From Betaproteobacteria bacterium (lineage in GTDB: Bacteria > Pseudomonadota > Gammaproteobacteria > Burkholderiales > Burkholderiaceae_E), in the NCBI GenBank assembly GCA_016868375.1, contig VGHA01000003.1, positions 1 through 64,000 on the forward strand: DNA of 64,000 bases, written 5' to 3'. The notes under the pieces are model-generated. The model was not told the origin of the DNA. It was given only the letters and a program-made list of their open reading frames with translations, and made no database searches. Positions 1-64,000 of the stretch are shown piece by piece. A program made the position numbers and the translations under genes. The first letter of the stretch is position 1; each line of letters starts with the position of its first letter.

Positions 1-97
1 ACGCCTGCTCCCAGTCTCGCGAAGTCAGGCGCCTGGCCGCAATCAGGCCGAGCCCCTCGCCGACTCCGAGCCAATGGATGGGCTTGTCATTCAACAT
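1..97 (-). CDS. Possible 5' end of a leftward gene, cut by the window edge
   Basis: An open frame starts at an ATG whose first base is at 97 and runs off the left edge without a stop. It would begin MLNDKPIHWLGVGEGLGL. No clear ribosome binding site precedes it and 32 residues are too few to assign a family, so it may be a chance frame. Its position suggests a gene divergent from the YrdC-like operon, with the palindrome at 216-227 in the shared upstream region. Confidence 0.3.
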   Translation of the reverse strand, partial: MLNDKPIHWLGVGEGLGLIAARRLTSRDWEQA

Positions 98-215
98 ATT
101 TGAACGGCCATTTAAATAAGGCGAAGCTGAAAGGGATCTTGAGCGCCCGGGAGATTACGAACATCATGTGCACCCAGGCTTTACGAGGCCTCGAAGGGTA
201 AAAATAATCGACTCC

Positions 216-227
216 ATTGTGTACAAT
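216..227. promoter_or_regulatory. Candidate operator ATTGTGTACAAT
   Basis: Five-base arms ATTGT and ACAAT flank a GT centre about 60 bases upstream of the TTG start at 288. Closely related words, ACTGTGTACACT (6695-6684, minus strand) and TCTGTGTACAAG (7672-7683), lie upstream of the two nearby transporter operons. GntR-family regulators commonly bind GTnnnAC-type palindromes, so a shared GntR operator is a reasonable inference; the regulator is not identified. Confidence 0.5.
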
Positions 228-287
228 CAACCGCGCTCATTTTAAAACCAAGAATGACGCCTACCACAGGCGCCGGGGAGACTGCAG

Positions 288-977
288 TTGGCGTCAGACT
301 TCGATCCCATCGCCGACGCCCGGGCGGTGCACGACACCGTAGCCGCCGATGGTGTTGCCATTTTCAAGGCAGACGTTGGTTACGCAATCGTGGGCCACAC
401 CGAGCCTGCCATCCGCCGCATTTACGAAGCCAAAAACCGCAGTTTCTCCAAGCCTTGCGGCATGTTCGGTTCGTGGGCGATCTTTCAGGAAATCATCGAG
501 ATCGATGAGCGCGCGCGCGACTACGTCCGAGCGGTCATCTTTGACCACGGCTTGCCGATCTCGGTGGTCGCGCCCTTCCGAGCGGACCATCCTTTCTTTC
601 GATCGGTTGCCCCGTTCGTGCTGGCCAATGCCTCCAAGGCCGGCACCATGGACGTGCTGATGAATGCCGGCCCCACGCACGACGAGATTGCTCGCATCGC
701 TCTTGCCGAGTCCCGACCGGTCTTCGGATCGTCCGCCAACCGATCGCTTGCGGGGAGCAAGTTCGTATTCGGCGACATCGAGCCCGAGGTGCTTGCCGCG
801 ACCGACCTCACCCTCGACCGGGGCAATAGCCGCTACAGCAACGACCGCGGCTTGGGATCGAGCATCATCGATCTGCGTGACTTCAAGCCGGTACGGATCG
901 GCATCTGTTTCACCGAATTGCAGGCCGTTGCGAGCAAGCACTTCGGCATCGAGATCCCGAATCAGGTCGCCAGCTGA
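288..977 (+). CDS. Diverged Sua5/YciO/YrdC-domain protein
   Basis: A protein of 229 residues with the outline of a YrdC domain. The family's KxRxxxKP stretch is kept as KNRSFSKP near residue 49, the STSAN motif as SSAN at 148-151, and the later S-x-I-D motif as SSIID at 191-195. The entry motif PT(D/E)TVYGL is altered to KADVGYAIVG and the conserved R-x-P segment is not recognisable, so tRNA threonylcarbamoyl-AMP synthesis is doubtful. The start is TTG, chosen because GGGGAG lies seven bases upstream. It precedes an amidase and an MmgE/PrpD gene on the same strand, which suggests a catabolic role on a carbamoyl or acyl substrate rather than tRNA modification. Confidence 0.7.
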   Translation: MASDFDPIADARAVHDTVAADGVAIFKADVGYAIVGHTEPAIRRIYEAKNRSFSKPCGMFGSWAIFQEIIEIDERARDYVRAVIFDHGLPISVVAPFRADHPFFRSVAPFVLANASKAGTMDVLMNAGPTHDEIARIALAESRPVFGSSANRSLAGSKFVFGDIEPEVLAATDLTLDRGNSRYSNDRGLGSSIIDLRDFKPVRIGICFTELQAVASKHFGIEIPNQVAS

Positions 978-1033
978 AGCAGGCTGGCCTCGGGCGTACT
1001 TCGTCGTTCCGAAAACGCCTTCCATGATCCCGC

Positions 1034-2371
1034 TTGACGCGCGAGTGGCTCGTGATCGAACCTCCTGACTCATCCGCACGCTTGTCGGCTTGCGACGGGC
1101 TGGCCGGGCAGGCCGGCGGGGATCTCACCGCAGTGAGATGGGTTGAGGCTTGTCTGGATCGGATCGCGGCCCGCGATCCTCTGATCCGCGCCTGGACGCA
1201 TCTGGACCCAGAGCGCGCCCGTGCGGCCGCCCACGACACTGACCGATCAGCACCCGGGTCCGCGCCGCTCAGAGGTCTGCCCATCGGGGTGAAGGACGTC
1301 ATCGACGTGGCCGCCATGCCCACGCGCTGCAACGCTTGGGCAACAGACCCCGATCCGGTTCGATTCGACGCCGAGTGCATCGAGCGAGTGCGCAAAGCCG
1401 GGGCGATTCCGGTGGGCAAGACGGTCACGACTGAATTTGCGTTCACCGAACCGGGGCCGACCGTCAACCCGCACGACACGCGCCGCACACCTGGGGGCTC
1501 ATCCTCCGGGTCTGCAGCGGCCGTTGCGGATTTTCACGTGCCGGTTGCGCTCACCACCCAGACCGGCGGTTCGACGATCCGGCCGGCCGCCTACTGCGGC
1601 GTGGTCGGCTACAAGCCCCCCTTCGGTCATGTTCCGACGCGTGGTCTGCATTATCTGGCCCCCTCGATGGATCACATCGGCCTGCACGCGCGTTCCGTTG
1701 CCGATATCGCCCGGGTCGCGACCGTGCTCGAGGCCCGAACCCGTCCGGCGGACCCCCAAGCGCCGCTGCGACTGGTCCGGCTCGCCTTGCCGGCGGGCGT
1801 CGCATGCCAGCCGCAGGTTCAATCGCTCATCGACCGTGCGTGCGACCGCCTCGCAGCTTCCGGGATCGAGATCCTGCAACAAGCGCCGCTGGAAGAATTC
1901 GATCGGATCGACGACGCCCACCGCGTCCTGATGGCCGCAGAGGTCGCGCGCACGCTCTCGAGATGGAGCGCCGAAGCGCTCGCAAGTTTCAGCGAAAGTC
2001 TTCGATCATTTATCGCCAAGGGTCAGGCCGCAACCGAGGACGACCTTGCCTATGCCCGAGCCCGTGTCGCGCGAATCGCGCAGCGTCTTTACCCTTTCGC
2101 CGAGGCGGGAGCGCTGCTGATCGGCCCCGCGACGCTCGAGACCGCCCCCCTGGGCATTCGATCAACGGGCAACGCACTCCTCAACCGACCCTGGTCTCTG
2201 CTGGGCCTGGGCGCGATCACGATTCCCGCCGGCGTGGCCGAAGATGGCCTGCCAGTCGGCTTGCAGATCGTCGATCCCCACCCATCGGCCGATCGTCTCT
2301 TCCCGACGGCGAGATTCGTCGAAAACGTGCTTAGCACCCGAACCGTACCCCATCAGGAGGACATGACTTGA
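1034..2371 (+). CDS. Amidase signature family hydrolase
   Basis: About 445 residues of the amidase signature family, which hydrolyses C-N amide bonds with a Ser-cisSer-Lys triad. The catalytic Lys is visible in GVKDV (Lys87), the Gly/Ser-rich loop GGSSSGS at 154-160 carries the cis-Ser, and the nucleophile is Ser180 in TQTGGSTIRP. The substrate cannot be read from sequence. The start at 1034 is TTG and uncertain; a later GTG is possible. The stop overlaps the TTG start of the next gene (ttga), so the two are translationally coupled. It shares the strand with the YrdC-like gene 56 bases upstream. Confidence 0.85.
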   Translation: MTREWLVIEPPDSSARLSACDGLAGQAGGDLTAVRWVEACLDRIAARDPLIRAWTHLDPERARAAAHDTDRSAPGSAPLRGLPIGVKDVIDVAAMPTRCNAWATDPDPVRFDAECIERVRKAGAIPVGKTVTTEFAFTEPGPTVNPHDTRRTPGGSSSGSAAAVADFHVPVALTTQTGGSTIRPAAYCGVVGYKPPFGHVPTRGLHYLAPSMDHIGLHARSVADIARVATVLEARTRPADPQAPLRLVRLALPAGVACQPQVQSLIDRACDRLAASGIEILQQAPLEEFDRIDDAHRVLMAAEVARTLSRWSAEALASFSESLRSFIAKGQAATEDDLAYARARVARIAQRLYPFAEAGALLIGPATLETAPLGIRSTGNALLNRPWSLLGLGAITIPAGVAEDGLPVGLQIVDPHPSADRLFPTARFVENVLSTRTVPHQEDMT

Positions 2372-3744
2372 ACGATACCGCTCAACTTGACCGCAGGATC
2401 GTCGAATTCGCAGCCTCGACCCGCTTCGAAGACCTGCCCGCGCATGCGGTGCGTGCTGCGCAGATGCGCGTGCTCGACTCGATCGGTGTGGCGATCGCGG
2501 CCTGGAACGCGCCGCCCTCGAAAATCGCGCGCAAGATGGCCCAACCCTCCGTCGGTCCGATGTCGGCCCGGGTATGGGGCTCACAGATGCGCACCACGGT
2601 CGATATGGCCGCGTTTGCCAATGGCGTGATGGTTCGTTACCTGGACCTCAACGATGCGTGGCGCACCCGCGATGCCCATCACCCGTCCGACTACCTGCCG
2701 GGCATCCTGGCGGTGGCCGAGGCCTGCGGGCGATCAGGTCGCGAATTCATCACCGCGCTCGCGGTGGCCTACGAAATCATGTGCCGCTTCACCGACGTGG
2801 CACCGCTCAATTCAGCCGGGTGGGATCAACCGGTCACCGGCATCATGGGCACAGCGATGGGTGCCGGACGGCTGCTTGGCCTGGACCGCGAGGCACTGCA
2901 GCATGCGCTCGCGCTCGCGATCACGCCCAACCTTTGCACCTATCAGACGCGCGCGGGCGAACTGTCGATGTGGAAGGGGTGCGCGGGGCCCAATGGCGCG
3001 CGCAACGGCGTTTTCGCTGCGATGCTGGCCGCGGAAGGTCTCACCGGACCCTACGATTGCTTCGACGGTGTATTCGGGTTCTGGAACCAGACCCTCAAGG
3101 GCGAGCGCTACCCGGTCAGTCTGCCCGACGGATCGAGCGACTGGCGCTGGGGCGTGTTTCAGACCAATATCAAGACCTACCCGGTCCGTGATTCCTGCCA
3201 GTTGCCGATCATGACTGCGCTGAAGTTGCGCGAGACCATTGACCCAGCCGCAATCCGCTCGCTGCGGATCGACACCTACAAGTCAGCCTGGGAAGGCGCG
3301 GTCAAGGATCGCGAACTCTGGGCGCCACGCACGCGCGAGACAGCCGACCATTCGATGCTGTTCTCGGTTGTATGTACTCTGATTGACGGCGAACTCAGCA
3401 TTCACAGCTTCGAGCGCGGCCGTTTCCTGGACGCTGACGTGCTCGACCTGATTGGACGCACCGAAGTGGTGGTGCTCGATGAGTTCACCCGCGCGACACC
3501 CGGTGAACGCAAATGCCGGATCACGGCGACATTGGCCGACGGCCGGACGGTAAGCGCCGATCACATGGTGACGCTCGCCCAGATCGAAGCGGGGATGAGC
3601 GATGACGAACTCGAGCGCAAGTTCGTCGAATGCACTCGGGGCTTTTTTGATGAGCGCCGCCAGGAGCAACTGATCGCTGCGACCCGCAAGCTGCATGAGT
3701 CCGAACGCGTGGACGATCTGCTCGACCTGATTCGCGTGGCGTGA
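2368..3744 (+). CDS. MmgE/PrpD family protein
   Basis: A protein of 458 residues resembling the MmgE/PrpD family, which includes 2-methylcitrate dehydratase and iminodisuccinate epimerase. The N-terminal RVLDSIGVAIAAW segment and the later GMSDDELERKF segment are typical of the family. AGGAGG lies seven bases before the TTG start; the nearer ATG at 2363 meets a stop after two codons. It is coupled to the upstream amidase. Family members outside the methylcitrate cycle often sit in catabolic operons with unknown substrates, and a second amidase/MmgE pair occurs at 27.1-29.9 kb. Confidence 0.85.
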   Translation: MNDTAQLDRRIVEFAASTRFEDLPAHAVRAAQMRVLDSIGVAIAAWNAPPSKIARKMAQPSVGPMSARVWGSQMRTTVDMAAFANGVMVRYLDLNDAWRTRDAHHPSDYLPGILAVAEACGRSGREFITALAVAYEIMCRFTDVAPLNSAGWDQPVTGIMGTAMGAGRLLGLDREALQHALALAITPNLCTYQTRAGELSMWKGCAGPNGARNGVFAAMLAAEGLTGPYDCFDGVFGFWNQTLKGERYPVSLPDGSSDWRWGVFQTNIKTYPVRDSCQLPIMTALKLRETIDPAAIRSLRIDTYKSAWEGAVKDRELWAPRTRETADHSMLFSVVCTLIDGELSIHSFERGRFLDADVLDLIGRTEVVVLDEFTRATPGERKCRITATLADGRTVSADHMVTLAQIEAGMSDDELERKFVECTRGFFDERRQEQLIAATRKLHESERVDDLLDLIRVA

Positions 3745-3784
3745 GACCCGCACGGGCGCCGTACCTCCGGCTCGGCGCTCTCGC

Positions 3785-4660
3785 TCACATCACGGGCGCG
3801 CTCACCTCCATTCGCCACTTGGAGGTGAGCCGCTGCAGCATCGTCACGCAAAACGAGATCGCTCCCGCCACGCACATGATCACGATCAGTCCGGCGAACA
3901 CGCCTGTGGAGTCGAGATTGTTCTGCGATCGTCGCAGCAGCCACCCCAGACCTGAACTGCCCACCACCAGTTCTCCGAATACCGCGCCCGTCACGGCATA
4001 GGGTACGGAGACCTGGAGTCCGGTGAACATGAAAACCCCAGCGGAAGGCAGTATCACCTTGCGAACGATGTCAAACCTGGACGCGCCCATCGTGCGGAGC
4101 AGGTTGATCAACGACGCCGGTACATCCCGCACGCCCGCGTAGGTCGTATAGAACACGATGAAGAACACAATCACCGAGGTGAGCGTGATCTTCATCGCCG
4201 CGCCGATGCCCAGCCAGATGATGAAAAGCGGCACCAGTGCCAGCCTCGGCAGACTGTAGAGCGCAGTCAGAAAGGGGCGGATGATCTCATCGAGCCAGAA
4301 GATCCGACCGAGCAACAGCGCAAGCACAATGCCGACGGCACCCCCAAGCAGAAACCCATACGCGGCCGAGAGCAGGGTCTCGATCGCGGTACCCACGATG
4401 GTGCCGTCGAGCAACCACTCCCAGAGCCTGATGGCAACATCGACGGGATTGCTGACGAAGAAGGGATCGATCCAGCGGTCGCTGGCGTATTGCCACAACC
4501 CCAGAAAGGCCAAGGGAAAGAGGATCTTCCCGACCCAGACCCACTGCCGCTGCCTGCGCCATGCGGCGATGGTTTCACGTCGGCCCTGCTCGATCCGCGC
4601 CCGCAAGGCCGGATCCTGATCGGGAACCGAATCGGTTGCAGGCGATGTCCGATCATTCAT
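3785..4660 (-). CDS. ABC transporter permease, NitT/TauT type
   Basis: An inner-membrane protein of 291 residues with about six hydrophobic segments and an EAA-type coupling loop near residue 190 (MGASRFDIVRKVILPS) that would contact the ATPase. This matches the SsuC/TauC-type permeases of the binding-protein-dependent family. A soluble N-terminal stretch of about 40 residues precedes the first membrane segment. Its ATG directly follows the TGA stop of the ATPase gene (tgaatg), so the three-gene operon is receptor, ATPase, permease. It converges with the MmgE/PrpD gene across 40 bases without a clear terminator. Confidence 0.9.
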   Translation of the reverse strand: MNDRTSPATDSVPDQDPALRARIEQGRRETIAAWRRQRQWVWVGKILFPLAFLGLWQYASDRWIDPFFVSNPVDVAIRLWEWLLDGTIVGTAIETLLSAAYGFLLGGAVGIVLALLLGRIFWLDEIIRPFLTALYSLPRLALVPLFIIWLGIGAAMKITLTSVIVFFIVFYTTYAGVRDVPASLINLLRTMGASRFDIVRKVILPSAGVFMFTGLQVSVPYAVTGAVFGELVVGSSGLGWLLRRSQNNLDSTGVFAGLIVIMCVAGAISFCVTMLQRLTSKWRMEVSAPVM

Positions 4661-5500
4661 TCAGTGCTCCTCGATGACCGGATTGGCCAGGCGCAACTCA
4701 TCGCGCAGACGATGACTCAGTTCGACGAAACGCGCGCTATAGCGAATCTCCTCGACATCGCGCGGGAAAGGCAGATCGATATCAATCCGGGCGCGGATCC
4801 TGCCAGGCCGCGAGGCAAACACATACACCTCCTGCGCAAGCGTCACCGCCTCATCGATATCGTGGGTGACAAAGACAACGGTCATCCCGCGCTCGCTCCA
4901 CAGTCGCAGAAATTCCGCATGCAGGCGCGCGCGCAACTGCGCATCGAGCGCACCGAAAGGCTCGTCCATCAACACCAGATTGGGGTTGGTGACGAGCACC
5001 CGCGCGAGCCCGACCCGCTTGCGCATGCCGCCTGACAATTCGCTGGGGAATGCGCGCTCGAAGCCCTGCAAGCCTACCTGATTAAGCACCTGCGCCACAC
5101 GCTCCTCGCGTTCGCGCGCAGGCACGCCCCTCACCTCGAGGGGCAATCCGACATTGGCGGCCACACGACGCCACGGCAGCAGACTGTCGTTCTGGGTGAC
5201 ATAGGCCGCCTGGGTATTGGGTGCCGTGATGGCCTGACCCTGATAGCGCACCACCCCTAGGCTGGGCGCAATCAGCCCGGCAAACATGTTCAGAAGCGTC
5301 GATTTGCCACAGCCCGAAGGTCCCAGCAGCGCGACGAAAGCGCCCCGCCGGACGCTCAGGCTCAAATCCTCGAGCGCGGTGACGAAGGACTTACGCTCAG
5401 GACTGTAGTACCAGTGGTGCACGCCCTCGGCACTCAGGATGGGACGACTCGGATCAAACTCAGCGTCTGACTGAGCCGACCGGCGCAGAAACCCCGTCAT
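4661..5500 (-). CDS. ABC transporter ATP-binding protein, NitT/TauT type
   Basis: 279 residues with all nucleotide-binding motifs: Walker A GPSGCGKS at 60-67, Q-loop Gln103, signature LSGGM at 155-159, Walker B ending in Asp179-Glu180, and the switch His213. It energises import with the adjacent permease. A longer open frame extends upstream, but the ATG at 5500 overlaps the receptor stop as ATGA and puts the domain at its usual N-terminal position, so this start is preferred. Confidence 0.92.
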   Translation of the reverse strand: MTGFLRRSAQSDAEFDPSRPILSAEGVHHWYYSPERKSFVTALEDLSLSVRRGAFVALLGPSGCGKSTLLNMFAGLIAPSLGVVRYQGQAITAPNTQAAYVTQNDSLLPWRRVAANVGLPLEVRGVPAREREERVAQVLNQVGLQGFERAFPSELSGGMRKRVGLARVLVTNPNLVLMDEPFGALDAQLRARLHAEFLRLWSERGMTVVFVTHDIDEAVTLAQEVYVFASRPGRIRARIDIDLPFPRDVEEIRYSARFVELSHRLRDELRLANPVIEEH

Positions 5501-6603
5501 GGATTGATCGTCTTGGCAGCCGAGGCGACCGAATCCAGGAAACGGTTGGTCATGATGTCGTCCATCCGGATGCGGGTGACGGGCGACAAGCCACCGGCCT
5601 TGCGGCCAAGGTTGGCCACTCTGAGCACCCGCTCGAAAGAGGCCTGCGTATAGCGATCGTCCGGATGCGCAAAACAAGGGTAGGTGAAATCAAACGCCTG
5701 ATCAAACACCTTCTCATTGAGCTTGGGGAACATCGTCTTGCGCGTGGAATCACGCACCGCCTGCCGCTCGCTCTGGACCCGCGCATTGGCCCACATCAAG
5801 CCCGCAACCACCCTCTGGACGAGTTCCGGATTGTCCAGCGCGAACTGGCGCGTCGTCATGATCGAGGTGTACGGAAAGCGGCTGTCCGGACCAAAACCCG
5901 GGAAGTCGCCGCCCGGCCCAGTGATCAGGCGATAACCCAGACCTTCGGACTCGAGCTGCTCACCGGGAGGGCTGCCACTGCTCAAGGCATCGATCTGCCC
6001 GGTACGGAACGCCGCCATCATCCCCGGAGCATTGTCGAGTTGGTTGAGCTTGACATCCTTCGCACTCAGCCCCGCCTCATCGAGCATCAACAGCACCCAG
6101 AGCCCTGCGCCCTGCGAGAGATTGGTGACGCCAATCCGCAGGCCCTTGAGCGCAGCGAGACGGTCCTTGAGCGGCGACTCGCGCGTGAGCTTGAAACGAT
6201 CGACGACCTCTTTCCGGACCACAAAGCTGTTGGTGTAGCAGGCGAGCATCGGCGCAACGGCGAGCAGATGGCGACCCGCCGCATGCGTCTTCACGGGCTC
6301 CATCGTGTTGCTTTCGATAAAGTCAACCTGCCGGCCGATCAGTCCCTCGACCTGAGCATTGAGGGTCACCATTTCGACATCAAGGCAGAGCCTATCGAAA
6401 ATGCCCGAGGCTTTCGCGTACTGTCCCGCAACGTAGATCAACACGTGCCCAGTATTGGCAATCCGGACCTTGTCCTTCTTCGCGCACTGGGACAGCACCT
6501 CGAGCGGCTTGAGATCGGGGGCACCAGGCTGGCCCAAGGCGGGCTGTTGCCCAAAAAGCGCAAGAACCACGGCACACGCCGCAGCAAGATGGAATCGGGC
6601 CAT
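5497..6603 (-). CDS. ABC transporter substrate-binding protein, NMT1/TauA-like
   Basis: A periplasmic receptor of 368 residues. It starts at the ATG at 6603, preceded by GGGAGGAG, which gives a clean Sec signal peptide (MARFHLAAACAVVLALF) with probable cleavage after ALG. The body shows NMT1/SsuA-like features, such as a segment on volume of interest LKGLRIGVTNLSQGAG for ligand-gated lobe closure. The ligand is not predictable, though context with an amidase and MmgE/PrpD suggests an organic acid or amide. Upstream at 6684-6695 lies the candidate operator shared with two other promoters. Confidence 0.88.
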   Translation of the reverse strand: MARFHLAAACAVVLALFGQQPALGQPGAPDLKPLEVLSQCAKKDKVRIANTGHVLIYVAGQYAKASGIFDRLCLDVEMVTLNAQVEGLIGRQVDFIESNTMEPVKTHAAGRHLLAVAPMLACYTNSFVVRKEVVDRFKLTRESPLKDRLAALKGLRIGVTNLSQGAGLWVLLMLDEAGLSAKDVKLNQLDNAPGMMAAFRTGQIDALSSGSPPGEQLESEGLGYRLITGPGGDFPGFGPDSRFPYTSIMTTRQFALDNPELVQRVVAGLMWANARVQSERQAVRDSTRKTMFPKLNEKVFDQAFDFTYPCFAHPDDRYTQASFERVLRVANLGRKAGGLSPVTRIRMDDIMTNRFLDSVASAAKTINP

Positions 6604-6683
6604 CGTCTCCTCCCTTGCATTCGTTATTGAACCTACGAGCCTCACGGACGGGTTTCGCTCCAGGGCATCGCGGATCGAATTCG

Positions 6684-6695
6684 AGTGTACACAGT
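6684..6695 (-). promoter_or_regulatory. Candidate operator ACTGTGTACACT
   Basis: Read on the minus strand this 12-mer differs from the 216-227 site at only two positions and is itself nearly palindromic around GTAC. It lies about 80 bases upstream of the receptor gene start at 6603, a normal distance for a repressor site near a promoter. The part of the 168-base gap not covered by this site, from 6604 to 6771, holds no gene that I can support. Confidence 0.5.
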
Positions 6696-6771
6696 GCACT
6701 CCCGAGGCGTCGAGGCCATTTGCACGTGCTCGCGCGGCTCCCGCAGTCGGCCAATACGTGAGGGACTCCCG

Positions 6772-7554
6772 TCAGAAAAGTCCTCCGCGCCAGGCCACGC
6801 CGCCATCCACCGTCAGGACAGTCCCGCTCACAAACGAAGCACGATCGGATGCGCCGAAAACGATCATGTTCGCAATCTCCTCAGGCGTGGCGGCGCGTCC
6901 AAAAGGCAAGGGCGCGGTGAGATCGGTCCAGCGCTGCGCATCGCCCAAGCGATCGGCCGCCTTGCGCTCCATCAGCATGATCAGACGCTCGGTCGCGGTA
7001 GGGCCGGGATTCACCCCGAGCACACGCACGCCATGGCGAGGACTGTCGGCGCCCAGCGCCCGGGTGAAATTCATCATGCCCGCATTGCAGACCGTACCGA
7101 TGATGATCTCGGGATCGGGGCGCTCGCCGCAATTGCCAATCACATTGACGATGACGCCGCTGCGCCTCTCACACATGCTGCGGTACACCTCACCAATCAG
7201 GAGCGCGGTCGAAATCACCTTGAGTCCAAGCCCCTCCTGCCAATCCGACTCGGTGACCGTCTCGATGGGTCCAGTAGGCGTGGCCCCGGCGTTGGTGACC
7301 AGCACATCGATTTCGCCGCACGCCCGCGCCAGTCGGGCGGGTTCGCCCGTGTGCATCAGGTCGCCCGTGTGCACCTGCGCAGACTTTGCCCCATGATCGA
7401 GCGCTTGGGCAGCAACCGCGCGAAGGTCAGCTTCATTTCGACCGGCAAGATGAAGCACACAGCCCTCAGCGGCAAAGCCCAGCACGGCCGCCCGACCGAT
7501 TCCCCGGGAAGCGCCGGTGATCAACACCGAACGACCCACAAGCCCCGTTTCCAT
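6772..7554 (-). CDS. SDR-family oxidoreductase lacking the canonical Tyr/Lys pair
   Basis: 260 residues with a Rossmann fold: cofactor motif TGASRGIG at 13-20, NAG at 88-90, and the late NPGPTATERL and SGTVLTVDGG segments. Where classical SDRs have Ser and YxxxK, this protein reads NVIGNCG and then GTVCN, so Gly153 and Asn157 fall at the Tyr and Lys positions. I recall a subgroup of annotated SDR proteins with a similar Gly/Asn-rich replacement, so this may be a subfamily trait rather than decay. AAGGGG lies eight bases before the ATG. It is divergent from the TRAP operon. Confidence 0.8.
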   Translation of the reverse strand: METGLVGRSVLITGASRGIGRAAVLGFAAEGCVLHLAGRNEADLRAVAAQALDHGAKSAQVHTGDLMHTGEPARLARACGEIDVLVTNAGATPTGPIETVTESDWQEGLGLKVISTALLIGEVYRSMCERRSGVIVNVIGNCGERPDPEIIIGTVCNAGMMNFTRALGADSPRHGVRVLGVNPGPTATERLIMLMERKAADRLGDAQRWTDLTAPLPFGRAATPEEIANMIVFGASDRASFVSGTVLTVDGGVAWRGGLF

Positions 7555-7671
7555 TTCAATACCCCTTTGAGAATTCAGAGATCTCGAATGCGCGGAAGCG
7601 CTTGGCTGCTGACGACTCCCGAGCGAGACCGGGCTCGAGTAGCAGGCTGCGAATCCGCGACTCGAAATCCG

Positions 7672-7683
7672 TCTGTGTACAAG
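7672..7683 (+). promoter_or_regulatory. Candidate operator TCTGTGTACAAG
   Basis: Third instance of the TGTGTACA core, in the 268-base divergent region between the SDR gene and the TRAP receptor gene, about 140 bases before the DctP start. The outer bases are less symmetrical than in the other two sites. Nothing else recognisable is seen in this intergenic stretch apart from the GAGGAGAGGG ribosome binding site of dctP at 7808-7817. Confidence 0.4.
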
Positions 7684-7822
7684 CCAGATGTTTGGTGTTT
7701 AAATCCAGACGCTCCGAACCATTGTGCCGAAAAGGTGCGAGCCGTGGCATTCGGGATCGATGCACATCTACAACCGAAGCCCGTTTTGAATGAGGCTTCG
7801 ATCAGCTGAGGAGAGGGATCTC

Positions 7823-8875
7823 ATGACTTCAAGCCTTACGAAGGGGGCCGCCCCCATCGCTTCTGTAGCTCGTCGAGACTCAATGCGCCGTTTGGGCGCG
7901 GCTTCGGCTGTACTCGCAGCACCCTCGCTCGTTAAGGCGTCGGGACGACTCCGCTATCTGAAGCCGATCGTCGCTGGCCTCAATGCCAAGGAAGGCGATC
8001 CGTCGTACATCTCCATTGCGCGGATCCCGCAGATCCTCAAGGAAAAATACGAGGTTGATCTCGAGCTGCGCGTCCACCCGAGCTCGGCCCTCGGAACAGA
8101 CCTGTCGCAGCTCGAAGCGGTCCAGACCGGCTTCATCGACATCACCAGTAACGTCACGGGCCAGTTCGCGCAGTTCTCCAACGCGTTCACCTTCGTTGAT
8201 CTGCCCTATGCGATCACCAGCTGGGACATGGGCGCCAGGCTGTTCAGCTCCGATCTGTGGCGCGACCAGGCTCGGCGATTCGAGTCCCAGACGCCGCTGG
8301 TCGTCCTGCCTCCCGTTGGCGCAGGCGGATTCAGGCTGCTCTGGAATAGCCGTCGGGCGCTGCCTGCCCCTGACGCAGTCAAGGGGCTCAAATTTCGGAC
8401 CACGACTTCGCCAGCCGAGATCGCTCTCATCCGGGCCTGGGGTGGGAGCCCGACTCCGCTTGCCTGGACCGAAACCTACAATGGCCTCAAGAACGGACTC
8501 GTCGACGGCATGCACGTCCAGCCGATCTGGACGTTTGGCTTCAAGATGCATGAAGTCCTGCGCCATGCGACCGCCGTCGACTCGATTTTCGCGGTGCAGT
8601 TCCAGGTGATGAATCGCAATTCATTCAATGCCATGCCGGCCGCGATCCGCGAACGCTTTATGAAAGCAGCGGCCGAGGCGGCGGCGGAGGCCAACGCGCT
8701 CGACCGCAAGCTCGAGTCCGAATTTACTGCCAAACTCACAGCCGAAAAAATGGAGATTTATCGACCGTCGGCTGCAGAGATGCAGGCTTGGCGCACGCGC
8801 GGCGAGTCGGTCTGGCAAACCGAGGCCAAAGGTATCGACAAATCGGTGCTCGACCGGATGGTGGCGCTGCGTTGA
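7823..8875 (+). CDS. TRAP transporter solute-binding protein, DctP family
   Basis: 350 residues starting at the ATG at 7823, five bases after GAGGAGAGGG. The N-terminus carries an arginine pair (ARRDSMRRLGAASAVLAAPS), compatible with a Tat-type or unusual Sec signal. The core matches DctP receptors, including a carboxylate-clamp region around GLKFRTTTSPAEIALIRAWG and the NGLVDGMHVQP segment. It delivers a carboxylate-type substrate to DctQM. It heads an operon dctP-dctQ-dctM-monooxygenase. Confidence 0.88.
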   Translation: MTSSLTKGAAPIASVARRDSMRRLGAASAVLAAPSLVKASGRLRYLKPIVAGLNAKEGDPSYISIARIPQILKEKYEVDLELRVHPSSALGTDLSQLEAVQTGFIDITSNVTGQFAQFSNAFTFVDLPYAITSWDMGARLFSSDLWRDQARRFESQTPLVVLPPVGAGGFRLLWNSRRALPAPDAVKGLKFRTTTSPAEIALIRAWGGSPTPLAWTETYNGLKNGLVDGMHVQPIWTFGFKMHEVLRHATAVDSIFAVQFQVMNRNSFNAMPAAIRERFMKAAAEAAAEANALDRKLESEFTAKLTAEKMEIYRPSAAEMQAWRTRGESVWQTEAKGIDKSVLDRMVALR

Positions 8876-8892
8876 TCCGAGCCTGACTACCG

Positions 8893-9420
8893 ATGCGAGC
8901 GATCGCGGCGACCGCTGCCCGGATCGTTGCTCTGAGTAACGGTCTGGCAGCGGCGCTGGTACTAACGATCTTCTCGGCCATGGCCGTTCAGGTTGTCAGC
9001 CGCTACGTCTTCAACAGCTCGGTCTTTTGGGCGGACGACGTCGCGATATGGGGCATGGCTTGGCTGGTGATGTTGGCCTGCGTGGGACTGTGCTTCGACT
9101 GGAAACACATTCATGTGCCCGCCCTCGTGAATGCGTTGCCCGTAAGGCCCCGCCAGTTGACGATCATGCTCTCTCAGGCGTTGACCCTCGGCCTCCTGGT
9201 TGCCTTGGCCTGGTATGGATTCCAGGTCGTTGGCGGAACTTTTCACAGGGTGACCCCGGGCCTGGGCTTGTCGACCCGATGGTTCAAGCTCGCCATCCCT
9301 TTTTGTGCCTTGCTGTCGGCGATCGTCGTGGCCGCCCGGCTTGCGGCCGATTTCTTTGCGTGGCGCCGCGGCGATCATGCGCATTTCGCTGGCTATGGCC
9401 AATCGGGCTCAGCAGACTGA
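8893..9420 (+). CDS. TRAP transporter small permease, DctQ
   Basis: A four-helix membrane protein of 175 residues. The first helix is LAAALVLTIFSAMAVQVVSR, followed by the family hallmark RYVFNSSVFWADDVAIWGMAWLVMLA. It bridges the receptor and the large permease in the inner membrane. It begins 17 bases after dctP and ends four bases before the preferred dctM start. Confidence 0.88.
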   Translation: MRAIAATAARIVALSNGLAAALVLTIFSAMAVQVVSRYVFNSSVFWADDVAIWGMAWLVMLACVGLCFDWKHIHVPALVNALPVRPRQLTIMLSQALTLGLLVALAWYGFQVVGGTFHRVTPGLGLSTRWFKLAIPFCALLSAIVVAARLAADFFAWRRGDHAHFAGYGQSGSAD

Positions 9421-9424
9421 TGAC

Positions 9425-10723
9425 ATGACCAACGTCCTGATCTATCTTGTCTTGCCGTTCCTGGGTTCAATTTTGATCGGCGTCCCGGTCGTTTTTGCGA
9501 TCGGGATTGGCTGTTTCGTTTTTCTTGCCTTCTCCGGCACCACGATCCCCATGCTGGTGCTGGTGACCGAGATGGCCTCGGGCCTGGACTCTTATGCGCT
9601 GCTGGCGCTGCCCGCCTTTGTGATGACCGGCGAACTGCTCAATCGCTGCGGGCTCACCGACCGGCTCGTCAACCTCGCCAATGCGGCAGTCGGCTGGATC
9701 CGGGGCGGTCTGGCCCATGTGACCACCGTGACCGGCATGCTGCTCGCGACCATCAGCGGATCCGCGCTCGCCGACGCCGCGACGCTTGGGCCCGTCGTCA
9801 TCCCTGCCATGATCCGCGAACGCTTCCCGCCTGGCTTCGCTGCGGCGATCACGGCAGCGGCCGCATGCATCGGCGCGATCATTCCGCCCAGCGTCCCCCT
9901 GGTCATCATCGGCAGCCAACTCGGCATGTCGATTGGCGGCCTGTTTCTCGCCGGCGTGATCCCGGGCCTGTTGACTGGTATCGCATTGATGATCACTTCC
10001 TGGCTGCTTTGCCGGTTCCGCGGGTTTGGCGCGCCGCGACCGTTCGAGGGGGTGAGCGCACTCGGCCGGCACAGCATACGGGCCCTTCCTGCCTTGACCA
10101 TCCCGGCGATCATCCTGGGGGGCATCCTGGGCGGGGTCTTCTCGCCCACCGAGGCCGGCGTCATCGCGGTGATGTATACAACGATCCTCGGGACGCTCGT
10201 CTACCGTAATCTGAGCCTTCGGTCATTCGGCGAGGCGCTGATGTCGACTGCGCAGATCACTGGAGCGGCGGTCATCATTGTTGCGATTTCGCTGGTGATG
10301 GGGCGCATTCTGGCCTTCGAACAGATCCCGAACAAACTGGTCGCACTCATGAGTGGCATCACCACCGAGCCGGTTCTGGTCTTTCTGATTGTGGTGATTC
10401 TTTTGCTCGTTGTTGGCTGCGTGATGGATGCTGTGGCCAACATGATCATTCTCGGCCCCCTGCTGATGCCGATCTGTACCCAGTTGCTCGAGATGCAGTC
10501 CTTTCAATACGGCGTTTTTCTGATGTACGCACTTTTGATCGGGCTGCTCACGCCGCCATTAGGTCTGGCACTCTTTGTCGTCGCGCCGATTGCCAAAGTC
10601 TCGGCCGAGCAGATCTCGCTCGCGGTGATTCCCTTGATCGCAGCCATGCTCATTGTTCTGACCATGATCTCCTTCTTCCCAGCGCTCACGATGTGGCTTC
10701 CGACGGTCGCGGGCTACAAGTGA
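9425..10723 (+). CDS. TRAP transporter large permease, DctM
   Basis: 432 residues, almost entirely hydrophobic, with about 12 transmembrane segments and the DctM hallmarks GPVVIPAMIRE, IIPPSVPLVIIG and GVFSPTEAGVIAVMYT. It is the sodium-coupled transport subunit. An open frame extends to 9305 within dctQ, but the ATG at 9425 follows the dctQ stop by four bases and gives the usual N-terminus (MTNVLIYLVLPF); the ATG at 9395 is an alternative. Its stop overlaps the next start as TGATG. Confidence 0.9.
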   Translation: MTNVLIYLVLPFLGSILIGVPVVFAIGIGCFVFLAFSGTTIPMLVLVTEMASGLDSYALLALPAFVMTGELLNRCGLTDRLVNLANAAVGWIRGGLAHVTTVTGMLLATISGSALADAATLGPVVIPAMIRERFPPGFAAAITAAAACIGAIIPPSVPLVIIGSQLGMSIGGLFLAGVIPGLLTGIALMITSWLLCRFRGFGAPRPFEGVSALGRHSIRALPALTIPAIILGGILGGVFSPTEAGVIAVMYTTILGTLVYRNLSLRSFGEALMSTAQITGAAVIIVAISLVMGRILAFEQIPNKLVALMSGITTEPVLVFLIVVILLLVVGCVMDAVANMIILGPLLMPICTQLLEMQSFQYGVFLMYALLIGLLTPPLGLALFVVAPIAKVSAEQISLAVIPLIAAMLIVLTMISFFPALTMWLPTVAGYK

Positions 10724-12165
10724 TGGGGGCGGACGACCATCGGTGGCAAGGGCCGGCCGCCGGAGCATTGTCAGAGCTTGAGGCGAGGGTCACCTACGAG
10801 CTCGATTGCCTGAGCTTTCCGGAGGCCTCCTGGGTACCTGAAGTCTTCGATACCAACGGGCAACGTGCAGGGGCCGTGCTGGTGGTGGGCGGGGGTCAGG
10901 CGGGGCTGGCGACCGCTTTCGCGCTCAAGCGAGAAGGCATACACGATGTCACCGTGGTGGACCGTAATCCATCAGGCCGGGAAGGTCCCTGGATCAACTT
11001 CGCACGCATGCTGACCCTGCGCACCCCAAAGTACCTGACCGGACCCGACTACGGGATCCCGTCCCTCACGTTTCGCGCATGGTTCGAGTGTCAGCACGGT
11101 GCATCAGCCTGGGAGGCGCTGCAACGCATCCCGACGCCGATGTGGATGGACTACCTGCTTTGGTTCCGCAAGATCAGCGGCGTCGAGGTCTCCAACGGCG
11201 TGGAGTTGGCCGACTGCCGTGGCACGCTTTCTGGTCTGGTTGAAGTCAAGCTTCAATCCGCTGGCACCAGCCGAAGCGCTGTGTTCAGGCATGTCGTCCT
11301 GGCCAATGGCATGGACGGCGGTGGCTGCTGGTATACCCCGCCGGAGTTCACCCGCCCCTTGCCCCGAAGCGCTTGGGCGCACACTTCCGACCCGATCGAT
11401 CTTGAAATGCTGCGCGGATGCCGGGTTGCTGTGCTGGGCGCGGGCGCATCTGCTTTTGACGCGGCTGCGGCCGCGCTCGATCATGGGGCAACGGTCGATC
11501 TATATTTCCGCCGCGCGGGACTCCTCAAGGTTGAACACCGCGCCTGGCTCGAGCAGGCAGGGTTTCTCAGAGGCTTCGGTGCACTCGATGACCGCCAGAA
11601 ATGGGCCGTGATGCACCGTCTGCTATCACTCGGAGCGCCCGCCCCTGAGAGCGCGGTCGCGCGAGTGATCGGGCACGCATCGTTCTCAATGCACGCCGGC
11701 ACAGGCTGGATCGAGACGGCCTACCGGGACGGCCGCATCCAAATCACCACCAGCGCGGGCCCGCGGGAAGCCGATTTTGCGATTTTTGGCACCGGTGCCC
11801 GCTACGATCTGTCGATGCGCCCCGAACTCGCGTCGGTCGCTCCGCTGGCTGCGCGATGGTGCGATCGATTCACGCCCGACGAAACACAGAGGGCCGACGA
11901 AGTCGGCCTCTATCCTTATCTTGGTCGGGGATTCGAGCTGCTTGAACGCGTACAAGGGCAGGCGCCGTGGATCAAACGGATCCACCTTTTCAACTACGCC
12001 GCCACCCCAAGCGTCGGGGTTTCGGGGTCGTCTGGTACTGGACTGAAAACTGGTCTGCAGCGGCTCGTCGGCGCGATTATCGAACGGCTATACGTCGATT
12101 CGTTTGATCGTCACCTGGCGGCGATGCCCTGGCCCTCACAGAGCACCTCGCCCGGGGAGTCTTGA
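10723..12165 (+). CDS. FAD/NAD(P)-dependent flavoprotein monooxygenase-like protein
   Basis: 480 residues with two dinucleotide-binding folds: GGGQAG near residue 58 for FAD and GAGASA near residue 243 for NADPH. This two-domain layout matches class B flavoprotein monooxygenases (FMO/Baeyer-Villiger-like) and related flavoproteins. The ATG at 10723 overlaps the dctM stop (TGATG), so the enzyme is translationally coupled to the importer and probably acts on the imported substrate. The substrate is unknown. Confidence 0.8.
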   Translation: MGADDHRWQGPAAGALSELEARVTYELDCLSFPEASWVPEVFDTNGQRAGAVLVVGGGQAGLATAFALKREGIHDVTVVDRNPSGREGPWINFARMLTLRTPKYLTGPDYGIPSLTFRAWFECQHGASAWEALQRIPTPMWMDYLLWFRKISGVEVSNGVELADCRGTLSGLVEVKLQSAGTSRSAVFRHVVLANGMDGGGCWYTPPEFTRPLPRSAWAHTSDPIDLEMLRGCRVAVLGAGASAFDAAAAALDHGATVDLYFRRAGLLKVEHRAWLEQAGFLRGFGALDDRQKWAVMHRLLSLGAPAPESAVARVIGHASFSMHAGTGWIETAYRDGRIQITTSAGPREADFAIFGTGARYDLSMRPELASVAPLAARWCDRFTPDETQRADEVGLYPYLGRGFELLERVQGQAPWIKRIHLFNYAATPSVGVSGSSGTGLKTGLQRLVGAIIERLYVDSFDRHLAAMPWPSQSTSPGES

Positions 12166-12212
12166 CCGGCGAACGCTGAACGGTAACGCGACTGAGACCG
12201 CCCCCCTCACCC

Positions 12213-12734
12213 CTACGCCGCGACCGCCTTCCTGCGACGCCCCGCCATCTCCAGCAGCACCAGGGCCACCACGCCTACGGCCATCACGCCAAACGAGATG
12301 TGAACAGCGTTCTTGCTTGCCGCATACATCGTGCTGGAATTGGCAAGATAGCCGCAACTGGCTGTGAACAGGAGCGGCGTGAGCGGATAGATCGGCACAT
12401 CGAACCGTTCGCCGAGGAATGGTCGACCATGCATGATGAAAACCGAAACGCCCACCAGGAACAGGAAGGTCCAGAAAACCGGCGCTGTGAACTCAACCAT
12501 CGCTCCGAAACCGTCGCGCTGCTGAGTGCCGAACAGCACCAGTGCCAGTGCGATCCCTCCCCGGACCAACAGCGCGACCGTGGGCGTTCCCGAGGCTATA
12601 TTCCATGAGCCCATGAACTTGAGCGATGACCAGGTGAGACCCAAGGCAAAGTTGCTTCGTGCCCCGACGATCATGGTCGCATTGATGCTCGTCAGCGCGG
12701 CTCGGTGACGGCCAAGGTCCTGGACACCAGGCAA
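12213..12734 (-). pseudogene. C-terminal remnant of an APC-type amino acid permease
   Basis: The frame reads like the last third of an APC-superfamily permease: SINATMIVGARSNFALG followed by four or five hydrophobic helices and a basic tail GRRRKAV. Family members are about 450 residues or more, whereas only about 170 remain. The residues before LTSINAT, encoded above about 12695, do not look like the family. Next to it in the upstream direction lies a broken integrase gene, so the missing N-terminal two thirds were most likely lost when an element inserted or was later deleted. Confidence 0.65.
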
Positions 12735-12790
12735 GCCCCGAGTGTCGCTGGCTCGCTACCCGAGGCTCACGCTTCTTCGCGAGGGGCGAC

Positions 12791-13983
12791 TTATTTGTCG
12801 GCATGGCTGCTCTCCCCTAAGCAGTACCCAGCCCACTCTGCGAGCATGCGCTTGCGAGGCTCGAATAGATCTCCGCGCCGGTATGCCGCCTCCGTCTTGT
12901 TGGGGATCGCGTGTGCAAGCGCCATTTCTGCAACGTCTGCTGAGTACTGCGTTTCCTCGGCGACCCAGTCCCGGAAGGTAGACCTGAACCCGTGGACCGT
13001 AAACGGCTCTCCCATTCGCTTCATGAGCGCTAGCATCGCCATATTCGATATCGATTTGCTCTTGATCGAGAAGAGGTACTTGCTAGTCGGATCGGAGTCC
13101 CTTGCCATCAGTATCAGCTCGCGAGCGCGTTCGCCGAGAAATATCCGATGCTCTTTTCCGGCTTTCATCTTGTGCCCGGGGATTGTCCAGACATGCATGT
13201 CTGATACTTCCGAACGCAACCCCCCGATCACCTCGCCGGTTCTGCTGGCGTTAAGGATCAAGAACTGCAGAGCGAGCGCGGCCATGCCATCCATTTCTCG
13301 GAAACGGGCCATGAATGCTGGAAGATCCTTGTAGCTCATCGCTCTATGGTGTACCTCACGATGAACTTTACTTGGGCGAGGTAGGATGGTCGCGAGCTGA
13401 CTGCGCCATGCAGCAGGGTTCGGCCCCGACCTCAGTTCTGGGGCGGTGGCAGATGCAAGGATCCACTCGAGGCGACCTCGAAGTCTTTCCGCTGTGACCG
13501 TCTTTACCGTCCAGATAGGGGTCAAGATCTGCAAGATCTCATCGACGCCGATCTCATCGATCTTCATTTTCCCGATAATCGGGTTCGCATATCGCTAACG
13601 GTTGATGACCACTGGGCCGCATGTCTCGCGTTCCGCCACTCGGGGCGCTTTGCCTCGATACAACTGGCGGCGTAGTTCGCAAAGAGCGGAGTAATGTCGT
13701 TCGATGCTGGCTGATGTGCTGGCCGCCAAGCTGCAGATAGGCGCTCGCCCTTGTAGATCTGAGATCGAAGACTGACCACGCGAGCTCGCGCGGTTTTAAG
13801 AGTTACAGCTGGGTAAGCGCCCAGACTTACATCGCGACGCTCGCCAGCATCGACTACGCGGAACGTCCAGTACTTACCACCGTTTCGCTTGACCTGTTGG
13901 TTTAGGCCCGGCGTTGCGCGGTCGGTGTAGCGCCCCGGCGTTGCGATGTTTTTGATGAATGCATCTGAAAGTGTGTTTGCCAT
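12791..13983 (-). pseudogene. P4-type tyrosine integrase split by a frameshift
   Basis: Two frames together make one integrase with an N-terminal DUF4102-like domain. The upstream frame starts at the ATG at 13983 (MANTLSDAFIKNI) after AGGACGG. It ends at 13564, and the second frame runs from 13567 to 12791. The catalytic set is in the second frame: Arg109, HGFR (His192, Arg195), His219 and Tyr229 in AAYRRGDLF. Around 13591-13597 the sequence changes from the frame for QWSSTV to the frame for RYANPIIGKMKIDEI; adding one C near AGC would restore a normal joint. It is either a real inactivating deletion or a sequencing error. No tRNA attachment site is visible nearby. Confidence 0.8.
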
Positions 13984-14196
13984 GGTGTTCCGTCCTATTT
14001 TTCCCCCACGGTTCCCCACACGCGATGTGTGAGCAGCCGTGAGCGGCGTTGATAAGCACGGTAAAGCCATGGGGCCCCAACAGCCCACGCCGGAATTACT
14101 TATTGCCGGTTTTCAGAGATAGGAGGGCGTCGGCGGGGTGACCACGATGACGCTACGCCTGCCTACGCTTGCCAAGGCTTCACCGAAGCCTTAGTT

Positions 14197-14312
14197 GACA
14201 CAAACTCGCTCGCGTACGCTCGCTCAGACAGGTGTCCGCCCAGCGGGAAAGCGCATGCGCTTTCCCTCCCGCCCGTCGCCTACTCGCCTCGGCTGGCCAG
14301 ACTCACCGCCCC
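14197..14312 (+). repeat. Dispersed GC-rich repeat, module 1, copy A
   Basis: About 116 bases beginning GACACAAACTCGCTCGC and ending near GCCAGACTC. It contains a perfect 22-base palindrome at 14245-14266 with centre GCGCATGCGC. The same module occurs inverted at 33173-33286, with the palindrome shortened to 20 bases by matched changes on both arms. It lies upstream of the VapBC pair and contains no supported gene. Confidence 0.75.
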
Positions 14313-14382
14313 CCAGCTCCCGCCCCGGCCTCAGGCCACGCCGTTGGGCTTCGCTGTTGGTAGGAGGTGCGGGACGCGCAGC

Positions 14383-14442
14383 GCCGGCGCAGCCAGTCGA
14401 GCCCCCGCAGCCCCCCACCCCCCGGCCGACGACGCTCGCGAA
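14383..14442 (+). repeat. Dispersed GC-rich repeat, module 2, copy A
   Basis: About 60 bases that include AGCCAGTCGAGCCCCCGCAG and GGCCGACGACGCTCGCGAA. From 14391 it matches 15224-15274 except for a one-base difference in a C run. A weaker copy is at 33341-33381. With the module-1 copy it fills most of the 500-base gap between the integrase remnant and the antitoxin gene. Confidence 0.75.
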
Positions 14443-14458
14443 CCTGGCGAAATACGTT

Positions 14459-14487
14459 AGTATTACCAATATAAACTCTGTAATACT
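14459..14487. promoter_or_regulatory. Inverted repeat upstream of the AbrB-type antitoxin, likely autoregulatory operator
   Basis: Perfect eight-base arms AGTATTAC (14459-14466) and GTAATACT (14480-14487) are separated by 13 bases and end ten bases before the antitoxin ATG. The segment is AT-rich in a GC-rich setting, as expected for a promoter. Antitoxins of this class usually repress their own operon by binding such repeats. Confidence 0.6.
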
Positions 14488-14497
14488 CGAGTAACCT

Positions 14498-14737
14498 ATG
14501 CCCACCTCAATCACCGTCAAAGGCCAGGTCACGATCCCCAAGCAGATCCGCGACGCCTTAGGCCTCAGGCCGGGATCTTCGGTCGACTTCACGGTCAATC
14601 GCGATGGCGAAGTGGTCATCCACAAGGCGAAAGATCTGTCTAGGCGGAAGCTCGATCGCTTTGACTCGGTTCGTGGAAGAGCGGACGTGAAGTGGCGAAC
14701 CAAAGATCTGATGGCACTTCTGCGCGGCGATGCCTGA
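14498..14737 (+). CDS. vapB: AbrB/MazE-family antitoxin (VapB-type)
   Basis: 79 residues with a SpoVT/AbrB swapped-hairpin DNA-binding domain at the N-terminus: TSITVKGQVTIPKQIRDALG and GSSVDFTVNRDGEVVI. The charged C-terminal third (KDLSRRKLDRFDSVRG onward) is the likely toxin-binding tail. The stop overlaps the toxin start as TGATG. It is expected to neutralise the PIN toxin and repress the operon through the inverted repeat at 14459-14487. Confidence 0.9.
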   Translation: MPTSITVKGQVTIPKQIRDALGLRPGSSVDFTVNRDGEVVIHKAKDLSRRKLDRFDSVRGRADVKWRTKDLMALLRGDA

Positions 14738-15135
14738 TGATTGTCGATACCAACGTTCTGATCGACGTGCTGGAGGACGACCCCGATTGGGCTGAGTGGT
14801 CAATCGCTCAACTCCGAGCACAGTCGAAAGTTAACCGTTTGACGATTAATCCGATCATCTACGGCGAGTTATCTCTCGCGTTTTCGACAGTTGAAGCGCT
14901 GGACGACATGATCGAACGCATGGAGCTGCGCATGCTCGAGATACCGAAACCCGCACTGTTTCTGGCAGGCAAAGCGTTTGCGCAATATCGGCGGCAGGGC
15001 GGCGTGAAGAACAATGTACTCGCCGATTTCTTCATCGGCGCCCATGCAGCCGTCAGCTCGCTTCCGCTTCTCACTCGCGACACCCGGCGGTACACCCGGC
15101 ATTTCCCAAGCGTGAGGTTGGTGGCGCCTGATTGA
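14737..15135 (+). CDS. vapC: PIN-domain toxin (VapC-type ribonuclease)
   Basis: 132 residues starting at the ATG that overlaps the antitoxin stop. The acidic metal-binding residues of PIN nucleases are present: Asp4 in VDTN, Glu44 in YGELS, Asp97 in NVLADFFIG and Asp115 in LTRDTRRY. Family members cleave tRNA or rRNA when released from the antitoxin. All residues needed for activity look intact, so the module may be functional and could help keep the surrounding island. Confidence 0.9.
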   Translation: MIVDTNVLIDVLEDDPDWAEWSIAQLRAQSKVNRLTINPIIYGELSLAFSTVEALDDMIERMELRMLEIPKPALFLAGKAFAQYRRQGGVKNNVLADFFIGAHAAVSSLPLLTRDTRRYTRHFPSVRLVAPD

Positions 15136-15188
15136 AGTGCTTCGCCAGCTTGGGTGCGCGTCGGCCGGAGCGGGAGCTGGAGGACGGA

Positions 15189-15274
15189 TCGACTGGCTGC
15201 GCCGGCGCCATCGGCGCCGGCGTAGCCAGTCGAGCCCCCGCAGCCCCCACCCCCCGGCCGACGACGCTCGCGAA
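15189..15274 (+). repeat. Dispersed repeat, copy B: long hairpin plus module 2
   Basis: Positions 15189-15233 form a hairpin with 21-base arms (one mismatch) around a three-base ATC loop, followed by module 2 at 15224-15274. The module ends about 12 bases from the 3' end of the quinone-oxidoreductase-like gene, which is transcribed toward it. Module 2 of copy C likewise ends just beside the 3' end of an ABC ATPase gene. A role as a transcription stop or mRNA 3' stabiliser is possible, but no T-run is seen. Confidence 0.7.
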
Positions 15275-15285
15275 AACCAGAAGCC

Positions 15286-16269
15286 TCACCCCACCAGCAG
15301 GCCAATCTTGCCGACATGCGCATCGGCCTTCATCCGCTCGACCGCCTGCGGCAGTTCATCAAACTGAAACACGGTATCGATCAGCGGCTTCAACCGACCG
15401 CCGCGCACCAGCGGCAGCATGTCGCGGATGAAGCCGTCAATCGTCTGCGCGCGCTGTTCGGCGGTGCGAAACCGATTGCTGACACCGAACAGTTTGAGGC
15501 GACGGCTATGAAGATCGTCGACGTCGATCTGCGCATGCTTGACCCCATCCACATGCCCCACCTGCGCAAGACGCCCCATGTAGCTCAGCGACTGCATGAG
15601 CGCTTCGAACACTGAACCGCCGACATTGTTGATGGCAAGTTGTACGCCCTTGCCGTCGGTGAAACGCCTGACTGGCTCGACGAAGTCACTGCCTCGGGTA
15701 AGAATGCCCTCATCAAGACCCGCCTTGCGCAGCGCTTCGAGCTTGCTTGCAGAGCCCGAGGTGCCAATGACTTTCGCGCCCAGGGCCTTCCCGATCTGCA
15801 GACAGGCCACACCCACGCCGGAGGCGACCGCCGTGACCAGCATCGTGTCGCCCGCCTTCAACTCGCCGTGGGCGACGATCATGTCGTAGGCGACCGCATA
15901 GGCAATCGGAATGGATCCCGCCTCGACCCAGCTCACGTTGTCCGGAACCGGCATTGAGTCGCGCTCATCAAGCAGGGTTCGCTCTGCAAAACCGCCAGCC
16001 GCGCGCCCCATCACACGGTCACCAATTCGGTAGCGTGTGACGCCCTCGCCCAGCGCACTGACCACGCCTGCCGCCTCCATCCCGCATCGCTTGACCTGGG
16101 CAGCCCCCTTCACCGCGACAACGCGGCTGCCGCCGTGCAGGAATTCACCGCGATTGAGCGACGACGCCTTGACGTCGATCAGCACCTGTCCAGGCCCAGG
16201 TACCGGGTCGGGCTGATCGGCCAGATTGAGTGCGAGAGAACCCGCTTCATGCATCCATGCTTTCATCAT
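15286..16269 (-). CDS. Zinc-free quinone oxidoreductase-like MDR protein
   Basis: 327 residues of the medium-chain dehydrogenase/reductase family. It has a GroES-like N-terminal domain, with CGMEAAGVVSALGEGV near residue 62, and a Rossmann domain with AVASGVGVACLQIGKALGA near residue 147. The zinc-binding cysteines of alcohol dehydrogenases are absent, as in NADPH quinone or enoyl reductases. The two adjacent ATGs at the start directly follow the stop of the enoyl-CoA hydratase gene, with GGGAG upstream. It is the last gene of the leftward run. Confidence 0.85.
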   Translation of the reverse strand: MMKAWMHEAGSLALNLADQPDPVPGPGQVLIDVKASSLNRGEFLHGGSRVVAVKGAAQVKRCGMEAAGVVSALGEGVTRYRIGDRVMGRAAGGFAERTLLDERDSMPVPDNVSWVEAGSIPIAYAVAYDMIVAHGELKAGDTMLVTAVASGVGVACLQIGKALGAKVIGTSGSASKLEALRKAGLDEGILTRGSDFVEPVRRFTDGKGVQLAINNVGGSVFEALMQSLSYMGRLAQVGHVDGVKHAQIDVDDLHSRRLKLFGVSNRFRTAEQRAQTIDGFIRDMLPLVRGGRLKPLIDTVFQFDELPQAVERMKADAHVGKIGLLVG

Positions 16270-17055
16270 TCACACTCCCTTGAACTGCGGCTTACGTTTT
16301 TCAGCGAACGCTTTGCGTCCTTCCTGATAGTCCTGGCTGGCAAAGCAGGCATCGGTCATCTGACGCACCCTGGCAACCGCCTCGGGTGCCTCGCCAGCCG
16401 CCCAGGCGCGCATCGCCGCCTTGGCCGCCCGCACGGTCAAGGGCGCACTGACCGATAGCCACTGCAGGTACTGGCTCACAACTTCGTCGAGCTGTTCGTC
16501 TGGGACCGAACGATTGACGAAGCCCAGACGCGCCGCTTCCGGCCCGTCGAACTGACGTCCGGTGAACACAATGTCGGCTGCCTGCGCTGACGGCAGCACC
16601 TCCATCAGACGACGAACACTTTCGTAGCGCACGCCCAGCCCGAGCTTGGCAGCGGGCATCGCAAACCGCGCGCGGTCATTGCAAATGCGCAGATCACAGG
16701 ACGCCGCAAGATACAACCCACCCCCCATGCAGATGCCACGGATCCTGGCCAAAGTGGGTTTGGCTGCGGCCAGCACGGCCGCGTAGGCCGTATCGACCGC
16801 TTCGTTATAGACGGTTGACGCATCGAGCGTGCCGCGCTTCTTTTCGAATTCGGAGATATCGGCGCCCGATACAAAAGCCTTCTCGCCATCACCTGCCAGA
16901 ACGATCGCAAAGACCGATGGGTCCGCATCAAATCTGGCAATGGCCTGGGGGACGTCGCACCACATTTCATAGGTAACGGCGTTGTGGCGTTCCAGGTTGG
17001 AAAAAACAATCCAGCCGATTCCATCGGCCTGGTGAACGTTCAGGGCTGCGGCCAT
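16270..17055 (-). CDS. Enoyl-CoA hydratase/isomerase family protein
   Basis: 261 residues of the crotonase fold. The first oxyanion-hole segment is KAFVSGADISEFE and the second is GICMGGGLYLAASCDLRIC. The usual second catalytic Glu region after DLRI is not clearly present, so it may be an isomerase, hydrolase or lyase rather than a hydratase. The ATG at 17055 is preferred to an upstream TTG because GGAGAAG precedes it. It adjoins the MDR gene with no gap. Confidence 0.85.
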   Translation of the reverse strand: MAAALNVHQADGIGWIVFSNLERHNAVTYEMWCDVPQAIARFDADPSVFAIVLAGDGEKAFVSGADISEFEKKRGTLDASTVYNEAVDTAYAAVLAAAKPTLARIRGICMGGGLYLAASCDLRICNDRARFAMPAAKLGLGVRYESVRRLMEVLPSAQAADIVFTGRQFDGPEAARLGFVNRSVPDEQLDEVVSQYLQWLSVSAPLTVRAAKAAMRAWAAGEAPEAVARVRQMTDACFASQDYQEGRKAFAEKRKPQFKGV

Positions 17056-17123
17056 CGAGAGCTTCTCCAAGAATCAAAGCGGGATACGAACGAACCACTC
17101 AACCAACTTGCGACCTTGCAGGA

Positions 17124-18167
17124 TCAGCGGGTGGACAGCCCCGCATGCCTGACCACCTTTGCCCAAACCTCGGATTCGCGCCGCATCGTGACGGCAAGCT
17201 GTTCCGGGGTATCTGGTCGGGGCTCCATTCCATGACCATGCAACTGGTCGACGACATCGGGGGCCCTGAGCGCAGCCACCAGTTCATCGACGAGCCGAGT
17301 TCGAATCGCAGCGGGCGTTTTTGCTGGCGCAACAAAGGCGTACCAGTTGACGGCATCGTAGCCGGGGAAACCGCTATCGGCCACGGTAGGCGTGTCGGGC
17401 AGGTCGCGAGCGCGCGACTGACCCGTGGTAGCCAGCGCCCGGATCCGCCCGCTGCGGATATGCGGCAATGCGCTGGGTAATGACGCCATGACGGCCGGCA
17501 CCTGCCCTCCCAGCAGGTCAGCCATGGCAGGCCCCCCACCCTTGTAAGCGACATGCGGAATCTGAACGCCCGCCATCGAATTCAGCAACTCGCCTGCCAG
17601 ATGGCCCGCGCTGCCGATACCAGAACTGCCATAACTTAGCTTTGAATCCCTACCCCGGGCTAACGCGAGATAGTCGGACAGCGAAGTCGCAGACACACTC
17701 GGGTGAACCACCACCACATTCGGGAACACCACGCCCATTGTGAGGGGTGCGAAATCACGCCCCACGTCGTAGCTTACTTTCTGCATGTGGGGCGTGACGG
17801 CAAAGGGTCCAACCGCCCCCAGCAAGATCGTGTAACCGTCAGGCGCAGCGGCAGCCAGTAGCTCTATCGCCACCACGCCGCCGCCACCCGATCGGTTTTC
17901 AACGACCACCTGCTGACGGGTTTGCTCGGCAAGACGCTTGGCAATAATTCGAGCAGTGATGTCGGTCCCGCCTCCCGGTGCAAATCCGACCAGGATTCGT
18001 AGCGGGCGGGTCGGAAATTCGGCCGAGGCCTGCTGCGCAGCCGCCTGCCCAGCAGTACCGAGCAGACAAAGCAGCACGCAAACAAACGCGATGACCTGGT
18101 GCTGGAATGGGCCACGGCGGCCGATCGCGCTCCACCGCGTCATTCGATCAATTGGCAACCGACACAT
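17124..18167 (-). CDS. Bug-family (tripartite tricarboxylate) solute receptor
   Basis: 347 residues with a signal peptide (VIAFVCVLLCLLGTAGQAAA) and the Bug hallmarks FPTRPLRILVGFAPGGGTD, VVENRSGGGG and HVAYKGGGPAMADLLGG. Bug receptors bind carboxylates or amides in the periplasm. No TctA/TctB membrane genes are nearby, so it is an orphan receptor. It lies between the acyl-CoA dehydrogenase and enoyl-CoA hydratase genes, which suggests the ligand is an acid degraded by this operon. An alternative start is at 18143. Confidence 0.9.
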   Translation of the reverse strand: MCRLPIDRMTRWSAIGRRGPFQHQVIAFVCVLLCLLGTAGQAAAQQASAEFPTRPLRILVGFAPGGGTDITARIIAKRLAEQTRQQVVVENRSGGGGVVAIELLAAAAPDGYTILLGAVGPFAVTPHMQKVSYDVGRDFAPLTMGVVFPNVVVVHPSVSATSLSDYLALARGRDSKLSYGSSGIGSAGHLAGELLNSMAGVQIPHVAYKGGGPAMADLLGGQVPAVMASLPSALPHIRSGRIRALATTGQSRARDLPDTPTVADSGFPGYDAVNWYAFVAPAKTPAAIRTRLVDELVAALRAPDVVDQLHGHGMEPRPDTPEQLAVTMRRESEVWAKVVRHAGLSTR

Positions 18168-18188
18168 AAACGTTTGCCCGCCGCCGGA

Positions 18189-19361
18189 TCAGTGGCTTCG
18201 CCCCAGACGCCGCGCCAGACTCCAGCGATGCACCTCTGACGGACCGTCATAAACGCGGAACGCGCGTACGTCGCGGAATATTTTTGATACCTCGGTATCG
18301 GCTGTCAGACCCAGGCCACCCATCGCCTGCATCGAACGGTCAACCACCCGGTAAATCGCCTCCGAGCACAACACCTTGGCCATGCTGCTTTCGCGATTGC
18401 CGCGCTGTCCCTGATCGAGCAACCAGGCGGTATGCCAGATTGAGAGGCGCGCGCTGTGCAGATCGATTTCATTGTCAGCCAGGGCAAAACCGACCCCCTG
18501 GTGATCAATCAGTCGCGATCCGAACGCGCTGCGTCGATTGGCATAGTCAACGGCAATGTCATGCGCACGACGCGCAGCGCCCAGCCAACGCATGCAGTGC
18601 GTCAGCCGGGCAGGTACCAGCCTGACCTGCGCATAGCGAAACCCACCGCCCACCTCACCCAGTACGGCCGATTCGGGAACTCGCAAGTCGCGAAAGCGGA
18701 CTTCCGCATGCCCCCCGCAAAAGCTTGAATCGATTGAGTCCAGTAGTCGCTCGATCTCGAACCCAGGCGTTGGCAGATCGGTCATGAACATCGTTGCGCC
18801 AACATCGCTGCCATCGACCAGCGTGCGCGCCATGATGATCGCCATGCCAGCGCCATCGGCCCCGGTGATCAGCCACTTGTGGCCGTTGATCACGAAATCG
18901 GAGCCATCGCGCACGGCCACACTCTGCAAAAGCCCAGGATCGCTGCCAGCGCCCGGTGCAGGCTCGGTCATGCAGAAACATGAACGGATCTCGGCGCTTG
19001 CAAGCCGTGACAACCAGCGCGATTGCTGCGCCTCGGTCCCCACGATTCCCATCAGATGCATATTGCCTTCGTCGGGTGCGGCACAGTGCATCGCGATGGG
19101 CCCGAGCATTGAATACCCTGCCTCTTCAAAAACCACGGCACGGCCGACATGACTGAGCGCAAGACCGCCCCAGCGTTCCTCGACCTGCGGTGCCAGCAGG
19201 CCCGCCTTGCGGGCAAGTGCATTCAACTCGCGGCGCAGGTCATCCGTGGGGCCATGCGCAGTGCGGCGGGGGTCGTTCTCAAACGGGATCACCTGGTTGC
19301 GCACGAAATCGCGGGTGCGATCGCGCAGCGACACCAGATCGGCGGGAATCGAAAAATCCAT
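18189..19361 (-). CDS. Acyl-CoA dehydrogenase family protein
   Basis: 390 residues matching the whole acyl-CoA dehydrogenase fold. The FAD-contacting segment CFCMTEPAPGAGSDP and the C-terminal QAMGGLGLTADTEVSKIFRDVRAFRVYDGPSEVHRW are typical. The substrate cannot be assigned; the catalytic base is not at an obvious conserved Glu. A GGAG lies seven bases before the ATG. It probably oxidises an acyl-CoA that the downstream crotonase then processes. Confidence 0.88.
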   Translation of the reverse strand: MDFSIPADLVSLRDRTRDFVRNQVIPFENDPRRTAHGPTDDLRRELNALARKAGLLAPQVEERWGGLALSHVGRAVVFEEAGYSMLGPIAMHCAAPDEGNMHLMGIVGTEAQQSRWLSRLASAEIRSCFCMTEPAPGAGSDPGLLQSVAVRDGSDFVINGHKWLITGADGAGMAIIMARTLVDGSDVGATMFMTDLPTPGFEIERLLDSIDSSFCGGHAEVRFRDLRVPESAVLGEVGGGFRYAQVRLVPARLTHCMRWLGAARRAHDIAVDYANRRSAFGSRLIDHQGVGFALADNEIDLHSARLSIWHTAWLLDQGQRGNRESSMAKVLCSEAIYRVVDRSMQAMGGLGLTADTEVSKIFRDVRAFRVYDGPSEVHRWSLARRLGRSH

Positions 19362-19426
19362 TCAGGGCTCCAATGGGCGGTGCAAAACAATACCGCCCCG
19401 GAATCTAATCCATGTTGGCGGCAGCG

Positions 19427-19819
19427 TCAGGCTACCGCTTCGACCTCGACCTCAACCACCAACTGGGGATGGGCCAGAAAAGGGGTTCCTACCAGGGTGG
19501 CCGCTGGACAGGTATCACCGAGAAATTCGCGATGGGCGCGCAGGTATCCTGCAATGTGAGCGGGTGCGGTGACATACGCTCTGATGCAAACCGTATGGCC
19601 AAAGCCAAGCCCGAAATGGGTAAGCGCTGCGCCGATTCGGCGAAACGCCTCCGCGGACTGTTCATAGGCGTCGTTAACCCGATGCTCAGCAACACTGCCC
19701 CCGGTTTCGAGCGCAGTGGACCCCGAGACCCACACCCGGTCGCCGACCCGAACGGCTCGGCAGTATCCCCAGGCTCGTTCGCTATCGAGTCCTGAAAAAA
19801 AATGCTCTTTCGCTTGCAT
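19427..19819 (-). CDS. RidA/YjgF-family protein with altered active-site Arg
   Basis: 130 residues with the RidA trimer fold (GDRVWVSGSTA, IGAALTHFGLGFGHTVCIRAYVT, VVEVEVEAV). In 2-aminoacrylate deaminases the motif PARxxV carries the catalytic Arg; here it reads PAATLV, so the Arg is Ala. That argues against deaminase activity and for a diverged role such as that proposed for RutC-like proteins in pyrimidine breakdown. It is at the downstream end of the molybdenum-hydroxylase operon, after the VOC gene. Confidence 0.85.
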   Translation of the reverse strand: MQAKEHFFSGLDSERAWGYCRAVRVGDRVWVSGSTALETGGSVAEHRVNDAYEQSAEAFRRIGAALTHFGLGFGHTVCIRAYVTAPAHIAGYLRAHREFLGDTCPAATLVGTPFLAHPQLVVEVEVEAVA

Positions 19820-19852
19820 GGCGACTCGCTCAGAGTGATCGGCCTGGATAAA

Positions 19853-20362
19853 TCAGCGCGCTGCAGCTTTGGCAACCCCAAGCCTTGGGTAAGTTGCCGG
19901 ATCGAAGAAGCTGGCCCCTGCCACGTACACGCGTCCGGGCGACATATCTGGAAGGGGGCCCGATTCGGCCGAGCCCTCGAACGTCAATTCAAGCTGAACA
20001 CCGCTGGGATCGTAGACAAACAGTTGCCAAAGCGACGTGCCCGGCACGAGAAACTCACGCCACGGCAGCCCGAACTGGAGAAAGCGTTCGCGGAATTGAT
20101 GAAACTCGGAACACGAGAGTGACACGTGATCAATTGCTGCGGTACCAGACGGCGCAAGACCATCCGCGCCCAATGCGGGCCCCCCCGCATAGATGTGCAT
20201 GATTGGCTGCCCGCCCGGTATCGGGCAGGCAAGCCATGCGCCCGGATAACCGAAGTCAGGGCGAAAGACATCGCGCAGTCCGATCACATCGCAATAGAAC
20301 GCCCGCGTGGCCGCGAGATCGCTGGTTTTGATGGCGATGTGAAACAGACCATTGATCACCAT
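19853..20362 (-). CDS. VOC-family metalloenzyme (glyoxalase/dioxygenase fold)
   Basis: 169 residues with paired beta-alpha-beta-beta-beta units. The metal site is suggested by FHIAIKTSDL (His8), IDHVSLSC in the second half, and a late Glu in GVQLELTFEG. Members are lyases, isomerases or extradiol dioxygenases. The ATG at 20362 lies within the last codons of the FAD-subunit gene (seven-base overlap), so it is coupled to the hydroxylase. A step after ring hydroxylation or opening is likely. Confidence 0.82.
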   Translation of the reverse strand: MVINGLFHIAIKTSDLAATRAFYCDVIGLRDVFRPDFGYPGAWLACPIPGGQPIMHIYAGGPALGADGLAPSGTAAIDHVSLSCSEFHQFRERFLQFGLPWREFLVPGTSLWQLFVYDPSGVQLELTFEGSAESGPLPDMSPGRVYVAGASFFDPATYPRLGVAKAAAR

Positions 20363-21168
20363 GACAGCGGCTCGCTCAGCATTGTCTCGACCGCGCGCGC
20401 GGCCATCACCGACACCATGTCGGCCCGGTATTCGGCGCCCGCGTGAATGTCTGCGTTCAACCCATCGGACGGAATCCGAATGCCCGCAACCGAATCAGCG
20501 GAAAGCTTTGTGGACAACGCCCGCTCCATGTCTGCAACACGGAACACCACCGGTCCGGCGCCGGTAACCGCCACGCGGATCGAATCGCCGAAATCCGCCA
20601 CGTAGACGCCCACAATCGCATAGCGGGAGGCAGGGTGACGGTATTTGATGTAGGCACCCCGGCGCGGAACCTTGAACTGAATGGAGGTGATCAGTTCGTC
20701 GGCTTCAAGGGCGGTTTGAAACATGCCGAGGAAAAAATCATCGGCCGCAATACGACGCCGGTCGGTGATGACGGTAGCGTTCAGCGCCAGCACAGCCGAC
20801 GGGTAATCGGCGGCCGGGTCATTGTTGGCAACCGACCCACCCATCGTTCCCATATTGCGAACCATCCGGTCGGCGATTCCGCCCGCCAGCGCTGCAAGCG
20901 AGGGCAAGGCCCGCTGCACGTCGGCCGACGCGGCCACTTCCGCGTGCCGGGTCATGGCCCCGATAGTGACGGTGCGATCGCCCACCTGAATGCCGGTCAG
21001 CGCCGGAATGGCAGCCAGATCAATCAACTCAGCGGGGTCGGCCAAACGCAGTTTCATGCTGGCGACCAGACTTTGGCCGCCTGCCAGCACCCTGGCACCG
21101 GGTTGGCTGCGCAGCCGATCGCGGGCCTGTTCAACGGTGGTGGCGCGGTGATAATCGAAGGCGTACAT
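20356..21168 (-). CDS. Molybdenum hydroxylase FAD-binding medium subunit (CoxM-type)
   Basis: 270 residues of the FAD subunit of xanthine dehydrogenase/CO dehydrogenase-type enzymes. The FAD-binding segments are AGGQSLVASMKLRLADP near residue 32 and TMGGSVANNDPAADYPSAVLAL near residue 107. It passes electrons between the 2Fe-2S subunit (21172-21648) and its acceptor. It begins three bases after that gene ends. The matching large subunit is on the other strand at 24677-27079. Confidence 0.92.
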   Translation of the reverse strand: MYAFDYHRATTVEQARDRLRSQPGARVLAGGQSLVASMKLRLADPAELIDLAAIPALTGIQVGDRTVTIGAMTRHAEVAASADVQRALPSLAALAGGIADRMVRNMGTMGGSVANNDPAADYPSAVLALNATVITDRRRIAADDFFLGMFQTALEADELITSIQFKVPRRGAYIKYRHPASRYAIVGVYVADFGDSIRVAVTGAGPVVFRVADMERALSTKLSADSVAGIRIPSDGLNADIHAGAEYRADMVSVMAARAVETMLSEPLSW

Positions 21169-21171
21169 GGA

Positions 21172-21648
21172 TCAGGCTCCTGGCATCAGCGTGGCGGCCT
21201 TCTTCACTGCACGGACGATATTGTGATAACCGGTGCAGCGGCAAATATTGCCGTCAAGCTGATCACGGATCTGCTCTTCGGTGGGATCAGGGATACGCTT
21301 CAGAAGATCGATCGCACTCATGACCATGCCCGGCGTGCAGTAACCGCACTGCAGCCCGTGCTCAAGATGGAAGGCCTCCTGCATTGGGTGCAGCGTACCG
21401 TCAGGCGCAGCGAGCCCTTCAATGGTGGTGATCTGCGCACCCTCGGCCTGCATGGCGAGCATGTTGCAGCTTTTGACCGCGCGGCCATTGACATGCACCG
21501 TGCATGCGCCGCACTGCGCGGTGTCACATCCAACATGGGTGCCCGTCAGCTTCAGCGTTTCTCGAATGAACTGCACAAGCAATGTGCGCTCTTCGACTTC
21601 ATGGCTCACGGCCTTGCCGTTAACCGTCATCGATACACGGACTGTCAT
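21172..21648 (-). CDS. Molybdenum hydroxylase 2Fe-2S small subunit (CoxS-type)
   Basis: 158 residues with both iron-sulfur clusters intact. The plant-type ferredoxin cluster uses Cys41, Cys46, Cys49 and Cys61 ([11 protein letters not shown]); the C-terminal cluster uses Cys101, Cys104, Cys136 and Cys138 ([17 protein letters not shown]). The open frame extends further upstream, but the ATG at 21648 gives the standard N-terminus [11 protein letters not shown]. It follows the ABC ATPase gene by 22 bases in the same operon. Confidence 0.93.
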
Positions 21649-21670
21649 GGAATCAATTGCTCCGGAATAG

Positions 21671-22492
21671 TCAGAGGGCGAGTTCGCGGGCGCTGACCTC
21701 TCGCTGGAACACGTCGAGGCAGCGCGCCTTGGCGCGGGTAAATGCATCAGAGGTAAGCGTTGCCGGCGTGCGCGGGCGCGGGGCATCGAACACCACCCGC
21801 TCTGCGATGCGAGTAGGTCGACGCGTGAGCATCAGCACTTCATCGGCGAGGTAGACCGCCTCATCGAGGTCATGCGAGACCAGGATCATGGTGGTGCCGG
21901 TTGCCTCGAAAATGTCCTGCAGCTTGTCGCGCATGAAGAGCGTCATCTCATAATCGAGCGCGGAAAACGGCTCATCAAGAAACAGCACCTCGGGGTGCAC
22001 GGCAAGCGAGCGCATGATTGACACCAGCTGCTGCTGCCCGCCTGACAACTCATACGGGTAGCGGTTCAGGTCGAAGCGGATGTCAAACGACTGCACCAGT
22101 TCTTCGGTGCGGGCGTTGCACTCGCCGGCCGATTTGCCCGCGATTTTCAGCGGATAGCGAATGTTGTCGATGGCCCGCTTCCAGGGAAACAGCGCATCGC
22201 GATAATTTTGGAACACGTAGCCGATCACCGTCTGGCTGAGCGGCTTGCCGTCAAACAGCACCTCGCCGCTGTCCATGGGCAGCAGCCCCGCCGCCATGTT
22301 GATCATGGTGGACTTGCCGCAGCCGTTGGGGCCAAAGATCGAGGTGATTCGCCCCTTGGGAAAATCAAGGTTGAAATTGGTGTAAAGCGGCTGGCCTGCA
22401 AAGCTCTTGGTAAGGCCACGAATGGTGATGTGCGGAACCGCATCCACCTTCGATGACACGGATGCCAGATCGGGCGACATCGCCGCGTTCAT
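21671..22492 (-). CDS. ABC transporter ATP-binding protein
   Basis: 273 residues with Walker A GPNGCGKS at 54-61, a Q-loop at [12 protein letters not shown], signature LSGGQ at 149-153 and Walker B Asp173-Glu174. It belongs to the NitT/TauT subgroup and works with the permease at 22489-23253. The start overlaps the permease stop by four bases. It is followed in the operon by the hydroxylase small subunit, so uptake and hydroxylation are co-expressed. Confidence 0.92.
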
Positions 22493-23253
22493 TTTCCACC
22501 CCAGTGCACAAACCGGCGCTCGATGATGATGAAAATCAGGTTAAGCCCGTAACCCAGAACGCCGGCAGAAAAAATCGTGGCATACATTTCGGGCATGTTG
22601 AAGATGGACTGCGAATTGATAACGCGTTGGCCCAGGCCATCGGTGGAGCCGATGAACATTTCCGCCACAATCACGATGACCAGCGCAAAGGACACCCCCG
22701 CGCGCATGCCAACCAGCGTTTGGGGCAGTGATTCGAGCAGCGTCACCCCCACCATCACTCGTAGTGGCGAGGCCCCCATGACCCGGGCCGCTGCCTGACG
22801 TGTTTTACGCGCGTTCATGACGCCGTAGGCAGTGTTGAATAGGATGAGTAGCCCAGCCCCGAACGCGGCGACGGCCACCTTGGTGCTTTCACCCACGCCA
22901 AGAATGACCAGAAACAGGGGGAACAGCGCCGATGCGGGCGTTGAGCGAAAGAAGTCGATTACGAACTCAAGTGACCGGTACAACCGAACCGACGACCCCA
23001 GCGCCAGCCCCAACGGTACGCAGATTCCCACCGCGATGAAAAACGCCAACAGCGTTCGACGGATGGTGATGATCGTGTCGCCGATCAACGCCCCCCCGAC
23101 GAACCCATCCCAGATGGCCACGGCCGACGCCTGGGGCGACGGCAACAAGACCGGGTCAACCAACTCAAGGGCTGCAATCAGCGCCCAAAGTGCAATGAAC
23201 GCGATTGCACCAACCGCGGGTGATAGCGCCGAAGCAATTCGAGCACCGAACAT
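22489..23253 (-). CDS. ABC transporter permease
   Basis: 254 residues with about six membrane segments, beginning AVGAIAFIALWALIAALELV, and an EAA-type loop RVMGASPLRVMVGVTLLESL near residue 158. It belongs to the SsuC/TauC-like permeases. It begins 44 bases after the receptor gene and overlaps the ATPase start as ATGA. Confidence 0.9.
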   Translation of the reverse strand: MFGARIASALSPAVGAIAFIALWALIAALELVDPVLLPSPQASAVAIWDGFVGGALIGDTIITIRRTLLAFFIAVGICVPLGLALGSSVRLYRSLEFVIDFFRSTPASALFPLFLVILGVGESTKVAVAAFGAGLLILFNTAYGVMNARKTRQAAARVMGASPLRVMVGVTLLESLPQTLVGMRAGVSFALVIVIVAEMFIGSTDGLGQRVINSQSIFNMPEMYATIFSAGVLGYGLNLIFIIIERRFVHWGGK

Positions 23254-23297
23254 TGATGTCGCCTGGACTGGGTTATCGGAGGGTGACAGCCGAGACC

Positions 23298-24287
23298 TTA
23301 GAAGGTCTTCAGCATCGTGCGCACATCGACCTTGGTCTTGACCAGACCCGCCGCAGTCGCTTGATCAACCAGGTTCTGCAAGTCGGCGATTTCAGTGGGC
23401 TTCAGATCCTTCACCATGTTGTAGTACGACAGGGGAAAGGTCCCTGCAATAGTCGGGGAAACGTTCATGTGGGCAGACAGCAGGTCACGCGCTTTCGGAT
23501 CGTTGTTGCCGTCGTTCAGCGCTTTGGCCCAGGCACGCGCAAGCCGCTCTGCAACCTGCGGACGCTCCTTCAGGAACTTGACGCTCATGACGCCACCAGC
23601 CAGCACTGCGCAGGCATCATTGCGGCCAAGCATGTACTTGGCAATCAGGCCAACTTCCAGACGACGTGCCAGGCCCTGCGACACCATCATGCTGGTAATC
23701 GGCTCAAGCGTGTAACCCGCATCGAACTGGCCGCCTTTGATCGCGCCCATGTGAACGCTCATCTGCTGTTCCTGCATCGAGTAGTCTTTCTCGTCGAGAC
23801 CGACCGCCTTCAGCACGCCCTTCGCCACGAACAGATTGCCGGGCCCGGGTGCTGAAAAAATACGCTTGCCCTTGAGCTCGGACAACTTGGTGATCTTGCT
23901 GTCAGGCGGAACCACGAAGGATTCAACCTGGTGCTTCTCGTTTTGACAGTTGATTGAGAAGTACTGCAGCGTGTTGGGACGAATGGCGTTGATGTTCACG
24001 CCTTCCAGCGACAGCAGGTTGGAGGCGGTTTCGAGGTCGCCCTTTACCAGACCCTGCACGATCAGGGCATGGTTGGCCAGCGGAATGCCCTCAACCTCGA
24101 GATTCTCGGCGGCGAAGTATCCGCGCTCGCGAGCGATGAAGTAAGGCATCGCCGACGAGGCGATGAACAGACCCATCGTGACTTTGTCGCGCGCCTGAGC
24201 CTCGGCGGCACGGGGAGCCAGCGACGAGCCGGCTGCGATTGCGAGGCCCAGGGCCAGCGCAGTGAGCTTGCGGGACGAGGCGAACAT
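23298..24287 (-). CDS. ABC transporter substrate-binding protein, NMT1/THI5-like
   Basis: 329 residues with a clear Sec signal (LTALALGLAIAAGSSLAPRAAEA). The mature part has the NMT1-like fold, e.g. VTMGLFIASSAMPYFIARERGYFAAENLEVEG and the hinge region around KLSELKGKRIFSAPGPGN. Some relatives bind pyrimidine precursors of thiamine, which fits but does not prove an N-heterocycle ligand here. It is the first gene of the leftward operon; GGAGGATC precedes the ATG. Confidence 0.88.
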   Translation of the reverse strand: MFASSRKLTALALGLAIAAGSSLAPRAAEAQARDKVTMGLFIASSAMPYFIARERGYFAAENLEVEGIPLANHALIVQGLVKGDLETASNLLSLEGVNINAIRPNTLQYFSINCQNEKHQVESFVVPPDSKITKLSELKGKRIFSAPGPGNLFVAKGVLKAVGLDEKDYSMQEQQMSVHMGAIKGGQFDAGYTLEPITSMMVSQGLARRLEVGLIAKYMLGRNDACAVLAGGVMSVKFLKERPQVAERLARAWAKALNDGNNDPKARDLLSAHMNVSPTIAGTFPLSYYNMVKDLKPTEIADLQNLVDQATAAGLVKTKVDVRTMLKTF

Positions 24288-24676
24288 AGATGAGATCCTC
24301 CGGTGTCAGGTGTTGAAAAACGATTTAGACAGGTGAGTCTGAAAACTTCCGCCGCGCACACTCGCACGATGCCCAAGTCGCGGTCAAGAACTTCATGAAT
24401 CAACCCGAAATTGCAGCATGGTCTTTTGCCATCTCGCGGCCTCGAGTCTACACTCGGACTCGAACTGAGAGAGGCTTATTCAAGCAACTCGCGAGCCGAT
24501 CTCAGAATCCTCTGGCAGACGCGGTTTGTAAACCGATTGGCGTTCGTTTCTGGGGCAAATGCACCGGCGGCGGGCGCCTGAGGACTGACGCGCACGGTCA
24601 ATGTGCGCCCGACGCACTGCGATCGAGCCTTTGAGGGTTTCGCCCACTTTCGTTTCGTTTTTTGATGGAGTCCGGC
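24288..24676. promoter_or_regulatory. Divergent control region of the molybdenum-hydroxylase cluster
   Basis: This 389-base gap between two outward-facing operons holds no supported gene. It has two notable inverted repeats: CGAGTC/GACTCG with an eight-base spacer at 24443-24462, and CGGTTTGTAAACCG at 24522-24535, with perfect six-base arms around GT. They lie in the middle of the gap, where a regulator could control both directions. No regulator gene is adjacent, so the cognate protein is unknown. Confidence 0.5.
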
Positions 24677-27079
24677 ATGCATCCAGAGGGAATCGGCGCT
24701 TCAGTTCTGCGCCGCGAAGATCGGCGGTTTTTAACCGGACGGGGTCAATATGTTTCTGACCTGTCGTTCCATGACGAACTCCATTGCGCATTCGTTCGGT
24801 CGCCGCACGCGCACGCCAGAATCCGCTCAATCGATACCACCGAGGCTCTCGCAAGTGCTGGTGTGGTGGCGGTGTATACCGGCGACGACATGGCCGCAGA
24901 TCGGGTCGGCACCATGATTCCGCTCTGGCGAATTCCCGGCGTGGGCGGCAGCGTCATGAAAGAGCCTCCGCGCTGGGGCTTGTCGCGCGGCACGGCACGT
25001 CACGTCGGTGAAGCGGTCGCAATGGTGGTTGCAGCCACCCGCAACCAGGCGCTGGACGCGGCTGAAAAGGTCGCGGTCGACTGGGAGCCGCTGCAGGCCG
25101 TTGTGGATGTCCGCGACGCGGCCGCCCCCGGCGCGGTCGAACTGCATCCGGAAGCCCCCGGCAATGTGTGCGTGCAGTTTGAGCGCGGCACCCGCGCACC
25201 CGTCGATGAGGCCTTCGCTCGCGCCACGCACAAAGTGGCGGTGGACATCGTCAATCATCGAATCATCTGCGCTGCGATGGAGCCCCGGGCGGTCATCGCG
25301 CAGGCCTCCGCCACGCGCGGACTCGACGGTCACGCGGTCACCATCTGGACCGCCAGCCAGGTCCCGCATCACATCCGTAAGTTCGTGGCCGAGCAGCTTG
25401 ATCTGCCGGAAAACGCGGTTCGCGTGATCGCGCCCGATGTCGGCGGGGGGTTCGGTACCAAGGGCAAACACTATCCGGAAGAAATCGTGCTCGCCTGGGC
25501 GGCCAGAAAGCTCGAGCGTCCGCTCAAGTGGGTTTCCACCCGAAGCGAGGCGTTCGTCAGCGACTATCACGCCCGTGACCACGTCACACGCGCCGAACTC
25601 GCGCTTGACGCCGACGGCCGCTTCCTCGGCCTGCGCGTATCCACGCTGGCCGCGGTGGGCGCTTATGTTTCCACCGTTGGCGCGGCAGTTCCCACCACGG
25701 TTTATACGGCGGTTTTGTCGGGCCCCTATCGCATTCCGGCCATCCATGCCGAAGTGCGCGCCATGTTTACCAATACGGTGCCCACCGACGCCTATCGGGG
25801 TGCGGGGCGACCCGAAGCGTGCTTCGTGCTTGAGCGGCTGGTCGAGGAAGCTGCGCGCAAGCTACGCATCGATCGTATGGAGCTTCGTCGCCGCAACTTC
25901 ATTCCCGCCGCGGCGATGCCCTACTCCACCCCGGTTGGCCCCACGTACGACACTGGCGATTTCGTCAGGCTGTTCGACCGCGTTCTGGTGCTTGCCGATT
26001 ACGCGGGCTTCGAGAAGCGTCGACGTGAGGCGCAGGCGCGCGGTCGCATCCGTGGCTTTGGCATCTGCTACTTCGTCGAAAGCTCGGGGGTCGCACCGTC
26101 AAAGTACGCGGGCATGTTCGGCGCTCGCGCAGGCTTCTTCGACTCGGCCGATATCCGCGTCGGCTGCGATGGCAGCCTGCTGGTGATGTGCGGCACACAC
26201 AGCCATGGGCAGGCGCATGCCACCACGTTCGCGCAGGTGCTGGCCGACCGGATCGGCGTGCCGCTCTCCATGATCGAACTGGTTGAGGGCGATACAGGTC
26301 GTGTTCCTTACGGTACCGGTACCTTCGGTTCGCGCTCAATGGTCATAGCAGGGTCGGCGATCACCATGGCGGCCGACAAACTGCTCGCGAAAGCCAGGAA
26401 GCTGGCCGCTCATCTGCTCGAGGCTGCTGAACAGGACGTCGAGCATCGGGTAGTCGATGGCCAGGGCGAGTTCCGAGTGGCAGGCACCGATGCCGTGATC
26501 GGCTGGGCCGATGTGGCTCGCGCGGTTACCTATGCGCACAACCTGCCCCCGGGCATGGAGCCGGTGCTGCACTCCAACGCGTTCTTTGATCCTCCCAACC
26601 TAACCTGGTCCAACGGTGCCCAGGCCTGTGAGGTCGAGATCGATCCCGCCACCGGCGTCACCACGCTGATGTCGTACGTGGTGGTTGACGACATCGGAAC
26701 CGTCATCAACCCGGTGGTCGTTGAAGGTCAGGTGCACGGCGCGATTGTCCAGGGTATCGGCCAGGCGATGTTCGAGCAGGCTGTGTATGACCGCGAAACC
26801 GGCCAGCTCTACACCGGCTCGTTCATGGACTACGCGATGCCGCGCGCGGATGTGCTGCCCGACTTCATTTCGGAAACCGATGAATCGCAGCCCTGCACGC
26901 ACAATCCTCTGGGCGTCAAAGGCTGCGGCGAATCAGGAACCATTGGCGCTCCCGCGGCCATTACCAGCGCGATGCATGACGCGCTCATGCCCATGGGTGT
27001 CACCGATCTCGAAATGCCGTTTACCCCCGAGAAGGTCTGGCGTGCAATTCGCAATGCCAGCGCACAGAAGGCTGCCTGA
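24677..27079 (+). CDS. Molybdenum hydroxylase large, molybdopterin-binding subunit (CoxL-type)
   Basis: 800 residues of the xanthine dehydrogenase/CO dehydrogenase large-subunit family. Cofactor contacts include GGGFGTKG near residue 256 and [10 protein letters not shown] near residue 372; the catalytic Glu lies in GCGESGTIG near residue 749. The Cys of carbon monoxide dehydrogenases (VAYRCSFR) is replaced by the GAGR form, so this is an organic-substrate hydroxylase. The ATG at 24677 is chosen because GGAG lies six bases before it. The FAD and Fe-S subunits are encoded divergently at 20356-21648. The stop overlaps the next start as TGATG. Confidence 0.93.
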
Positions 27080-28497
27080 TGACCCACGCAGACGAACACG
27101 CGCAACTGCGCACTGAGGTCAGCCAGCGGCTGGCGGAGCTCTGCCAGTGGGCGGCTGCCCTGCGAGCCGATCAGTTGCCGCCGCGCGTGTTGTCGCAGGC
27201 TGCCCTCATTCTGGGGGACAACATTGCCGCGATGCTGTCCGCAGCCGAGGAACCCGAGCTGCGCGCCTATCACCAGCAGCTGATGGCAGTAAACGGCCCT
27301 CGCGAGGCTACGCTCTTCAGGCGCGACGCCCCTGCGGTCAGTCTGCTCGATGCGGCCGTGGGCAACGGCCTTGCAAGCACCTGGAACGAACTGGACGACG
27401 GCTACACGCGAACGGCCGTGCATCCGGGTGCGCTCAGCCAGCCGCTGATTCTGGCTGCAGCAGAGGCGGCCCGGCTGCCGCTTTCCGCGATGCTGCGTGC
27501 CACGGTAGGCGCTTACGAGATCGGCACACGGTTCGCGCGCGCCTGGCATGGCACCTTGCCGCGCCTGCATCCGCACGGCGTCTGGAATACCGTCTGCGCT
27601 GCGGCGGGGCTTGCGCTCATTCGCAACTATGACGCGGCGCTGCTGCATCGAACGCTCACCACAGCGGCCAGCATGGCCTCGCCTGGCCCGTACAGCCATC
27701 CCATTGAAGGGGCTCTGGTACGCAACGCCTGGCCCGCAGCGGGTTCATGGTTGGGCGTGTTTGCCTGTGATCTGGCAAAGCTTGGCATTACAGGCACGCC
27801 CGGGGGGCCCTACGACATCTTCACGCGTGGACTGGGTGCCCCTGCCCGACCCGACGAACTGGTGGTCGGCCTGGGCTCAGAGTGGACGACCTGCGACGGC
27901 TATCACAAGCTCTACGGCGCCTGCCACCACTCGCATGCGGCCATGGAGGCCATCGAAACCATCTTTGCCAAGCGCCCTGAACTGCGCGGCGGCAGTCGTG
28001 TCCGTCAGGTCACGGTGGAGGGTTCGTCGATGGCGATGAACTTTGATAATGCTGCGCCGGACACCACGCTGGGCGCCAAATTTTCCATCCCGCACGCGAT
28101 TGCCGCCACGCTCGCGCATGGTGCGGATGCACCCGACAATTTTCTCGACGCAAGCCTGCGCGACCCGGCCATCATTGCGCTCAGACCGAAGGTCAGGCTG
28201 TCCCAGTTGCCCGAGGTCAAGCCCTGGCCGCTCGATCGCCCCGCGCGCGTCACGCTCGAACTCGACAATGGCGAGCAGCTAAGCGCTTTTTGCGAGGCGG
28301 CACTTGGCAGTCCAGCGCGTCCGCTTGAAGCAGACCGGGTGCTTGCAAAGATTCGCGAGCTGTCGAGCCGTGATGCGCCGGGCCTGGAACCGGGGGTGGT
28401 GGCGCTACGCACCCGCATTGAGTCGGGTGATTCGGCCGATTCTGGCGCCAACGGTACGACGGATCGCTGGATTGCCAGCTTCTTCGCGCAGCGCTAA
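27079..28497 (+). CDS. MmgE/PrpD family protein
   Basis: 472 residues of the MmgE/PrpD family, coupled to the large subunit by a TGATG overlap. The N-terminal part ([20 protein letters not shown]), the central [18 protein letters not shown] and the [20 protein letters not shown] region are family-like. Family reactions include dehydration and epimerisation of small acids. It is the second member in the window and, like the first, is close to an amidase (convergent, 32 bases away). Confidence 0.85.
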
Positions 28498-28529
28498 GGC
28501 ACCCGATTAGCGCTGCCCCGCAGAACACG

Positions 28530-29948
28530 CTACAAAGAAGGCCAGCGAGCCTGCCAGAGGGCGTCGCGTTCCCACTGCGCTGCCAGTGACAGCAACAGCG
28601 CGTCCTCGCCCCAGCGGCCCACCAATTGCAAGCCGTTGGGGAGCCCGTTTTCTTGGCGGCCGCAAGGTAATGCAATGGCGGGCAGGCCTGCGGCATTGGC
28701 GAATCCGGTGAACACGGCATGACCCCGGGGCCCCACGCGCTGGCCGGCAATCCATTCGGGAAACGTTTGATCGACTGGCCAGGGCCAGGCCGCGGCGGCC
28801 GGGGTCAGCAGGACATCGTGCTGTTCAAAGCAATCCCCCAGCCTTAGCTGGAGGCTCGCCATGGTTTCAAACAGATCAAACAGCGCGCTTCCTGACAATG
28901 CTGCGCCTGCAGCGGCATTGGCCTTGGCGATAGCAGAGAGTTGCCCGGGGTCAATCGCGCGGCTCCTCAGCATGCCTGCAAGACCGCATTGAGACAACAT
29001 CATCCAGCGCTCGTTGATATCGTCAGCAAGATCCCAATGATCCGCTTGAGTCACCTGGTGACCCATTGCTGCAAACCGTGATGCCGCCTGCGCGATCTGC
29101 GCCGCGATCACGGGGTCAACGGGGGCGCTTCCAAACGTTGGAATGTGAAGGATTCTGAGCGGGCCAGGCGGTCGCGGCAGCGGCTCGAACGGGCGTGCGC
29201 CATTGAGTGCCTGCGATGCAGGATCGTGCGGATGCGGCGCAGACAGTGCGCGCGTGAGCAGCACCACATCCGACACCGTTCGTGCAATGGGCCCGCACAC
29301 CTCGTACTGCAGGAAGAGCGGTGGTAAGCCGCCCGCCCGCGCGATTCGACCAACCGAGGGTTTGAAGCCCACCAGGCCGGTGTGCGCGGCAGGGCGCCGT
29401 GTCGAGCCCCCGCCGTCGGTGCCAAGCGCAAGCGGTGCCAGCCCGGCTGCCACGGCAGCCACCGCGCCACCACTGGATCCGCCGGCGGTCATGCCGAGAT
29501 GCCACGGATTGCGTGTTGCGCCGAACACCGCGTTATCGGTGTGGCCCACCATGGCGAATTCCGAGCAGTTGGTTTTGCCGAGAATGACCGCGCCGGCAGC
29601 ACGCAGGCGCGCCACGGGAAGCTCATCCACCTGCGGCACATGATTGGCAAACGCGGGGCTGCCCCAGGTGCAGCGTAAGCCTGCGACTTCAAGGTTGTCT
29701 TTGATCGTGATGGGAACGCCATCCAGCGGCCCCAAAGGCCTGCCCGCCCGCCATCTCGCTGAACTTTCCGCGGCCGCTGCACGTGCGCCCGCTTCGTCAA
29801 GCGTCACGATGGCATTGATCTTCGGATTGACCGTAGCGATGCGGTCGAGGATGACGCTCAGCGCCTCAGCGGGCGTCACGTCACCGGAGCGGAACCGATC
29901 ACCGAGTTCGGTGGCGCTGAGTGTCCAGAGCGCAGGCGCTGTTGTCAT
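28530..29948 (-). CDS. Amidase signature family hydrolase
   Basis: 472 residues with the full Ser-cisSer-Lys triad: Lys83 in TIKDN, the cis-Ser in AGGSSGG at 156-161, and nucleophile Ser182 in GTDGGGSTRRPAA. A longer frame runs into the upstream gene, but the ATG at 29948 gives the standard start. It follows the ring-opening amidohydrolase gene by 28 bases. It most likely hydrolyses the open-chain ureide or amide formed by ring opening, as ureidomalonate or biuret hydrolases do after barbiturase or cyanuric acid hydrolase. Confidence 0.88.
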   Translation of the reverse strand: MTTAPALWTLSATELGDRFRSGDVTPAEALSVILDRIATVNPKINAIVTLDEAGARAAAAESSARWRAGRPLGPLDGVPITIKDNLEVAGLRCTWGSPAFANHVPQVDELPVARLRAAGAVILGKTNCSEFAMVGHTDNAVFGATRNPWHLGMTAGGSSGGAVAAVAAGLAPLALGTDGGGSTRRPAAHTGLVGFKPSVGRIARAGGLPPLFLQYEVCGPIARTVSDVVLLTRALSAPHPHDPASQALNGARPFEPLPRPPGPLRILHIPTFGSAPVDPVIAAQIAQAASRFAAMGHQVTQADHWDLADDINERWMMLSQCGLAGMLRSRAIDPGQLSAIAKANAAAGAALSGSALFDLFETMASLQLRLGDCFEQHDVLLTPAAAAWPWPVDQTFPEWIAGQRVGPRGHAVFTGFANAAGLPAIALPCGRQENGLPNGLQLVGRWGEDALLLSLAAQWERDALWQARWPSL

Positions 29949-29976
29949 CAGGAACTGAACGGGTGTTGCGCGCGTC

Positions 29977-31098
29977 TTACGACGGTCCGACGCGGGCAAT
30001 GAGCGCAAGCAGGCCTCCGCCGGGCGGGCCCTGATGCTCGGCGCCCCCCGACACAAAGATGCGCGTATCGCCCAGAACGCCTGCAACCAGTCCGCCCACA
30101 GCGCCACGAATATGGCGCTGCGCGTGGATATCGCCGTCCTGCCACATGGTGTGGCGCTGGCCGCGGATGGCGCCGCTTGCGTCGGGCTCACATTTGACGA
30201 GCGCACAGGCAATACGAGCCAGACTGCCTGCCCGGCTGTCGCCCCGGCAATCGATTCCCAGCTGTTCAAGGCAGGCGTAGATGCCGTTGATATCAAGCGC
30301 GTCATCCATGGTGTGGTGCGCAATGACGAAATCGCTGCTCCAGCTCTCTGCATTACCGAAAACAACCACCTCATTCATGGTGACCTCAATACCGGACGAG
30401 ACGCTTGCCCGGTCGCTCCAGAGGTCTGGGCGGGTCAGAAACAGCGATTCATCCACCTGCGCGGAATCGATATCGCCCAGCGCCTGCATCACACCAAAGG
30501 CGCCCGCCACGCGCGAGAGCGTCATCGACCGATTCGGATCAGCGCTTGCCAGGGCTACGCCGCGCTGTTTCGCGTCTCGTACCCCGTCCGCGGTTACGCA
30601 ACCGCCCTTCACCTGAACAAAGTGGACATCTGCCGGGTCATCAATCCCGGCCTCGACCATGGCGCGCTCAACCGCCTCCGCGATCAGGGCCACCTGCGCG
30701 CGCGTGCCGATTTCCTCTGGGCGCGGCACCCGGGTGAGGGCTCGGCCGATGGCGAGGCGCTTTCCCATTGCGCCGTCTGGGGCATCAGGATGTTCAGAAG
30801 GATCGACGCAAAACACCGTGTAGTGCGGGGTGAGCACGCCCTCGGTTCCGCCCGAAAAAACAAAGGCAACCGACTTCGCGATGGCCTCGGCGGAGTGTCC
30901 CGTACGCTCGGCAAGAAGCAGGCTTAACGACTGAACCAGATAGCCGCGGGTGTAATCGTTGACGAGGCCGTTGCCTTCAGTTTTTCCAATAAAGGCGACG
31001 ATCTGGGCGGGATCAATCCGGCCATCGTCGATCGCCCCGGCAAGCTGGGAAACGTCCGAGGGATCGCGCATGGTGAAGCGATGAACGCTGGCTCTCAT
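29977..31098 (-). CDS. Ring-opening amidohydrolase, cyanuric acid hydrolase/barbiturase family
   Basis: 373 residues, the usual length for the AtzD/TrzD/barbiturase family. This fold has three similar domains each giving a Lys/Ser pair around one active site. Candidate pairs are Lys39/Ser82 (IGKTEGNG, FSGGTEG), Lys164/Ser234-235 (VQVKGGC, SVSSGIE) and Lys302/Ser350 (VKCEPD, FVSGGAEHQGPPGGG). The characterised reactions are hydrolytic opening of cyanuric acid or barbituric acid. Together with the molybdenum hydroxylase and the amidase downstream, this supports an oxidative N-heterocycle pathway. Which ring it opens is not determined by sequence alone. Confidence 0.9.
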   Translation of the reverse strand: MRASVHRFTMRDPSDVSQLAGAIDDGRIDPAQIVAFIGKTEGNGLVNDYTRGYLVQSLSLLLAERTGHSAEAIAKSVAFVFSGGTEGVLTPHYTVFCVDPSEHPDAPDGAMGKRLAIGRALTRVPRPEEIGTRAQVALIAEAVERAMVEAGIDDPADVHFVQVKGGCVTADGVRDAKQRGVALASADPNRSMTLSRVAGAFGVMQALGDIDSAQVDESLFLTRPDLWSDRASVSSGIEVTMNEVVVFGNAESWSSDFVIAHHTMDDALDINGIYACLEQLGIDCRGDSRAGSLARIACALVKCEPDASGAIRGQRHTMWQDGDIHAQRHIRGAVGGLVAGVLGDTRIFVSGGAEHQGPPGGGLLALIARVGPS

Positions 31099-31131
31099 GG
31101 CGTGGCAGTGATTTTCGGGTTGGTGGGTAGC

Positions 31132-32412
31132 TCAAACGCGGGTGATGTCGCGATACAACCTTTCGAGCTGCGACAAAAACGGGCGCTCAAGCTTGGCACG
31201 CGTGCCTGCCACGGGATCAGCGCCCGCCAGCAGCGTGTCGCTCGCCTCAAGAGAAAAGCTCATGGCAAATCGGATTCGCTCGTCGCGCAGCGCAGCGAAC
31301 TGGTCGATCAGCTGACCGACATTGGCGTCTGCCCGGCCGAGCCCGTTCTCCAACAAGCGTGCTGCGACACAGGCGTCTTCGATCGCCTGCGTGGCACCCT
31401 GCCCCAGGGTGGGCACCATGCCGTGCGCCGCATCCCCCAGCAGCAGAACGCGTCCGCCTGACAGCGCGTACAGCGGCGGCGATTCCTGCAGCCGCGCCCA
31501 ATGGATGCTGTCGACGTTCTGCCGGATCTGATCAATCATCCAGCCGCACTGCGCCGAGGGTGGCCGTGAGTCAGGCGTGTACAGGGCCGCCAGCCAGTCT
31601 CCATCGCGAGCGCTTTCCGGTACCGGGGCGCCCGGCTCGATCGGAAAGGTACCCGCAATGTAGATGGCCTCGCCCGGCACGCGGAAGGCCAGCAGCCGGT
31701 TGGGGCCATTGAACCACTGCTCGTAATCGTCGATCAGGCCGCCGGAGGTATCGGGCACCAGCAGGCGAAAGATCACCACGCCATGCTGGGTGATGTCGGG
31801 AGCGCCAGCAAGCAGCTTCCGAACCAGCGAATAACGCCCATCGCCCGCGATCAGCAGATCGATCTGGTCAATACGCGCCGGCTGCCCCGACGTATTGAAT
31901 TCAAGGCTCAGCCGACCGGTTGGTGAGGTGGGGTCAACCTGCACATTCGTGATACGGGTGTCATACCGAATCAGGCCTGCAGCCTCACCCCGCAGGGCGG
32001 AGTACAGCTCAGACCAGCGAATCCGGATACCAGGGTTATCAGCGACAGACGATATCGGCAGCCGAAACAGTTCGGTTCCGTCGGTGAGCGAGATACGCCA
32101 GGTGTGCCACAGATAGCTCTTTGCAAGCACCGCGGCGTGCAACTGCGGGTCATGTTCCAACAACGCCCGGACGGCATTTGGACCGACATTCAGTCCGGTG
32201 CCCGACTCCGAATGGTCGCTTGCGGAAACCTGTTCGAGACAGACCACTTCCAGACCGGGCACCCTCGCGAGCGCTCTCGCCACGATGCAGCCTGCCACGC
32301 CCGCGCCCGCGATCACGCACTTCACGACGTCACTTTTTTTGATTGAGGAGGAACCGTGGACGATACCGTAAATTTCGCCTGGTTCGCGAGCAGGTTCGGC
32401 TAGAGGGTGCAT
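31132..32412 (-). CDS. FAD-dependent aromatic-ring monooxygenase
   Basis: Up to 426 residues of the class A flavoprotein hydroxylase family (as in salicylate and 6-hydroxynicotinate hydroxylases). FAD motifs are GAGVAG near residue 36 and GDAAHGMVPTLGQGATQAIEDA near residue 327. The ATG at 32412 gives a 29-residue leader; the GTG at 32325, just before KCVIAGAG, would match the family better. Neither has a good ribosome binding site. It is the first gene of the monooxygenase, ring-opening amidohydrolase, amidase run and probably hydroxylates the heterocycle before ring opening. Confidence 0.85.
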   Translation of the reverse strand: MHPLAEPAREPGEIYGIVHGSSSIKKSDVVKCVIAGAGVAGCIVARALARVPGLEVVCLEQVSASDHSESGTGLNVGPNAVRALLEHDPQLHAAVLAKSYLWHTWRISLTDGTELFRLPISSVADNPGIRIRWSELYSALRGEAAGLIRYDTRITNVQVDPTSPTGRLSLEFNTSGQPARIDQIDLLIAGDGRYSLVRKLLAGAPDITQHGVVIFRLLVPDTSGGLIDDYEQWFNGPNRLLAFRVPGEAIYIAGTFPIEPGAPVPESARDGDWLAALYTPDSRPPSAQCGWMIDQIRQNVDSIHWARLQESPPLYALSGGRVLLLGDAAHGMVPTLGQGATQAIEDACVAARLLENGLGRADANVGQLIDQFAALRDERIRFAMSFSLEASDTLLAGADPVAGTRAKLERPFLSQLERLYRDITRV

Positions 32413-32509
32413 CGCTTTCGGTACGCCAGGAGTGGGCGGGCCTGGATCAGCGAGGGGCGCGGCCCTGCTTGTTTCGCGGGCAACGAATGGAGCTCAGTGC
32501 TCTTGACGA

Positions 32510-32845
32510 TCACTCAGGGTTGAAATTTTCGGTGCTCAGCCACGCCGGGATATCCCTCTGACCGTTGAGTACACGCCAGACGTCGATGTGGTCGTCTAAC
32601 TCGACGTAAAAGATCCAATAGGGGTAGCGTTTGACCGGCCACGCGCGCAATCCCGGCAGATTCAACTCATGTGCGTAACGTGGTGAGCCTGTTTGAGGAT
32701 GCCGACCAATGTGGTCGAAGGCCCTTTGCAGGAACTCAATGAAATTCAAGGCCGCTTGGTAACCCGCCCCCCGGGGGTAGTAATCAACGACATCCTCAAT
32801 GTCCTTGCCCGCGACTTCTCGGGGGACGACCAGCTTGGGTTTCAA
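32510..32845 (-). CDS. ParE/RelE-superfamily toxin
   Basis: 111 residues with the ParE-like core: RAFDHIGRHPQTGSPRY, LRAWPVKRYPYWIFYV and WRVLNGQRDIPAWL. ParE proteins target DNA gyrase, whereas RelE proteins cut mRNA; the target here is not certain. Its ATG overlaps the antitoxin stop by four bases. The module sits between two catabolic operons next to repeat copy C. Confidence 0.88.
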   Translation of the reverse strand: MKPKLVVPREVAGKDIEDVVDYYPRGAGYQAALNFIEFLQRAFDHIGRHPQTGSPRYAHELNLPGLRAWPVKRYPYWIFYVELDDHIDVWRVLNGQRDIPAWLSTENFNPE

Positions 32846-33081
32846 GCCGAACCGCTTTTCTTGACCCGCTCGCGTAGCGCCTTGAAGTAGTCGCCGTCCG
32901 CCGCTTTCCCAGGCCGGGACGAGGCGCCGGCGAGCAGCAGGCCGCGCAAGATCTGTCGATCCTGATCCCTGCGAATCAACTCGCGGACATACTCACTGCT
33001 TGTGCCATACCCGCGTTCAGCGACTTGCGCGTCGACAAACGACTTCAAGGTGTCCGGCAGGGAAATATTCATGGTTGTCAT
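32842..33081 (-). CDS. ParD-like ribbon-helix-helix antitoxin
   Basis: 79 residues starting with the ribbon MTTMNISLPDTLKSFVDAQV and the helix segment YGTSSEYVRELIRRDQD, typical of ParD/CopG-type repressors. The basic C-terminal tail (KALRERVKKS) would bind the toxin. An alternative start is three codons downstream. No obvious operator palindrome stands out in the short upstream segment. Confidence 0.88.
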   Translation of the reverse strand: MTTMNISLPDTLKSFVDAQVAERGYGTSSEYVRELIRRDQDRQILRGLLLAGASSRPGKAADGDYFKALRERVKKSGSA

Positions 33082-33172
33082 CGGAGCAGTCTAGTCAGCT
33101 TGGCAAATTTTGGCAAGGACTGAACTCGACTGTCTCCCAAACATCATCCCTATTGCCCGGATGAGCGAGCAG

Positions 33173-33381
33173 GGGCGGCGAGTCTGGCAAGCCGAGGCGA
33201 GTGGGCGCCGGGCGGAAGGGAAGCGCATGCGCTTCCCCACCAGACAGACACCTGTCTGAGCGAGCGCCAGCGAGCGAGTTTGTGTCCGTCTCCGCTCGCC
33301 GTCCACTCGCCGAGGGAACCGGCGCCATCGGCGCAGGCGCAGCCAGTCGAGCCGCCCCAACACGCCCCCTCGGCCGACGCT
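33173..33381 (-). repeat. Dispersed GC-rich repeat, copy C (modules 1 and 2)
   Basis: Module 1 occupies 33173-33286 in inverted orientation relative to copy A, with the palindrome GGGAAGCGCATGCGCTTCCC at 33218-33237. A shortened module 2 is at 33341-33381, and a short GGCGCC-ATC-GGCGC hairpin lies before it. It fills most of the 308-base gap between the antitoxin gene and the ABC ATPase gene; no gene is supported within it. Confidence 0.7.
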
Positions 33382-33389
33382 CCCCCCCG

Positions 33390-34184
33390 TTAACGCGCAG
33401 CCGCCAGCACTTCCACGCGCACCGCCTCGGTCAGTTCGGCCTTCAGCGCAGAGAACGCTGGCGTGGTCTTCACCGAGTAGTGTCTTGGGTGCGGTAACGG
33501 CACAGGTCGATCGAGTTTGATACGTCCGGGCCTTGCGCTCATCAACACCACACGACTGCCGATGAACACGGCTTCATCGATGTCGTGCGTGACGAAGAGA
33601 ACGGTCTTGGCTTCGGCTTCCCAGATGCCCAGCAGCAGCTCCTGCATCAGCTCGCGCGTCTGGTGGTCAAGCGCCCCAAAGGGCTCGTCCATCAACAACA
33701 TCCGCGGCGCATTGGCAAGCGCCCGTGCCAGTGCGGTTCGCTGCTGCATGCCGCCTGACAGCTGCTTCGGATAATGCTGCTCAAATCCGATCAGACCCAC
33801 CTTCGCGATGAAGCTCTGTGCGATCTCAACCTGCTCGGCGCGAGGCAACCCCCGCTCACGTAGCCCAAAACACACGTTATCCAGAACATTGAGCCACGGG
33901 AACAGCGTATAGCTTTGAAACACCATGCCGCGGTCTGCACCGGGCCCGCTGATCGGCTGACCGTCCAGGCGCACCTCACCCGCGGTGGGTTGGTCCAGGC
34001 CCGCAATGATCCGCAGCAGCGTGCTTTTGCCACAGCCGCTTGGACCCAGGATGGTGACGAAGTCGTTCTCAGCCACCTCAAGGTCGGTTGCCTGAAGCGC
34101 CAGCGTGCTGCCCGATGACGACTCAAACCGCCGCTCGACCCCTCGCGCGGAAAGAATGACCGGGCGTGGCGGACTGCTATTCAT
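33390..34184 (-). CDS. ABC transporter ATP-binding protein, hut-linked
   Basis: 264 residues with Walker A GPSGCGKS at 47-54, signature LSGGM at 142-146, Walker B Asp166-Glu167 and a following switch His. It belongs to the NitT/TauT subgroup. It overlaps the permease stop by four bases and ends the leftward hutU-hutH-transporter operon. The likely cargo is histidine or urocanate, inferred only from this linkage. Confidence 0.92.
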   Translation of the reverse strand: MNSSPPRPVILSARGVERRFESSSGSTLALQATDLEVAENDFVTILGPSGCGKSTLLRIIAGLDQPTAGEVRLDGQPISGPGADRGMVFQSYTLFPWLNVLDNVCFGLRERGLPRAEQVEIAQSFIAKVGLIGFEQHYPKQLSGGMQQRTALARALANAPRMLLMDEPFGALDHQTRELMQELLLGIWEAEAKTVLFVTHDIDEAVFIGSRVVLMSARPGRIKLDRPVPLPHPRHYSVKTTPAFSALKAELTEAVRVEVLAAAR

Positions 34185-34960
34185 CGACCCAGCATCGCCC
34201 AGGGGAACATCCTTCGGTTGGCCAGCTTGAACAGCGTGTCACTGATCAGCCCGATGACGCCAATGACAATGATGCCGAAGATGATCTGGTCGGTAGCCAG
34301 GAGCGCCTGACTGTCAGTGATCATATGGCCGATACCGCTCGAAGCCCCGATAAGCTCAGCCACGATCACATAGGTCCAGGCCCAGCCCAGTACCATGCGA
34401 AGCGTCTCGGCGATATCGGGCGCCGCGCCAGGAATCAGCACGCGCCAGATCAGCGAGCGGTCTTTGGCCCCAAGCGTGTAAGCCGCCTCCACCAGATCGC
34501 GGCGCGTGTTGCCCACGATCACGGCAATCATCAGGACCAGCTGGAAAAAACTGGCGATAAAGATCAATGCGAGCTTCTGTGCTTCGCCAATCCCAGCCCA
34601 GAGAATGAGTAATGGAATGAAGGCACTGGCTGGCAGGTACCGGGCAAAGCTGATGAAGGGCTCAAAAAACGCTTCAATCGGCTTGTAGGCACCCATTGCA
34701 ACGCCAAGCGGCAGTGCAATCAGCGCGGCAATCACGAAACCGCCGACCACTCGCCAGACCGTCATGGCGATGTCGTGGGCGAAGTCCATCTCGGTGATTA
34801 AGGCATACCCCGATTTGAACATCGTGATGGGGTCAGCCAGAAAGGTTTTCGATACATACCCACCCAGCGTGGCGAATGCCCATGCCGCGAAGAACACGAC
34901 AAAAAACAGGACACCCAGCACCACGCGGGTGGCGAAACTGACCGGAACAAGCGGTCTCAC
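34181..34960 (-). CDS. ABC transporter permease, hut-linked
   Basis: 259 residues with about six membrane segments, the first being VVLGVLFFVVFFAAWAFATL, and an EAA-type loop TLGAKDRSLIWRVLIPGAAP near residue 164. It forms the channel for the transporter encoded with hutH and starts 18 bases after the receptor gene. Confidence 0.9.
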   Translation of the reverse strand: MRPLVPVSFATRVVLGVLFFVVFFAAWAFATLGGYVSKTFLADPITMFKSGYALITEMDFAHDIAMTVWRVVGGFVIAALIALPLGVAMGAYKPIEAFFEPFISFARYLPASAFIPLLILWAGIGEAQKLALIFIASFFQLVLMIAVIVGNTRRDLVEAAYTLGAKDRSLIWRVLIPGAAPDIAETLRMVLGWAWTYVIVAELIGASSGIGHMITDSQALLATDQIIFGIIVIGVIGLISDTLFKLANRRMFPWAMLGR

Positions 34961-34978
34961 GAAGAACGACAGCCTGAC

Positions 34979-35944
34979 TTACTGGATGAAGCGCGTATCG
35001 GCGAGCTTGCTCAAGTCTGGAACAGATTTGATGATGCCGGCTTCGAGCAGGATTTCGGCCGCCTTCTTGCTGAACGCCGCGTGTTCACCCGCGAAGAACT
35101 TCAGGTTTGCCGCCTTGTCCTGCCACCTGAGGTACGACTGGCTCTTTTCGAAAGCCTCGGCTGTCTGCTTGACATCGGCCCCCATGATGCCGAAGCTTTT
35201 TTGTGGCTCGGCCTTGATCATGTTGAGCGCATCAAAATACGCATCGGCTAAGGCCTTGGCCGCCTTGGGCTGCTCGGCCAAGAACTTTGGCGTGCATCCG
35301 AAGGTGTCCATGATCATCGGGTAATCAAGCGTGGTGGCCAGAATCTTGCCCGCCTCAGGCTTGGCGCGCACGGCACTCAGGAAAGGCTCGTAGGTCATCG
35401 CGGCATCCACCCCGGCGGTTCCAGCAATCATTGCATTGGCCGCCGCCTGGGGCTCCAGATTCACCACTTTCACGTCTTTCATGCTGAGGCCGTTTTCACG
35501 CAGCATCCAGGCAAGCGTGAAGTAAGGCGCCGTGCCCGGCGCGCTTGCCGCAACCGTCTTCCCCTTCAACTCTTTGATGCTGTTGATGCCGGGCTTGACC
35601 ACCATACCATCGGCCCCATAGCTCTTGTCGAGCTGGAAGATCTGCGTGGTTGCAACGCCATTGGCGTTCCAGACGATCCAAGTTTCAACCGTGGTGGCCG
35701 CGCACTGAATGTCGCCCGATGCAATCGCGAGGTGGCGATCTTTCTGAGGAATCTTTCTAAGGGTGACGTCGAGCCCATGCTTTTTGAATAGACCCGCCTC
35801 CTTGGCCAGGGTGAGCGGCGCAAAGCCTGTCCACCCGGAAAGACCTACCGCAACCTTCGTTTCCTGAGCGACGGCTGAACCCGCAAACGCGCTTACCAGC
35901 GCGGCGGCCGCCAATGAAAGGCCACGTGATGCAATCGACTTCAT
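34979..35944 (-). CDS. ABC transporter substrate-binding protein, hut-linked
   Basis: 321 residues with a signal peptide (LSLAAAALVSAFAGSAVAQ) and an NMT1/TauA-type body (VAVGLSGWTGFAPLTLAKEAGLF, LKGKTVAASAPGTAPYFTLAW). Its ATG overlaps the hutH stop as ATGA with GGGAGAG upstream, so it is made together with histidine ammonia-lyase. Histidine or urocanate is the expected ligand. Histidine importers are more often of the polar amino acid family, so this is an unusual carrier type for the pathway. Confidence 0.9.
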   Translation of the reverse strand: MKSIASRGLSLAAAALVSAFAGSAVAQETKVAVGLSGWTGFAPLTLAKEAGLFKKHGLDVTLRKIPQKDRHLAIASGDIQCAATTVETWIVWNANGVATTQIFQLDKSYGADGMVVKPGINSIKELKGKTVAASAPGTAPYFTLAWMLRENGLSMKDVKVVNLEPQAAANAMIAGTAGVDAAMTYEPFLSAVRAKPEAGKILATTLDYPMIMDTFGCTPKFLAEQPKAAKALADAYFDALNMIKAEPQKSFGIMGADVKQTAEAFEKSQSYLRWQDKAANLKFFAGEHAAFSKKAAEILLEAGIIKSVPDLSKLADTRFIQ

Positions 35945-37530
35945 GGAGCTCTCCCTGTGTCGTGATAAGTAAATGGAGCCAGCAGCGTCGGCAGACCCGG
36001 CAGGGCGCGAACGACCTGCGCGAGTGTACCGTCAACGACGCAGGCCGTTGCAACCTCAATGTCGGGCGACAACAGGCGGTCGGTATTCACCGCTGCGCTT
36101 TGCTGCCTGAGAAGTTCGTGCGCACGCTCCAGCGGACCAGAGCTGCGAAGCGGACGAAGAAATTCAATGCCCTGCGCGGCCGCCAGCCATTCAATCGCAA
36201 CAATATGGGCGACGTTGCGCACCATGGGCTGCAGCCGGCGCGCGGCGAAGGTGGCCATGCTGACATGGTCCTCCTGATTGGCGCTGGTCGGCAGCGAATC
36301 AACACTGGCCGGATGCGCGAGCGATTTGTTTTCGCTCGCCAGCGCGGCTGCGGTGACATGCGCGATCATGAAGCCGCTGTTCAATCCGGGATCGGGACAC
36401 AGAAACGGCGGCAGGCGCGAAACACTGGAATCAATCAGCATGGCGATCCGACGTTCGGCAATGGCGCCGACCTCGGCAATGGCTGTGGCCATGGAGTCTG
36501 CGGCCAATGCCACCGGCTCCGCATGAAAATTTCCGCCCGACAAAAATTCGGCAGGCGCGCCGTCGGTTCCCGGAAACACCAGCGGGTTATCGGTGACAGC
36601 ATTGGCCTCGCGCAGCAATACCTCGGCGGCTGCGCGCAACTGATCGAGACACGCGCCCACCACCTGCGGCTGACAGCGCAGGCAATAGGGATCCTGAACC
36701 CGGTCATCGCCTTCGCGGTGCGAGGCCCGAATTGCGCTACCGTCAAGCAGCTTGCGTGCAATGAGGGCCACATCCCGCTGGCCGGGATGACCGCGTACCG
36801 CTTGAACCCGGGGATCAAACGGCCCGTCGCTGCCGCGCGCGGCATCCAGCGTGAGCGCGCCCGTGACCAGCGCCGCTTCGAGCACGGGTTCGAATCGAAA
36901 CAGCGCATCGAGCGCCAGGGCGGTGGACACCTGGGTGCCGTTGATGAGGGCCAACCCTTCTTTCGCCGCCAGGGTAAGCGGTGCGATTCCAGCCTGCGCG
37001 AGCATCTGCGCAGCGGGCCGAGCCTGACCGTTTACCCAGAACGCACCCTCGCCCATGAGCGCCGCAGTCAGATGCGCGAGCGGGGCCAGGTCGCCCGAGG
37101 CACCCACCGACCCCTGCGAGGGAATCCACGGGACCAGGCCCTGCCGGTACACCGCAAGCAGCGTCTGGATGACCTCAATGCGAACGCCCGAGTGGCCTCG
37201 TGCAAGACCCGCCACCTTGAGCGCGATAACGAGCCATACAACGGCGGGCGACAGCGGCTCACCGACGCCCACACAGTGTGAGCGAATGAGATTGATCTGC
37301 AGCTGGGCCAGATCAGCCGCATTGATGCGATGACTGGCCAGCCGACCAAAGCCCGTGTTGACACCGTAGACGGGATCGCCTCGCGCAAGCACCTGTTCGA
37401 CCGCATGGGCGGCGGCATGAATGCCCGGGATCGATGAGGGGTCGAGCTGCAACGGCAATGGCATGCCGCGGGCGCCAGCGTTGATGGCACGCAACTGCTC
37501 AAGCGACAGTTGACCGGGCGTCAGAAGCAT
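35941..37530 (-). CDS. hutH: Histidine ammonia-lyase
   Basis: 529 residues. The Ala144-Ser145-Gly146 triplet in GSVGASGDLAPLAH cyclises to the MIO electrophile, and YGVNTGFG carries the active-site Tyr55. It converts histidine to urocanate and ammonia, the first step of the pathway. The C-terminal part has the family's FLSGGNFHAEP and SANQEDHVSM segments. It starts 56 bases after hutU and overlaps the receptor gene at its end. Confidence 0.97.
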   Translation of the reverse strand: MLLTPGQLSLEQLRAINAGARGMPLPLQLDPSSIPGIHAAAHAVEQVLARGDPVYGVNTGFGRLASHRINAADLAQLQINLIRSHCVGVGEPLSPAVVWLVIALKVAGLARGHSGVRIEVIQTLLAVYRQGLVPWIPSQGSVGASGDLAPLAHLTAALMGEGAFWVNGQARPAAQMLAQAGIAPLTLAAKEGLALINGTQVSTALALDALFRFEPVLEAALVTGALTLDAARGSDGPFDPRVQAVRGHPGQRDVALIARKLLDGSAIRASHREGDDRVQDPYCLRCQPQVVGACLDQLRAAAEVLLREANAVTDNPLVFPGTDGAPAEFLSGGNFHAEPVALAADSMATAIAEVGAIAERRIAMLIDSSVSRLPPFLCPDPGLNSGFMIAHVTAAALASENKSLAHPASVDSLPTSANQEDHVSMATFAARRLQPMVRNVAHIVAIEWLAAAQGIEFLRPLRSSGPLERAHELLRQQSAAVNTDRLLSPDIEVATACVVDGTLAQVVRALPGLPTLLAPFTYHDTGRAP

Positions 37531-37586
37531 GGGGCACTGGCGGGTGTTGGATGCGGGACCTGTTTAACCATGCCGACGCGCACGGG

Positions 37587-39317
37587 TCAGCCCGGCAGCA
37601 TCGGCAGATCCAGCCCGTTGTCACGGGCGCTCTGGATGGCCGATTCATAGCCCGCATCTGCATGACGCATGACCCCGGTGCCCGGATCGTTCCAGAGCAC
37701 GCGCTCGATACGGCGCGCTGCTGCATCGGTGCCATCACAGACAATGACCACGCCGGAATGCTGAGAGTAGCCCATGCCGACACCGCCACCGTGATGCAGA
37801 CTGACCCAGGTGGCGCCACCCGCGGTATTGAGTAGCGCATTCAAGAGCGGCCAGTCGGAAACCGCATCGGAGCCATCGCGCATGGCCTCAGTTTCGCGAT
37901 TGGGGCTCGCCACCGAGCCGCTATCGAGGTGGTCGCGACCGATGACAATGGGCGCCTTCAGCTCGCCGCGACGCACCATCTCGTTGAACGCAAGCCCGGC
38001 GCGATGCCGCTCACCCAGACCGATCCAGCAGATGCGGGCAGGTAGCCCCTGGAAGGCGATCCGTTCGCCTGCCATATCGAGCCAGCGATGCAGATGCGCA
38101 TCGTCGGGGAAGAGCGCTTTCATTTTCGCGTCGGTACGGCGAATATCTTCGGGATCACCCGACAACGCAACCCAACGGAACGGGCCCTTGCCACGACAGA
38201 ACAACGGCCGAATATAGGCCGGCACGAACCCCGGATACTCGAACGCGTCAGTGACGCCCGCATCAAACGCCACCTGGCGGATGTTGTTGCCGTAATCAAC
38301 GGTGGGAATGCCCAGCCGCCGAAATTCAAGCAAGGCGCGGACATGCTGCGCGCACCCCTGCGCGGCGGCCTGACGAAGCGCTGCATGCTGCGCGGGATCA
38401 GCCTGCGCCGCATGCCACTGTGCAAGGGTCCAGCCAGGCGGCAGATAGCCGTTGATCAGGTCGTGCGCCGAAGTCTGGTCGGTGACCAGATCGGGGCGTG
38501 GCCCACCCGCCTGAGCGCGACGCGCCAGTTCGGGCAACAACTCGGCCGCATTGCCAAGAAGCACGACGGACACCGCACGACCCGCCTGGCTGTGCGCCTG
38601 CACCCTGGCCAGCGCATCGTCGAGGTCGCGCGCCTGTTCGTCAACATAGCGCGTCTTGAGTCGAAAATCGATTCGGCTTTGCTGGCACTCGATGATCAGC
38701 GAACTGGCGCCAGCGAAGCTTGCGGCAAGCGGCTGCGCACCCCCCATGCCGCCCAGACCCGCTGACAGAATCCAGCGCCCAACCAGACTGCCGTTGTAGT
38801 GTTGGCGCGCCGCCTCGACGAAAGTTTCGTAAGTGCCCTGGATGATGCCCTGGCTGCCAATGTAGATCCAGGAGCCGGCGGTCATCTGGCCATACATCAT
38901 CAGGCCCTGACGATCGAGCTCGTGGAAATGCTCCCAGGTTGACCAGCGCGGCACCAGGTTCGAATTGGCGATCAGAACGCGGGGGGCATCTTCATGGGTT
39001 CGGAAGATGCCAACCGGCTTGCCGCTTTGAACGAGCAGCGACTCATCAGCCTTGAGCCTGCGAAGCGAGGACAGAATGGCCTCGAAGCTTTCCCAGTTTC
39101 GGGCTGCCTTTCCGATTCCACCATAAACCACTAACGCGTCGGGATTTTCGGCGACCTCGGGATCGAGGTTGTTCTGAATCATGCGGTAGGCGGCTTCGAT
39201 CAGCCAGTTTGCGCAGCTGAGCTGTGAGCCGCGCGGAGAGCGGACCGGTCGAGGACCTGCGACAGCCGCCGAGCGATTGGCGGCGGCCAGCGCCTGAGCA
39301 GCAACGATGTCGTTCAT
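37587..39317 (-). CDS. hutU: Urocanate hydratase
   Basis: 576 residues, typical length. It converts urocanate to imidazolonepropionate with a tightly bound NAD. Recognised segments include [16 protein letters not shown], the Gly-rich [14 protein letters not shown] for NAD, and [20 protein letters not shown]. It is the first gene of the leftward hut operon and is divergent from hutC across a 77-base promoter region with the palindrome at 39361-39370. Confidence 0.97.
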
Positions 39318-39358
39318 GGCAAAGCTCCAGGGTCGGATACCGAATCCGCAGAACTCTA

Positions 39359-39372
39359 CTTGTCTAGACAGG
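39359..39372. promoter_or_regulatory. hutC: Candidate HutC operator around TGTCTAGACA
   Basis: TGTCTAGACA at 39361-39370 is a perfect ten-base palindrome between hutU and hutC, 42 bases from the hutU start and 24 from the hutC start. HutC repressors of other proteobacteria bind similar palindromes and are released by urocanate. One site could control both divergent operons. Confidence 0.7.
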
Positions 39373-39394
39373 TCCGGGCAAGTAAATTGCAGCG

Positions 39395-40147
39395 ATGCGA
39401 GATAACGATGTTTTGCCCGAGCGCACGCCGGCTGACTCAGACACGGTTGCCGAACCGGCTTTCGCCCGGGTCAAGCGCTATCTGAAGGCCGGACTCGCCG
39501 AGCAACGCTGGCCGCCAGGCAGCCGGCTGCCGTCAGAAGCACAGCTGGTCGCGCAATTCGGCGTCAGCCGCATGACCGCAGGCCGCGCACTTAAAGAACT
39601 TCAGGCCGAGGGCCTGATCGACCGGGTCCAGGGCTTGGGTTCATTTGCAGCGGCGCTTCATCGGGTCTCCAGCACGCTTACTATTCGTGATCTGCAGGAA
39701 GAGGTCGAGTCGCGTGGTCATCGACACCGCGCGCTGGTACAGCACCTGGCCACCGAGCGGGCCGATGCAGCGCTGGCCGCCCAACTGGGGCTTGCTAAAC
39801 ATAGCCGGGTGTTTCACACGCGGATTGTTCACTTTGAAAATGACGAGCCTCTGCAGTGCGAGGATCGCTTCGTGAATCCCGCCTGCGCACCCGACTATCT
39901 CGAGGCCGACTTTTCACGCATCACCCCTACCCGCTACCTGTTTCGACACACCGCGCTGTGGCGTGCGCAGTACACGATCGAGTCAGTGCTTCCCACGGCA
40001 CTTGAGGCGAAACTGCTGGGAATTCGACCTGCAGACCCGTGCCTGATCATGGTCAGGCGAACGTTTTCGCGGGACGCGGTCATTACGCTCGCCCGACTCG
40101 TTCATCCGGGGTCGCGCTATCAGCTTTCGGGCGAGTTCAATCCATGA
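39395..40147 (+). CDS. hutC: Histidine utilisation repressor, GntR/HutC family
   Basis: 250 residues. A winged helix-turn-helix ([37 protein letters not shown]) occupies about residues 43-80 and a UTRA ligand-binding domain the rest. Urocanate is the known inducer of this family. It begins the rightward operon and overlaps hutD by four bases, so the repressor controls its own operon and probably hutUH. Confidence 0.95.
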
Positions 40148-40773
40148 CATTCAGCGCTGCCGCAGCCCCACCCATCGCAAGCGTTCGGCTGGCCGATTGC
40201 ACGCCTCAGCCGTGGCGAAACGGCGGCGGCGTCACGCGTGAACTGCTCATCTGGACGCGGCCCAACCGTGTTTCATCTGAGCCCACGGGAAGCGACTGGA
40301 GCGTACGGGTCAGCGTTGCCGACATCGCACACGATGGCCCGTTCTCCAGCTTTCCGGGCATTGATCGATATTTCGCGGTCCTTGAAGGGGAAGGCGTTGA
40401 ACTCGGGCTTGATGCCGGGCGAACGGCGCAGCGCCGCGACGACCCGCCGCTCTTTTTCGAGGGCGAGTCACCCGTCAGCTGCAGGCTGCTGCAAGGCCCC
40501 ACGCGTGACTTGAATCTAATGGGCCGGCGCAGTCACGGTCAGCTTCTGATGCAAGAGGCCCGGCAGCACCCCCTTCTCGATGCCGGCCTGCACTGGCGTG
40601 GGGTGTTCTGTTTCGATTCGGTAACCCTCAATTTCGGACATGGCCAAAGCGATGTGGAGGTAGCCGCGGGCACGCTCTGCTGGAGCGCGACGGCGTCGGA
40701 TGCGCCGTGGCGATTCGTTTGCGGTGGACGCTCGTTCTGGCTCGCGCTTGCAGACACGGAGACACTTGCATGA
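40144..40773 (+). CDS. hutD: HutD family protein
   Basis: 209 residues starting at the ATG that overlaps the hutC stop. The N-terminal CTPQPWRNGGGVTREL and GPFSSFPGIDRYFAVLEG are typical of HutD, a bicupin protein whose exact role is unsettled; a urocanate or formylglutamate sensing or flux-limiting role has been proposed in Pseudomonas. It is coupled to hutI by a second ATGA overlap. Confidence 0.93.
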   Translation: MTFSAAAAPPIASVRLADCTPQPWRNGGGVTRELLIWTRPNRVSSEPTGSDWSVRVSVADIAHDGPFSSFPGIDRYFAVLEGEGVELGLDAGRTAQRRDDPPLFFEGESPVSCRLLQGPTRDLNLMGRRSHGQLLMQEARQHPLLDAGLHWRGVFCFDSVTLNFGHGQSDVEVAAGTLCWSATASDAPWRFVCGGRSFWLALADTETLA

Positions 40774-42029
40774 CACGGCTCGAGCCCAAGCAGCGCACGC
40801 TCTGGCGTCACGCGCGCCTTGCCACGTTCGCCAGCCCATCGGGTTGGGACATCATCGAGCGCGGCGCCCTGATTGCTGAGGGCGATCGCATTGTCTGGGT
40901 CGGCCAGGAAGCGCAGTTGCCGGCAGCCAGCCAGGTGCACACCGAAGTCAACCTCAACGGCGCATTGGTCACGCCAGGGCTCATCGATGCCCATACGCAC
41001 CTTGTCTATGGTGGCGACCGCGCCGCTGAGTTCGAACTGCGGCTGTCGGGCGCCACCTATGAGCAGATTGCGCGTGCCGGAGGCGGCATTCGATCAACCG
41101 TACGCGCCACCCGCAGCGCCGACGACGCATCGCTGCTCAGCGCCGCAGCGAACCGTGCACGCGTGTTGATGAACGAGGGCGTCACGACGGTTGAAATCAA
41201 ATCGGGCTATGGGCTGGATGCCGTCCATGAAGCCCGCTGCCTTGGCGTTGCGCGCCGACTTGCCGAGCAGCTGCCGATTTCAGTGCTTACCACCTCGCTG
41301 GGTGCGCATGCCCTGCCCGATGAGTTTTCGGGACGCCCCGACGACTACATCGACGCGGTCTGCCAGTGGCTGCCGCAGCAGCACCAGGCCGGACTGGTTG
41401 ATGCGGTGGATGTGTTCTGCGACACCATCGGATTCACGCCTGCGCAAACCCGCCGCGTGTTTGACGCGGCACGCGCTCTGGGTCTGCCCGTCAAACTCCA
41501 CGCCGAACAGCTCAGCAACCAGGAGGGCGCCGCGCTGGCGGCAAGCTATGGCGCGCTTAGCTGTGATCACCTTGAACACCTGTCTGACACGGGACTTCGC
41601 GCAATGCGTGCTGCCGGGTCGGTGGCCATGCTGCTGCCCGGTGCCTACTATTTCATTCGGGAGACCCGGTTACCGCCGGTTCAGGCGCTGCGCGACGCAG
41701 GCGTTCCAATTGCCATCGCCACCGATCACAATCCAGGCTCATCGCCCGCGCTATCGCTCATCCTGATGCTGAACATGGCCTGCACGCTGTTTCGGCTGAC
41801 ACCTGAGGAAGCGTGGCGGGGCGTTACCGTGAATGCGGCGCGGGCGCTGGGGCTAACGGATCGTGGGCGACTGCAGGTGGGCCTGCGTGCCGATCTCGCA
41901 CTGTGGGATGCCGAGCACCCGCGCGAGCTCGCCTATCGATTTGGTCATGCGCCCTGCCTGGGTAGCGTTCATGCAGGCCGCCCGCGCAATTCAGTGCAGC
42001 CCTTCATTCAGCCAGGCACCTGTTCATGA
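40770..42029 (+). CDS. hutI: Imidazolonepropionase
   Basis: 419 residues of the metal-dependent amidohydrolase superfamily. It opens the imidazolone ring to give N-formimidoyl-glutamate. The metal-binding HTH is in DAHTHLVYGG near residue 75, and later metal ligands lie in KLHAEQLSN and ATDHNPGSSP. The ATG at 40770 overlaps the hutD stop; the upstream extension of the frame is a shadow within hutD. Confidence 0.96.
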   Translation: MTRLEPKQRTLWRHARLATFASPSGWDIIERGALIAEGDRIVWVGQEAQLPAASQVHTEVNLNGALVTPGLIDAHTHLVYGGDRAAEFELRLSGATYEQIARAGGGIRSTVRATRSADDASLLSAAANRARVLMNEGVTTVEIKSGYGLDAVHEARCLGVARRLAEQLPISVLTTSLGAHALPDEFSGRPDDYIDAVCQWLPQQHQAGLVDAVDVFCDTIGFTPAQTRRVFDAARALGLPVKLHAEQLSNQEGAALAASYGALSCDHLEHLSDTGLRAMRAAGSVAMLLPGAYYFIRETRLPPVQALRDAGVPIAIATDHNPGSSPALSLILMLNMACTLFRLTPEEAWRGVTVNAARALGLTDRGRLQVGLRADLALWDAEHPRELAYRFGHAPCLGSVHAGRPRNSVQPFIQPGTCS

Positions 42030-42856
42030 CACTTCCCATTCAGCGCCACGCCCCCTCGACCGGGTCCAACCTGTTCACACTGCACCGTGGCACCACGCCG
42101 CTTCTGATCAGCTTTCCGCATGTCGGTACGGCCATCCCCGAGCAGTTTCGTCATCGACTCGTTGAACGGGCGCTGGCAGTTGAAGATACCGACTGGCACC
42201 TGGAGCGGCTCTACAGCTTTGCCAGGGGGCTCGGTGCGAGCCTGCTGGTGCCAGCCACCAGCCGCTACGTGATCGATCTGAACCGGCCCAGCGACAATCA
42301 GCCGATGTACCCGGGCCAAAACAATACCGAGCTCTGCCCCACCCGCTTCTTTACAGGTGAGCCGCTCTACCGCCCCGGCTGCGAGCCCGATGCCACCGAG
42401 ATCCGCGAGCGCGTAGCCACCTGGTGGCAGCCCTATCATGACGCGCTCCGGGGCGAGCTGTCCCGCCTGCGGGACGCACACGGCCACGCGGTGCTGTTCG
42501 ATGCGCACAGCATCAAGGGCGAACTGCCCTGGCTGTTTCCCGGACTGCTCCCCGACATGAATATCGGTACGGTGTCAGGGAGCGCCTGCGACCCATCCTT
42601 GCGGCAGGCGGTTGAGCACGTATTTGCCTCGCAAAGCGCCTACAGCTGGGTACTGGATGGCCGCTTCAAAGGCGGGCACATCACCCGCAGCTATGGGCGT
42701 CCCGCCGAGCGCATTCATGCGGTGCAGCTCGAGATGAGCTGGCGCGCCTACATGCTTGAATCCCCACCCTATGCCTGGCATGACGAACGCGCACAGGCGG
42801 TGACCCCGCTGCTTGAGCGTCTGGTGGCTGCGCTACGCAACTGGGCACCGCAATGA
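42026..42856 (+). CDS. hutG: N-formylglutamate amidohydrolase
   Basis: 276 residues with the family segments LLISFPHVGTAIPEQF, RYVIDLNRP, FDAHSIKGELPWLFPG and GGHITRSYGRP. It hydrolyses N-formyl-glutamate to glutamate and formate, the last step of the five-enzyme pathway. It is coupled by ATGA overlaps to hutI and hutF. Confidence 0.95.
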   Translation: MTLPIQRHAPSTGSNLFTLHRGTTPLLISFPHVGTAIPEQFRHRLVERALAVEDTDWHLERLYSFARGLGASLLVPATSRYVIDLNRPSDNQPMYPGQNNTELCPTRFFTGEPLYRPGCEPDATEIRERVATWWQPYHDALRGELSRLRDAHGHAVLFDAHSIKGELPWLFPGLLPDMNIGTVSGSACDPSLRQAVEHVFASQSAYSWVLDGRFKGGHITRSYGRPAERIHAVQLEMSWRAYMLESPPYAWHDERAQAVTPLLERLVAALRNWAPQ

Positions 42857-44280
42857 TCAACGTGGCGCCAGCCAGCGCCCGCCCAGCTGGCACGGGCCAA
42901 CGCCTGTGGGCGCCACTCGCCTGGCTGGATGGCCACTGGCAACGCCAGGTTCTGCTCGAGTCAGGACAGGACGGTTGCTGGGCTCGCATCACGCCGGGGG
43001 TGCCACAACCCGCGGACGCGCAGGCGTTAGGCGGCCCCGTGCTGCCCGCGGTTGTCAACGCGCACAGCCATGCTTTCCAGCGCGGCTTCGCAGGGCTCAC
43101 CGAGCGACGCGAGCAGCCTCAGGACGATTTCTGGTCGTGGCGCGAACAGATGTATTCGCTCGCGCTTCGTGTCACCCCCACCCAGCTGCGTGCCATTGCG
43201 GCGCTGCTCTACGCCGAGCTGCTCGAAGGGGGGTATTCCCATGTCTGCGAATTTCACTACCTCCATCACGGACCCGATGGCCAGCCGTACAGCGACCGGT
43301 TTGCGATGAGTCGCGCGCTCGTCGACGCAGCGGTCGATACCGGTATCGGGCTCACCCTCCTGCCCGTCCTCTATGAACGCGCAGGCTTTCGTCAGCCGGT
43401 GCTAGGCGAGCGCCAGCGACGCTTCCGAACCACGGTTAGCGAGTTTCTCGCAATCCGCGATGAGGTGCGGCGCTGGCGGGTTCCCAACGTGTCGGCAGGA
43501 ATGGCGATCCATTCGCTGCGCGCGGCCTCGCACGAGTCAATGACCGAGCTTGTGCGCGCGTGTCAGGGCGACGCCGGACCGATCCATATCCACATTGCAG
43601 AGCAGCAGGCTGAAGTCGATGACTGCCTTGCCACCACAGGACACCGTCCGCTGGCATGGCTTGCCCGCCATCTGCCCATCGATCAGCGATGGCATCTTGT
43701 GCACGCCACCCACGCTGATGCTCCTGACATCGACGCCATTGCGGCAACCGGCGCAACGGTCGTGGTGTGCCCAAGCACCGAAGCCGATCTCGGTGATGGC
43801 CGGTTTCAACTTGAAGCGTTCACGGGCAGTTCGGTGCCGTTCTCAATCGGCTCCGACAGCCATGTCTGCCGTAACTGGCCACAGGAGCTTCGCCTGCTGG
43901 AATATGGCCAGCGCCTGGCACTGCAGCGGCGCAATGTCGCAGCCTTACCCGAGCGGGGTTCGAACAGCACCGCAGAGACGCTGTTCGCGCAAGTGGGACG
44001 CGGCGGGGCGGCGGCGGCCGGTTTTTCCAGCACCGAATGGGGCCTGCGTGCCGGGGCCCGTGCCGACTGCCTCGTGCTCAATGCCCAGGCCAGTGGTCTG
44101 CTCGCGGTTGAACCCCACCACCTGCTCGATGCCGCAGTGTTCGGCTGCGACGCGCCGCCAATCGACGAAGTCTGGGTGGCAGGTCAGCGCCAGGTGTGCG
44201 GTGGCAGGCATCGCAACCGAAGCACGCTGCAGCAGCAGTTCGTACAGGCCATGCATGCGCTGACAGACGCGGGCCATTAA
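42853..44280 (+). CDS. hutF: Formimidoylglutamate deiminase
   Basis: 475 residues of the amidohydrolase superfamily. The metal site begins with NAHSHAFQRGFAGL near residue 70 and continues with HIHIAEQ and HATHAD. It deiminates N-formimidoyl-glutamate to N-formyl-glutamate and ammonia, supplying HutG. Its presence shows the five-step route rather than direct formamide release. It is the last gene of the rightward hut operon. The following 77 bases have a GC-rich inverted repeat (CGCGCG) without a T-run. Confidence 0.95.
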   Translation: MINVAPASARPAGTGQRLWAPLAWLDGHWQRQVLLESGQDGCWARITPGVPQPADAQALGGPVLPAVVNAHSHAFQRGFAGLTERREQPQDDFWSWREQMYSLALRVTPTQLRAIAALLYAELLEGGYSHVCEFHYLHHGPDGQPYSDRFAMSRALVDAAVDTGIGLTLLPVLYERAGFRQPVLGERQRRFRTTVSEFLAIRDEVRRWRVPNVSAGMAIHSLRAASHESMTELVRACQGDAGPIHIHIAEQQAEVDDCLATTGHRPLAWLARHLPIDQRWHLVHATHADAPDIDAIAATGATVVVCPSTEADLGDGRFQLEAFTGSSVPFSIGSDSHVCRNWPQELRLLEYGQRLALQRRNVAALPERGSNSTAETLFAQVGRGGAAAAGFSSTEWGLRAGARADCLVLNAQASGLLAVEPHHLLDAAVFGCDAPPIDEVWVAGQRQVCGGRHRNRSTLQQQFVQAMHALTDAGH

Positions 44281-44357
44281 CTGCATTCTTCGGAACGCGC
44301 GCTGCAGACGCGCGCGCACCGGACTAGGCTCAATAACCTTCAGCCTGGATTGCCCGC

Positions 44358-44729
44358 ATGCCCCCTGCCTCACCCCCTCCGCATCATTCCACGCCTCAGC
44401 CCGACAGTTCGCACGAAGACGCGTCTGTTGATTTCGCTGGGTTGACGGGTCTGTCCCCTGGCGATTCGATGGATAGTGCGCGGCTGATGGGAGTGATTCT
44501 CGCGCTGGCAGGCGAGGTCTATGTTCTGAAGGCCGAAGTGCGCAGGATGCGAATCGCGCTCGCCGATCGACAGGTGCTCGATGAACAGGCGCTGGAACAG
44601 GCCGGCGGCAGCGTTCGGATGAACGACTGGCTCAAGCGCGAAGAAGCCGAGTTCGGTCAGGCGCTGCTGCGTCCCTTCACCCATCCCGACGAAGCGCCCA
44701 ATGTCAGCGCGGCAATGCGGAGCCGCTAG
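44358..44729 (+). CDS. Unknown small protein, paired with a methyltransferase
   Basis: 123 residues with no family I recognise. A Pro/His-rich N-terminus is followed by a helical stretch (SARLMGVILALAGEVYVLKAEVRRMRIALAD) and a charged C-terminal half. It ends three bases before the methyltransferase gene, which suggests co-transcription and perhaps a shared complex. No signal peptide or membrane anchor is evident. Confidence 0.6.
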   Translation: MPPASPPPHHSTPQPDSSHEDASVDFAGLTGLSPGDSMDSARLMGVILALAGEVYVLKAEVRRMRIALADRQVLDEQALEQAGGSVRMNDWLKREEAEFGQALLRPFTHPDEAPNVSAAMRSR

Positions 44730-44732
44730 CCG

Positions 44733-45851
44733 ATGAACGCACCACACCCAGCCTCACAACCCGCATCGCGCGCCTGGCAGACCTCATTCGAAACCGAGGC
44801 CTGGCAAAGCTACCTCGCAGCGCTGAAGCGGCACTGGAGCGGCCCGCTTTATCGACAGGTGGTGACTGAGGCGCAGGCCTGCAAAGCGCAGCCACCCGCT
44901 GAACTCGAGCAGGCGATGCGCGAGCACGCCAGTTATCGGCTGTATGCCTGGCTCGAGCGCCGCCTTCAGCAGATGAAATGGTCCGGCCGCTGGGGATTCG
45001 CCACCGAAGTCGCGCGTCAGCGACCGCAGCTGGCACCGCTGCTTCAGCAGGCCGACGCCCTGTCCAATCTTTATCTCGATCCGGAGCTGGAACTGCCCCA
45101 CTACGTCACCGAGACCGAAACGCATCAACAACCGGGCGGGCTCTGGCAAGACCCGGTCAATGCCTATGCGCTTGCCTGGTACACCACGGGCCTCTCGTTC
45201 GCGTTATCGAACCCCGACGAACTGGTTGATTTCTACGCGCAGCGCATCGCCGAGCGTTGTGAGCAAATTGGTCTGGCGCCGCACAGCGTTCTTGATCAGG
45301 GCTGCACGGCCGGCCGCTCCACGCGAGCGATCAAGCGTGAACTGCCTGAGGCCGAGGTATACGGCTGCGATGTCTGCGAAGGCAGCCTGCGCCTGGGCGC
45401 GCTTCGAACCATCGAAGAAAACACGCCCGTCACGCTGATTCAGTGTGCGGTTGAGTCGCTGAGCTTTCCCGACGCAAGCCTTGATGTCGTGGCCTCACAC
45501 TGGCTCTGGCATGAGCTTCCCCCGCAGGCCATCCGCGAACTCATCCTGGAAGCCAGGCGGGTGCTGCGGCCGGGAGGGCTGTTGATTGCCTACGATATGT
45601 TCGAGCCCGTTGGCGCGGACATCGGTCGCTGGTTGTTAAGCGGCTACGCGGCGCGCAATAATGAACCCTATGCGCACACGCTACTCAGCTTTGACTGGCG
45701 CGCCGAGCTGGCACGGGCGGGCTTTATCGATATTCAGGCGCGCTACGGCCTGCCCCAGGATCCCGGCCCCGACATTCCCAAGTCGCTGCCCGGACAGCGC
45801 CTGCATCCCATGACCTTCATCTCTGCCGTGCGCAAAGGTCGGGCTTTTTAA
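44733..45851 (+). CDS. Class I SAM-dependent methyltransferase
   Basis: 372 residues. The C-terminal half has a class I fold: motif I VLDQGCTAGRSTRAIK near residue 185, an acidic residue in YGCDVCEG and motif IV region VVASHWLWHELPP. About 160 N-terminal residues form a separate helical domain with no clear match. The substrate is unknown. It follows the small unknown gene and precedes a Bug receptor by 33 bases. Confidence 0.82.
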   Translation: MNAPHPASQPASRAWQTSFETEAWQSYLAALKRHWSGPLYRQVVTEAQACKAQPPAELEQAMREHASYRLYAWLERRLQQMKWSGRWGFATEVARQRPQLAPLLQQADALSNLYLDPELELPHYVTETETHQQPGGLWQDPVNAYALAWYTTGLSFALSNPDELVDFYAQRIAERCEQIGLAPHSVLDQGCTAGRSTRAIKRELPEAEVYGCDVCEGSLRLGALRTIEENTPVTLIQCAVESLSFPDASLDVVASHWLWHELPPQAIRELILEARRVLRPGGLLIAYDMFEPVGADIGRWLLSGYAARNNEPYAHTLLSFDWRAELARAGFIDIQARYGLPQDPGPDIPKSLPGQRLHPMTFISAVRKGRAF

Positions 45852-45884
45852 GCTCGCGGCAATCGGTTTGACTCAGGAGAGCCC

Positions 45885-46877
45885 ATGTTACTCAGCCTCA
45901 GATCATTACGAAACGCGGCAAGCGCCCTGCTCGTTGCCACCACTGCCTGCTGGGCCGCACCGGCCATTGCCCAGCCACGCGATTACCCGAATCGTCCTAT
46001 CCGGGTCATCGTGCCGTTTCCGCCCGGTGGTCCCACCGACCTGATTGCACGCGCGGTGGGCACCAAGCTTACCGAGCGCTGGGGCCAGCCGGTGCTGGTC
46101 GAAAACAAGCCCGGTGGCAGCACCATCATTGGCGTTGACTTTGTGGTGAAGTCGCCGCCCGACGGCTACACGCTTCTGCTGGGGTCCAACAGCCTGTCGC
46201 TGAACCGCTTCCTGGTGGCCAAGGTTCCGTATGACGTCGATCGCGACATTGCGCCTATCATCCTGGTGGCCAAGATCTCAAACGCGCTCGTCGTCCATCC
46301 GTCAGTGCCTGTCACCAATCTGAAAGAGTTTCTCGCCTACGCGAACGCCAACCCGAACAAGCTCACCTACGGTTCCACCGGACAGGGCACAGCCACCCAT
46401 CTCTTCGCCGAACTCTTCTCGATGATGACCGGCGTCAAGATGGTGCATATCCCGTATAAGGGCACCGGCCATGCGGTGGTTGATCTGGTGTCGGGTCAGA
46501 TCAACCTGATGTTCGACAGCCTGTCCACCGTCATCCCCAATGAAAAAGCAGGCAAGGTACGGATGATCGGTCTGACCAACTCGCAGCGCGCGGCGGCGGC
46601 GCCTCAGTTTCCCACGCTGCACGAATTGGGCGTCACCGGCTATGAAGCCACCGGCTGGTTCGGCTTTGCCGCGCAGTCGGGAGTGCCGCGCGACATCATT
46701 GCCAAGCTCAACACTGAAATCGATCAGATCATCCGCACGCCGGAGATGCGCGAGCGACTGATCGGGTTCGGCAGCGATGTGGTGGGCGGGCCACCCGAAA
46801 CCTTCAAGGCGTTCATCGCCTCAGAGGCGGAAAAGTGGGGCAAGGTGATTCAACAGGCCAACATCAAGGCCCAGTAA
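45885..46877 (+). CDS. Bug-family (tripartite tricarboxylate) solute receptor
   Basis: 330 residues with a signal peptide (ASALLVATTACWAAPAIAQ) and the family motifs YPNRPIRVIVPFPPGGPTD, VVENK-like LVENKPGGSTIIG and HIPYKGTGHAVVDLVSG. AGGAGAG precedes the ATG. It is an orphan receptor without TctAB genes nearby. It converges with the FAD oxidase gene over 12 bases. Confidence 0.9.
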   Translation: MLLSLRSLRNAASALLVATTACWAAPAIAQPRDYPNRPIRVIVPFPPGGPTDLIARAVGTKLTERWGQPVLVENKPGGSTIIGVDFVVKSPPDGYTLLLGSNSLSLNRFLVAKVPYDVDRDIAPIILVAKISNALVVHPSVPVTNLKEFLAYANANPNKLTYGSTGQGTATHLFAELFSMMTGVKMVHIPYKGTGHAVVDLVSGQINLMFDSLSTVIPNEKAGKVRMIGLTNSQRAAAAPQFPTLHELGVTGYEATGWFGFAAQSGVPRDIIAKLNTEIDQIIRTPEMRERLIGFGSDVVGGPPETFKAFIASEAEKWGKVIQQANIKAQ

Positions 46878-46889
46878 ACAGCCCCCGCG

Positions 46890-48422
46890 TCACCCAAGGC
46901 CGAGCACCCCGGGGTTCATCCGGTGCTCGGCGTCAAGCGAGTCTTTCAGCCGCGCCAGGAGCGCGCGCGAACCGGCATCCAGACGTTCGGCGTGGCGATA
47001 AAAGCGGCCGGCCTGGGCGTGCACCGCATCGTGGCGCTCAAAGCAGTCACGGACTTCAGCGCGAAGCCGGGCCACCAGTTGCCGAGCGTCGTGGTTGGGC
47101 GGACGACCCGCGAACCGCTCGCGATTGCGCGCCGACAAATGCTTCAGGTGCAGCGCATCAAGCGCGTCCACCCAGAAGAACATGGGTTCGATGGTGACGA
47201 ACGGACCGGGTGCTGACATCAGATACGAGTGGCGCACGCCCACGCGCGTCATCTCCGATTCGTATCGATCGAACAGCGCCTGAAGGTCATTGAGCGCCGC
47301 CTGCGCCCGCGACGGCGCCACCATGCCGTGGACGGGCACCCAACGCTCGCCGTCGATGCCGACAAACCCTCGAATCGAATACGGGCGCGCCCGCAGCGCG
47401 GTAGGCACCGTCGGTTCGATTTCGCGCGCAGACCGCATGCAACGGTCTTTGGCCAAGGCAATCATCTGCCGGGCAATCTCCTCGGTGGGGGCCTCGGCGG
47501 TGAGGTGTAGAGACCATTGCGCCTGCGCCAACTCGGCGCGCCCCCGCACCATCGAGGCCACGCCGCGAATCGCATCAAGCGCCGAGCCTGAAGCTGATAC
47601 CACCGCGCCCACGGTACGGAGCGCCTCCGCTGCCTCGACCTTACCGGCCGCCTCACCGCGACTTTGATCAATCGCCATCGCGCGCGTTGCGAGCGATGCC
47701 GCGCGAAGCTCAAGCATGTCCGCCAACAGCGCTGTGACATCGGTATAGGCAAACGAAGCAAACGCTGCGGGCTGATCGCGCACCAATCGCAGAACCAGCT
47801 CGGTCTTGACGCCAAATGCACCGCAATCACCGACGAAGAGCCCGGTGAGATCAGGCCCCGCATGGCGATGAAACGGCAGTGCACCCGCGCGAGCGCCGCT
47901 GCCAGTGGTGGCCACGGACCCGTCGGCCAGCACCACCTTGAGGCCGATCACGCCCTCCATGCTGCCGGGCACGTATTGCGATGCCGCCCCACCCACGGTG
48001 GTGACCGCGCCCGAGATCGGCCCCCCCAACAGCGATCGAAGCCCATGCGGCGCAAGCGCCTCCGCGAGGCTCTGCCAGCTGACGCCGGCGCCCACCACCG
48101 CAAACAGATCGTCTGCGTGGATGTCGATCTGATTAAGCCTCGCACCGTCAATCACCACCGCAGGCGACGTTGTTGCCAGGCCTCGGGTGTAGGAAAGCCC
48201 TGCCCCACGCGCCACCACGGGAAAGTCAGCGCGCATCGCCGCCTTCACGACCGCTGCGGTCTGCTCCGTGCTGCCAGGTTGAACCAGCAGCGCAGCAGGC
48301 GGCGGTGCGGGGAAAGGAAACAGATCGGCGGACGCCGCGGCCAGTTCGCTAGGGTCGGTGATGACGCAGGCATCGCCCACCACCGCCCGCAGTTCGGCGG
48401 CTAAAGTTTCAATCGACAACAT
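46890..48422 (-). CDS. FAD-linked oxidase (FAD_binding_4 type)
   Basis: 510 residues with a PCMH/VAO-type FAD domain: VVARGAGLSYTRGLATTSPAVVIDGARLN near residue 73, GGPISGAVTTVGGAASQYVPGSMEG near residue 135. This family includes glycolate and D-lactate oxidases and vanillyl-alcohol-type enzymes. The ATG at 48422 is chosen; the longer frame overlaps the divergent acyl-CoA ligase gene. Codons near the 3' end form a nine-base inverted repeat (CCGAGCACC, 46900-46930), which could act as a weak stop. Confidence 0.82.
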   Translation of the reverse strand: MLSIETLAAELRAVVGDACVITDPSELAAASADLFPFPAPPPAALLVQPGSTEQTAAVVKAAMRADFPVVARGAGLSYTRGLATTSPAVVIDGARLNQIDIHADDLFAVVGAGVSWQSLAEALAPHGLRSLLGGPISGAVTTVGGAASQYVPGSMEGVIGLKVVLADGSVATTGSGARAGALPFHRHAGPDLTGLFVGDCGAFGVKTELVLRLVRDQPAAFASFAYTDVTALLADMLELRAASLATRAMAIDQSRGEAAGKVEAAEALRTVGAVVSASGSALDAIRGVASMVRGRAELAQAQWSLHLTAEAPTEEIARQMIALAKDRCMRSAREIEPTVPTALRARPYSIRGFVGIDGERWVPVHGMVAPSRAQAALNDLQALFDRYESEMTRVGVRHSYLMSAPGPFVTIEPMFFWVDALDALHLKHLSARNRERFAGRPPNHDARQLVARLRAEVRDCFERHDAVHAQAGRFYRHAERLDAGSRALLARLKDSLDAEHRMNPGVLGLG

Positions 48423-48489
48423 AAGCGTGGACTGTGATGTTTCAACGCTGCCATAGTAGCCGCTAACTCTGGCTACCTCATTCCAATCC

Positions 48490-50022
48490 ATGCCTGACAG
48501 CATCCGCCACGGCGGCTCCCGCTCGATTCTGATTGCCGACGGTATTCGTTCGGCAGCTTTTCGGACCCCCGACAAAATCGCGATCACCGAAGGCGAGCGC
48601 AGCCTGTCGTATCGCAGGCTCGTCGAGCGCATCGACCGGGTATCGCACCTGGCGGTCGGACTGGGCTTGAAGCGCGGCGACTTGGTCGCCATCCAATGTC
48701 GAAATCGGCTCGAGTACCTGGAGCTGGTTGCAGGGCTCTCATCGGCAGGTGTGGCCTGCGCCACGATCGGCCCGGCCGCGCCTGCGCCAGAGGTTCGCTT
48801 CATCTGCGAAGACGCTCGAGCCCGCGTGCTGTTTGTTGACGAGGCACTGGCCGAGCAGGCGCGAAGCTGCGTGCCGCCCTCGGTCGAGCGAATCGTTGTG
48901 ATGGAGCGCGATTACGAGGCGCTGCTCGGCCAGTCGAAATCGACCCGGCTCGATGCTGGCATCACTGAACACGACATCTTTGCGGTGCCCTACACCTCAG
49001 GCGCCACCGGTCGGCCGAAAGGCGTGATGCTGGCTCACCGGGGGCGCGTGCTCGCCTGCTATGCCATGGCGGCTGAGCACGGCTGCTATGGCCCCGACGA
49101 TCGCGCTGTCGCCACCACGCCCATGTTTCATGGCGCGGGATTTCTGATGGCCCTGGCGCCGGTGTTCTTTGGCGGCTCGGTGGTGCTCATGCCACGCTTT
49201 GACATTGAGGCCTTGATGCAGGCCATTGAGTGCACCCGCGCGACCAGCGCCTACATGGTTCCGACCCACTTCGCAGCGCTATTTGCCGCCGGTGAACGTG
49301 CGCGGCGTTACGACGTCAGTTCGCTGAAGGCGGTCATTTCGGGCACCGCACCGCTTGCGCAATCGATGAAGGCCGAGATCATTGCCCGCTTCGGCGAGGG
49401 CAGGCTCTACGAGCGCTACGGCACCACCGAAACCAATATCGCCTGTGCGCTGCGACCGGCGGATCAGTTGCGCAAGATTGCCTGCGTCGGTCAGCCGCTC
49501 CCGGCCACCCATCTGAAAGTGCTCGATAACGAGGGCAACGACTGCCCCACTGGCGAGGTCGGCGAGCTTGCCGTGGCTTCGCCGTACCTGTTCTCGGGCT
49601 ATCTGAACCTGCCCGAGGCCACTGAAAAATCGATGCAGGGAGACTGGTTTGTCACAGGCGATCTGGCCCGAATCGACGAGGAAGGCTATGTCTACCTGGT
49701 GGATCGCAAGAACGACATGATCATCAGCGGCGGCGAAAACGTGTATCCGCGCGAGGTCGAGGAAGTGCTGCTGTCTCACCCCGCGGTGGCAGAGTGCGCT
49801 GCGGCGGGTCTGCCGCATGCCTACTGGGGTGAACAGGTCACTGCATGGGTGGTGATCCGAGGCAATCTGAATATTGATTCAGAGGCACTGATCAGCCACT
49901 GCCGCGAGCGGCTTTCGCCCTACAAGGTTCCCAAGGAGATTCGACAGGTTGCCGCGCTGCCTCGCAATTCAATGGGAAAAATTCTGCGTCGGCAGTTGCG
50001 GGCGGGCTGGCCTCTAAGTTAA
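48490..50022 (+). CDS. Acyl-CoA ligase (AMP-binding)
   Basis: 510 residues of the adenylate-forming family. The P-loop is YTSGATGRPKGVML near residue 168; YERYGTTETNI and VTGDLARIDEEGYVYLVDRKNDMIISGGENVYP mark the hinge and active site; Lys in NSMGKILRR completes it. It activates a carboxylic acid with CoA. Substrate class (long-chain or aromatic) is unclear. It is 30 bases upstream of the Ior-type hydroxylase genes, probably in the same operon. Confidence 0.9.
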   Translation: MPDSIRHGGSRSILIADGIRSAAFRTPDKIAITEGERSLSYRRLVERIDRVSHLAVGLGLKRGDLVAIQCRNRLEYLELVAGLSSAGVACATIGPAAPAPEVRFICEDARARVLFVDEALAEQARSCVPPSVERIVVMERDYEALLGQSKSTRLDAGITEHDIFAVPYTSGATGRPKGVMLAHRGRVLACYAMAAEHGCYGPDDRAVATTPMFHGAGFLMALAPVFFGGSVVLMPRFDIEALMQAIECTRATSAYMVPTHFAALFAAGERARRYDVSSLKAVISGTAPLAQSMKAEIIARFGEGRLYERYGTTETNIACALRPADQLRKIACVGQPLPATHLKVLDNEGNDCPTGEVGELAVASPYLFSGYLNLPEATEKSMQGDWFVTGDLARIDEEGYVYLVDRKNDMIISGGENVYPREVEEVLLSHPAVAECAAAGLPHAYWGEQVTAWVVIRGNLNIDSEALISHCRERLSPYKVPKEIRQVAALPRNSMGKILRRQLRAGWPLS

Positions 50023-50052
50023 CGTGCAGGAAAACAGGAGGGGGACGACACT

Positions 50053-50508
50053 ATGACTACAATTACCGTCAATGGGCGCAAGCACACGGTTCAGTCGCCG
50101 CCCGACACACCACTGCTCTGGGTTCTGATCAGCGAACTGGGCCTGACCGGTCCCAAGTACGGCTGCGGGCTGGCGCAATGCGGCGCCTGCACCGTTCATC
50201 TGGGCGGCCAGGCAGTCCGCTCATGCTCGGTTCCGGTGTCTTCGATCACACAAGCTGTGGTCACTGTGGAAGGGCTGGGAACGCCTGAGCGCCCTCATCC
50301 GGTTCAGAAAGCGTTTATTGAAGCGCAGGCGGTTCAGTGCGGCTACTGCACAAACGGGATGGTCATGACCAGCGCAGCGCTGCTGGCATCCAACCCGCGT
50401 CCAACCGACGCGCAACTACGCGAAGCGCTCAACGGCAATCTGTGCCGCTGCAGCGCGCACATGCGGATCGTGGCTGCGGTACGCAAAGCCGCGGAGGTGT
50501 CAGCATGA
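50053..50508 (+). CDS. Ior-type molybdenum hydroxylase 2Fe-2S subunit
   Basis: 151 residues with two iron-sulfur clusters: Cys38, Cys43, Cys46, Cys58 (YGCGLAQCGACT) and Cys96, Cys99, Cys131, Cys133 (QCGYCTNGM, CRCSAHMRI). The CRCSAHMRI form fits the isoquinoline 1-oxidoreductase/aldehyde dehydrogenase subgroup, which lacks an FAD subunit. AGGAGGGGG precedes the ATG. The stop overlaps the next start. Confidence 0.92.
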   Translation: MTTITVNGRKHTVQSPPDTPLLWVLISELGLTGPKYGCGLAQCGACTVHLGGQAVRSCSVPVSSITQAVVTVEGLGTPERPHPVQKAFIEAQAVQCGYCTNGMVMTSAALLASNPRPTDAQLREALNGNLCRCSAHMRIVAAVRKAAEVSA

Positions 50509-52685
50509 AGCGCCGTGCCTTCCTTCAGGCGGGTGGCGCGCTCGCCATCAGCTTCACCCTGCCGCTCGAGATCCATGCGCAACCCGCACTCCCGCCGCGC
50601 TTCCAGAACATCAACGCCTGGCTGAAAGTGCATGCCGATGGGCGGGTCACGTTTCACACTGGCAAGGTTGAGCTGGGTACCGGAATCACCACTGCGTTAT
50701 CGCAGCTGATTGCCGAAGAACTCGATACCTCGGTGTGGGCCATCGACCTGGTCATGGGCGATACCGAGTTATGCCCCGACCAGATTGGCACCTTCGGAAG
50801 CCTCACCATCATGCTTGCGGGCCCTCAGGTTCGTCAGGCGGCGGCCGAGGCCCGACTGGCGCTGGTCGAGCTTGCATCCAAACGCTTCAACGTTTCCAGC
50901 GATCAGATCCGCACTGCCGATGGCGCAGCGTTCGGCCCTGCGGGTGCCCGCGCCACCTACGGTGAACTGGTCGCGGGCGGCAGCCTCGACCGCCCGCTGA
51001 GTGGCAAGGTCGCGCTGAAGACGCCTGATCAGTTCAAGCTGATCGGTAAATCGATTCCGCGGGTGGAGTTGCCCGCCAAGGTGTTTGGCACGCATCGTTA
51101 CATCAACCATGTGCAGGTGCCCGGCATGCTGCATGGCCGCATCATCCGGCCTGCGCTTCCCGGCGCGGAACCGCTGCGGGTCGAGCAGGGCTCGATCGCC
51201 ACCATTTCCGGGGCGCGCGTCCTGAGAAAGGGACGCTTCGTCGCCGTGGTCGCCGAGCGCGAAGTCGATGCCATCCGTGCTGCCCGCGAACTCAAAGTTG
51301 AGTGGGGTCCGGCACCGGCCATGGCGCCGCATGGCAATGTGCAGGCCATGCTCAGAAGCGCCCCGGCCACCGACCGGGAACTGATCAAAACCGGCGATAC
51401 CGCCCAGGCGATCGCCGCTGCACCGCGCAAGCACCAGGCCGACTACTACGTACCCTATCAGCTCCATGCATCAATCGGCCCGTCCTGCGCGGTGGCAGAT
51501 GTAGGACCCGAGGGTGCGACCGTCTGGTCGGCCACACAAACCTCGTTCAACACCCGTCACAGCCTTGCGACACTGCTTGGCATGAAGCCCGAGCAGGTAC
51601 GCCTGATCTGGGTCGAAGGCTCGGGCTGCTACGGCCAGAATGGGTCCGATGATGTGTCAGGCGATGCGGCGCTTCTGTCGCAGCTGGCTGGCAAGCCGGT
51701 ACGGGTGCTGTGGAGCCGGCGCGATGAGCATCTGTGGGAACCCAAAGGCACGGCGATGACGATGCGGGTCAGCGCGGGGCTGGATGGCGCCGGTAACGTG
51801 GCGGGCTGGCATTACCAGGTGTGGAGTCCCAACCATGCCCTGCGTCCGTTTTTCGGCATGGCCGGCAATATGCTGGCGGGCGATGAAACCTCGATGCCGG
51901 CCAAGTATCTGCAGGCGGGCGCCGACCGGAACGCCAAGGCCACCTATGTATTTCCGGCAAACACCACCACGCTGCATCTGGTTGATCGTTCACCCATCCG
52001 ATCATCGTCGCTGCGCGGTCTGGGCTCGCCGCAGAATACCTTTGCCAACGAATCATTCATCGACGAACTGGCGGCACTTGCCGGCGTGGATCCCATCGAG
52101 TATCGGATCCGGCACCTGAAAGACGAGCGCGCCATCGAGGTGCTGCGGGCGGTGCGCGAACTGGCGCGCTGGGAAACACGCCCAAGTGCCGGCAAACGCA
52201 GCGGGGTCGGCCGCGGGGTCGGCTTTGTCCAGTACGACAACGTGTCGGCCTATGTGGCGGTATCGATGGATGTTCGGGTGGATCCGCAGAGCGGGTCACT
52301 GCGCGTTCAACGGGTATGCGTGGCGCATGACTGCGGACTGGTCGTCAACCCGGATGGGGTGCGCAACCAGATCGAGGGCAATGTCATCCAGACCTTGTCG
52401 CGCGCCTTATTCGAAGAAGTGCAGTCAACCGCCCAGGGTCTGCAGAGCGTTGACTGGGCCTCTTATCCGATTCTGCGATTCACCGATCTGCCAGATGAAA
52501 TCGCAATCCGGTTGATTGACCGCCCCACCGTGCGCGCAGTGGGTGCCGGCGAACCCGCGGCATCGCCCATCTTCGCGGCGCTTGCCAACGCCATCTTTGA
52601 CGCAACCGGCGCGCGGCTGCGCACAGTGCCCTTCACACCCGAGCGGCTGAAAGCCGCGCTGGCTGCGCGACCGGCAGCGGCCTGA
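50505..52685 (+). CDS. Ior-type molybdenum hydroxylase large subunit, Tat-exported
   Basis: 726 residues with a twin-arginine leader (MKRRAFLQAGGALAISFTLP), so the enzyme is likely periplasmic. The cofactor-binding GSGCYGQNGSDDVSGDAAL near residue 369 and the catalytic GAGEPAASP near residue 681 match IorB-type subunits. The ATG at 50505 overlaps the small-subunit stop by four bases; the longer frame is a shadow. It may hydroxylate an N-heterocycle or oxidise an aldehyde, feeding the ligase upstream. Confidence 0.9.
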   Translation: MKRRAFLQAGGALAISFTLPLEIHAQPALPPRFQNINAWLKVHADGRVTFHTGKVELGTGITTALSQLIAEELDTSVWAIDLVMGDTELCPDQIGTFGSLTIMLAGPQVRQAAAEARLALVELASKRFNVSSDQIRTADGAAFGPAGARATYGELVAGGSLDRPLSGKVALKTPDQFKLIGKSIPRVELPAKVFGTHRYINHVQVPGMLHGRIIRPALPGAEPLRVEQGSIATISGARVLRKGRFVAVVAEREVDAIRAARELKVEWGPAPAMAPHGNVQAMLRSAPATDRELIKTGDTAQAIAAAPRKHQADYYVPYQLHASIGPSCAVADVGPEGATVWSATQTSFNTRHSLATLLGMKPEQVRLIWVEGSGCYGQNGSDDVSGDAALLSQLAGKPVRVLWSRRDEHLWEPKGTAMTMRVSAGLDGAGNVAGWHYQVWSPNHALRPFFGMAGNMLAGDETSMPAKYLQAGADRNAKATYVFPANTTTLHLVDRSPIRSSSLRGLGSPQNTFANESFIDELAALAGVDPIEYRIRHLKDERAIEVLRAVRELARWETRPSAGKRSGVGRGVGFVQYDNVSAYVAVSMDVRVDPQSGSLRVQRVCVAHDCGLVVNPDGVRNQIEGNVIQTLSRALFEEVQSTAQGLQSVDWASYPILRFTDLPDEIAIRLIDRPTVRAVGAGEPAASPIFAALANAIFDATGARLRTVPFTPERLKAALAARPAAA

Positions 52686-52703
52686 ACACCGCTAGGTGCT
52701 GGA

Positions 52704-53447
52704 CTATGCGTAGGCCGGATCGTGCGCCGGCATATGCAGGACCAGCACCTCAGCGGGCGAATCGGAAGTTCTGATTCGGCACGGCGCATGGTGAGCCGAC
52801 ACGAACAGGTTTTCCAGATGACCCAGGCGACGTCCGTCTCGGTCAACATTGCCCTGAATCACGATGACAAACATGGCGACAGCCGCCGGCGCGATCGGGA
52901 TGTCGGTGACCGCATGGGCCGGCAATCGAATCTGATCGACCGCAAGCCCGTCGGCATCCGGTCCATGGACCGCGTGATGGACTGGCGCTTCAAGTGCGGC
53001 AAGCGCCTCAAGCGACCAGGGCTGCAGCGCCTCCGAGGCCCAATGACGCTTGGGCCCTGGTCGCAGGGCTGCCCGCTGCTGCGGCACAAACTTGGCGCCA
53101 GGATCACGGAAGGCCCGCATCGTGATGTAGTCAACGCCCTCTGGCCCGGCGACGATGGGGCCGTACCCGGTGTAGGCGCCCGCATAATGAACCGTATAGG
53201 CGCCTAAGGCCTTCGGGTTTCGGCCGATTGTTCCAGCGCCACGCGTGAACAGCTGGAACTGGTTCTGAACGTGAAAATGCGTAGGGTTCACCGTGTCAGG
53301 GAACTGCTCAACTAGGTAACACTGCGGCGTACACACCTCATCATCGGACGACCGAAAGAAATCATTCCGCCAATACTGGGTACCGTTGAACAACTGACCC
53401 TGCTTGCGGGCAGACTGAGCAAATTCACGAGTTCCGACCAACAACAT
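52704..53447 (-). CDS. Cupin-like protein of unknown function
   Basis: 247 residues without a confident family match. The segment NPTHFHVQNQFQLFTRGAG resembles the first cupin motif with two His, and a second beta-rich half ends in HMPAH. GGAGGG lies seven bases before the ATG. It is convergent with the Ior operon. Its start codon overlaps that of the rightward gene at 53446 on the opposite strand. Confidence 0.6.
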   Translation of the reverse strand: MLLVGTREFAQSARKQGQLFNGTQYWRNDFFRSSDDEVCTPQCYLVEQFPDTVNPTHFHVQNQFQLFTRGAGTIGRNPKALGAYTVHYAGAYTGYGPIVAGPEGVDYITMRAFRDPGAKFVPQQRAALRPGPKRHWASEALQPWSLEALAALEAPVHHAVHGPDADGLAVDQIRLPAHAVTDIPIAPAAVAMFVIVIQGNVDRDGRRLGHLENLFVSAHHAPCRIRTSDSPAEVLVLHMPAHDPAYA

Positions 53448-54279
53448 GAGCAACCCTCCGATCATCGAAGCCTCGCCTGACGGCAAGGCCGACTATTCAA
53501 CAAAACGCTATTGTCGCGCGAAACGAAGCGATCGGCACCTGAGGATCTCGCATCGCATTGTTGTTGCCGCCCCACTGCATGCCGATGCGCTCACACGGCT
53601 CAGTTCCCTGTTTACGGTTGCGAAGGCGCAGGACATCTCAGCGCTCGAGGTGCTGGAGTCCGCCTCGGGACTGATGCTCTCGCAGAATCATGCGTTCCCG
53701 GCAACCCGGCTGCACCAGCTTCCCCGACTGCAGGCGATCGGCCTCACAGGAAGCGGCCCGGGGCTGATCGATCTCGATGCAATGACCGAGGCCGGCATCC
53801 GTGTAACCCATGCGCCACTTGATGACACCGCCCTGATCGCGGGCGCCTTGTGGCGAAGCCTCGAGCGAACCCTGAATCACCATGCACTTGATCAGAAAGA
53901 GCGTGGCGACGGCATCAACGGCCCGCTCCGCCTTCGGTTCACGGGGCACGATGCGCTGACCGACACCCTGGCCCGGCGCGCGCGCGAAGCTGGATTCAGC
54001 GTTGAAAGGCAGCGGCCCGGGCAGTCGACGCCAGCCGACGCAGGGGACGCGTGTTTTCTGGTCAGGGTTGCCGATGGCGAGTACGCGCAGCACGCAGGTC
54101 CGCCCCACATCATTGATTTACGTGACGACCGGCGCGCGCTGTCACACCGGGGCGCTATCGACGCACTGCGTGACGGCCTGGCGGTAGACGGCCTGATTGC
54201 CGCGATGGGAATCGGCCGCGACGGCTTTCACCCGCGCTTTTTGCTCAACCCCGACGTCTGCCCAATGTCCTGCTGCTGA
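53446..54279 (+). CDS. Degenerate D-2-hydroxyacid dehydrogenase-like protein
   Basis: 277 residues. Residues 70-150 resemble the catalytic domain of D-2-hydroxyacid dehydrogenases (LHQLPRLQAIGLTGSGPGLIDLDAM, GIRVTHAPLDDTALIAGALW). The next part should be the NAD domain, but the GxGxxG motif reads FTGHDALTD and the catalytic Arg/Glu/His set is not visible. It may be a binding protein or a decaying gene. No ribosome binding site precedes its ATG, and its last 52 bases overlap the convergent GntR gene. Confidence 0.5.
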   Translation: MSNPPIIEASPDGKADYSTKRYCRAKRSDRHLRISHRIVVAAPLHADALTRLSSLFTVAKAQDISALEVLESASGLMLSQNHAFPATRLHQLPRLQAIGLTGSGPGLIDLDAMTEAGIRVTHAPLDDTALIAGALWRSLERTLNHHALDQKERGDGINGPLRLRFTGHDALTDTLARRAREAGFSVERQRPGQSTPADAGDACFLVRVADGEYAQHAGPPHIIDLRDDRRALSHRGAIDALRDGLAVDGLIAAMGIGRDGFHPRFLLNPDVCPMSCC

Positions 54280-54977
54280 CGCATGCCGTCGCGGCGGCTG
54301 CCCGATGGGCGAACGCCAGTGCGATCGGCGGTGGCAATACGCTCGACCACCTGGCGCTGCACCATCTGCATGTGCGCCTGCATGGCCTGCGCTGCCGCTT
54401 CCGGGTCACGAAGCGCGATGGCCTGCGCCACACGCTGATGTTCGGCATCGCGCTGGCGAAGACGATCGGCGGGGCGCTCGCGCACCGGGCTGAGATGCAG
54501 GCGTGCGTCGCGACCGACCTGACGCAGGAGCGCGTACAAATCGGCGGCCAGCCGATTGCCGGTGGCGGCGGCGATTGCGGTGTGAAAGTCGAGATCGGCG
54601 CTCGCGCTCTGCTGCTCGGCCAGCGTGATGGAGGCGCGTTGGATGCGCCGAACATCGATAGGCGTGGCGCGCACCGCCGCCATTCGAGCAAGCGCAGGCT
54701 CAAGAACCGCTCGCAGCTCCGCCACTTCAATTGGATTGGTTCGGCGGACCAGCGATTTGGCACTGCGGCCGAGCCCCCGGGGGCTCTGGCTGACACCAAG
54801 CTCGCCCCGCTCGCGCAACTCGGCCAAGGCGCGCCGCAACTGATGCCGCGTCACCCCAAGCTCAGCGGCCAGATCACGTTCTGACGGCAAGGCGCCACCG
54901 CGCGACACGCGATCGCGAAGTTGAGACAGCAACGCGAGGTAGCCGGAATCAACGGCGGGAATACGATGCACAGTCAT
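54228..54977 (-). CDS. GntR-family regulator, FadR/FCD type
   Basis: 249 residues. A winged helix-turn-helix lies at about residues 30-66 (LPSERDLAAELGVTRHQLRRALAELRERGEL), followed by an all-helical FCD domain. Three His in DFHTAIAAATGN, AEHQRVAQAI and QAHMQMV are placed to bind a metal and a carboxylate effector. It is divergent from the ring-cleavage operon starting at 55121 and is its likely regulator. Confidence 0.9.
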   Translation of the reverse strand: MTVHRIPAVDSGYLALLSQLRDRVSRGGALPSERDLAAELGVTRHQLRRALAELRERGELGVSQSPRGLGRSAKSLVRRTNPIEVAELRAVLEPALARMAAVRATPIDVRRIQRASITLAEQQSASADLDFHTAIAAATGNRLAADLYALLRQVGRDARLHLSPVRERPADRLRQRDAEHQRVAQAIALRDPEAAAQAMQAHMQMVQRQVVERIATADRTGVRPSGSRRDGMRQQQDIGQTSGLSKKRG

Positions 54978-55021
54978 GCTGAGAATTATCCAACCGATTC
55001 AACCAAAATGACAGCTGGGTG

Positions 55022-55080
55022 TTTCGAAAACTGGCCGACTATCCTTTGCTTGTCGTTGCAGGCTTACTACTTTCGAACTA
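55022..55080. promoter_or_regulatory. Two TTTCGAA boxes in the GntR/dioxygenase divergent region
   Basis: TTTCGAA occurs at 55022-55028, within GTTTCGAAAAC, and again at 55071-55077. They lie in the 143-base divergent gap between the GntR gene and the dioxygenase operon, 49 bases apart, so the regulator could bind on one face of the helix at both sites. The dioxygenase start is preceded by GGAG at 55111. Confidence 0.35.
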
Positions 55081-55120
55081 GTCTTCACACACTGGTCGCA
55101 ACCGGTTGACGGAGATTGGA

Positions 55121-56257
55121 ATGGGCGAAATGGGTGAAGGCACGGCGATCACGCCTAACGCGGATGAGCTGCGCGACATGTATGCGCGCATACACGAAAA
55201 AAATCTGTTCCCCTTCTGGGCCCAACGCTCGGATGTTGAGCACGACGAGATTCGTCAACTGATGGCGGGGGCCCGTGCGCAGCCGTTCCACTGGAGCTAC
55301 ACACGCGACCTGGAAGCGCTGATGCTGCAGTCAGCGCGGCTCATCAACACCGGAAGCTCAGACCGCCGCTCGCTGATTCTGGTCAACCCGGGGCTGCGCC
55401 CGCGACGCGCCACGGTGACCACGATGTACACCGCCTACCGGATCAACGATCCCAATGAAATGATGCCGCCGCACAAGCACACAGCGAGCGCGATTCGGCT
55501 GGGTCTTATCGGAGCAGAAAACTTCACCGGCGTCGAAGGCGAGGACATCGTGTTCGGGCACGGTGACATGGTGCTGACACCGGTTGAAACCTGGCATAAC
55601 CACGGCTGCGTGGGCAATGAGCCAGCGCTGAATCTGTCGGTACTGGACTACCCCCTGGTCGAAGTGCTGAACGCCCTCGAATTTGGACACGACTATCAGG
55701 AAGACGGCGTTCGCAAGCGCCAGCAGACCGCGCGGTTCTCCCCCGACTACAGCCGCAAGATTTATGGCACCGGCGGCGCCACCGCGCGCTTTGTCAGCCA
55801 CGCGCGCGGGGTCGGTGCATCCTCGCCCATGTACGTCTATCGCTACGACATGATGCGTGAGGTACTGGAGCGCAATCGCGATGCGGAAAGCCTGGAAGGG
55901 CTGGTGGTGGAGTACACCGACCCCATCCGCGGCGGCCCGGTATTCAAAACCATGACGTTCTTTTTGCAGATGCTGCGGCCCGGCGAGAAAACCGCGCCAA
56001 TCAGCCAGAACGCAAGCCTGCTGATCTCGCCTCTGGAAGGCCGGGCAATCTGTCGGGTGGACGATCAGCATGTATACGACGCCGAGTTCCGCGACACGAT
56101 CGCGGTGCCTGGCAACCACTGGATGACGCTCGAGAATCCCAGCACCACCACCCCCGCCATCCTGTTCATTGCAAGCGATGAACCCGCGCTTGCGGCATTC
56201 GGGTTGCTGCGGCGTGTGGCGCGTACGCCGGGCGGCGACATTGTGAAGCTCGGGTAA
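55121..56257 (+). CDS. Gentisate 1,2-dioxygenase-like bicupin
   Basis: 378 residues with two cupin domains. In the first, His118 and His120 in PPHKHTASAIRL and His159 in ETWHNHG match the iron-binding His of gentisate and salicylate dioxygenases. The second half has a cupin fold without a full His set, as in gentisate dioxygenases. It probably cleaves a hydroxylated aromatic acid between carboxylate and hydroxyl carbons. The ATG at 55121 is chosen because GGAG lies six bases before it. It leads the operon. Confidence 0.82.
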   Translation: MGEMGEGTAITPNADELRDMYARIHEKNLFPFWAQRSDVEHDEIRQLMAGARAQPFHWSYTRDLEALMLQSARLINTGSSDRRSLILVNPGLRPRRATVTTMYTAYRINDPNEMMPPHKHTASAIRLGLIGAENFTGVEGEDIVFGHGDMVLTPVETWHNHGCVGNEPALNLSVLDYPLVEVLNALEFGHDYQEDGVRKRQQTARFSPDYSRKIYGTGGATARFVSHARGVGASSPMYVYRYDMMREVLERNRDAESLEGLVVEYTDPIRGGPVFKTMTFFLQMLRPGEKTAPISQNASLLISPLEGRAICRVDDQHVYDAEFRDTIAVPGNHWMTLENPSTTTPAILFIASDEPALAAFGLLRRVARTPGGDIVKLG

Positions 56258-56264
56258 GCCGCCC

Positions 56265-57398
56265 GTGGCCCGCGCCTTCAACACCCGACTGGTCTCGCAC
56301 ATCGACTGCCACGGTGGCGGTCAGGCATGGGTCGACGGCACTACGCTGTATGTGTCGGCGATGCGTCCGCCTGACGGCACGTCAATTTACGACGTCGCGG
56401 ACCCGCGCAACCCGAAGCTGCTTGCCACCCTGAAGGTGCCCATGGGCTGGCACTCGCACAAGGTGCGCGCGCAAAACGGTCTGATGATCGTGAACTATGA
56501 AAAATTCCGGGAAGGCGCCGACGGCTTTGGCGGCGGACTGGGAATTTTCGATGTTAGCAATCCGGCCAAGCCCAAACTCATCACCCACTGGAAGGTGAGC
56601 AACAGCATCGGCGGTGGCGTGCACCGCTTCAGCTTCGATGGCCGCTATGCCTACATCTCTCCCACAGCGGAGGGCTATGTTGGCAACATCACCATGATTC
56701 TTGATCTTGCTGATCCCGCGCGGCCGCAGGAAGTTGGCCGCTGGTGGATCCCCGGCCAGCACATTGCGGGAGGCGAGCACTATCCCTGGGACAACTACGC
56801 AAGGCCGCGCTGCCACCACCCGCTGCGTCAGGGCGACCGGCTCTATGTGTCGTACTGGCATCACGGCTTTTACATTCTCGACATCGCCGACATGTCGCGG
56901 CCCAAGCTGATCGCGGGCATCAATCCCGGCCCGGCCGATCCTCATCCCACGCACACCGCGCTGCCCATTCCGTTTCAGCTGAAAGGCCGCGACATCCTGG
57001 TGGTGGCCGATGAAGACGTGGCAAAGCTGCGACCCTCACCGCCCGCCTACACCTGGATTTACGACATCAGCGACGAAGCACAACCGCTTCCCATCGCCAC
57101 CTTCCAGGTCGATGGCATTGATCCTGACGGCGCGCCGCAGGAACAGATGACGGGTTGCCACCAGCCCTCTGAGCGCTTCAACGGAACGATCATTCCGTTT
57201 GCCTGGTTCGCCCAGGGCTTGCGGCTGATCGACATCGCAGATCCGTTCCGGCCGAAGGAGGTGGGCTTCTATGAACCCGATCCGCCGGAAGGCTGCCGCC
57301 GCGCGTCGTCCAACGATGTAACCATCGATGACCGGGGCCTGGTGTATCTGATTGACCGGCAGCAGGGGCTGGACATCATTGAATGTTTCCCGAGGTAG
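56265..57398 (+). CDS. LVIVD-repeat beta-propeller-like protein
   Basis: 377 residues built of repeats of the LVIVD type, such as GLGIFDVSNPAKPKLI, TMILDLADPARPQEVG, GFYILDIADMSRPKLI and GLRLIDIADPFRPKEVG. The start is GTG, seven bases after the dioxygenase stop. No signal peptide is visible. Such proteins are often annotated as surface or ring-cleavage-associated but have no settled function; here it may bind or isomerise the product of the dioxygenase. Confidence 0.75.
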   Translation: MARAFNTRLVSHIDCHGGGQAWVDGTTLYVSAMRPPDGTSIYDVADPRNPKLLATLKVPMGWHSHKVRAQNGLMIVNYEKFREGADGFGGGLGIFDVSNPAKPKLITHWKVSNSIGGGVHRFSFDGRYAYISPTAEGYVGNITMILDLADPARPQEVGRWWIPGQHIAGGEHYPWDNYARPRCHHPLRQGDRLYVSYWHHGFYILDIADMSRPKLIAGINPGPADPHPTHTALPIPFQLKGRDILVVADEDVAKLRPSPPAYTWIYDISDEAQPLPIATFQVDGIDPDGAPQEQMTGCHQPSERFNGTIIPFAWFAQGLRLIDIADPFRPKEVGFYEPDPPEGCRRASSNDVTIDDRGLVYLIDRQQGLDIIECFPR

Positions 57399-57407
57399 AT
57401 CATTGCC

Positions 57408-57791
57408 ATGAGCGCCATTCAGACGTTTGGAAAGAAGAACCCCAATCTGCCCTTTCACCCGGCAGTCCGCGCAGGCGACTTTGTATTCCTGTCAGGCCAG
57501 GTTGCCAAGGATGAAAACGGCAACATGGTGTCAGGCACCATCGAGCAGGAAACACATGCCACGCTTCTCGCCTGCCAAAGGATCCTGGCACTGGCCGGCT
57601 GCAGCTTCGATGATGTGGTGAAGGTGACCACGTTTCTGGAAGATGCACGCGACTTTGGTCGCTACAACGGTGTCTTCAAAGAGTATTTCCCCGAGGGCCG
57701 GCTGGCACGCACCACCGTTGAAGCGCGCGCCGTGATCAGCACCAGGATCGAGATTGAAATGGTGGCGTACAAGCCGCTGCCGCCCGCCTGA
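57408..57791 (+). CDS. RidA/YjgF-family protein
   Basis: 127 residues with the RidA fold (GDFVFLSGQVAKDENGN, VVKVTTFLEDARDFGRYN). Unlike the copy at 19427, the catalytic Arg is kept in ARTTVEARAV, so imine/enamine deaminase activity is possible. It may remove reactive enamines formed in ring breakdown. It starts ten bases after the LVIVD gene. Confidence 0.9.
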   Translation: MSAIQTFGKKNPNLPFHPAVRAGDFVFLSGQVAKDENGNMVSGTIEQETHATLLACQRILALAGCSFDDVVKVTTFLEDARDFGRYNGVFKEYFPEGRLARTTVEARAVISTRIEIEMVAYKPLPPA

Positions 57792-57845
57792 TCGCTACGT
57801 TTTCACCCACTTGTGCGCCGCGCATACCGGCGAACGGAGATCCGC

Positions 57846-58445
57846 ATGTATCAACTGCTGGGCCGGGCCACTTCCGGCAATGTTCAAAAAGTGATGTTCT
57901 TGCTCGAAGAGCTTGGCGTTTCCTACGAGCGCCAGGACTATGGCCGTCAATTCGAGAACACCACCACCGCCGACTATCTGGCCATGACACCCACCGCCAA
58001 GGTGCCCACGCTGAAGGACGGCAACGTCTCAATCTGGGAATCGCACTCGATCCTGCGATATGTGGCGGCCAAGGAAAAAGCGGCCAACCTCTATCCCACC
58101 GATCTGGCAGCGCGCAGCCAGGTTGATCGCTGGATGGACTGGACGCTCGCCTCGCTCAACCCGGTCTTCCTCGCCGGCTTTCGCGATGCGAAGAAGCCCG
58201 AGGCCGAGCGCGCACCCGACACCGCCAAGAACCTCGCAGCGGAACTGAAGATCCTCGAGGGCCAACTGGCCAAAACGCCCTGGATTGCGGGTGAGGCCAT
58301 GACCATCGCCGATATGGCGCTCGGGCCGGTCGTTCGTCGCTGTGTGGCCTTTCCTTTTGGATTGCCACCCACGCCTGCCATCGCCGCGTGGCTCGAGCGA
58401 CTGAACGCGCGCCCCGCCTTCCGTACCGCCACCGCCGCGGGCTGA
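57846..58445 (+). CDS. Glutathione S-transferase-like protein
   Basis: 199 residues with a thioredoxin-like N-terminal domain (ATSGNVQKVMFLLEELG, with Ser as likely thiolate stabiliser, and VPTLKDGNVSIWESHSILRY for glutathione) and a helical C-terminal domain. In gentisate pathways a GST-fold enzyme isomerises maleylpyruvate, which fits its place after the dioxygenase. The ATG at 57846 follows CGGAGA; the upstream in-frame start is less likely. Confidence 0.85.
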   Translation: MYQLLGRATSGNVQKVMFLLEELGVSYERQDYGRQFENTTTADYLAMTPTAKVPTLKDGNVSIWESHSILRYVAAKEKAANLYPTDLAARSQVDRWMDWTLASLNPVFLAGFRDAKKPEAERAPDTAKNLAAELKILEGQLAKTPWIAGEAMTIADMALGPVVRRCVAFPFGLPPTPAIAAWLERLNARPAFRTATAAG

Positions 58446-58458
58446 GCAGGCGCCTGGC

Positions 58459-60120
58459 ATGGGTGAGCGCGCCACTTTTGACTACGTGATCGTCGGCGCC
58501 GGCTCCGCCGGATGCGTGCTGGCGAACCGCCTCACCGAGACACCCGGCGTGCGGGTGCTGCTGCTTGAAGCGGGCGATTGGGATCGCGACCCCTGGATCC
58601 ATATTCCATTTGGCTGGGGCCGCATTCTGGGCAAGCGCCTGCATGACTGGGGCTATTTTGCAGAGCCCCAGGAAAACCTGAACGGCCGCGCGGTGGAGTG
58701 CGCCCGGGGTCGTGTCATCGGCGGCTCATCCTCGATCAACGCGATGGCCTGGGTCCGGGGCCACCGCGTCGACTACGACCGTTGGGCGGCCTCAGGTCTT
58801 TCCGGATGGTCGTATGCCGACGTCCTGCCCTACTTCCGGCGCACCGAAAGCTGGGAGGGCGGCGAATCATCCTGGCGCGGTGGCAGCGGGCCGGTTGCCG
58901 TACGCGAGAACCGCTACGCCGACCCTTTGTTCGATGCCTTCTTCGAAGCTGCGACAAGTGCCGGGCATCCGATCACCCCTGACTACAACGGTGCGCAGCA
59001 GGAAGGCTTCGGCCTGTTCCAGTGCTCGATCCGCAACAACCGTCGAGCCAGTTCCTCCAGCGCCTACCTGCGGCCAGCGCTTGATCGGCCAGGCCTCACG
59101 GTCAAGGTTCGCGCGCTCGCCTCGCGCGTGCTTTTTGAGGGCCGGCGCGCAGTGGGCATCGAATATCTGCAGGACGGTCAGACGCACTCGGTCCATGCCG
59201 AGCGCGAGGTGCTGCTGGCCGGTGGCGTCATCAACACGCCGCAGTTATTGATGCTCTCGGGGGTTGGCGCGCCTGAAGATCTTCGCGAACACGACATCGC
59301 ACTGCACACCGCCCTCCCGGGGGTCGGGCGCAATCTGCAGGATCATGTCATGGCGCCCATTCCCTATCGGCGCCGCGATCCAGGTCCGTTCCAATACAAC
59401 ATGCGGGCCGACCGAATTGTTCGGCATCTGTTCAGCGCGCATTTCCTCGGGCAAGGCTATGCCACCGACCTGCCCGCGCCGCTGACAGCCTTCCTGCGCA
59501 CCTCTGATGCAGAGCCCGTACCCAACGTTCAGCTGCTGTTTCATGGCGGACCGCTGAACGCCACGCCCTGGTTGCCGCCTTTCCGGAAACCATTCGACGA
59601 TGGGTTTTCAACGGTGGCCATCGTGCTGCGGCCCCATAGCCGGGGCCGGCTTGAGCTCGCGTCCAAAGACCCGCGTCAGGCAATTCGAATCCGACAGAAT
59701 TTTTTAAGTGCCGAGCACGACTGGCAAACGCTTCGGGCGGGCATTCGGCTGGCACGCAATTTGGGCGAACAGCCGGCGCTGGAGCGATTTGTGGCAGCCG
59801 AACGTGCCCCCGGCGCAGGCAAGACCAGTGATGCCGATCTGGACGCTCATATCCGCGCGGTCTCGATCACGGTCCACCACCCGCTTGGAACCTGCCGCAT
59901 GGGCACCGAGGGCGACGCTGATGCGGTGGTTGACCCGCACTGCCGCGTGTATGGCATTGAGGGACTGCGGGTCATCGATGCGTCTGTCATGCCCAGCCTG
60001 ATTGGCGGCAACATCAATGCGGCCGTGATGATGATCGCTGAGCGCACGTCTGACCTGATTCGCGGCCAAGCTGTGCTGGCCCCCGAGCATCCGCAACACA
60101 CCCCACACCACGCTGCCTGA
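58459..60120 (+). CDS. GMC-family oxidoreductase (choline dehydrogenase-like)
   Basis: 553 residues of the GMC family. FAD binding is at YVIVGAGSAGCVLANRL near residue 8, the second signature at VLLAGGVINTPQLLMLSGVG near residue 250, and the active-site His lies in HHPLGTCRMG near residue 475. Members oxidise alcohols to aldehydes. It is in the same operon as the dioxygenase and could oxidise an alcohol side group of the substrate. Confidence 0.92.
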   Translation: MGERATFDYVIVGAGSAGCVLANRLTETPGVRVLLLEAGDWDRDPWIHIPFGWGRILGKRLHDWGYFAEPQENLNGRAVECARGRVIGGSSSINAMAWVRGHRVDYDRWAASGLSGWSYADVLPYFRRTESWEGGESSWRGGSGPVAVRENRYADPLFDAFFEAATSAGHPITPDYNGAQQEGFGLFQCSIRNNRRASSSSAYLRPALDRPGLTVKVRALASRVLFEGRRAVGIEYLQDGQTHSVHAEREVLLAGGVINTPQLLMLSGVGAPEDLREHDIALHTALPGVGRNLQDHVMAPIPYRRRDPGPFQYNMRADRIVRHLFSAHFLGQGYATDLPAPLTAFLRTSDAEPVPNVQLLFHGGPLNATPWLPPFRKPFDDGFSTVAIVLRPHSRGRLELASKDPRQAIRIRQNFLSAEHDWQTLRAGIRLARNLGEQPALERFVAAERAPGAGKTSDADLDAHIRAVSITVHHPLGTCRMGTEGDADAVVDPHCRVYGIEGLRVIDASVMPSLIGGNINAAVMMIAERTSDLIRGQAVLAPEHPQHTPHHAA

Positions 60121-60156
60121 CCCTGACAAGAAGCCCCACCCGGCAAGGAGAAGATG

Positions 60157-61152
60157 ATGAAGTTTCTGCGTAAAAGCGCCCTCGCGCTGCTCGCCGCCGC
60201 ACTGATCGCCCCCGTCCAGGCGCAAACGGTCACCATGAAGATGGCAAGCGCCACCATCAACGACGTGCAGCATGAATGGCTGCGCCGCTTCGAGGCTGAA
60301 CTCAAGCCACGCGCGGGTGATCGCATCAAAGTCGAGATCTATCCGGCCAGTCAGCTGGGTGCGATTCCGCGAATGGTTGAAGGTGTCGTACTCGGCAACA
60401 TCGAGGCCTTCGTGACCCCCACCTCGTTTCTGGTGGGAACCGAGGCCAAGTTCCAGGCGCTGGACGCCATCGGTCTGTTTGAATCGCCTGAGCACCTTAG
60501 CCGCGTGCTGGGCGACGCCAGCTATCGCCCGCGTGCACTGGCCATTGGCGAGGGCAAGGGCGTAAAGGGCATCGGCATCTTCTATAACAGCCCGGTCGTG
60601 GTCCTGTCGCGCAAACCGATTCGAACGATCGCCGACTTCAAGGGCCAGAAAATCCGCGTGTTCGCCACGCCGCTCCAGATTGAGCCCATGAAGGCGCTGG
60701 GCGCAACGCCGGTACCCATGGCCTTGAATGAAGTGCTGCCCGCGCTGCAAAGCGGCGCGATCGACGGCCTGCTTGCAGGCATTCCTGTGCTTACGCCGAT
60801 GAAGTTCTACGACGCAGCCAAAGCGGTTACCGAGATTCATCCTGGCATCGTGGTGTCCACCGTGGTGGTCAATCGCAAATGGTTTCAGAGCCTGCCTGCC
60901 GACCTGCAAAAGGCAATTGACGAGGCGGGTGCAGCGGTCGACAAGGTCTCGTTCGGCTTCGCCTCCGACACCATCAAGCGCGCCAACGACGGCTGGACCA
61001 AGAACGGTGGGCAGCTGCTTAAGCTGCCGGCTGCCGAACAGGCCAAGATGATGACTGATCTGCGCAAGCTCGGCAGCGATCTGTTGTCGAAGAACCCTGC
61101 GGTACAGGCTGAGTACGACGCGCTCGTGCAGGTCGCCGACCGCCTCAAGTGA
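60157..61152 (+). CDS. TRAP transporter solute-binding protein, DctP family
   Basis: 331 residues with a signal peptide (MKFLRKSALALLAAALIAPVQAQ). Family segments include RIKVEIYPASQLGAIPRMVEGV, DFKGQKIRVFATPLQIEPMKALGATPVPMALNE and GAIDGLLAG. AAGGAG lies three bases before the ATG at 60154 and six before that at 60157, so the latter is preferred. It starts the transporter part of the ring-cleavage operon. Confidence 0.9.
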   Translation: MKFLRKSALALLAAALIAPVQAQTVTMKMASATINDVQHEWLRRFEAELKPRAGDRIKVEIYPASQLGAIPRMVEGVVLGNIEAFVTPTSFLVGTEAKFQALDAIGLFESPEHLSRVLGDASYRPRALAIGEGKGVKGIGIFYNSPVVVLSRKPIRTIADFKGQKIRVFATPLQIEPMKALGATPVPMALNEVLPALQSGAIDGLLAGIPVLTPMKFYDAAKAVTEIHPGIVVSTVVVNRKWFQSLPADLQKAIDEAGAAVDKVSFGFASDTIKRANDGWTKNGGQLLKLPAAEQAKMMTDLRKLGSDLLSKNPAVQAEYDALVQVADRLK

Positions 61153-61162
61153 GGCACGCCTA

Positions 61163-61657
61163 ATGGAGCGCGCGCTCGAGCGTCTGGCCGACGCGCTGCT
61201 CACCGGTCTGGGCCTGCTGGTCATTGCCGCGGTATGCCTCAATTTCGCCAATGTCATGGGCCGCTATGTATTCGGGCAGGCGATATTCGGAGCAGACGAA
61301 ATCCAGACCTACATGATGGTCTGGATGGCGTTTCTGGGCGCGGTGATCGTAGGCTGGCGAAACGCGCACTTGCGGATGGACGTTCTGGTGCGCGCGCTTC
61401 CGCCTTGGCTCAAGGTTGCACTGCGCATTCTTGAGTTGACCCTGCTCGCGGCGACCACCGTACTGGTCGCCATACAGTCCTGGAAGTTTGTGATCACGAT
61501 GGCCGAGCTTGATCGGCGCAGCGACGCTGCCGACATCCCCATGGCGATTCCACATGCTGCGGTGGCCATCGGCTTTACGCTGATCGCGGCTGGCGCGCTG
61601 TGGCATCTTGTTGCAAGGCGCTGGAACACGCCCGCCAGCGACCAGGATCCAACATGA
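61163..61657 (+). CDS. TRAP transporter small permease, DctQ
   Basis: 164 residues with four membrane helices. The family hallmark is GRYVFGQAIFGADEIQTYMMVWMAFLGAVIVG. It begins ten bases after the receptor gene and overlaps dctM by four bases. It joins the receptor to the large permease. Confidence 0.9.
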   Translation: MERALERLADALLTGLGLLVIAAVCLNFANVMGRYVFGQAIFGADEIQTYMMVWMAFLGAVIVGWRNAHLRMDVLVRALPPWLKVALRILELTLLAATTVLVAIQSWKFVITMAELDRRSDAADIPMAIPHAAVAIGFTLIAAGALWHLVARRWNTPASDQDPT

Positions 61658-62928
61658 GCTTTGCGCTGGGCTTTCTGCCGATTGCGCTGCTGCTCGCAGG
61701 CTTTCCCATCTATCTGGTGCTGCTGTCATCGAGCGCCGTGGCGCTGGTGTTCTTTTCGAACACGCCGTTAAACATCATTCATCAGACGATGTTTGGTTCG
61801 ATCGACGCGTTTGCGCTGCTTGCGGTGCCGTTCTTCATTTACGCAGGCGAACTGATGGGCCGGGGCAGCGTTGCGCAGCGACTGGTCGACGCGGTTCAGG
61901 CGGGTGTGGGCAATGTTCGCGGCAGCCTTGGCGTAACCACCGTGGGTACCTCGGCCATCTTCGGCGCCATCTCAGGCGTGAGCGCGGCCACGGTTGCAAC
62001 GGTGGGCCGAATCATGGTGCCGGCCATGCGCCGCGCCAAATACCCCGAGCATTTTTCGGCCGGGCTCATCACCGCGGTGGGCGCCATCGACATCATCATT
62101 CCACCCAGCGTACCCATGATTGTTTACGGCGTCGCGGCACAGGAAAGCGTTCCGCGCCTGTATGCGGCCGGCATTTTCCCGGGCCTACTGATCGGGTTGA
62201 TGCTGGCGCTTTACGTGATCTGGTATGCGCGCCGGGCCGGAATCCCCGGTGGCGCGCCGTTCGAGATGGGTCGGTTCTTTGGCGCGCTGCGCCGCGGGCT
62301 GTGGGCGCTTGGCGCACCCGTCATCATTCTGGGCGGCATTTACGGCGGCGTGTTTTCGCCCACCGAAGCGGCTGCGGTGGCGTGCGTGTACGCAGCGCTG
62401 GTAACCAAATTCATTTATCGGGAGTTGTCGTGGCGCGACATCATTCAGGCAGCCAGCCAGACCGCTTATTTCACCGCGCAGATTTTGATTGTGGTTGCCT
62501 GCGCCAGTGTTTTCGCCTGGCTGCTTACGGTGAATCAGGTTCCCGCCGCATTGGTTGGATGGTTGCAGGCGCTGGAACTGTCTACCTGGCAGGTGCTGCT
62601 CGCGCTTAACATCTTGCTGCTTCTGGTGGGCTGCTTCATTGACCCGCTGTCGGCAATCCTGATTCTTACCCCGCTGCTGATGCCCATCGTGCAGTCAGCA
62701 GGCATTCATCCTGTGCACTTCGGCATCGTGCTCACGGTGAACCTCGCCATCGGCCTTTTCCACCCGCCATTTGGCATCAATATTTTTGTTGCGCAATCGG
62801 TGCTGGGTCTGCCATTGAACGTGATCTATCGCGGCATCGTGCCTTTCCTGTTCATTTATCTGATCGCGCTGGCGCTGATCACCTATATCCCGGTGATTTC
62901 ACTGGCCGGCATGCGTCTGTTCTTCTGA
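61654..62928 (+). CDS. TRAP transporter large permease, DctM
   Basis: 424 residues with about 12 membrane segments. Family hallmarks are VGRIMVPAMRRAKYP, IIIPPSVPMIVYG and GGVFSPTEAAAVACVYA. The ATG at 61654 overlaps the dctQ stop as ATGA; the longer frame is a shadow. It carries the sodium-coupled transport step. Confidence 0.92.
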   Translation: MSFALGFLPIALLLAGFPIYLVLLSSSAVALVFFSNTPLNIIHQTMFGSIDAFALLAVPFFIYAGELMGRGSVAQRLVDAVQAGVGNVRGSLGVTTVGTSAIFGAISGVSAATVATVGRIMVPAMRRAKYPEHFSAGLITAVGAIDIIIPPSVPMIVYGVAAQESVPRLYAAGIFPGLLIGLMLALYVIWYARRAGIPGGAPFEMGRFFGALRRGLWALGAPVIILGGIYGGVFSPTEAAAVACVYAALVTKFIYRELSWRDIIQAASQTAYFTAQILIVVACASVFAWLLTVNQVPAALVGWLQALELSTWQVLLALNILLLLVGCFIDPLSAILILTPLLMPIVQSAGIHPVHFGIVLTVNLAIGLFHPPFGINIFVAQSVLGLPLNVIYRGIVPFLFIYLIALALITYIPVISLAGMRLFF

Positions 62929-62951
62929 ACCCTGTTTAAGCGGAGGTCGTG

Positions 62952-63989
62952 ATGACTGAACATGATTCCCCGGTATCCCCATCAGCTGTGACAAATCATG
63001 TCTCGACGGGTCGCCGTACAACACTGAAAGCCATCGCATCGCTAGCGGCTGCGGGCAGTGCTGCCGCCATCACGCAACGCGCTCAGGCGCAATCCTGGCC
63101 AGCGCGTCCGGTGCGCTGGGTGCTTCCCTCTGCGGCAGGGTCGGCGCCTGACATCATTGCCCGCATGCTGTCAGACAAGCTGTCTGCGGCGTTGGGGCAG
63201 CAGGTCATCATTGACAACCGGCCGGGCGCCGCCGGCAACATCGCTGCACAGACGGTCGCCCGATCCGCGCCAGATGGCTACACCTTCCTGTTCGGCCAGG
63301 CGTCCACGCTCGCGGTCAATCCGTACACTTTCAAGTCCACCGGTTTTGACGCCGACCGCGACTTCGCTGCGGTCATCAATATTGGCGTCAGCCCCTTCAT
63401 GTTTGCGGTGACACCCTCGCTCAAAGCCGAGACGATGGCCGAACTGATCGCGCTGGCTCGGGCAGAGCCCGGCAAGCTGTCGTTTGCAACCTCGGCCTCA
63501 CGCAACCTGTCGCATATCAGCGGCGAAATGCTGAAGGCGACCGCTGGCATCAACATGGTCCATGTGCCCTACAAAGGCAGCCAGCAGGCCGCTGCCGACA
63601 CGGTGGCTGGGCTTACCCACCTCTACATCGACAGCATCCCGGCCATGTCGAGCTACGCACAAAGCGGACGGCTGCGCGTAATCGGCGTGTCAGCGCGGTC
63701 CCGCGTTCCAGGCTTCGAGGCCGTTCCCACCGTCAATGAGACCCTGCCTGGTTTCGAGGCGGTGGGCTGGTTTGCGGTGGTTGCCCCCGCCGGTACACCC
63801 GCCGACATCATCGAGCGCACCAATCGCGAGCTCAATGCGATCCTCGCCCAGCCCGAGGTCGGCCAACGGATGCGGGGCTTCGGAATGTTTGATTTCGGCG
63901 GCAGTTCCGCCGACCTCGACCGATTCATGAAGTCCGAACGCGCCAAATGGGCACGCGTGATGCGCGAGGCACGAATCGAACCCGAGTAA
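62952..63989 (+). CDS. Bug-family (tripartite tricarboxylate) solute receptor, Tat-type signal
   Basis: 345 residues. The N-terminus has a twin arginine followed by a hydrophobic run (GRRTTLKAIASLAAAGSAAA), suggesting export by the Tat system. The body has the Bug motifs IIDNRPGAAGNIAAQTVARSAPDGYTF and HVPYKGSQQAAADTVAGL. GGAGG lies five bases before the ATG at 62952. It follows dctM by 23 bases, so one operon may carry two different receptors. No TctAB genes are seen. Confidence 0.88.
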   Translation: MTEHDSPVSPSAVTNHVSTGRRTTLKAIASLAAAGSAAAITQRAQAQSWPARPVRWVLPSAAGSAPDIIARMLSDKLSAALGQQVIIDNRPGAAGNIAAQTVARSAPDGYTFLFGQASTLAVNPYTFKSTGFDADRDFAAVINIGVSPFMFAVTPSLKAETMAELIALARAEPGKLSFATSASRNLSHISGEMLKATAGINMVHVPYKGSQQAAADTVAGLTHLYIDSIPAMSSYAQSGRLRVIGVSARSRVPGFEAVPTVNETLPGFEAVGWFAVVAPAGTPADIIERTNRELNAILAQPEVGQRMRGFGMFDFGGSSADLDRFMKSERAKWARVMREARIEPE

Positions 63990-64000
63990 TCCAGTATCGA

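Follow-up and report, generated by a model that had tools for sequence, protein, structure and literature searches.

A candidate subfamily of YrdC-fold proteins in catabolic gene clusters, possibly adenylating an acid or carbamate outside tRNA modification

A diverged YrdC-fold gene near the start of a 64,000-nucleotide stretch of contig VGHA01000003.1 (the window), from a betaproteobacterial metagenome-assembled genome (MAG), tentatively points to a distinct subfamily of this fold, separate from TsaC/Sua5 and YciO, whose members would adenylate a carboxylate or carbamate intermediate in the breakdown of amides or imides and would not act in t6A synthesis; we hold the two parts of this proposal, taken together, with somewhat less than even confidence. 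TsaC-type enzymes start a universal tRNA modification by adenylating the carboxylate of N-carboxy-threonine, and the adenylate made by a YrdC protein is usually used by Kae1/TsaD.

PF01300 is the sole Pfam domain of the window protein (E 6.5e-9; score 36 bits, cut-off 25.1) and places it in the superfamily; its 229 residues have no C-terminal SUA5 domain, and the Pfam search revealed no fused Kae1 domain. The NCBIfam model of threonylcarbamoyl-AMP synthase, TIGR00057, gives it 27.2 bits, far under the cut-off of 123.2. The TTG start aligns with the starts of close homologues. Since the contig starts with the window itself, only 287 bp precede the gene, and the surroundings of the gene can be seen on the downstream side only (Table 1). 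There the gene is followed, as stated in a preliminary description made from the DNA sequence, by an amidase (PF01425) gene and then an MmgE/PrpD gene; both are on its strand, and their ORFs overlap by 4 bp. The amidase scores under the NCBIfam cut-offs for all models among the matches listed (25 of 27), and the MmgE/PrpD protein under those for PrpD. Gene calls begin at the first possible codon, which makes some ORFs overlong.

Table 1. Features of the window discussed in the text; counts refer to 57 diverged rows and 24 TsaC/Sua5 comparators.
Feature	Position	Strand	Remarks
Likely ribosome-binding site GGGGAG	275..280	+	7 nt 5' of the TTG; sequence reading
Diverged YrdC-fold protein	288..977	+	229 aa, TTG start; type A of the proposed subfamily
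KADVGYAI, residues 27-34	366..389	+	At the PT(D/E)TVYGL place
K49-x-R51	432..440	+	KxR half of the catalytic tetrad; kept 57/57
K55	450..452	+	At the Pa-Sua5 Asn62 position; K/R 57/57 vs 2/24 comparators
F60	465..467	+	At the Pa-Sua5 His67 position; His 0/57 vs 22/24 comparators
L124-M125-N126	657..665	+	At the R-x-P place; Arg 0/57 vs 24/24 comparators; Asn126 53/57
SSAN, residues 148-151	729..740	+	SxN plus Ser148 (TsaC-type signature position); SxN 57/57
R203-x-G205	894..902	+	Kept 57/57
Amidase-signature hydrolase	1034..2371	+	PF01425 E 1.4e-67; 445 aa as called, start codon uncertain
MmgE/PrpD-family protein	2368..3744	+	458 aa; PF03972 E 3.6e-77, PF19305 E 3.5e-27
ABC importer	3785..6699	-	Opposite strand to the YrdC-like gene; PF00528, PF00005, PF13379; starts uncertain
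ABC permease	3785-4660	-	Part of the ABC importer
ABC ATPase	4661-5677	-	Part of the ABC importer
NMT1-like binding protein	5497-6699	-	Part of the ABC importer

The MAG (4.67 Mb in 390 contigs, 97.4% complete and 7.5% contaminated) contains five PF01300 genes. The one on contig C12 is of the Sua5 type by length and signature (353 aa, PTETVYGL and PSAN), and that on C61 is of the YciO type and adjoins a PHP-like gene which, judging from the ORF sequence, resembles rnm. The other three are diverged: the window gene, a 76% identical copy on C23 and a 35% identical one on C144. Given the level of contamination, single gene copies could derive from another organism. One TsaD-type match is also present, together with a partial PF00814 match, possibly TsaB. 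According to the preliminary description, the absence of any other YrdC/Sua5 gene would have implied a housekeeping role; the genome has such a gene on C12, besides the YciO-type one on C61, and the window gene is not the housekeeping TsaC. Another 27 genomes carrying a diverged copy were searched with PF01300, and further copies turned up in 26; a reading of the sequences recognized a TsaC/Sua5-type protein in 25, including two cut by a contig end and, as the gene of G1032, the distant TsaC-like L101. The exceptions are G402, where the sole other copy is of the YciO type, and G1035, the MAG of L036, where the search found the diverged copy alone; gaps in the MAGs may explain both.

The motifs that the preliminary description took as kept and lost were read correctly: KNRSFSKP (residues 49-56), SSAN and SSIID (191-195) are all in the window protein, whereas the PT(D/E)TVYGL place retains the Asp and the Tyr, and the R-x-P place has none of its usual residues. 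Conservation was assessed over 57 diverged rows and 24 TsaC/Sua5 comparators, the latter including L037 and L038; nine of the 33 other rows (seven YciO-like, the SMU.1377c-like L040 and the distant TsaC-like L101) were set apart. Positions were matched to Pa-Sua5 from the alignment and the numbering given in a passage of PMC10321239. The KxR/SxN set, in a passage of PMC3223725 the signature of functional YrdC proteins, is complete in the diverged rows, S149 and N151 being kept in 57/57, as are Tyr32 and a Ser or Thr at position 148; S191 is kept in 55/57. By contrast, Thr28 is found in 1/57 diverged rows vs 24/24 comparators, Thr or Ser at position 30 in 0/57 vs 24/24, and Pro126 in 0/57 vs 22/24; Pro27, a Lys in the window protein, is kept in 43/57. 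As described in a passage of PMC10321239, His67 of Pa-Sua5 bonds the threonine hydroxyl, Asn62 contacts PPi and the ribose, and the Thr/Ser of the signature position contacts phosphate, also in TobZ and HypF. With KxR/SxN kept and several usual residues missing, the threonine-contacting His among them, the protein looks unaltered on the ATP side but changed in how it recognizes threonine, and the simplest reading of these alignments would be a kept nucleotide site with an altered acceptor site. The carbamoyl- or acyl-adenylate chemistry suggested in the preliminary description would agree with the kept set, which is no proof of turnover.

An AlphaFold2 model of the window protein, built on a 33-row alignment, shows the YrdC fold (mean pLDDT 95.3, pTM 0.91). 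Its top Foldseek match is SMU.1377c, an uncharacterised protein from Streptococcus mutans (3l7v, 3.2e-12), followed by Sua5 with threonine and AMPPNP (3aje, 7.5e-12). VIA-align gave Z 23.1 for 3l7v (rmsd 2.6, 220 aligned), 21.6 for TsaC2 with TC-AMP (rmsd 2.5, 203 aligned), a value within the same range of 21-23 for Sua5, 19.1 for 1k7j (labelled YciO), up to 16.6 for HypF and about 10 for TobZ. SMU.1377c, the closest solved structure, is also the best profile match (E 5.1e-15) and, as judged from the alignments and its relative L040, shares VGY, KxRxxxKP, SSAN and the loss of R-x-P, but it is only 17% identical to the window protein. L040 itself, from G149, is an SMU.1377c-like YrdC protein with PTKVGY and without R-x-P; in a tree of 90 rows it joins the subfamily with support 98/90, through very long branches. 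The altered acceptor site may extend to this SMU.1377c-like group.

Public genomes, searched with all three copies of the MAG, yielded 29 loci, of which 26 belong to the subfamily and three (L034, L037 and L038, at 27-28% identity) were set aside as outside it. Going by record titles, the hosts of the 26 include Burkholderiales and other beta-proteobacteria as well as Alphaproteobacteria; one further host is a Gammaproteobacterium, and one is unplaced. The subfamily is rare, with 14/398 other genomes in the order sample, 1/397 in the phylum sample and 0/273 in the class sample, the last two counts excluding G149, a genome with a weak SMU.1377c-like match. Three of the 30 loci from the PF01300 search of the 27 genomes (L096, L097 and L102) gave no ORF by the motif filter. 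Removal of seven identical or contained diverged sequences left 90 rows, 57 diverged and 33 others, and in the resulting tree a single branch, with support 98/97, separates the diverged rows from the others. The diverged rows comprise a type B of 26 rows (94/84) and a type A of 31 rows that includes the window gene; type A was rejected as a clean clade, its branch having the weaker support of 90/64. Two diverged copies were found in 9 of the 27 other genomes (alike in G572) and one in 18. Pairing as a rule was likewise discarded given these 18 genomes and the three copies of the MAG, which do not support an obligate heterodimer, and the single copies suggest that each type can act alone. Azospirillum lipoferum Sp59b is a carrier of one such gene.

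Between L010, L011 and L012, near-identical relatives carrying both types, dN is 0.008-0.018 vs a dS of 0.22-0.39 (dN/dS about 0.03-0.05), and on this basis the window gene is a real gene under purifying selection; the window copy itself, with dS 1.7-2.0, is too distant for a reliable estimate.

In G1026, G1027, G1029 and G1030, from Comamonadaceae, type A and type B stand at opposite ends of one conserved cluster. One strand encodes type A and an amidase; the other encodes a PrpD, a PuuE-like polysaccharide deacetylase, an ABC ATPase, a permease, an NlpA-type lipoprotein, a GntR/FCD regulator and type B, in some clusters with a glyoxalase-like gene between the last two. The PuuE-like deacetylase of L026 has 638 aa, its PuuE-like and deacetylase matches lying in different halves. 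Single genes missing from the gene calls at some of these loci were recovered by blastp on all ORFs; in the similar cluster of G1033, the amidase, permease and lipoprotein were recovered by blastp only. In G1029, a CoA-transferase III and an HMGL-like lyase come after type A. Other arrangements include the tandem pairs of L010-L012, with old-yellow-enzyme, TauD, DJ-1, amidase and deacetylase genes nearby, and the divergent pair of L014, beside HyuAB and a CoA-transferase, while further members are found near HyuAB, an MFS and amidohydrolase-3 pair, BKACE, thiolase, a Rieske protein or TctC. A single record among 72,556 in a plasmid collection, the same for each of two queries, carries two YrdC-like genes in tandem: CP063167, from Variovorax paradoxus VAI-C, with the genes at L137:13238-13984 and 13998-14732. 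On one flank of this pair lie an isocitrate-lyase/PEP-mutase-family gene and TctC, and on the other an acyl-CoA ligase and LeuC/LeuD; both proteins, which are outside the tree and the residue table, keep KxR and SAN.

The plasmid locus (L137:10351-18427 of CP063167.1) has a LeuCD-type dehydratase and an isocitrate-lyase-family protein where other clusters have PrpD and an HMGL-like lyase; these may be non-homologous enzymes catalysing the same two steps, hydration and C-C cleavage. In the MAG, the C144 copy (L007:2269-9905) lies beside a second PrpD, 52% identical to that of the window, with HyuA, HyuB and another amidase. The C23 paralogue (L006, G000:C23:16000-33000, 5624-10111) is found between tspO and a puf cluster in which Pfam recognizes two reaction-centre proteins and a cytochrome subunit; the MAG thus carries genes for anoxygenic photosynthesis. 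The tandem pair of L011 adjoins tspO, pucC and a UbiA-type (bchG-like) gene, and by similarity the neighbourhoods of L010 and L012 resemble it. The genome of L011 is labelled Bordetella parapertussis, a name that looks wrong for a MAG with photosynthesis genes.

As a control, 47 places with diverged copies (646 kb) were compared with 22 places at canonical copies (307 kb), leaving out the loci of places already counted (L018, L019, L026, L027, L028, L033, L111 and L113). The trio of amidase, PrpD and YrdC-like gene had been fixed beforehand, whereas the other reference proteins were mostly picked from diverged loci, which favours them. An amidase together with a PrpD was found near 14/47 diverged vs 0/22 canonical places, with P 0.002 as a guide only, since related species are counted separately and the reference neighbours come mostly from diverged loci. 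Taken singly, the amidase was near 17/47 vs 0/22, the deacetylase near 15/47 vs 0/22 and PrpD near 17/47 vs 3/22. TctC receptors, although prominent in the genomes of the order sample, were dropped as linked genes, being no commoner at diverged (16/47) than at canonical places (9/22). A TsaD/Kae1 partner was also abandoned, as phmmer with one TsaD sequence found no Kae1/TsaD-like gene in 56 loci up to E 10. The trio named in the preliminary description does recur in other genomes, and this recurrence, together with the separate Sua5-type gene, bears out its reading of a diverged, non-housekeeping gene in a catabolic cluster.

The same residues on the ATP side, another acceptor pocket, and clusters for opening amides and handling dicarboxylates would be most simply explained if these proteins adenylate another acid or carbamate. 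In the sequence of events that we infer, ATP, probably with Mg2+, would be bound through K49/R51, K55, S148-S149-N151 and R203, and the carboxylate or N-carboxy (carbamate) group of a pathway intermediate would be adenylated with release of PPi, in an acceptor pocket rebuilt for something other than threonine. This intermediate would probably arise when a cyclic amide or imide is ring-opened or deamidated, the first steps being performed by the PuuE-like deacetylase, the amidase or HyuAB, and the later ones consisting of hydration by PrpD or LeuCD and then C-C or CoA steps. Counting against the adenylation proposal, 33/47 diverged places are without the pair of amidase and PrpD, and the phmmer search of 56 loci with one TsaD sequence brought up no Kae1/TsaD-like user of an adenylate. 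The variety of neighbourhoods (HyuAB, amidohydrolase 3, thiolase, Rieske protein, BKACE, TctC) also implies that no single pathway fits all members.

A more specific version, which we regard as doubtful, is an adenylating YrdC-fold family dedicated to cyclic imide and amide catabolism, often as paired paralogues, with substrates that could include the maleimides of tetrapyrrole decay. The idea of maleimides arises from the one lineage with the pair beside tspO and photosynthesis genes, and from the suitability of a PuuE-like deacetylase (an imidase candidate), an amidase, a PrpD or LeuCD hydratase and C-C lyases for the breakdown of substituted maleates. Maleimides or tetrapyrroles as substrate were otherwise set aside, since among the paper titles listed on the subject none names a bacterial pathway with these genes. 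The open-access literature searched yielded no paper joining YrdC with PrpD and amidase, hydantoinase or MmgE, and the subfamily is not described in passages of PMC10321239, PMC3223725, PMC9654439 and PMC12506659.

Another explanation, in our judgement an unlikely one, is that the YrdC fold here binds a nucleotide or carboxylate without chemistry, as an accessory protein that stabilises or regulates the amidase, or as a sensor of ATP or a pathway ligand. Such a role would suit a gene that accompanies very different enzymes, and in L115 and L116 (Comamonadaceae) the amidase and type-A ORFs, as called, overlap by 10 bp, which suggests coupling. However, a non-catalytic copy would have no need of the four tetrad residues, found in 57/57 rows, and no amidase was found near 30/47 places.

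Rather unlikely as well would be a transfer of the HypF/TobZ kind, where carbamoyl-AMP is made from the carbamoyl phosphate of ureide or amide breakdown and the carbamoyl group is handed on. HyuA and Kae1 belong to the same ATPase superfamily, and HyuA was found near 5/47 places, but not at the other 42. The YrdC domains of TobZ and HypF match the model with Z of about 10-17, use KxR/SxN according to a passage of PMC9654439, and have a phosphate-contacting Thr/Ser, in a passage of PMC10321239, that Ser148 matches. Carbamoyl-adenylate chemistry is a feature of HypF and TobZ, which share the fold and KxR/SxN with the window protein; however, their YrdC domains are fused to Kae1, whereas the window protein is a lone domain with neither a fused Kae1 nor a Kae1/TsaD-like neighbour found.

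That the gene encodes an additional or a divergent TsaC, supplying t6A synthesis with threonylcarbamoyl-AMP, is improbable: even though it keeps the KxR/SxN signature of functional YrdC proteins (PMC3223725, in a passage), a Sua5-type gene is already in the genome, 56-57 of the 57 rows lack the His that contacts threonine, the two Thr of PT-E-T and R-x-P, the TIGR00057 score is below the cut-off, and the neighbours are catabolic. Despite the strong divergence from TsaC, it is hardly credible that the gene is a decayed, functionless paralogue that merely travels with catabolic genes, given the low dN/dS of L010-L012 (about 0.03-0.05), 20 invariant columns in the 33-sequence alignment and the recurrence in several cluster types.

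COG0009 is subdivided into YrdC, Sua5 and YciO in a passage of PMC3223725. With TsaC/Sua5, the proposed subfamily shares the YrdC fold, KxR/SxN, RxG and a Ser/Thr at the TsaC signature position, but it differs in the loss of both Thr of PT-E-TVYGL, of R-x-P and of His67, in the window protein also in that of the SUA5 domain, and in having catabolic neighbours and coexisting with a Sua5-type gene. YciO, a TsaC paralogue of the same Pfam family, is not the in vivo t6A enzyme and is linked to rnm, as described in passages of PMC12506659. The seven YciO-type rows are without KxR/SxN, whereas the subfamily keeps both halves, and no rnm lies downstream of the window gene, the side in view, where the amidase and PrpD are found.

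In the one annotated record, such genes bear only the name 'Sua5/YciO/YrdC/YwlC family protein', and there is therefore a risk of these proteins being mislabelled as tRNA-modification enzymes. If the adenylation proposal is true, they would constitute a further COG0009 subgroup, with the catalytic tetrad and without the threonine-contacting His, tied to catabolism rather than to RNA, and the subfamily would offer a test of YrdC-fold adenylation outside t6A synthesis and carbamoyl transfer.
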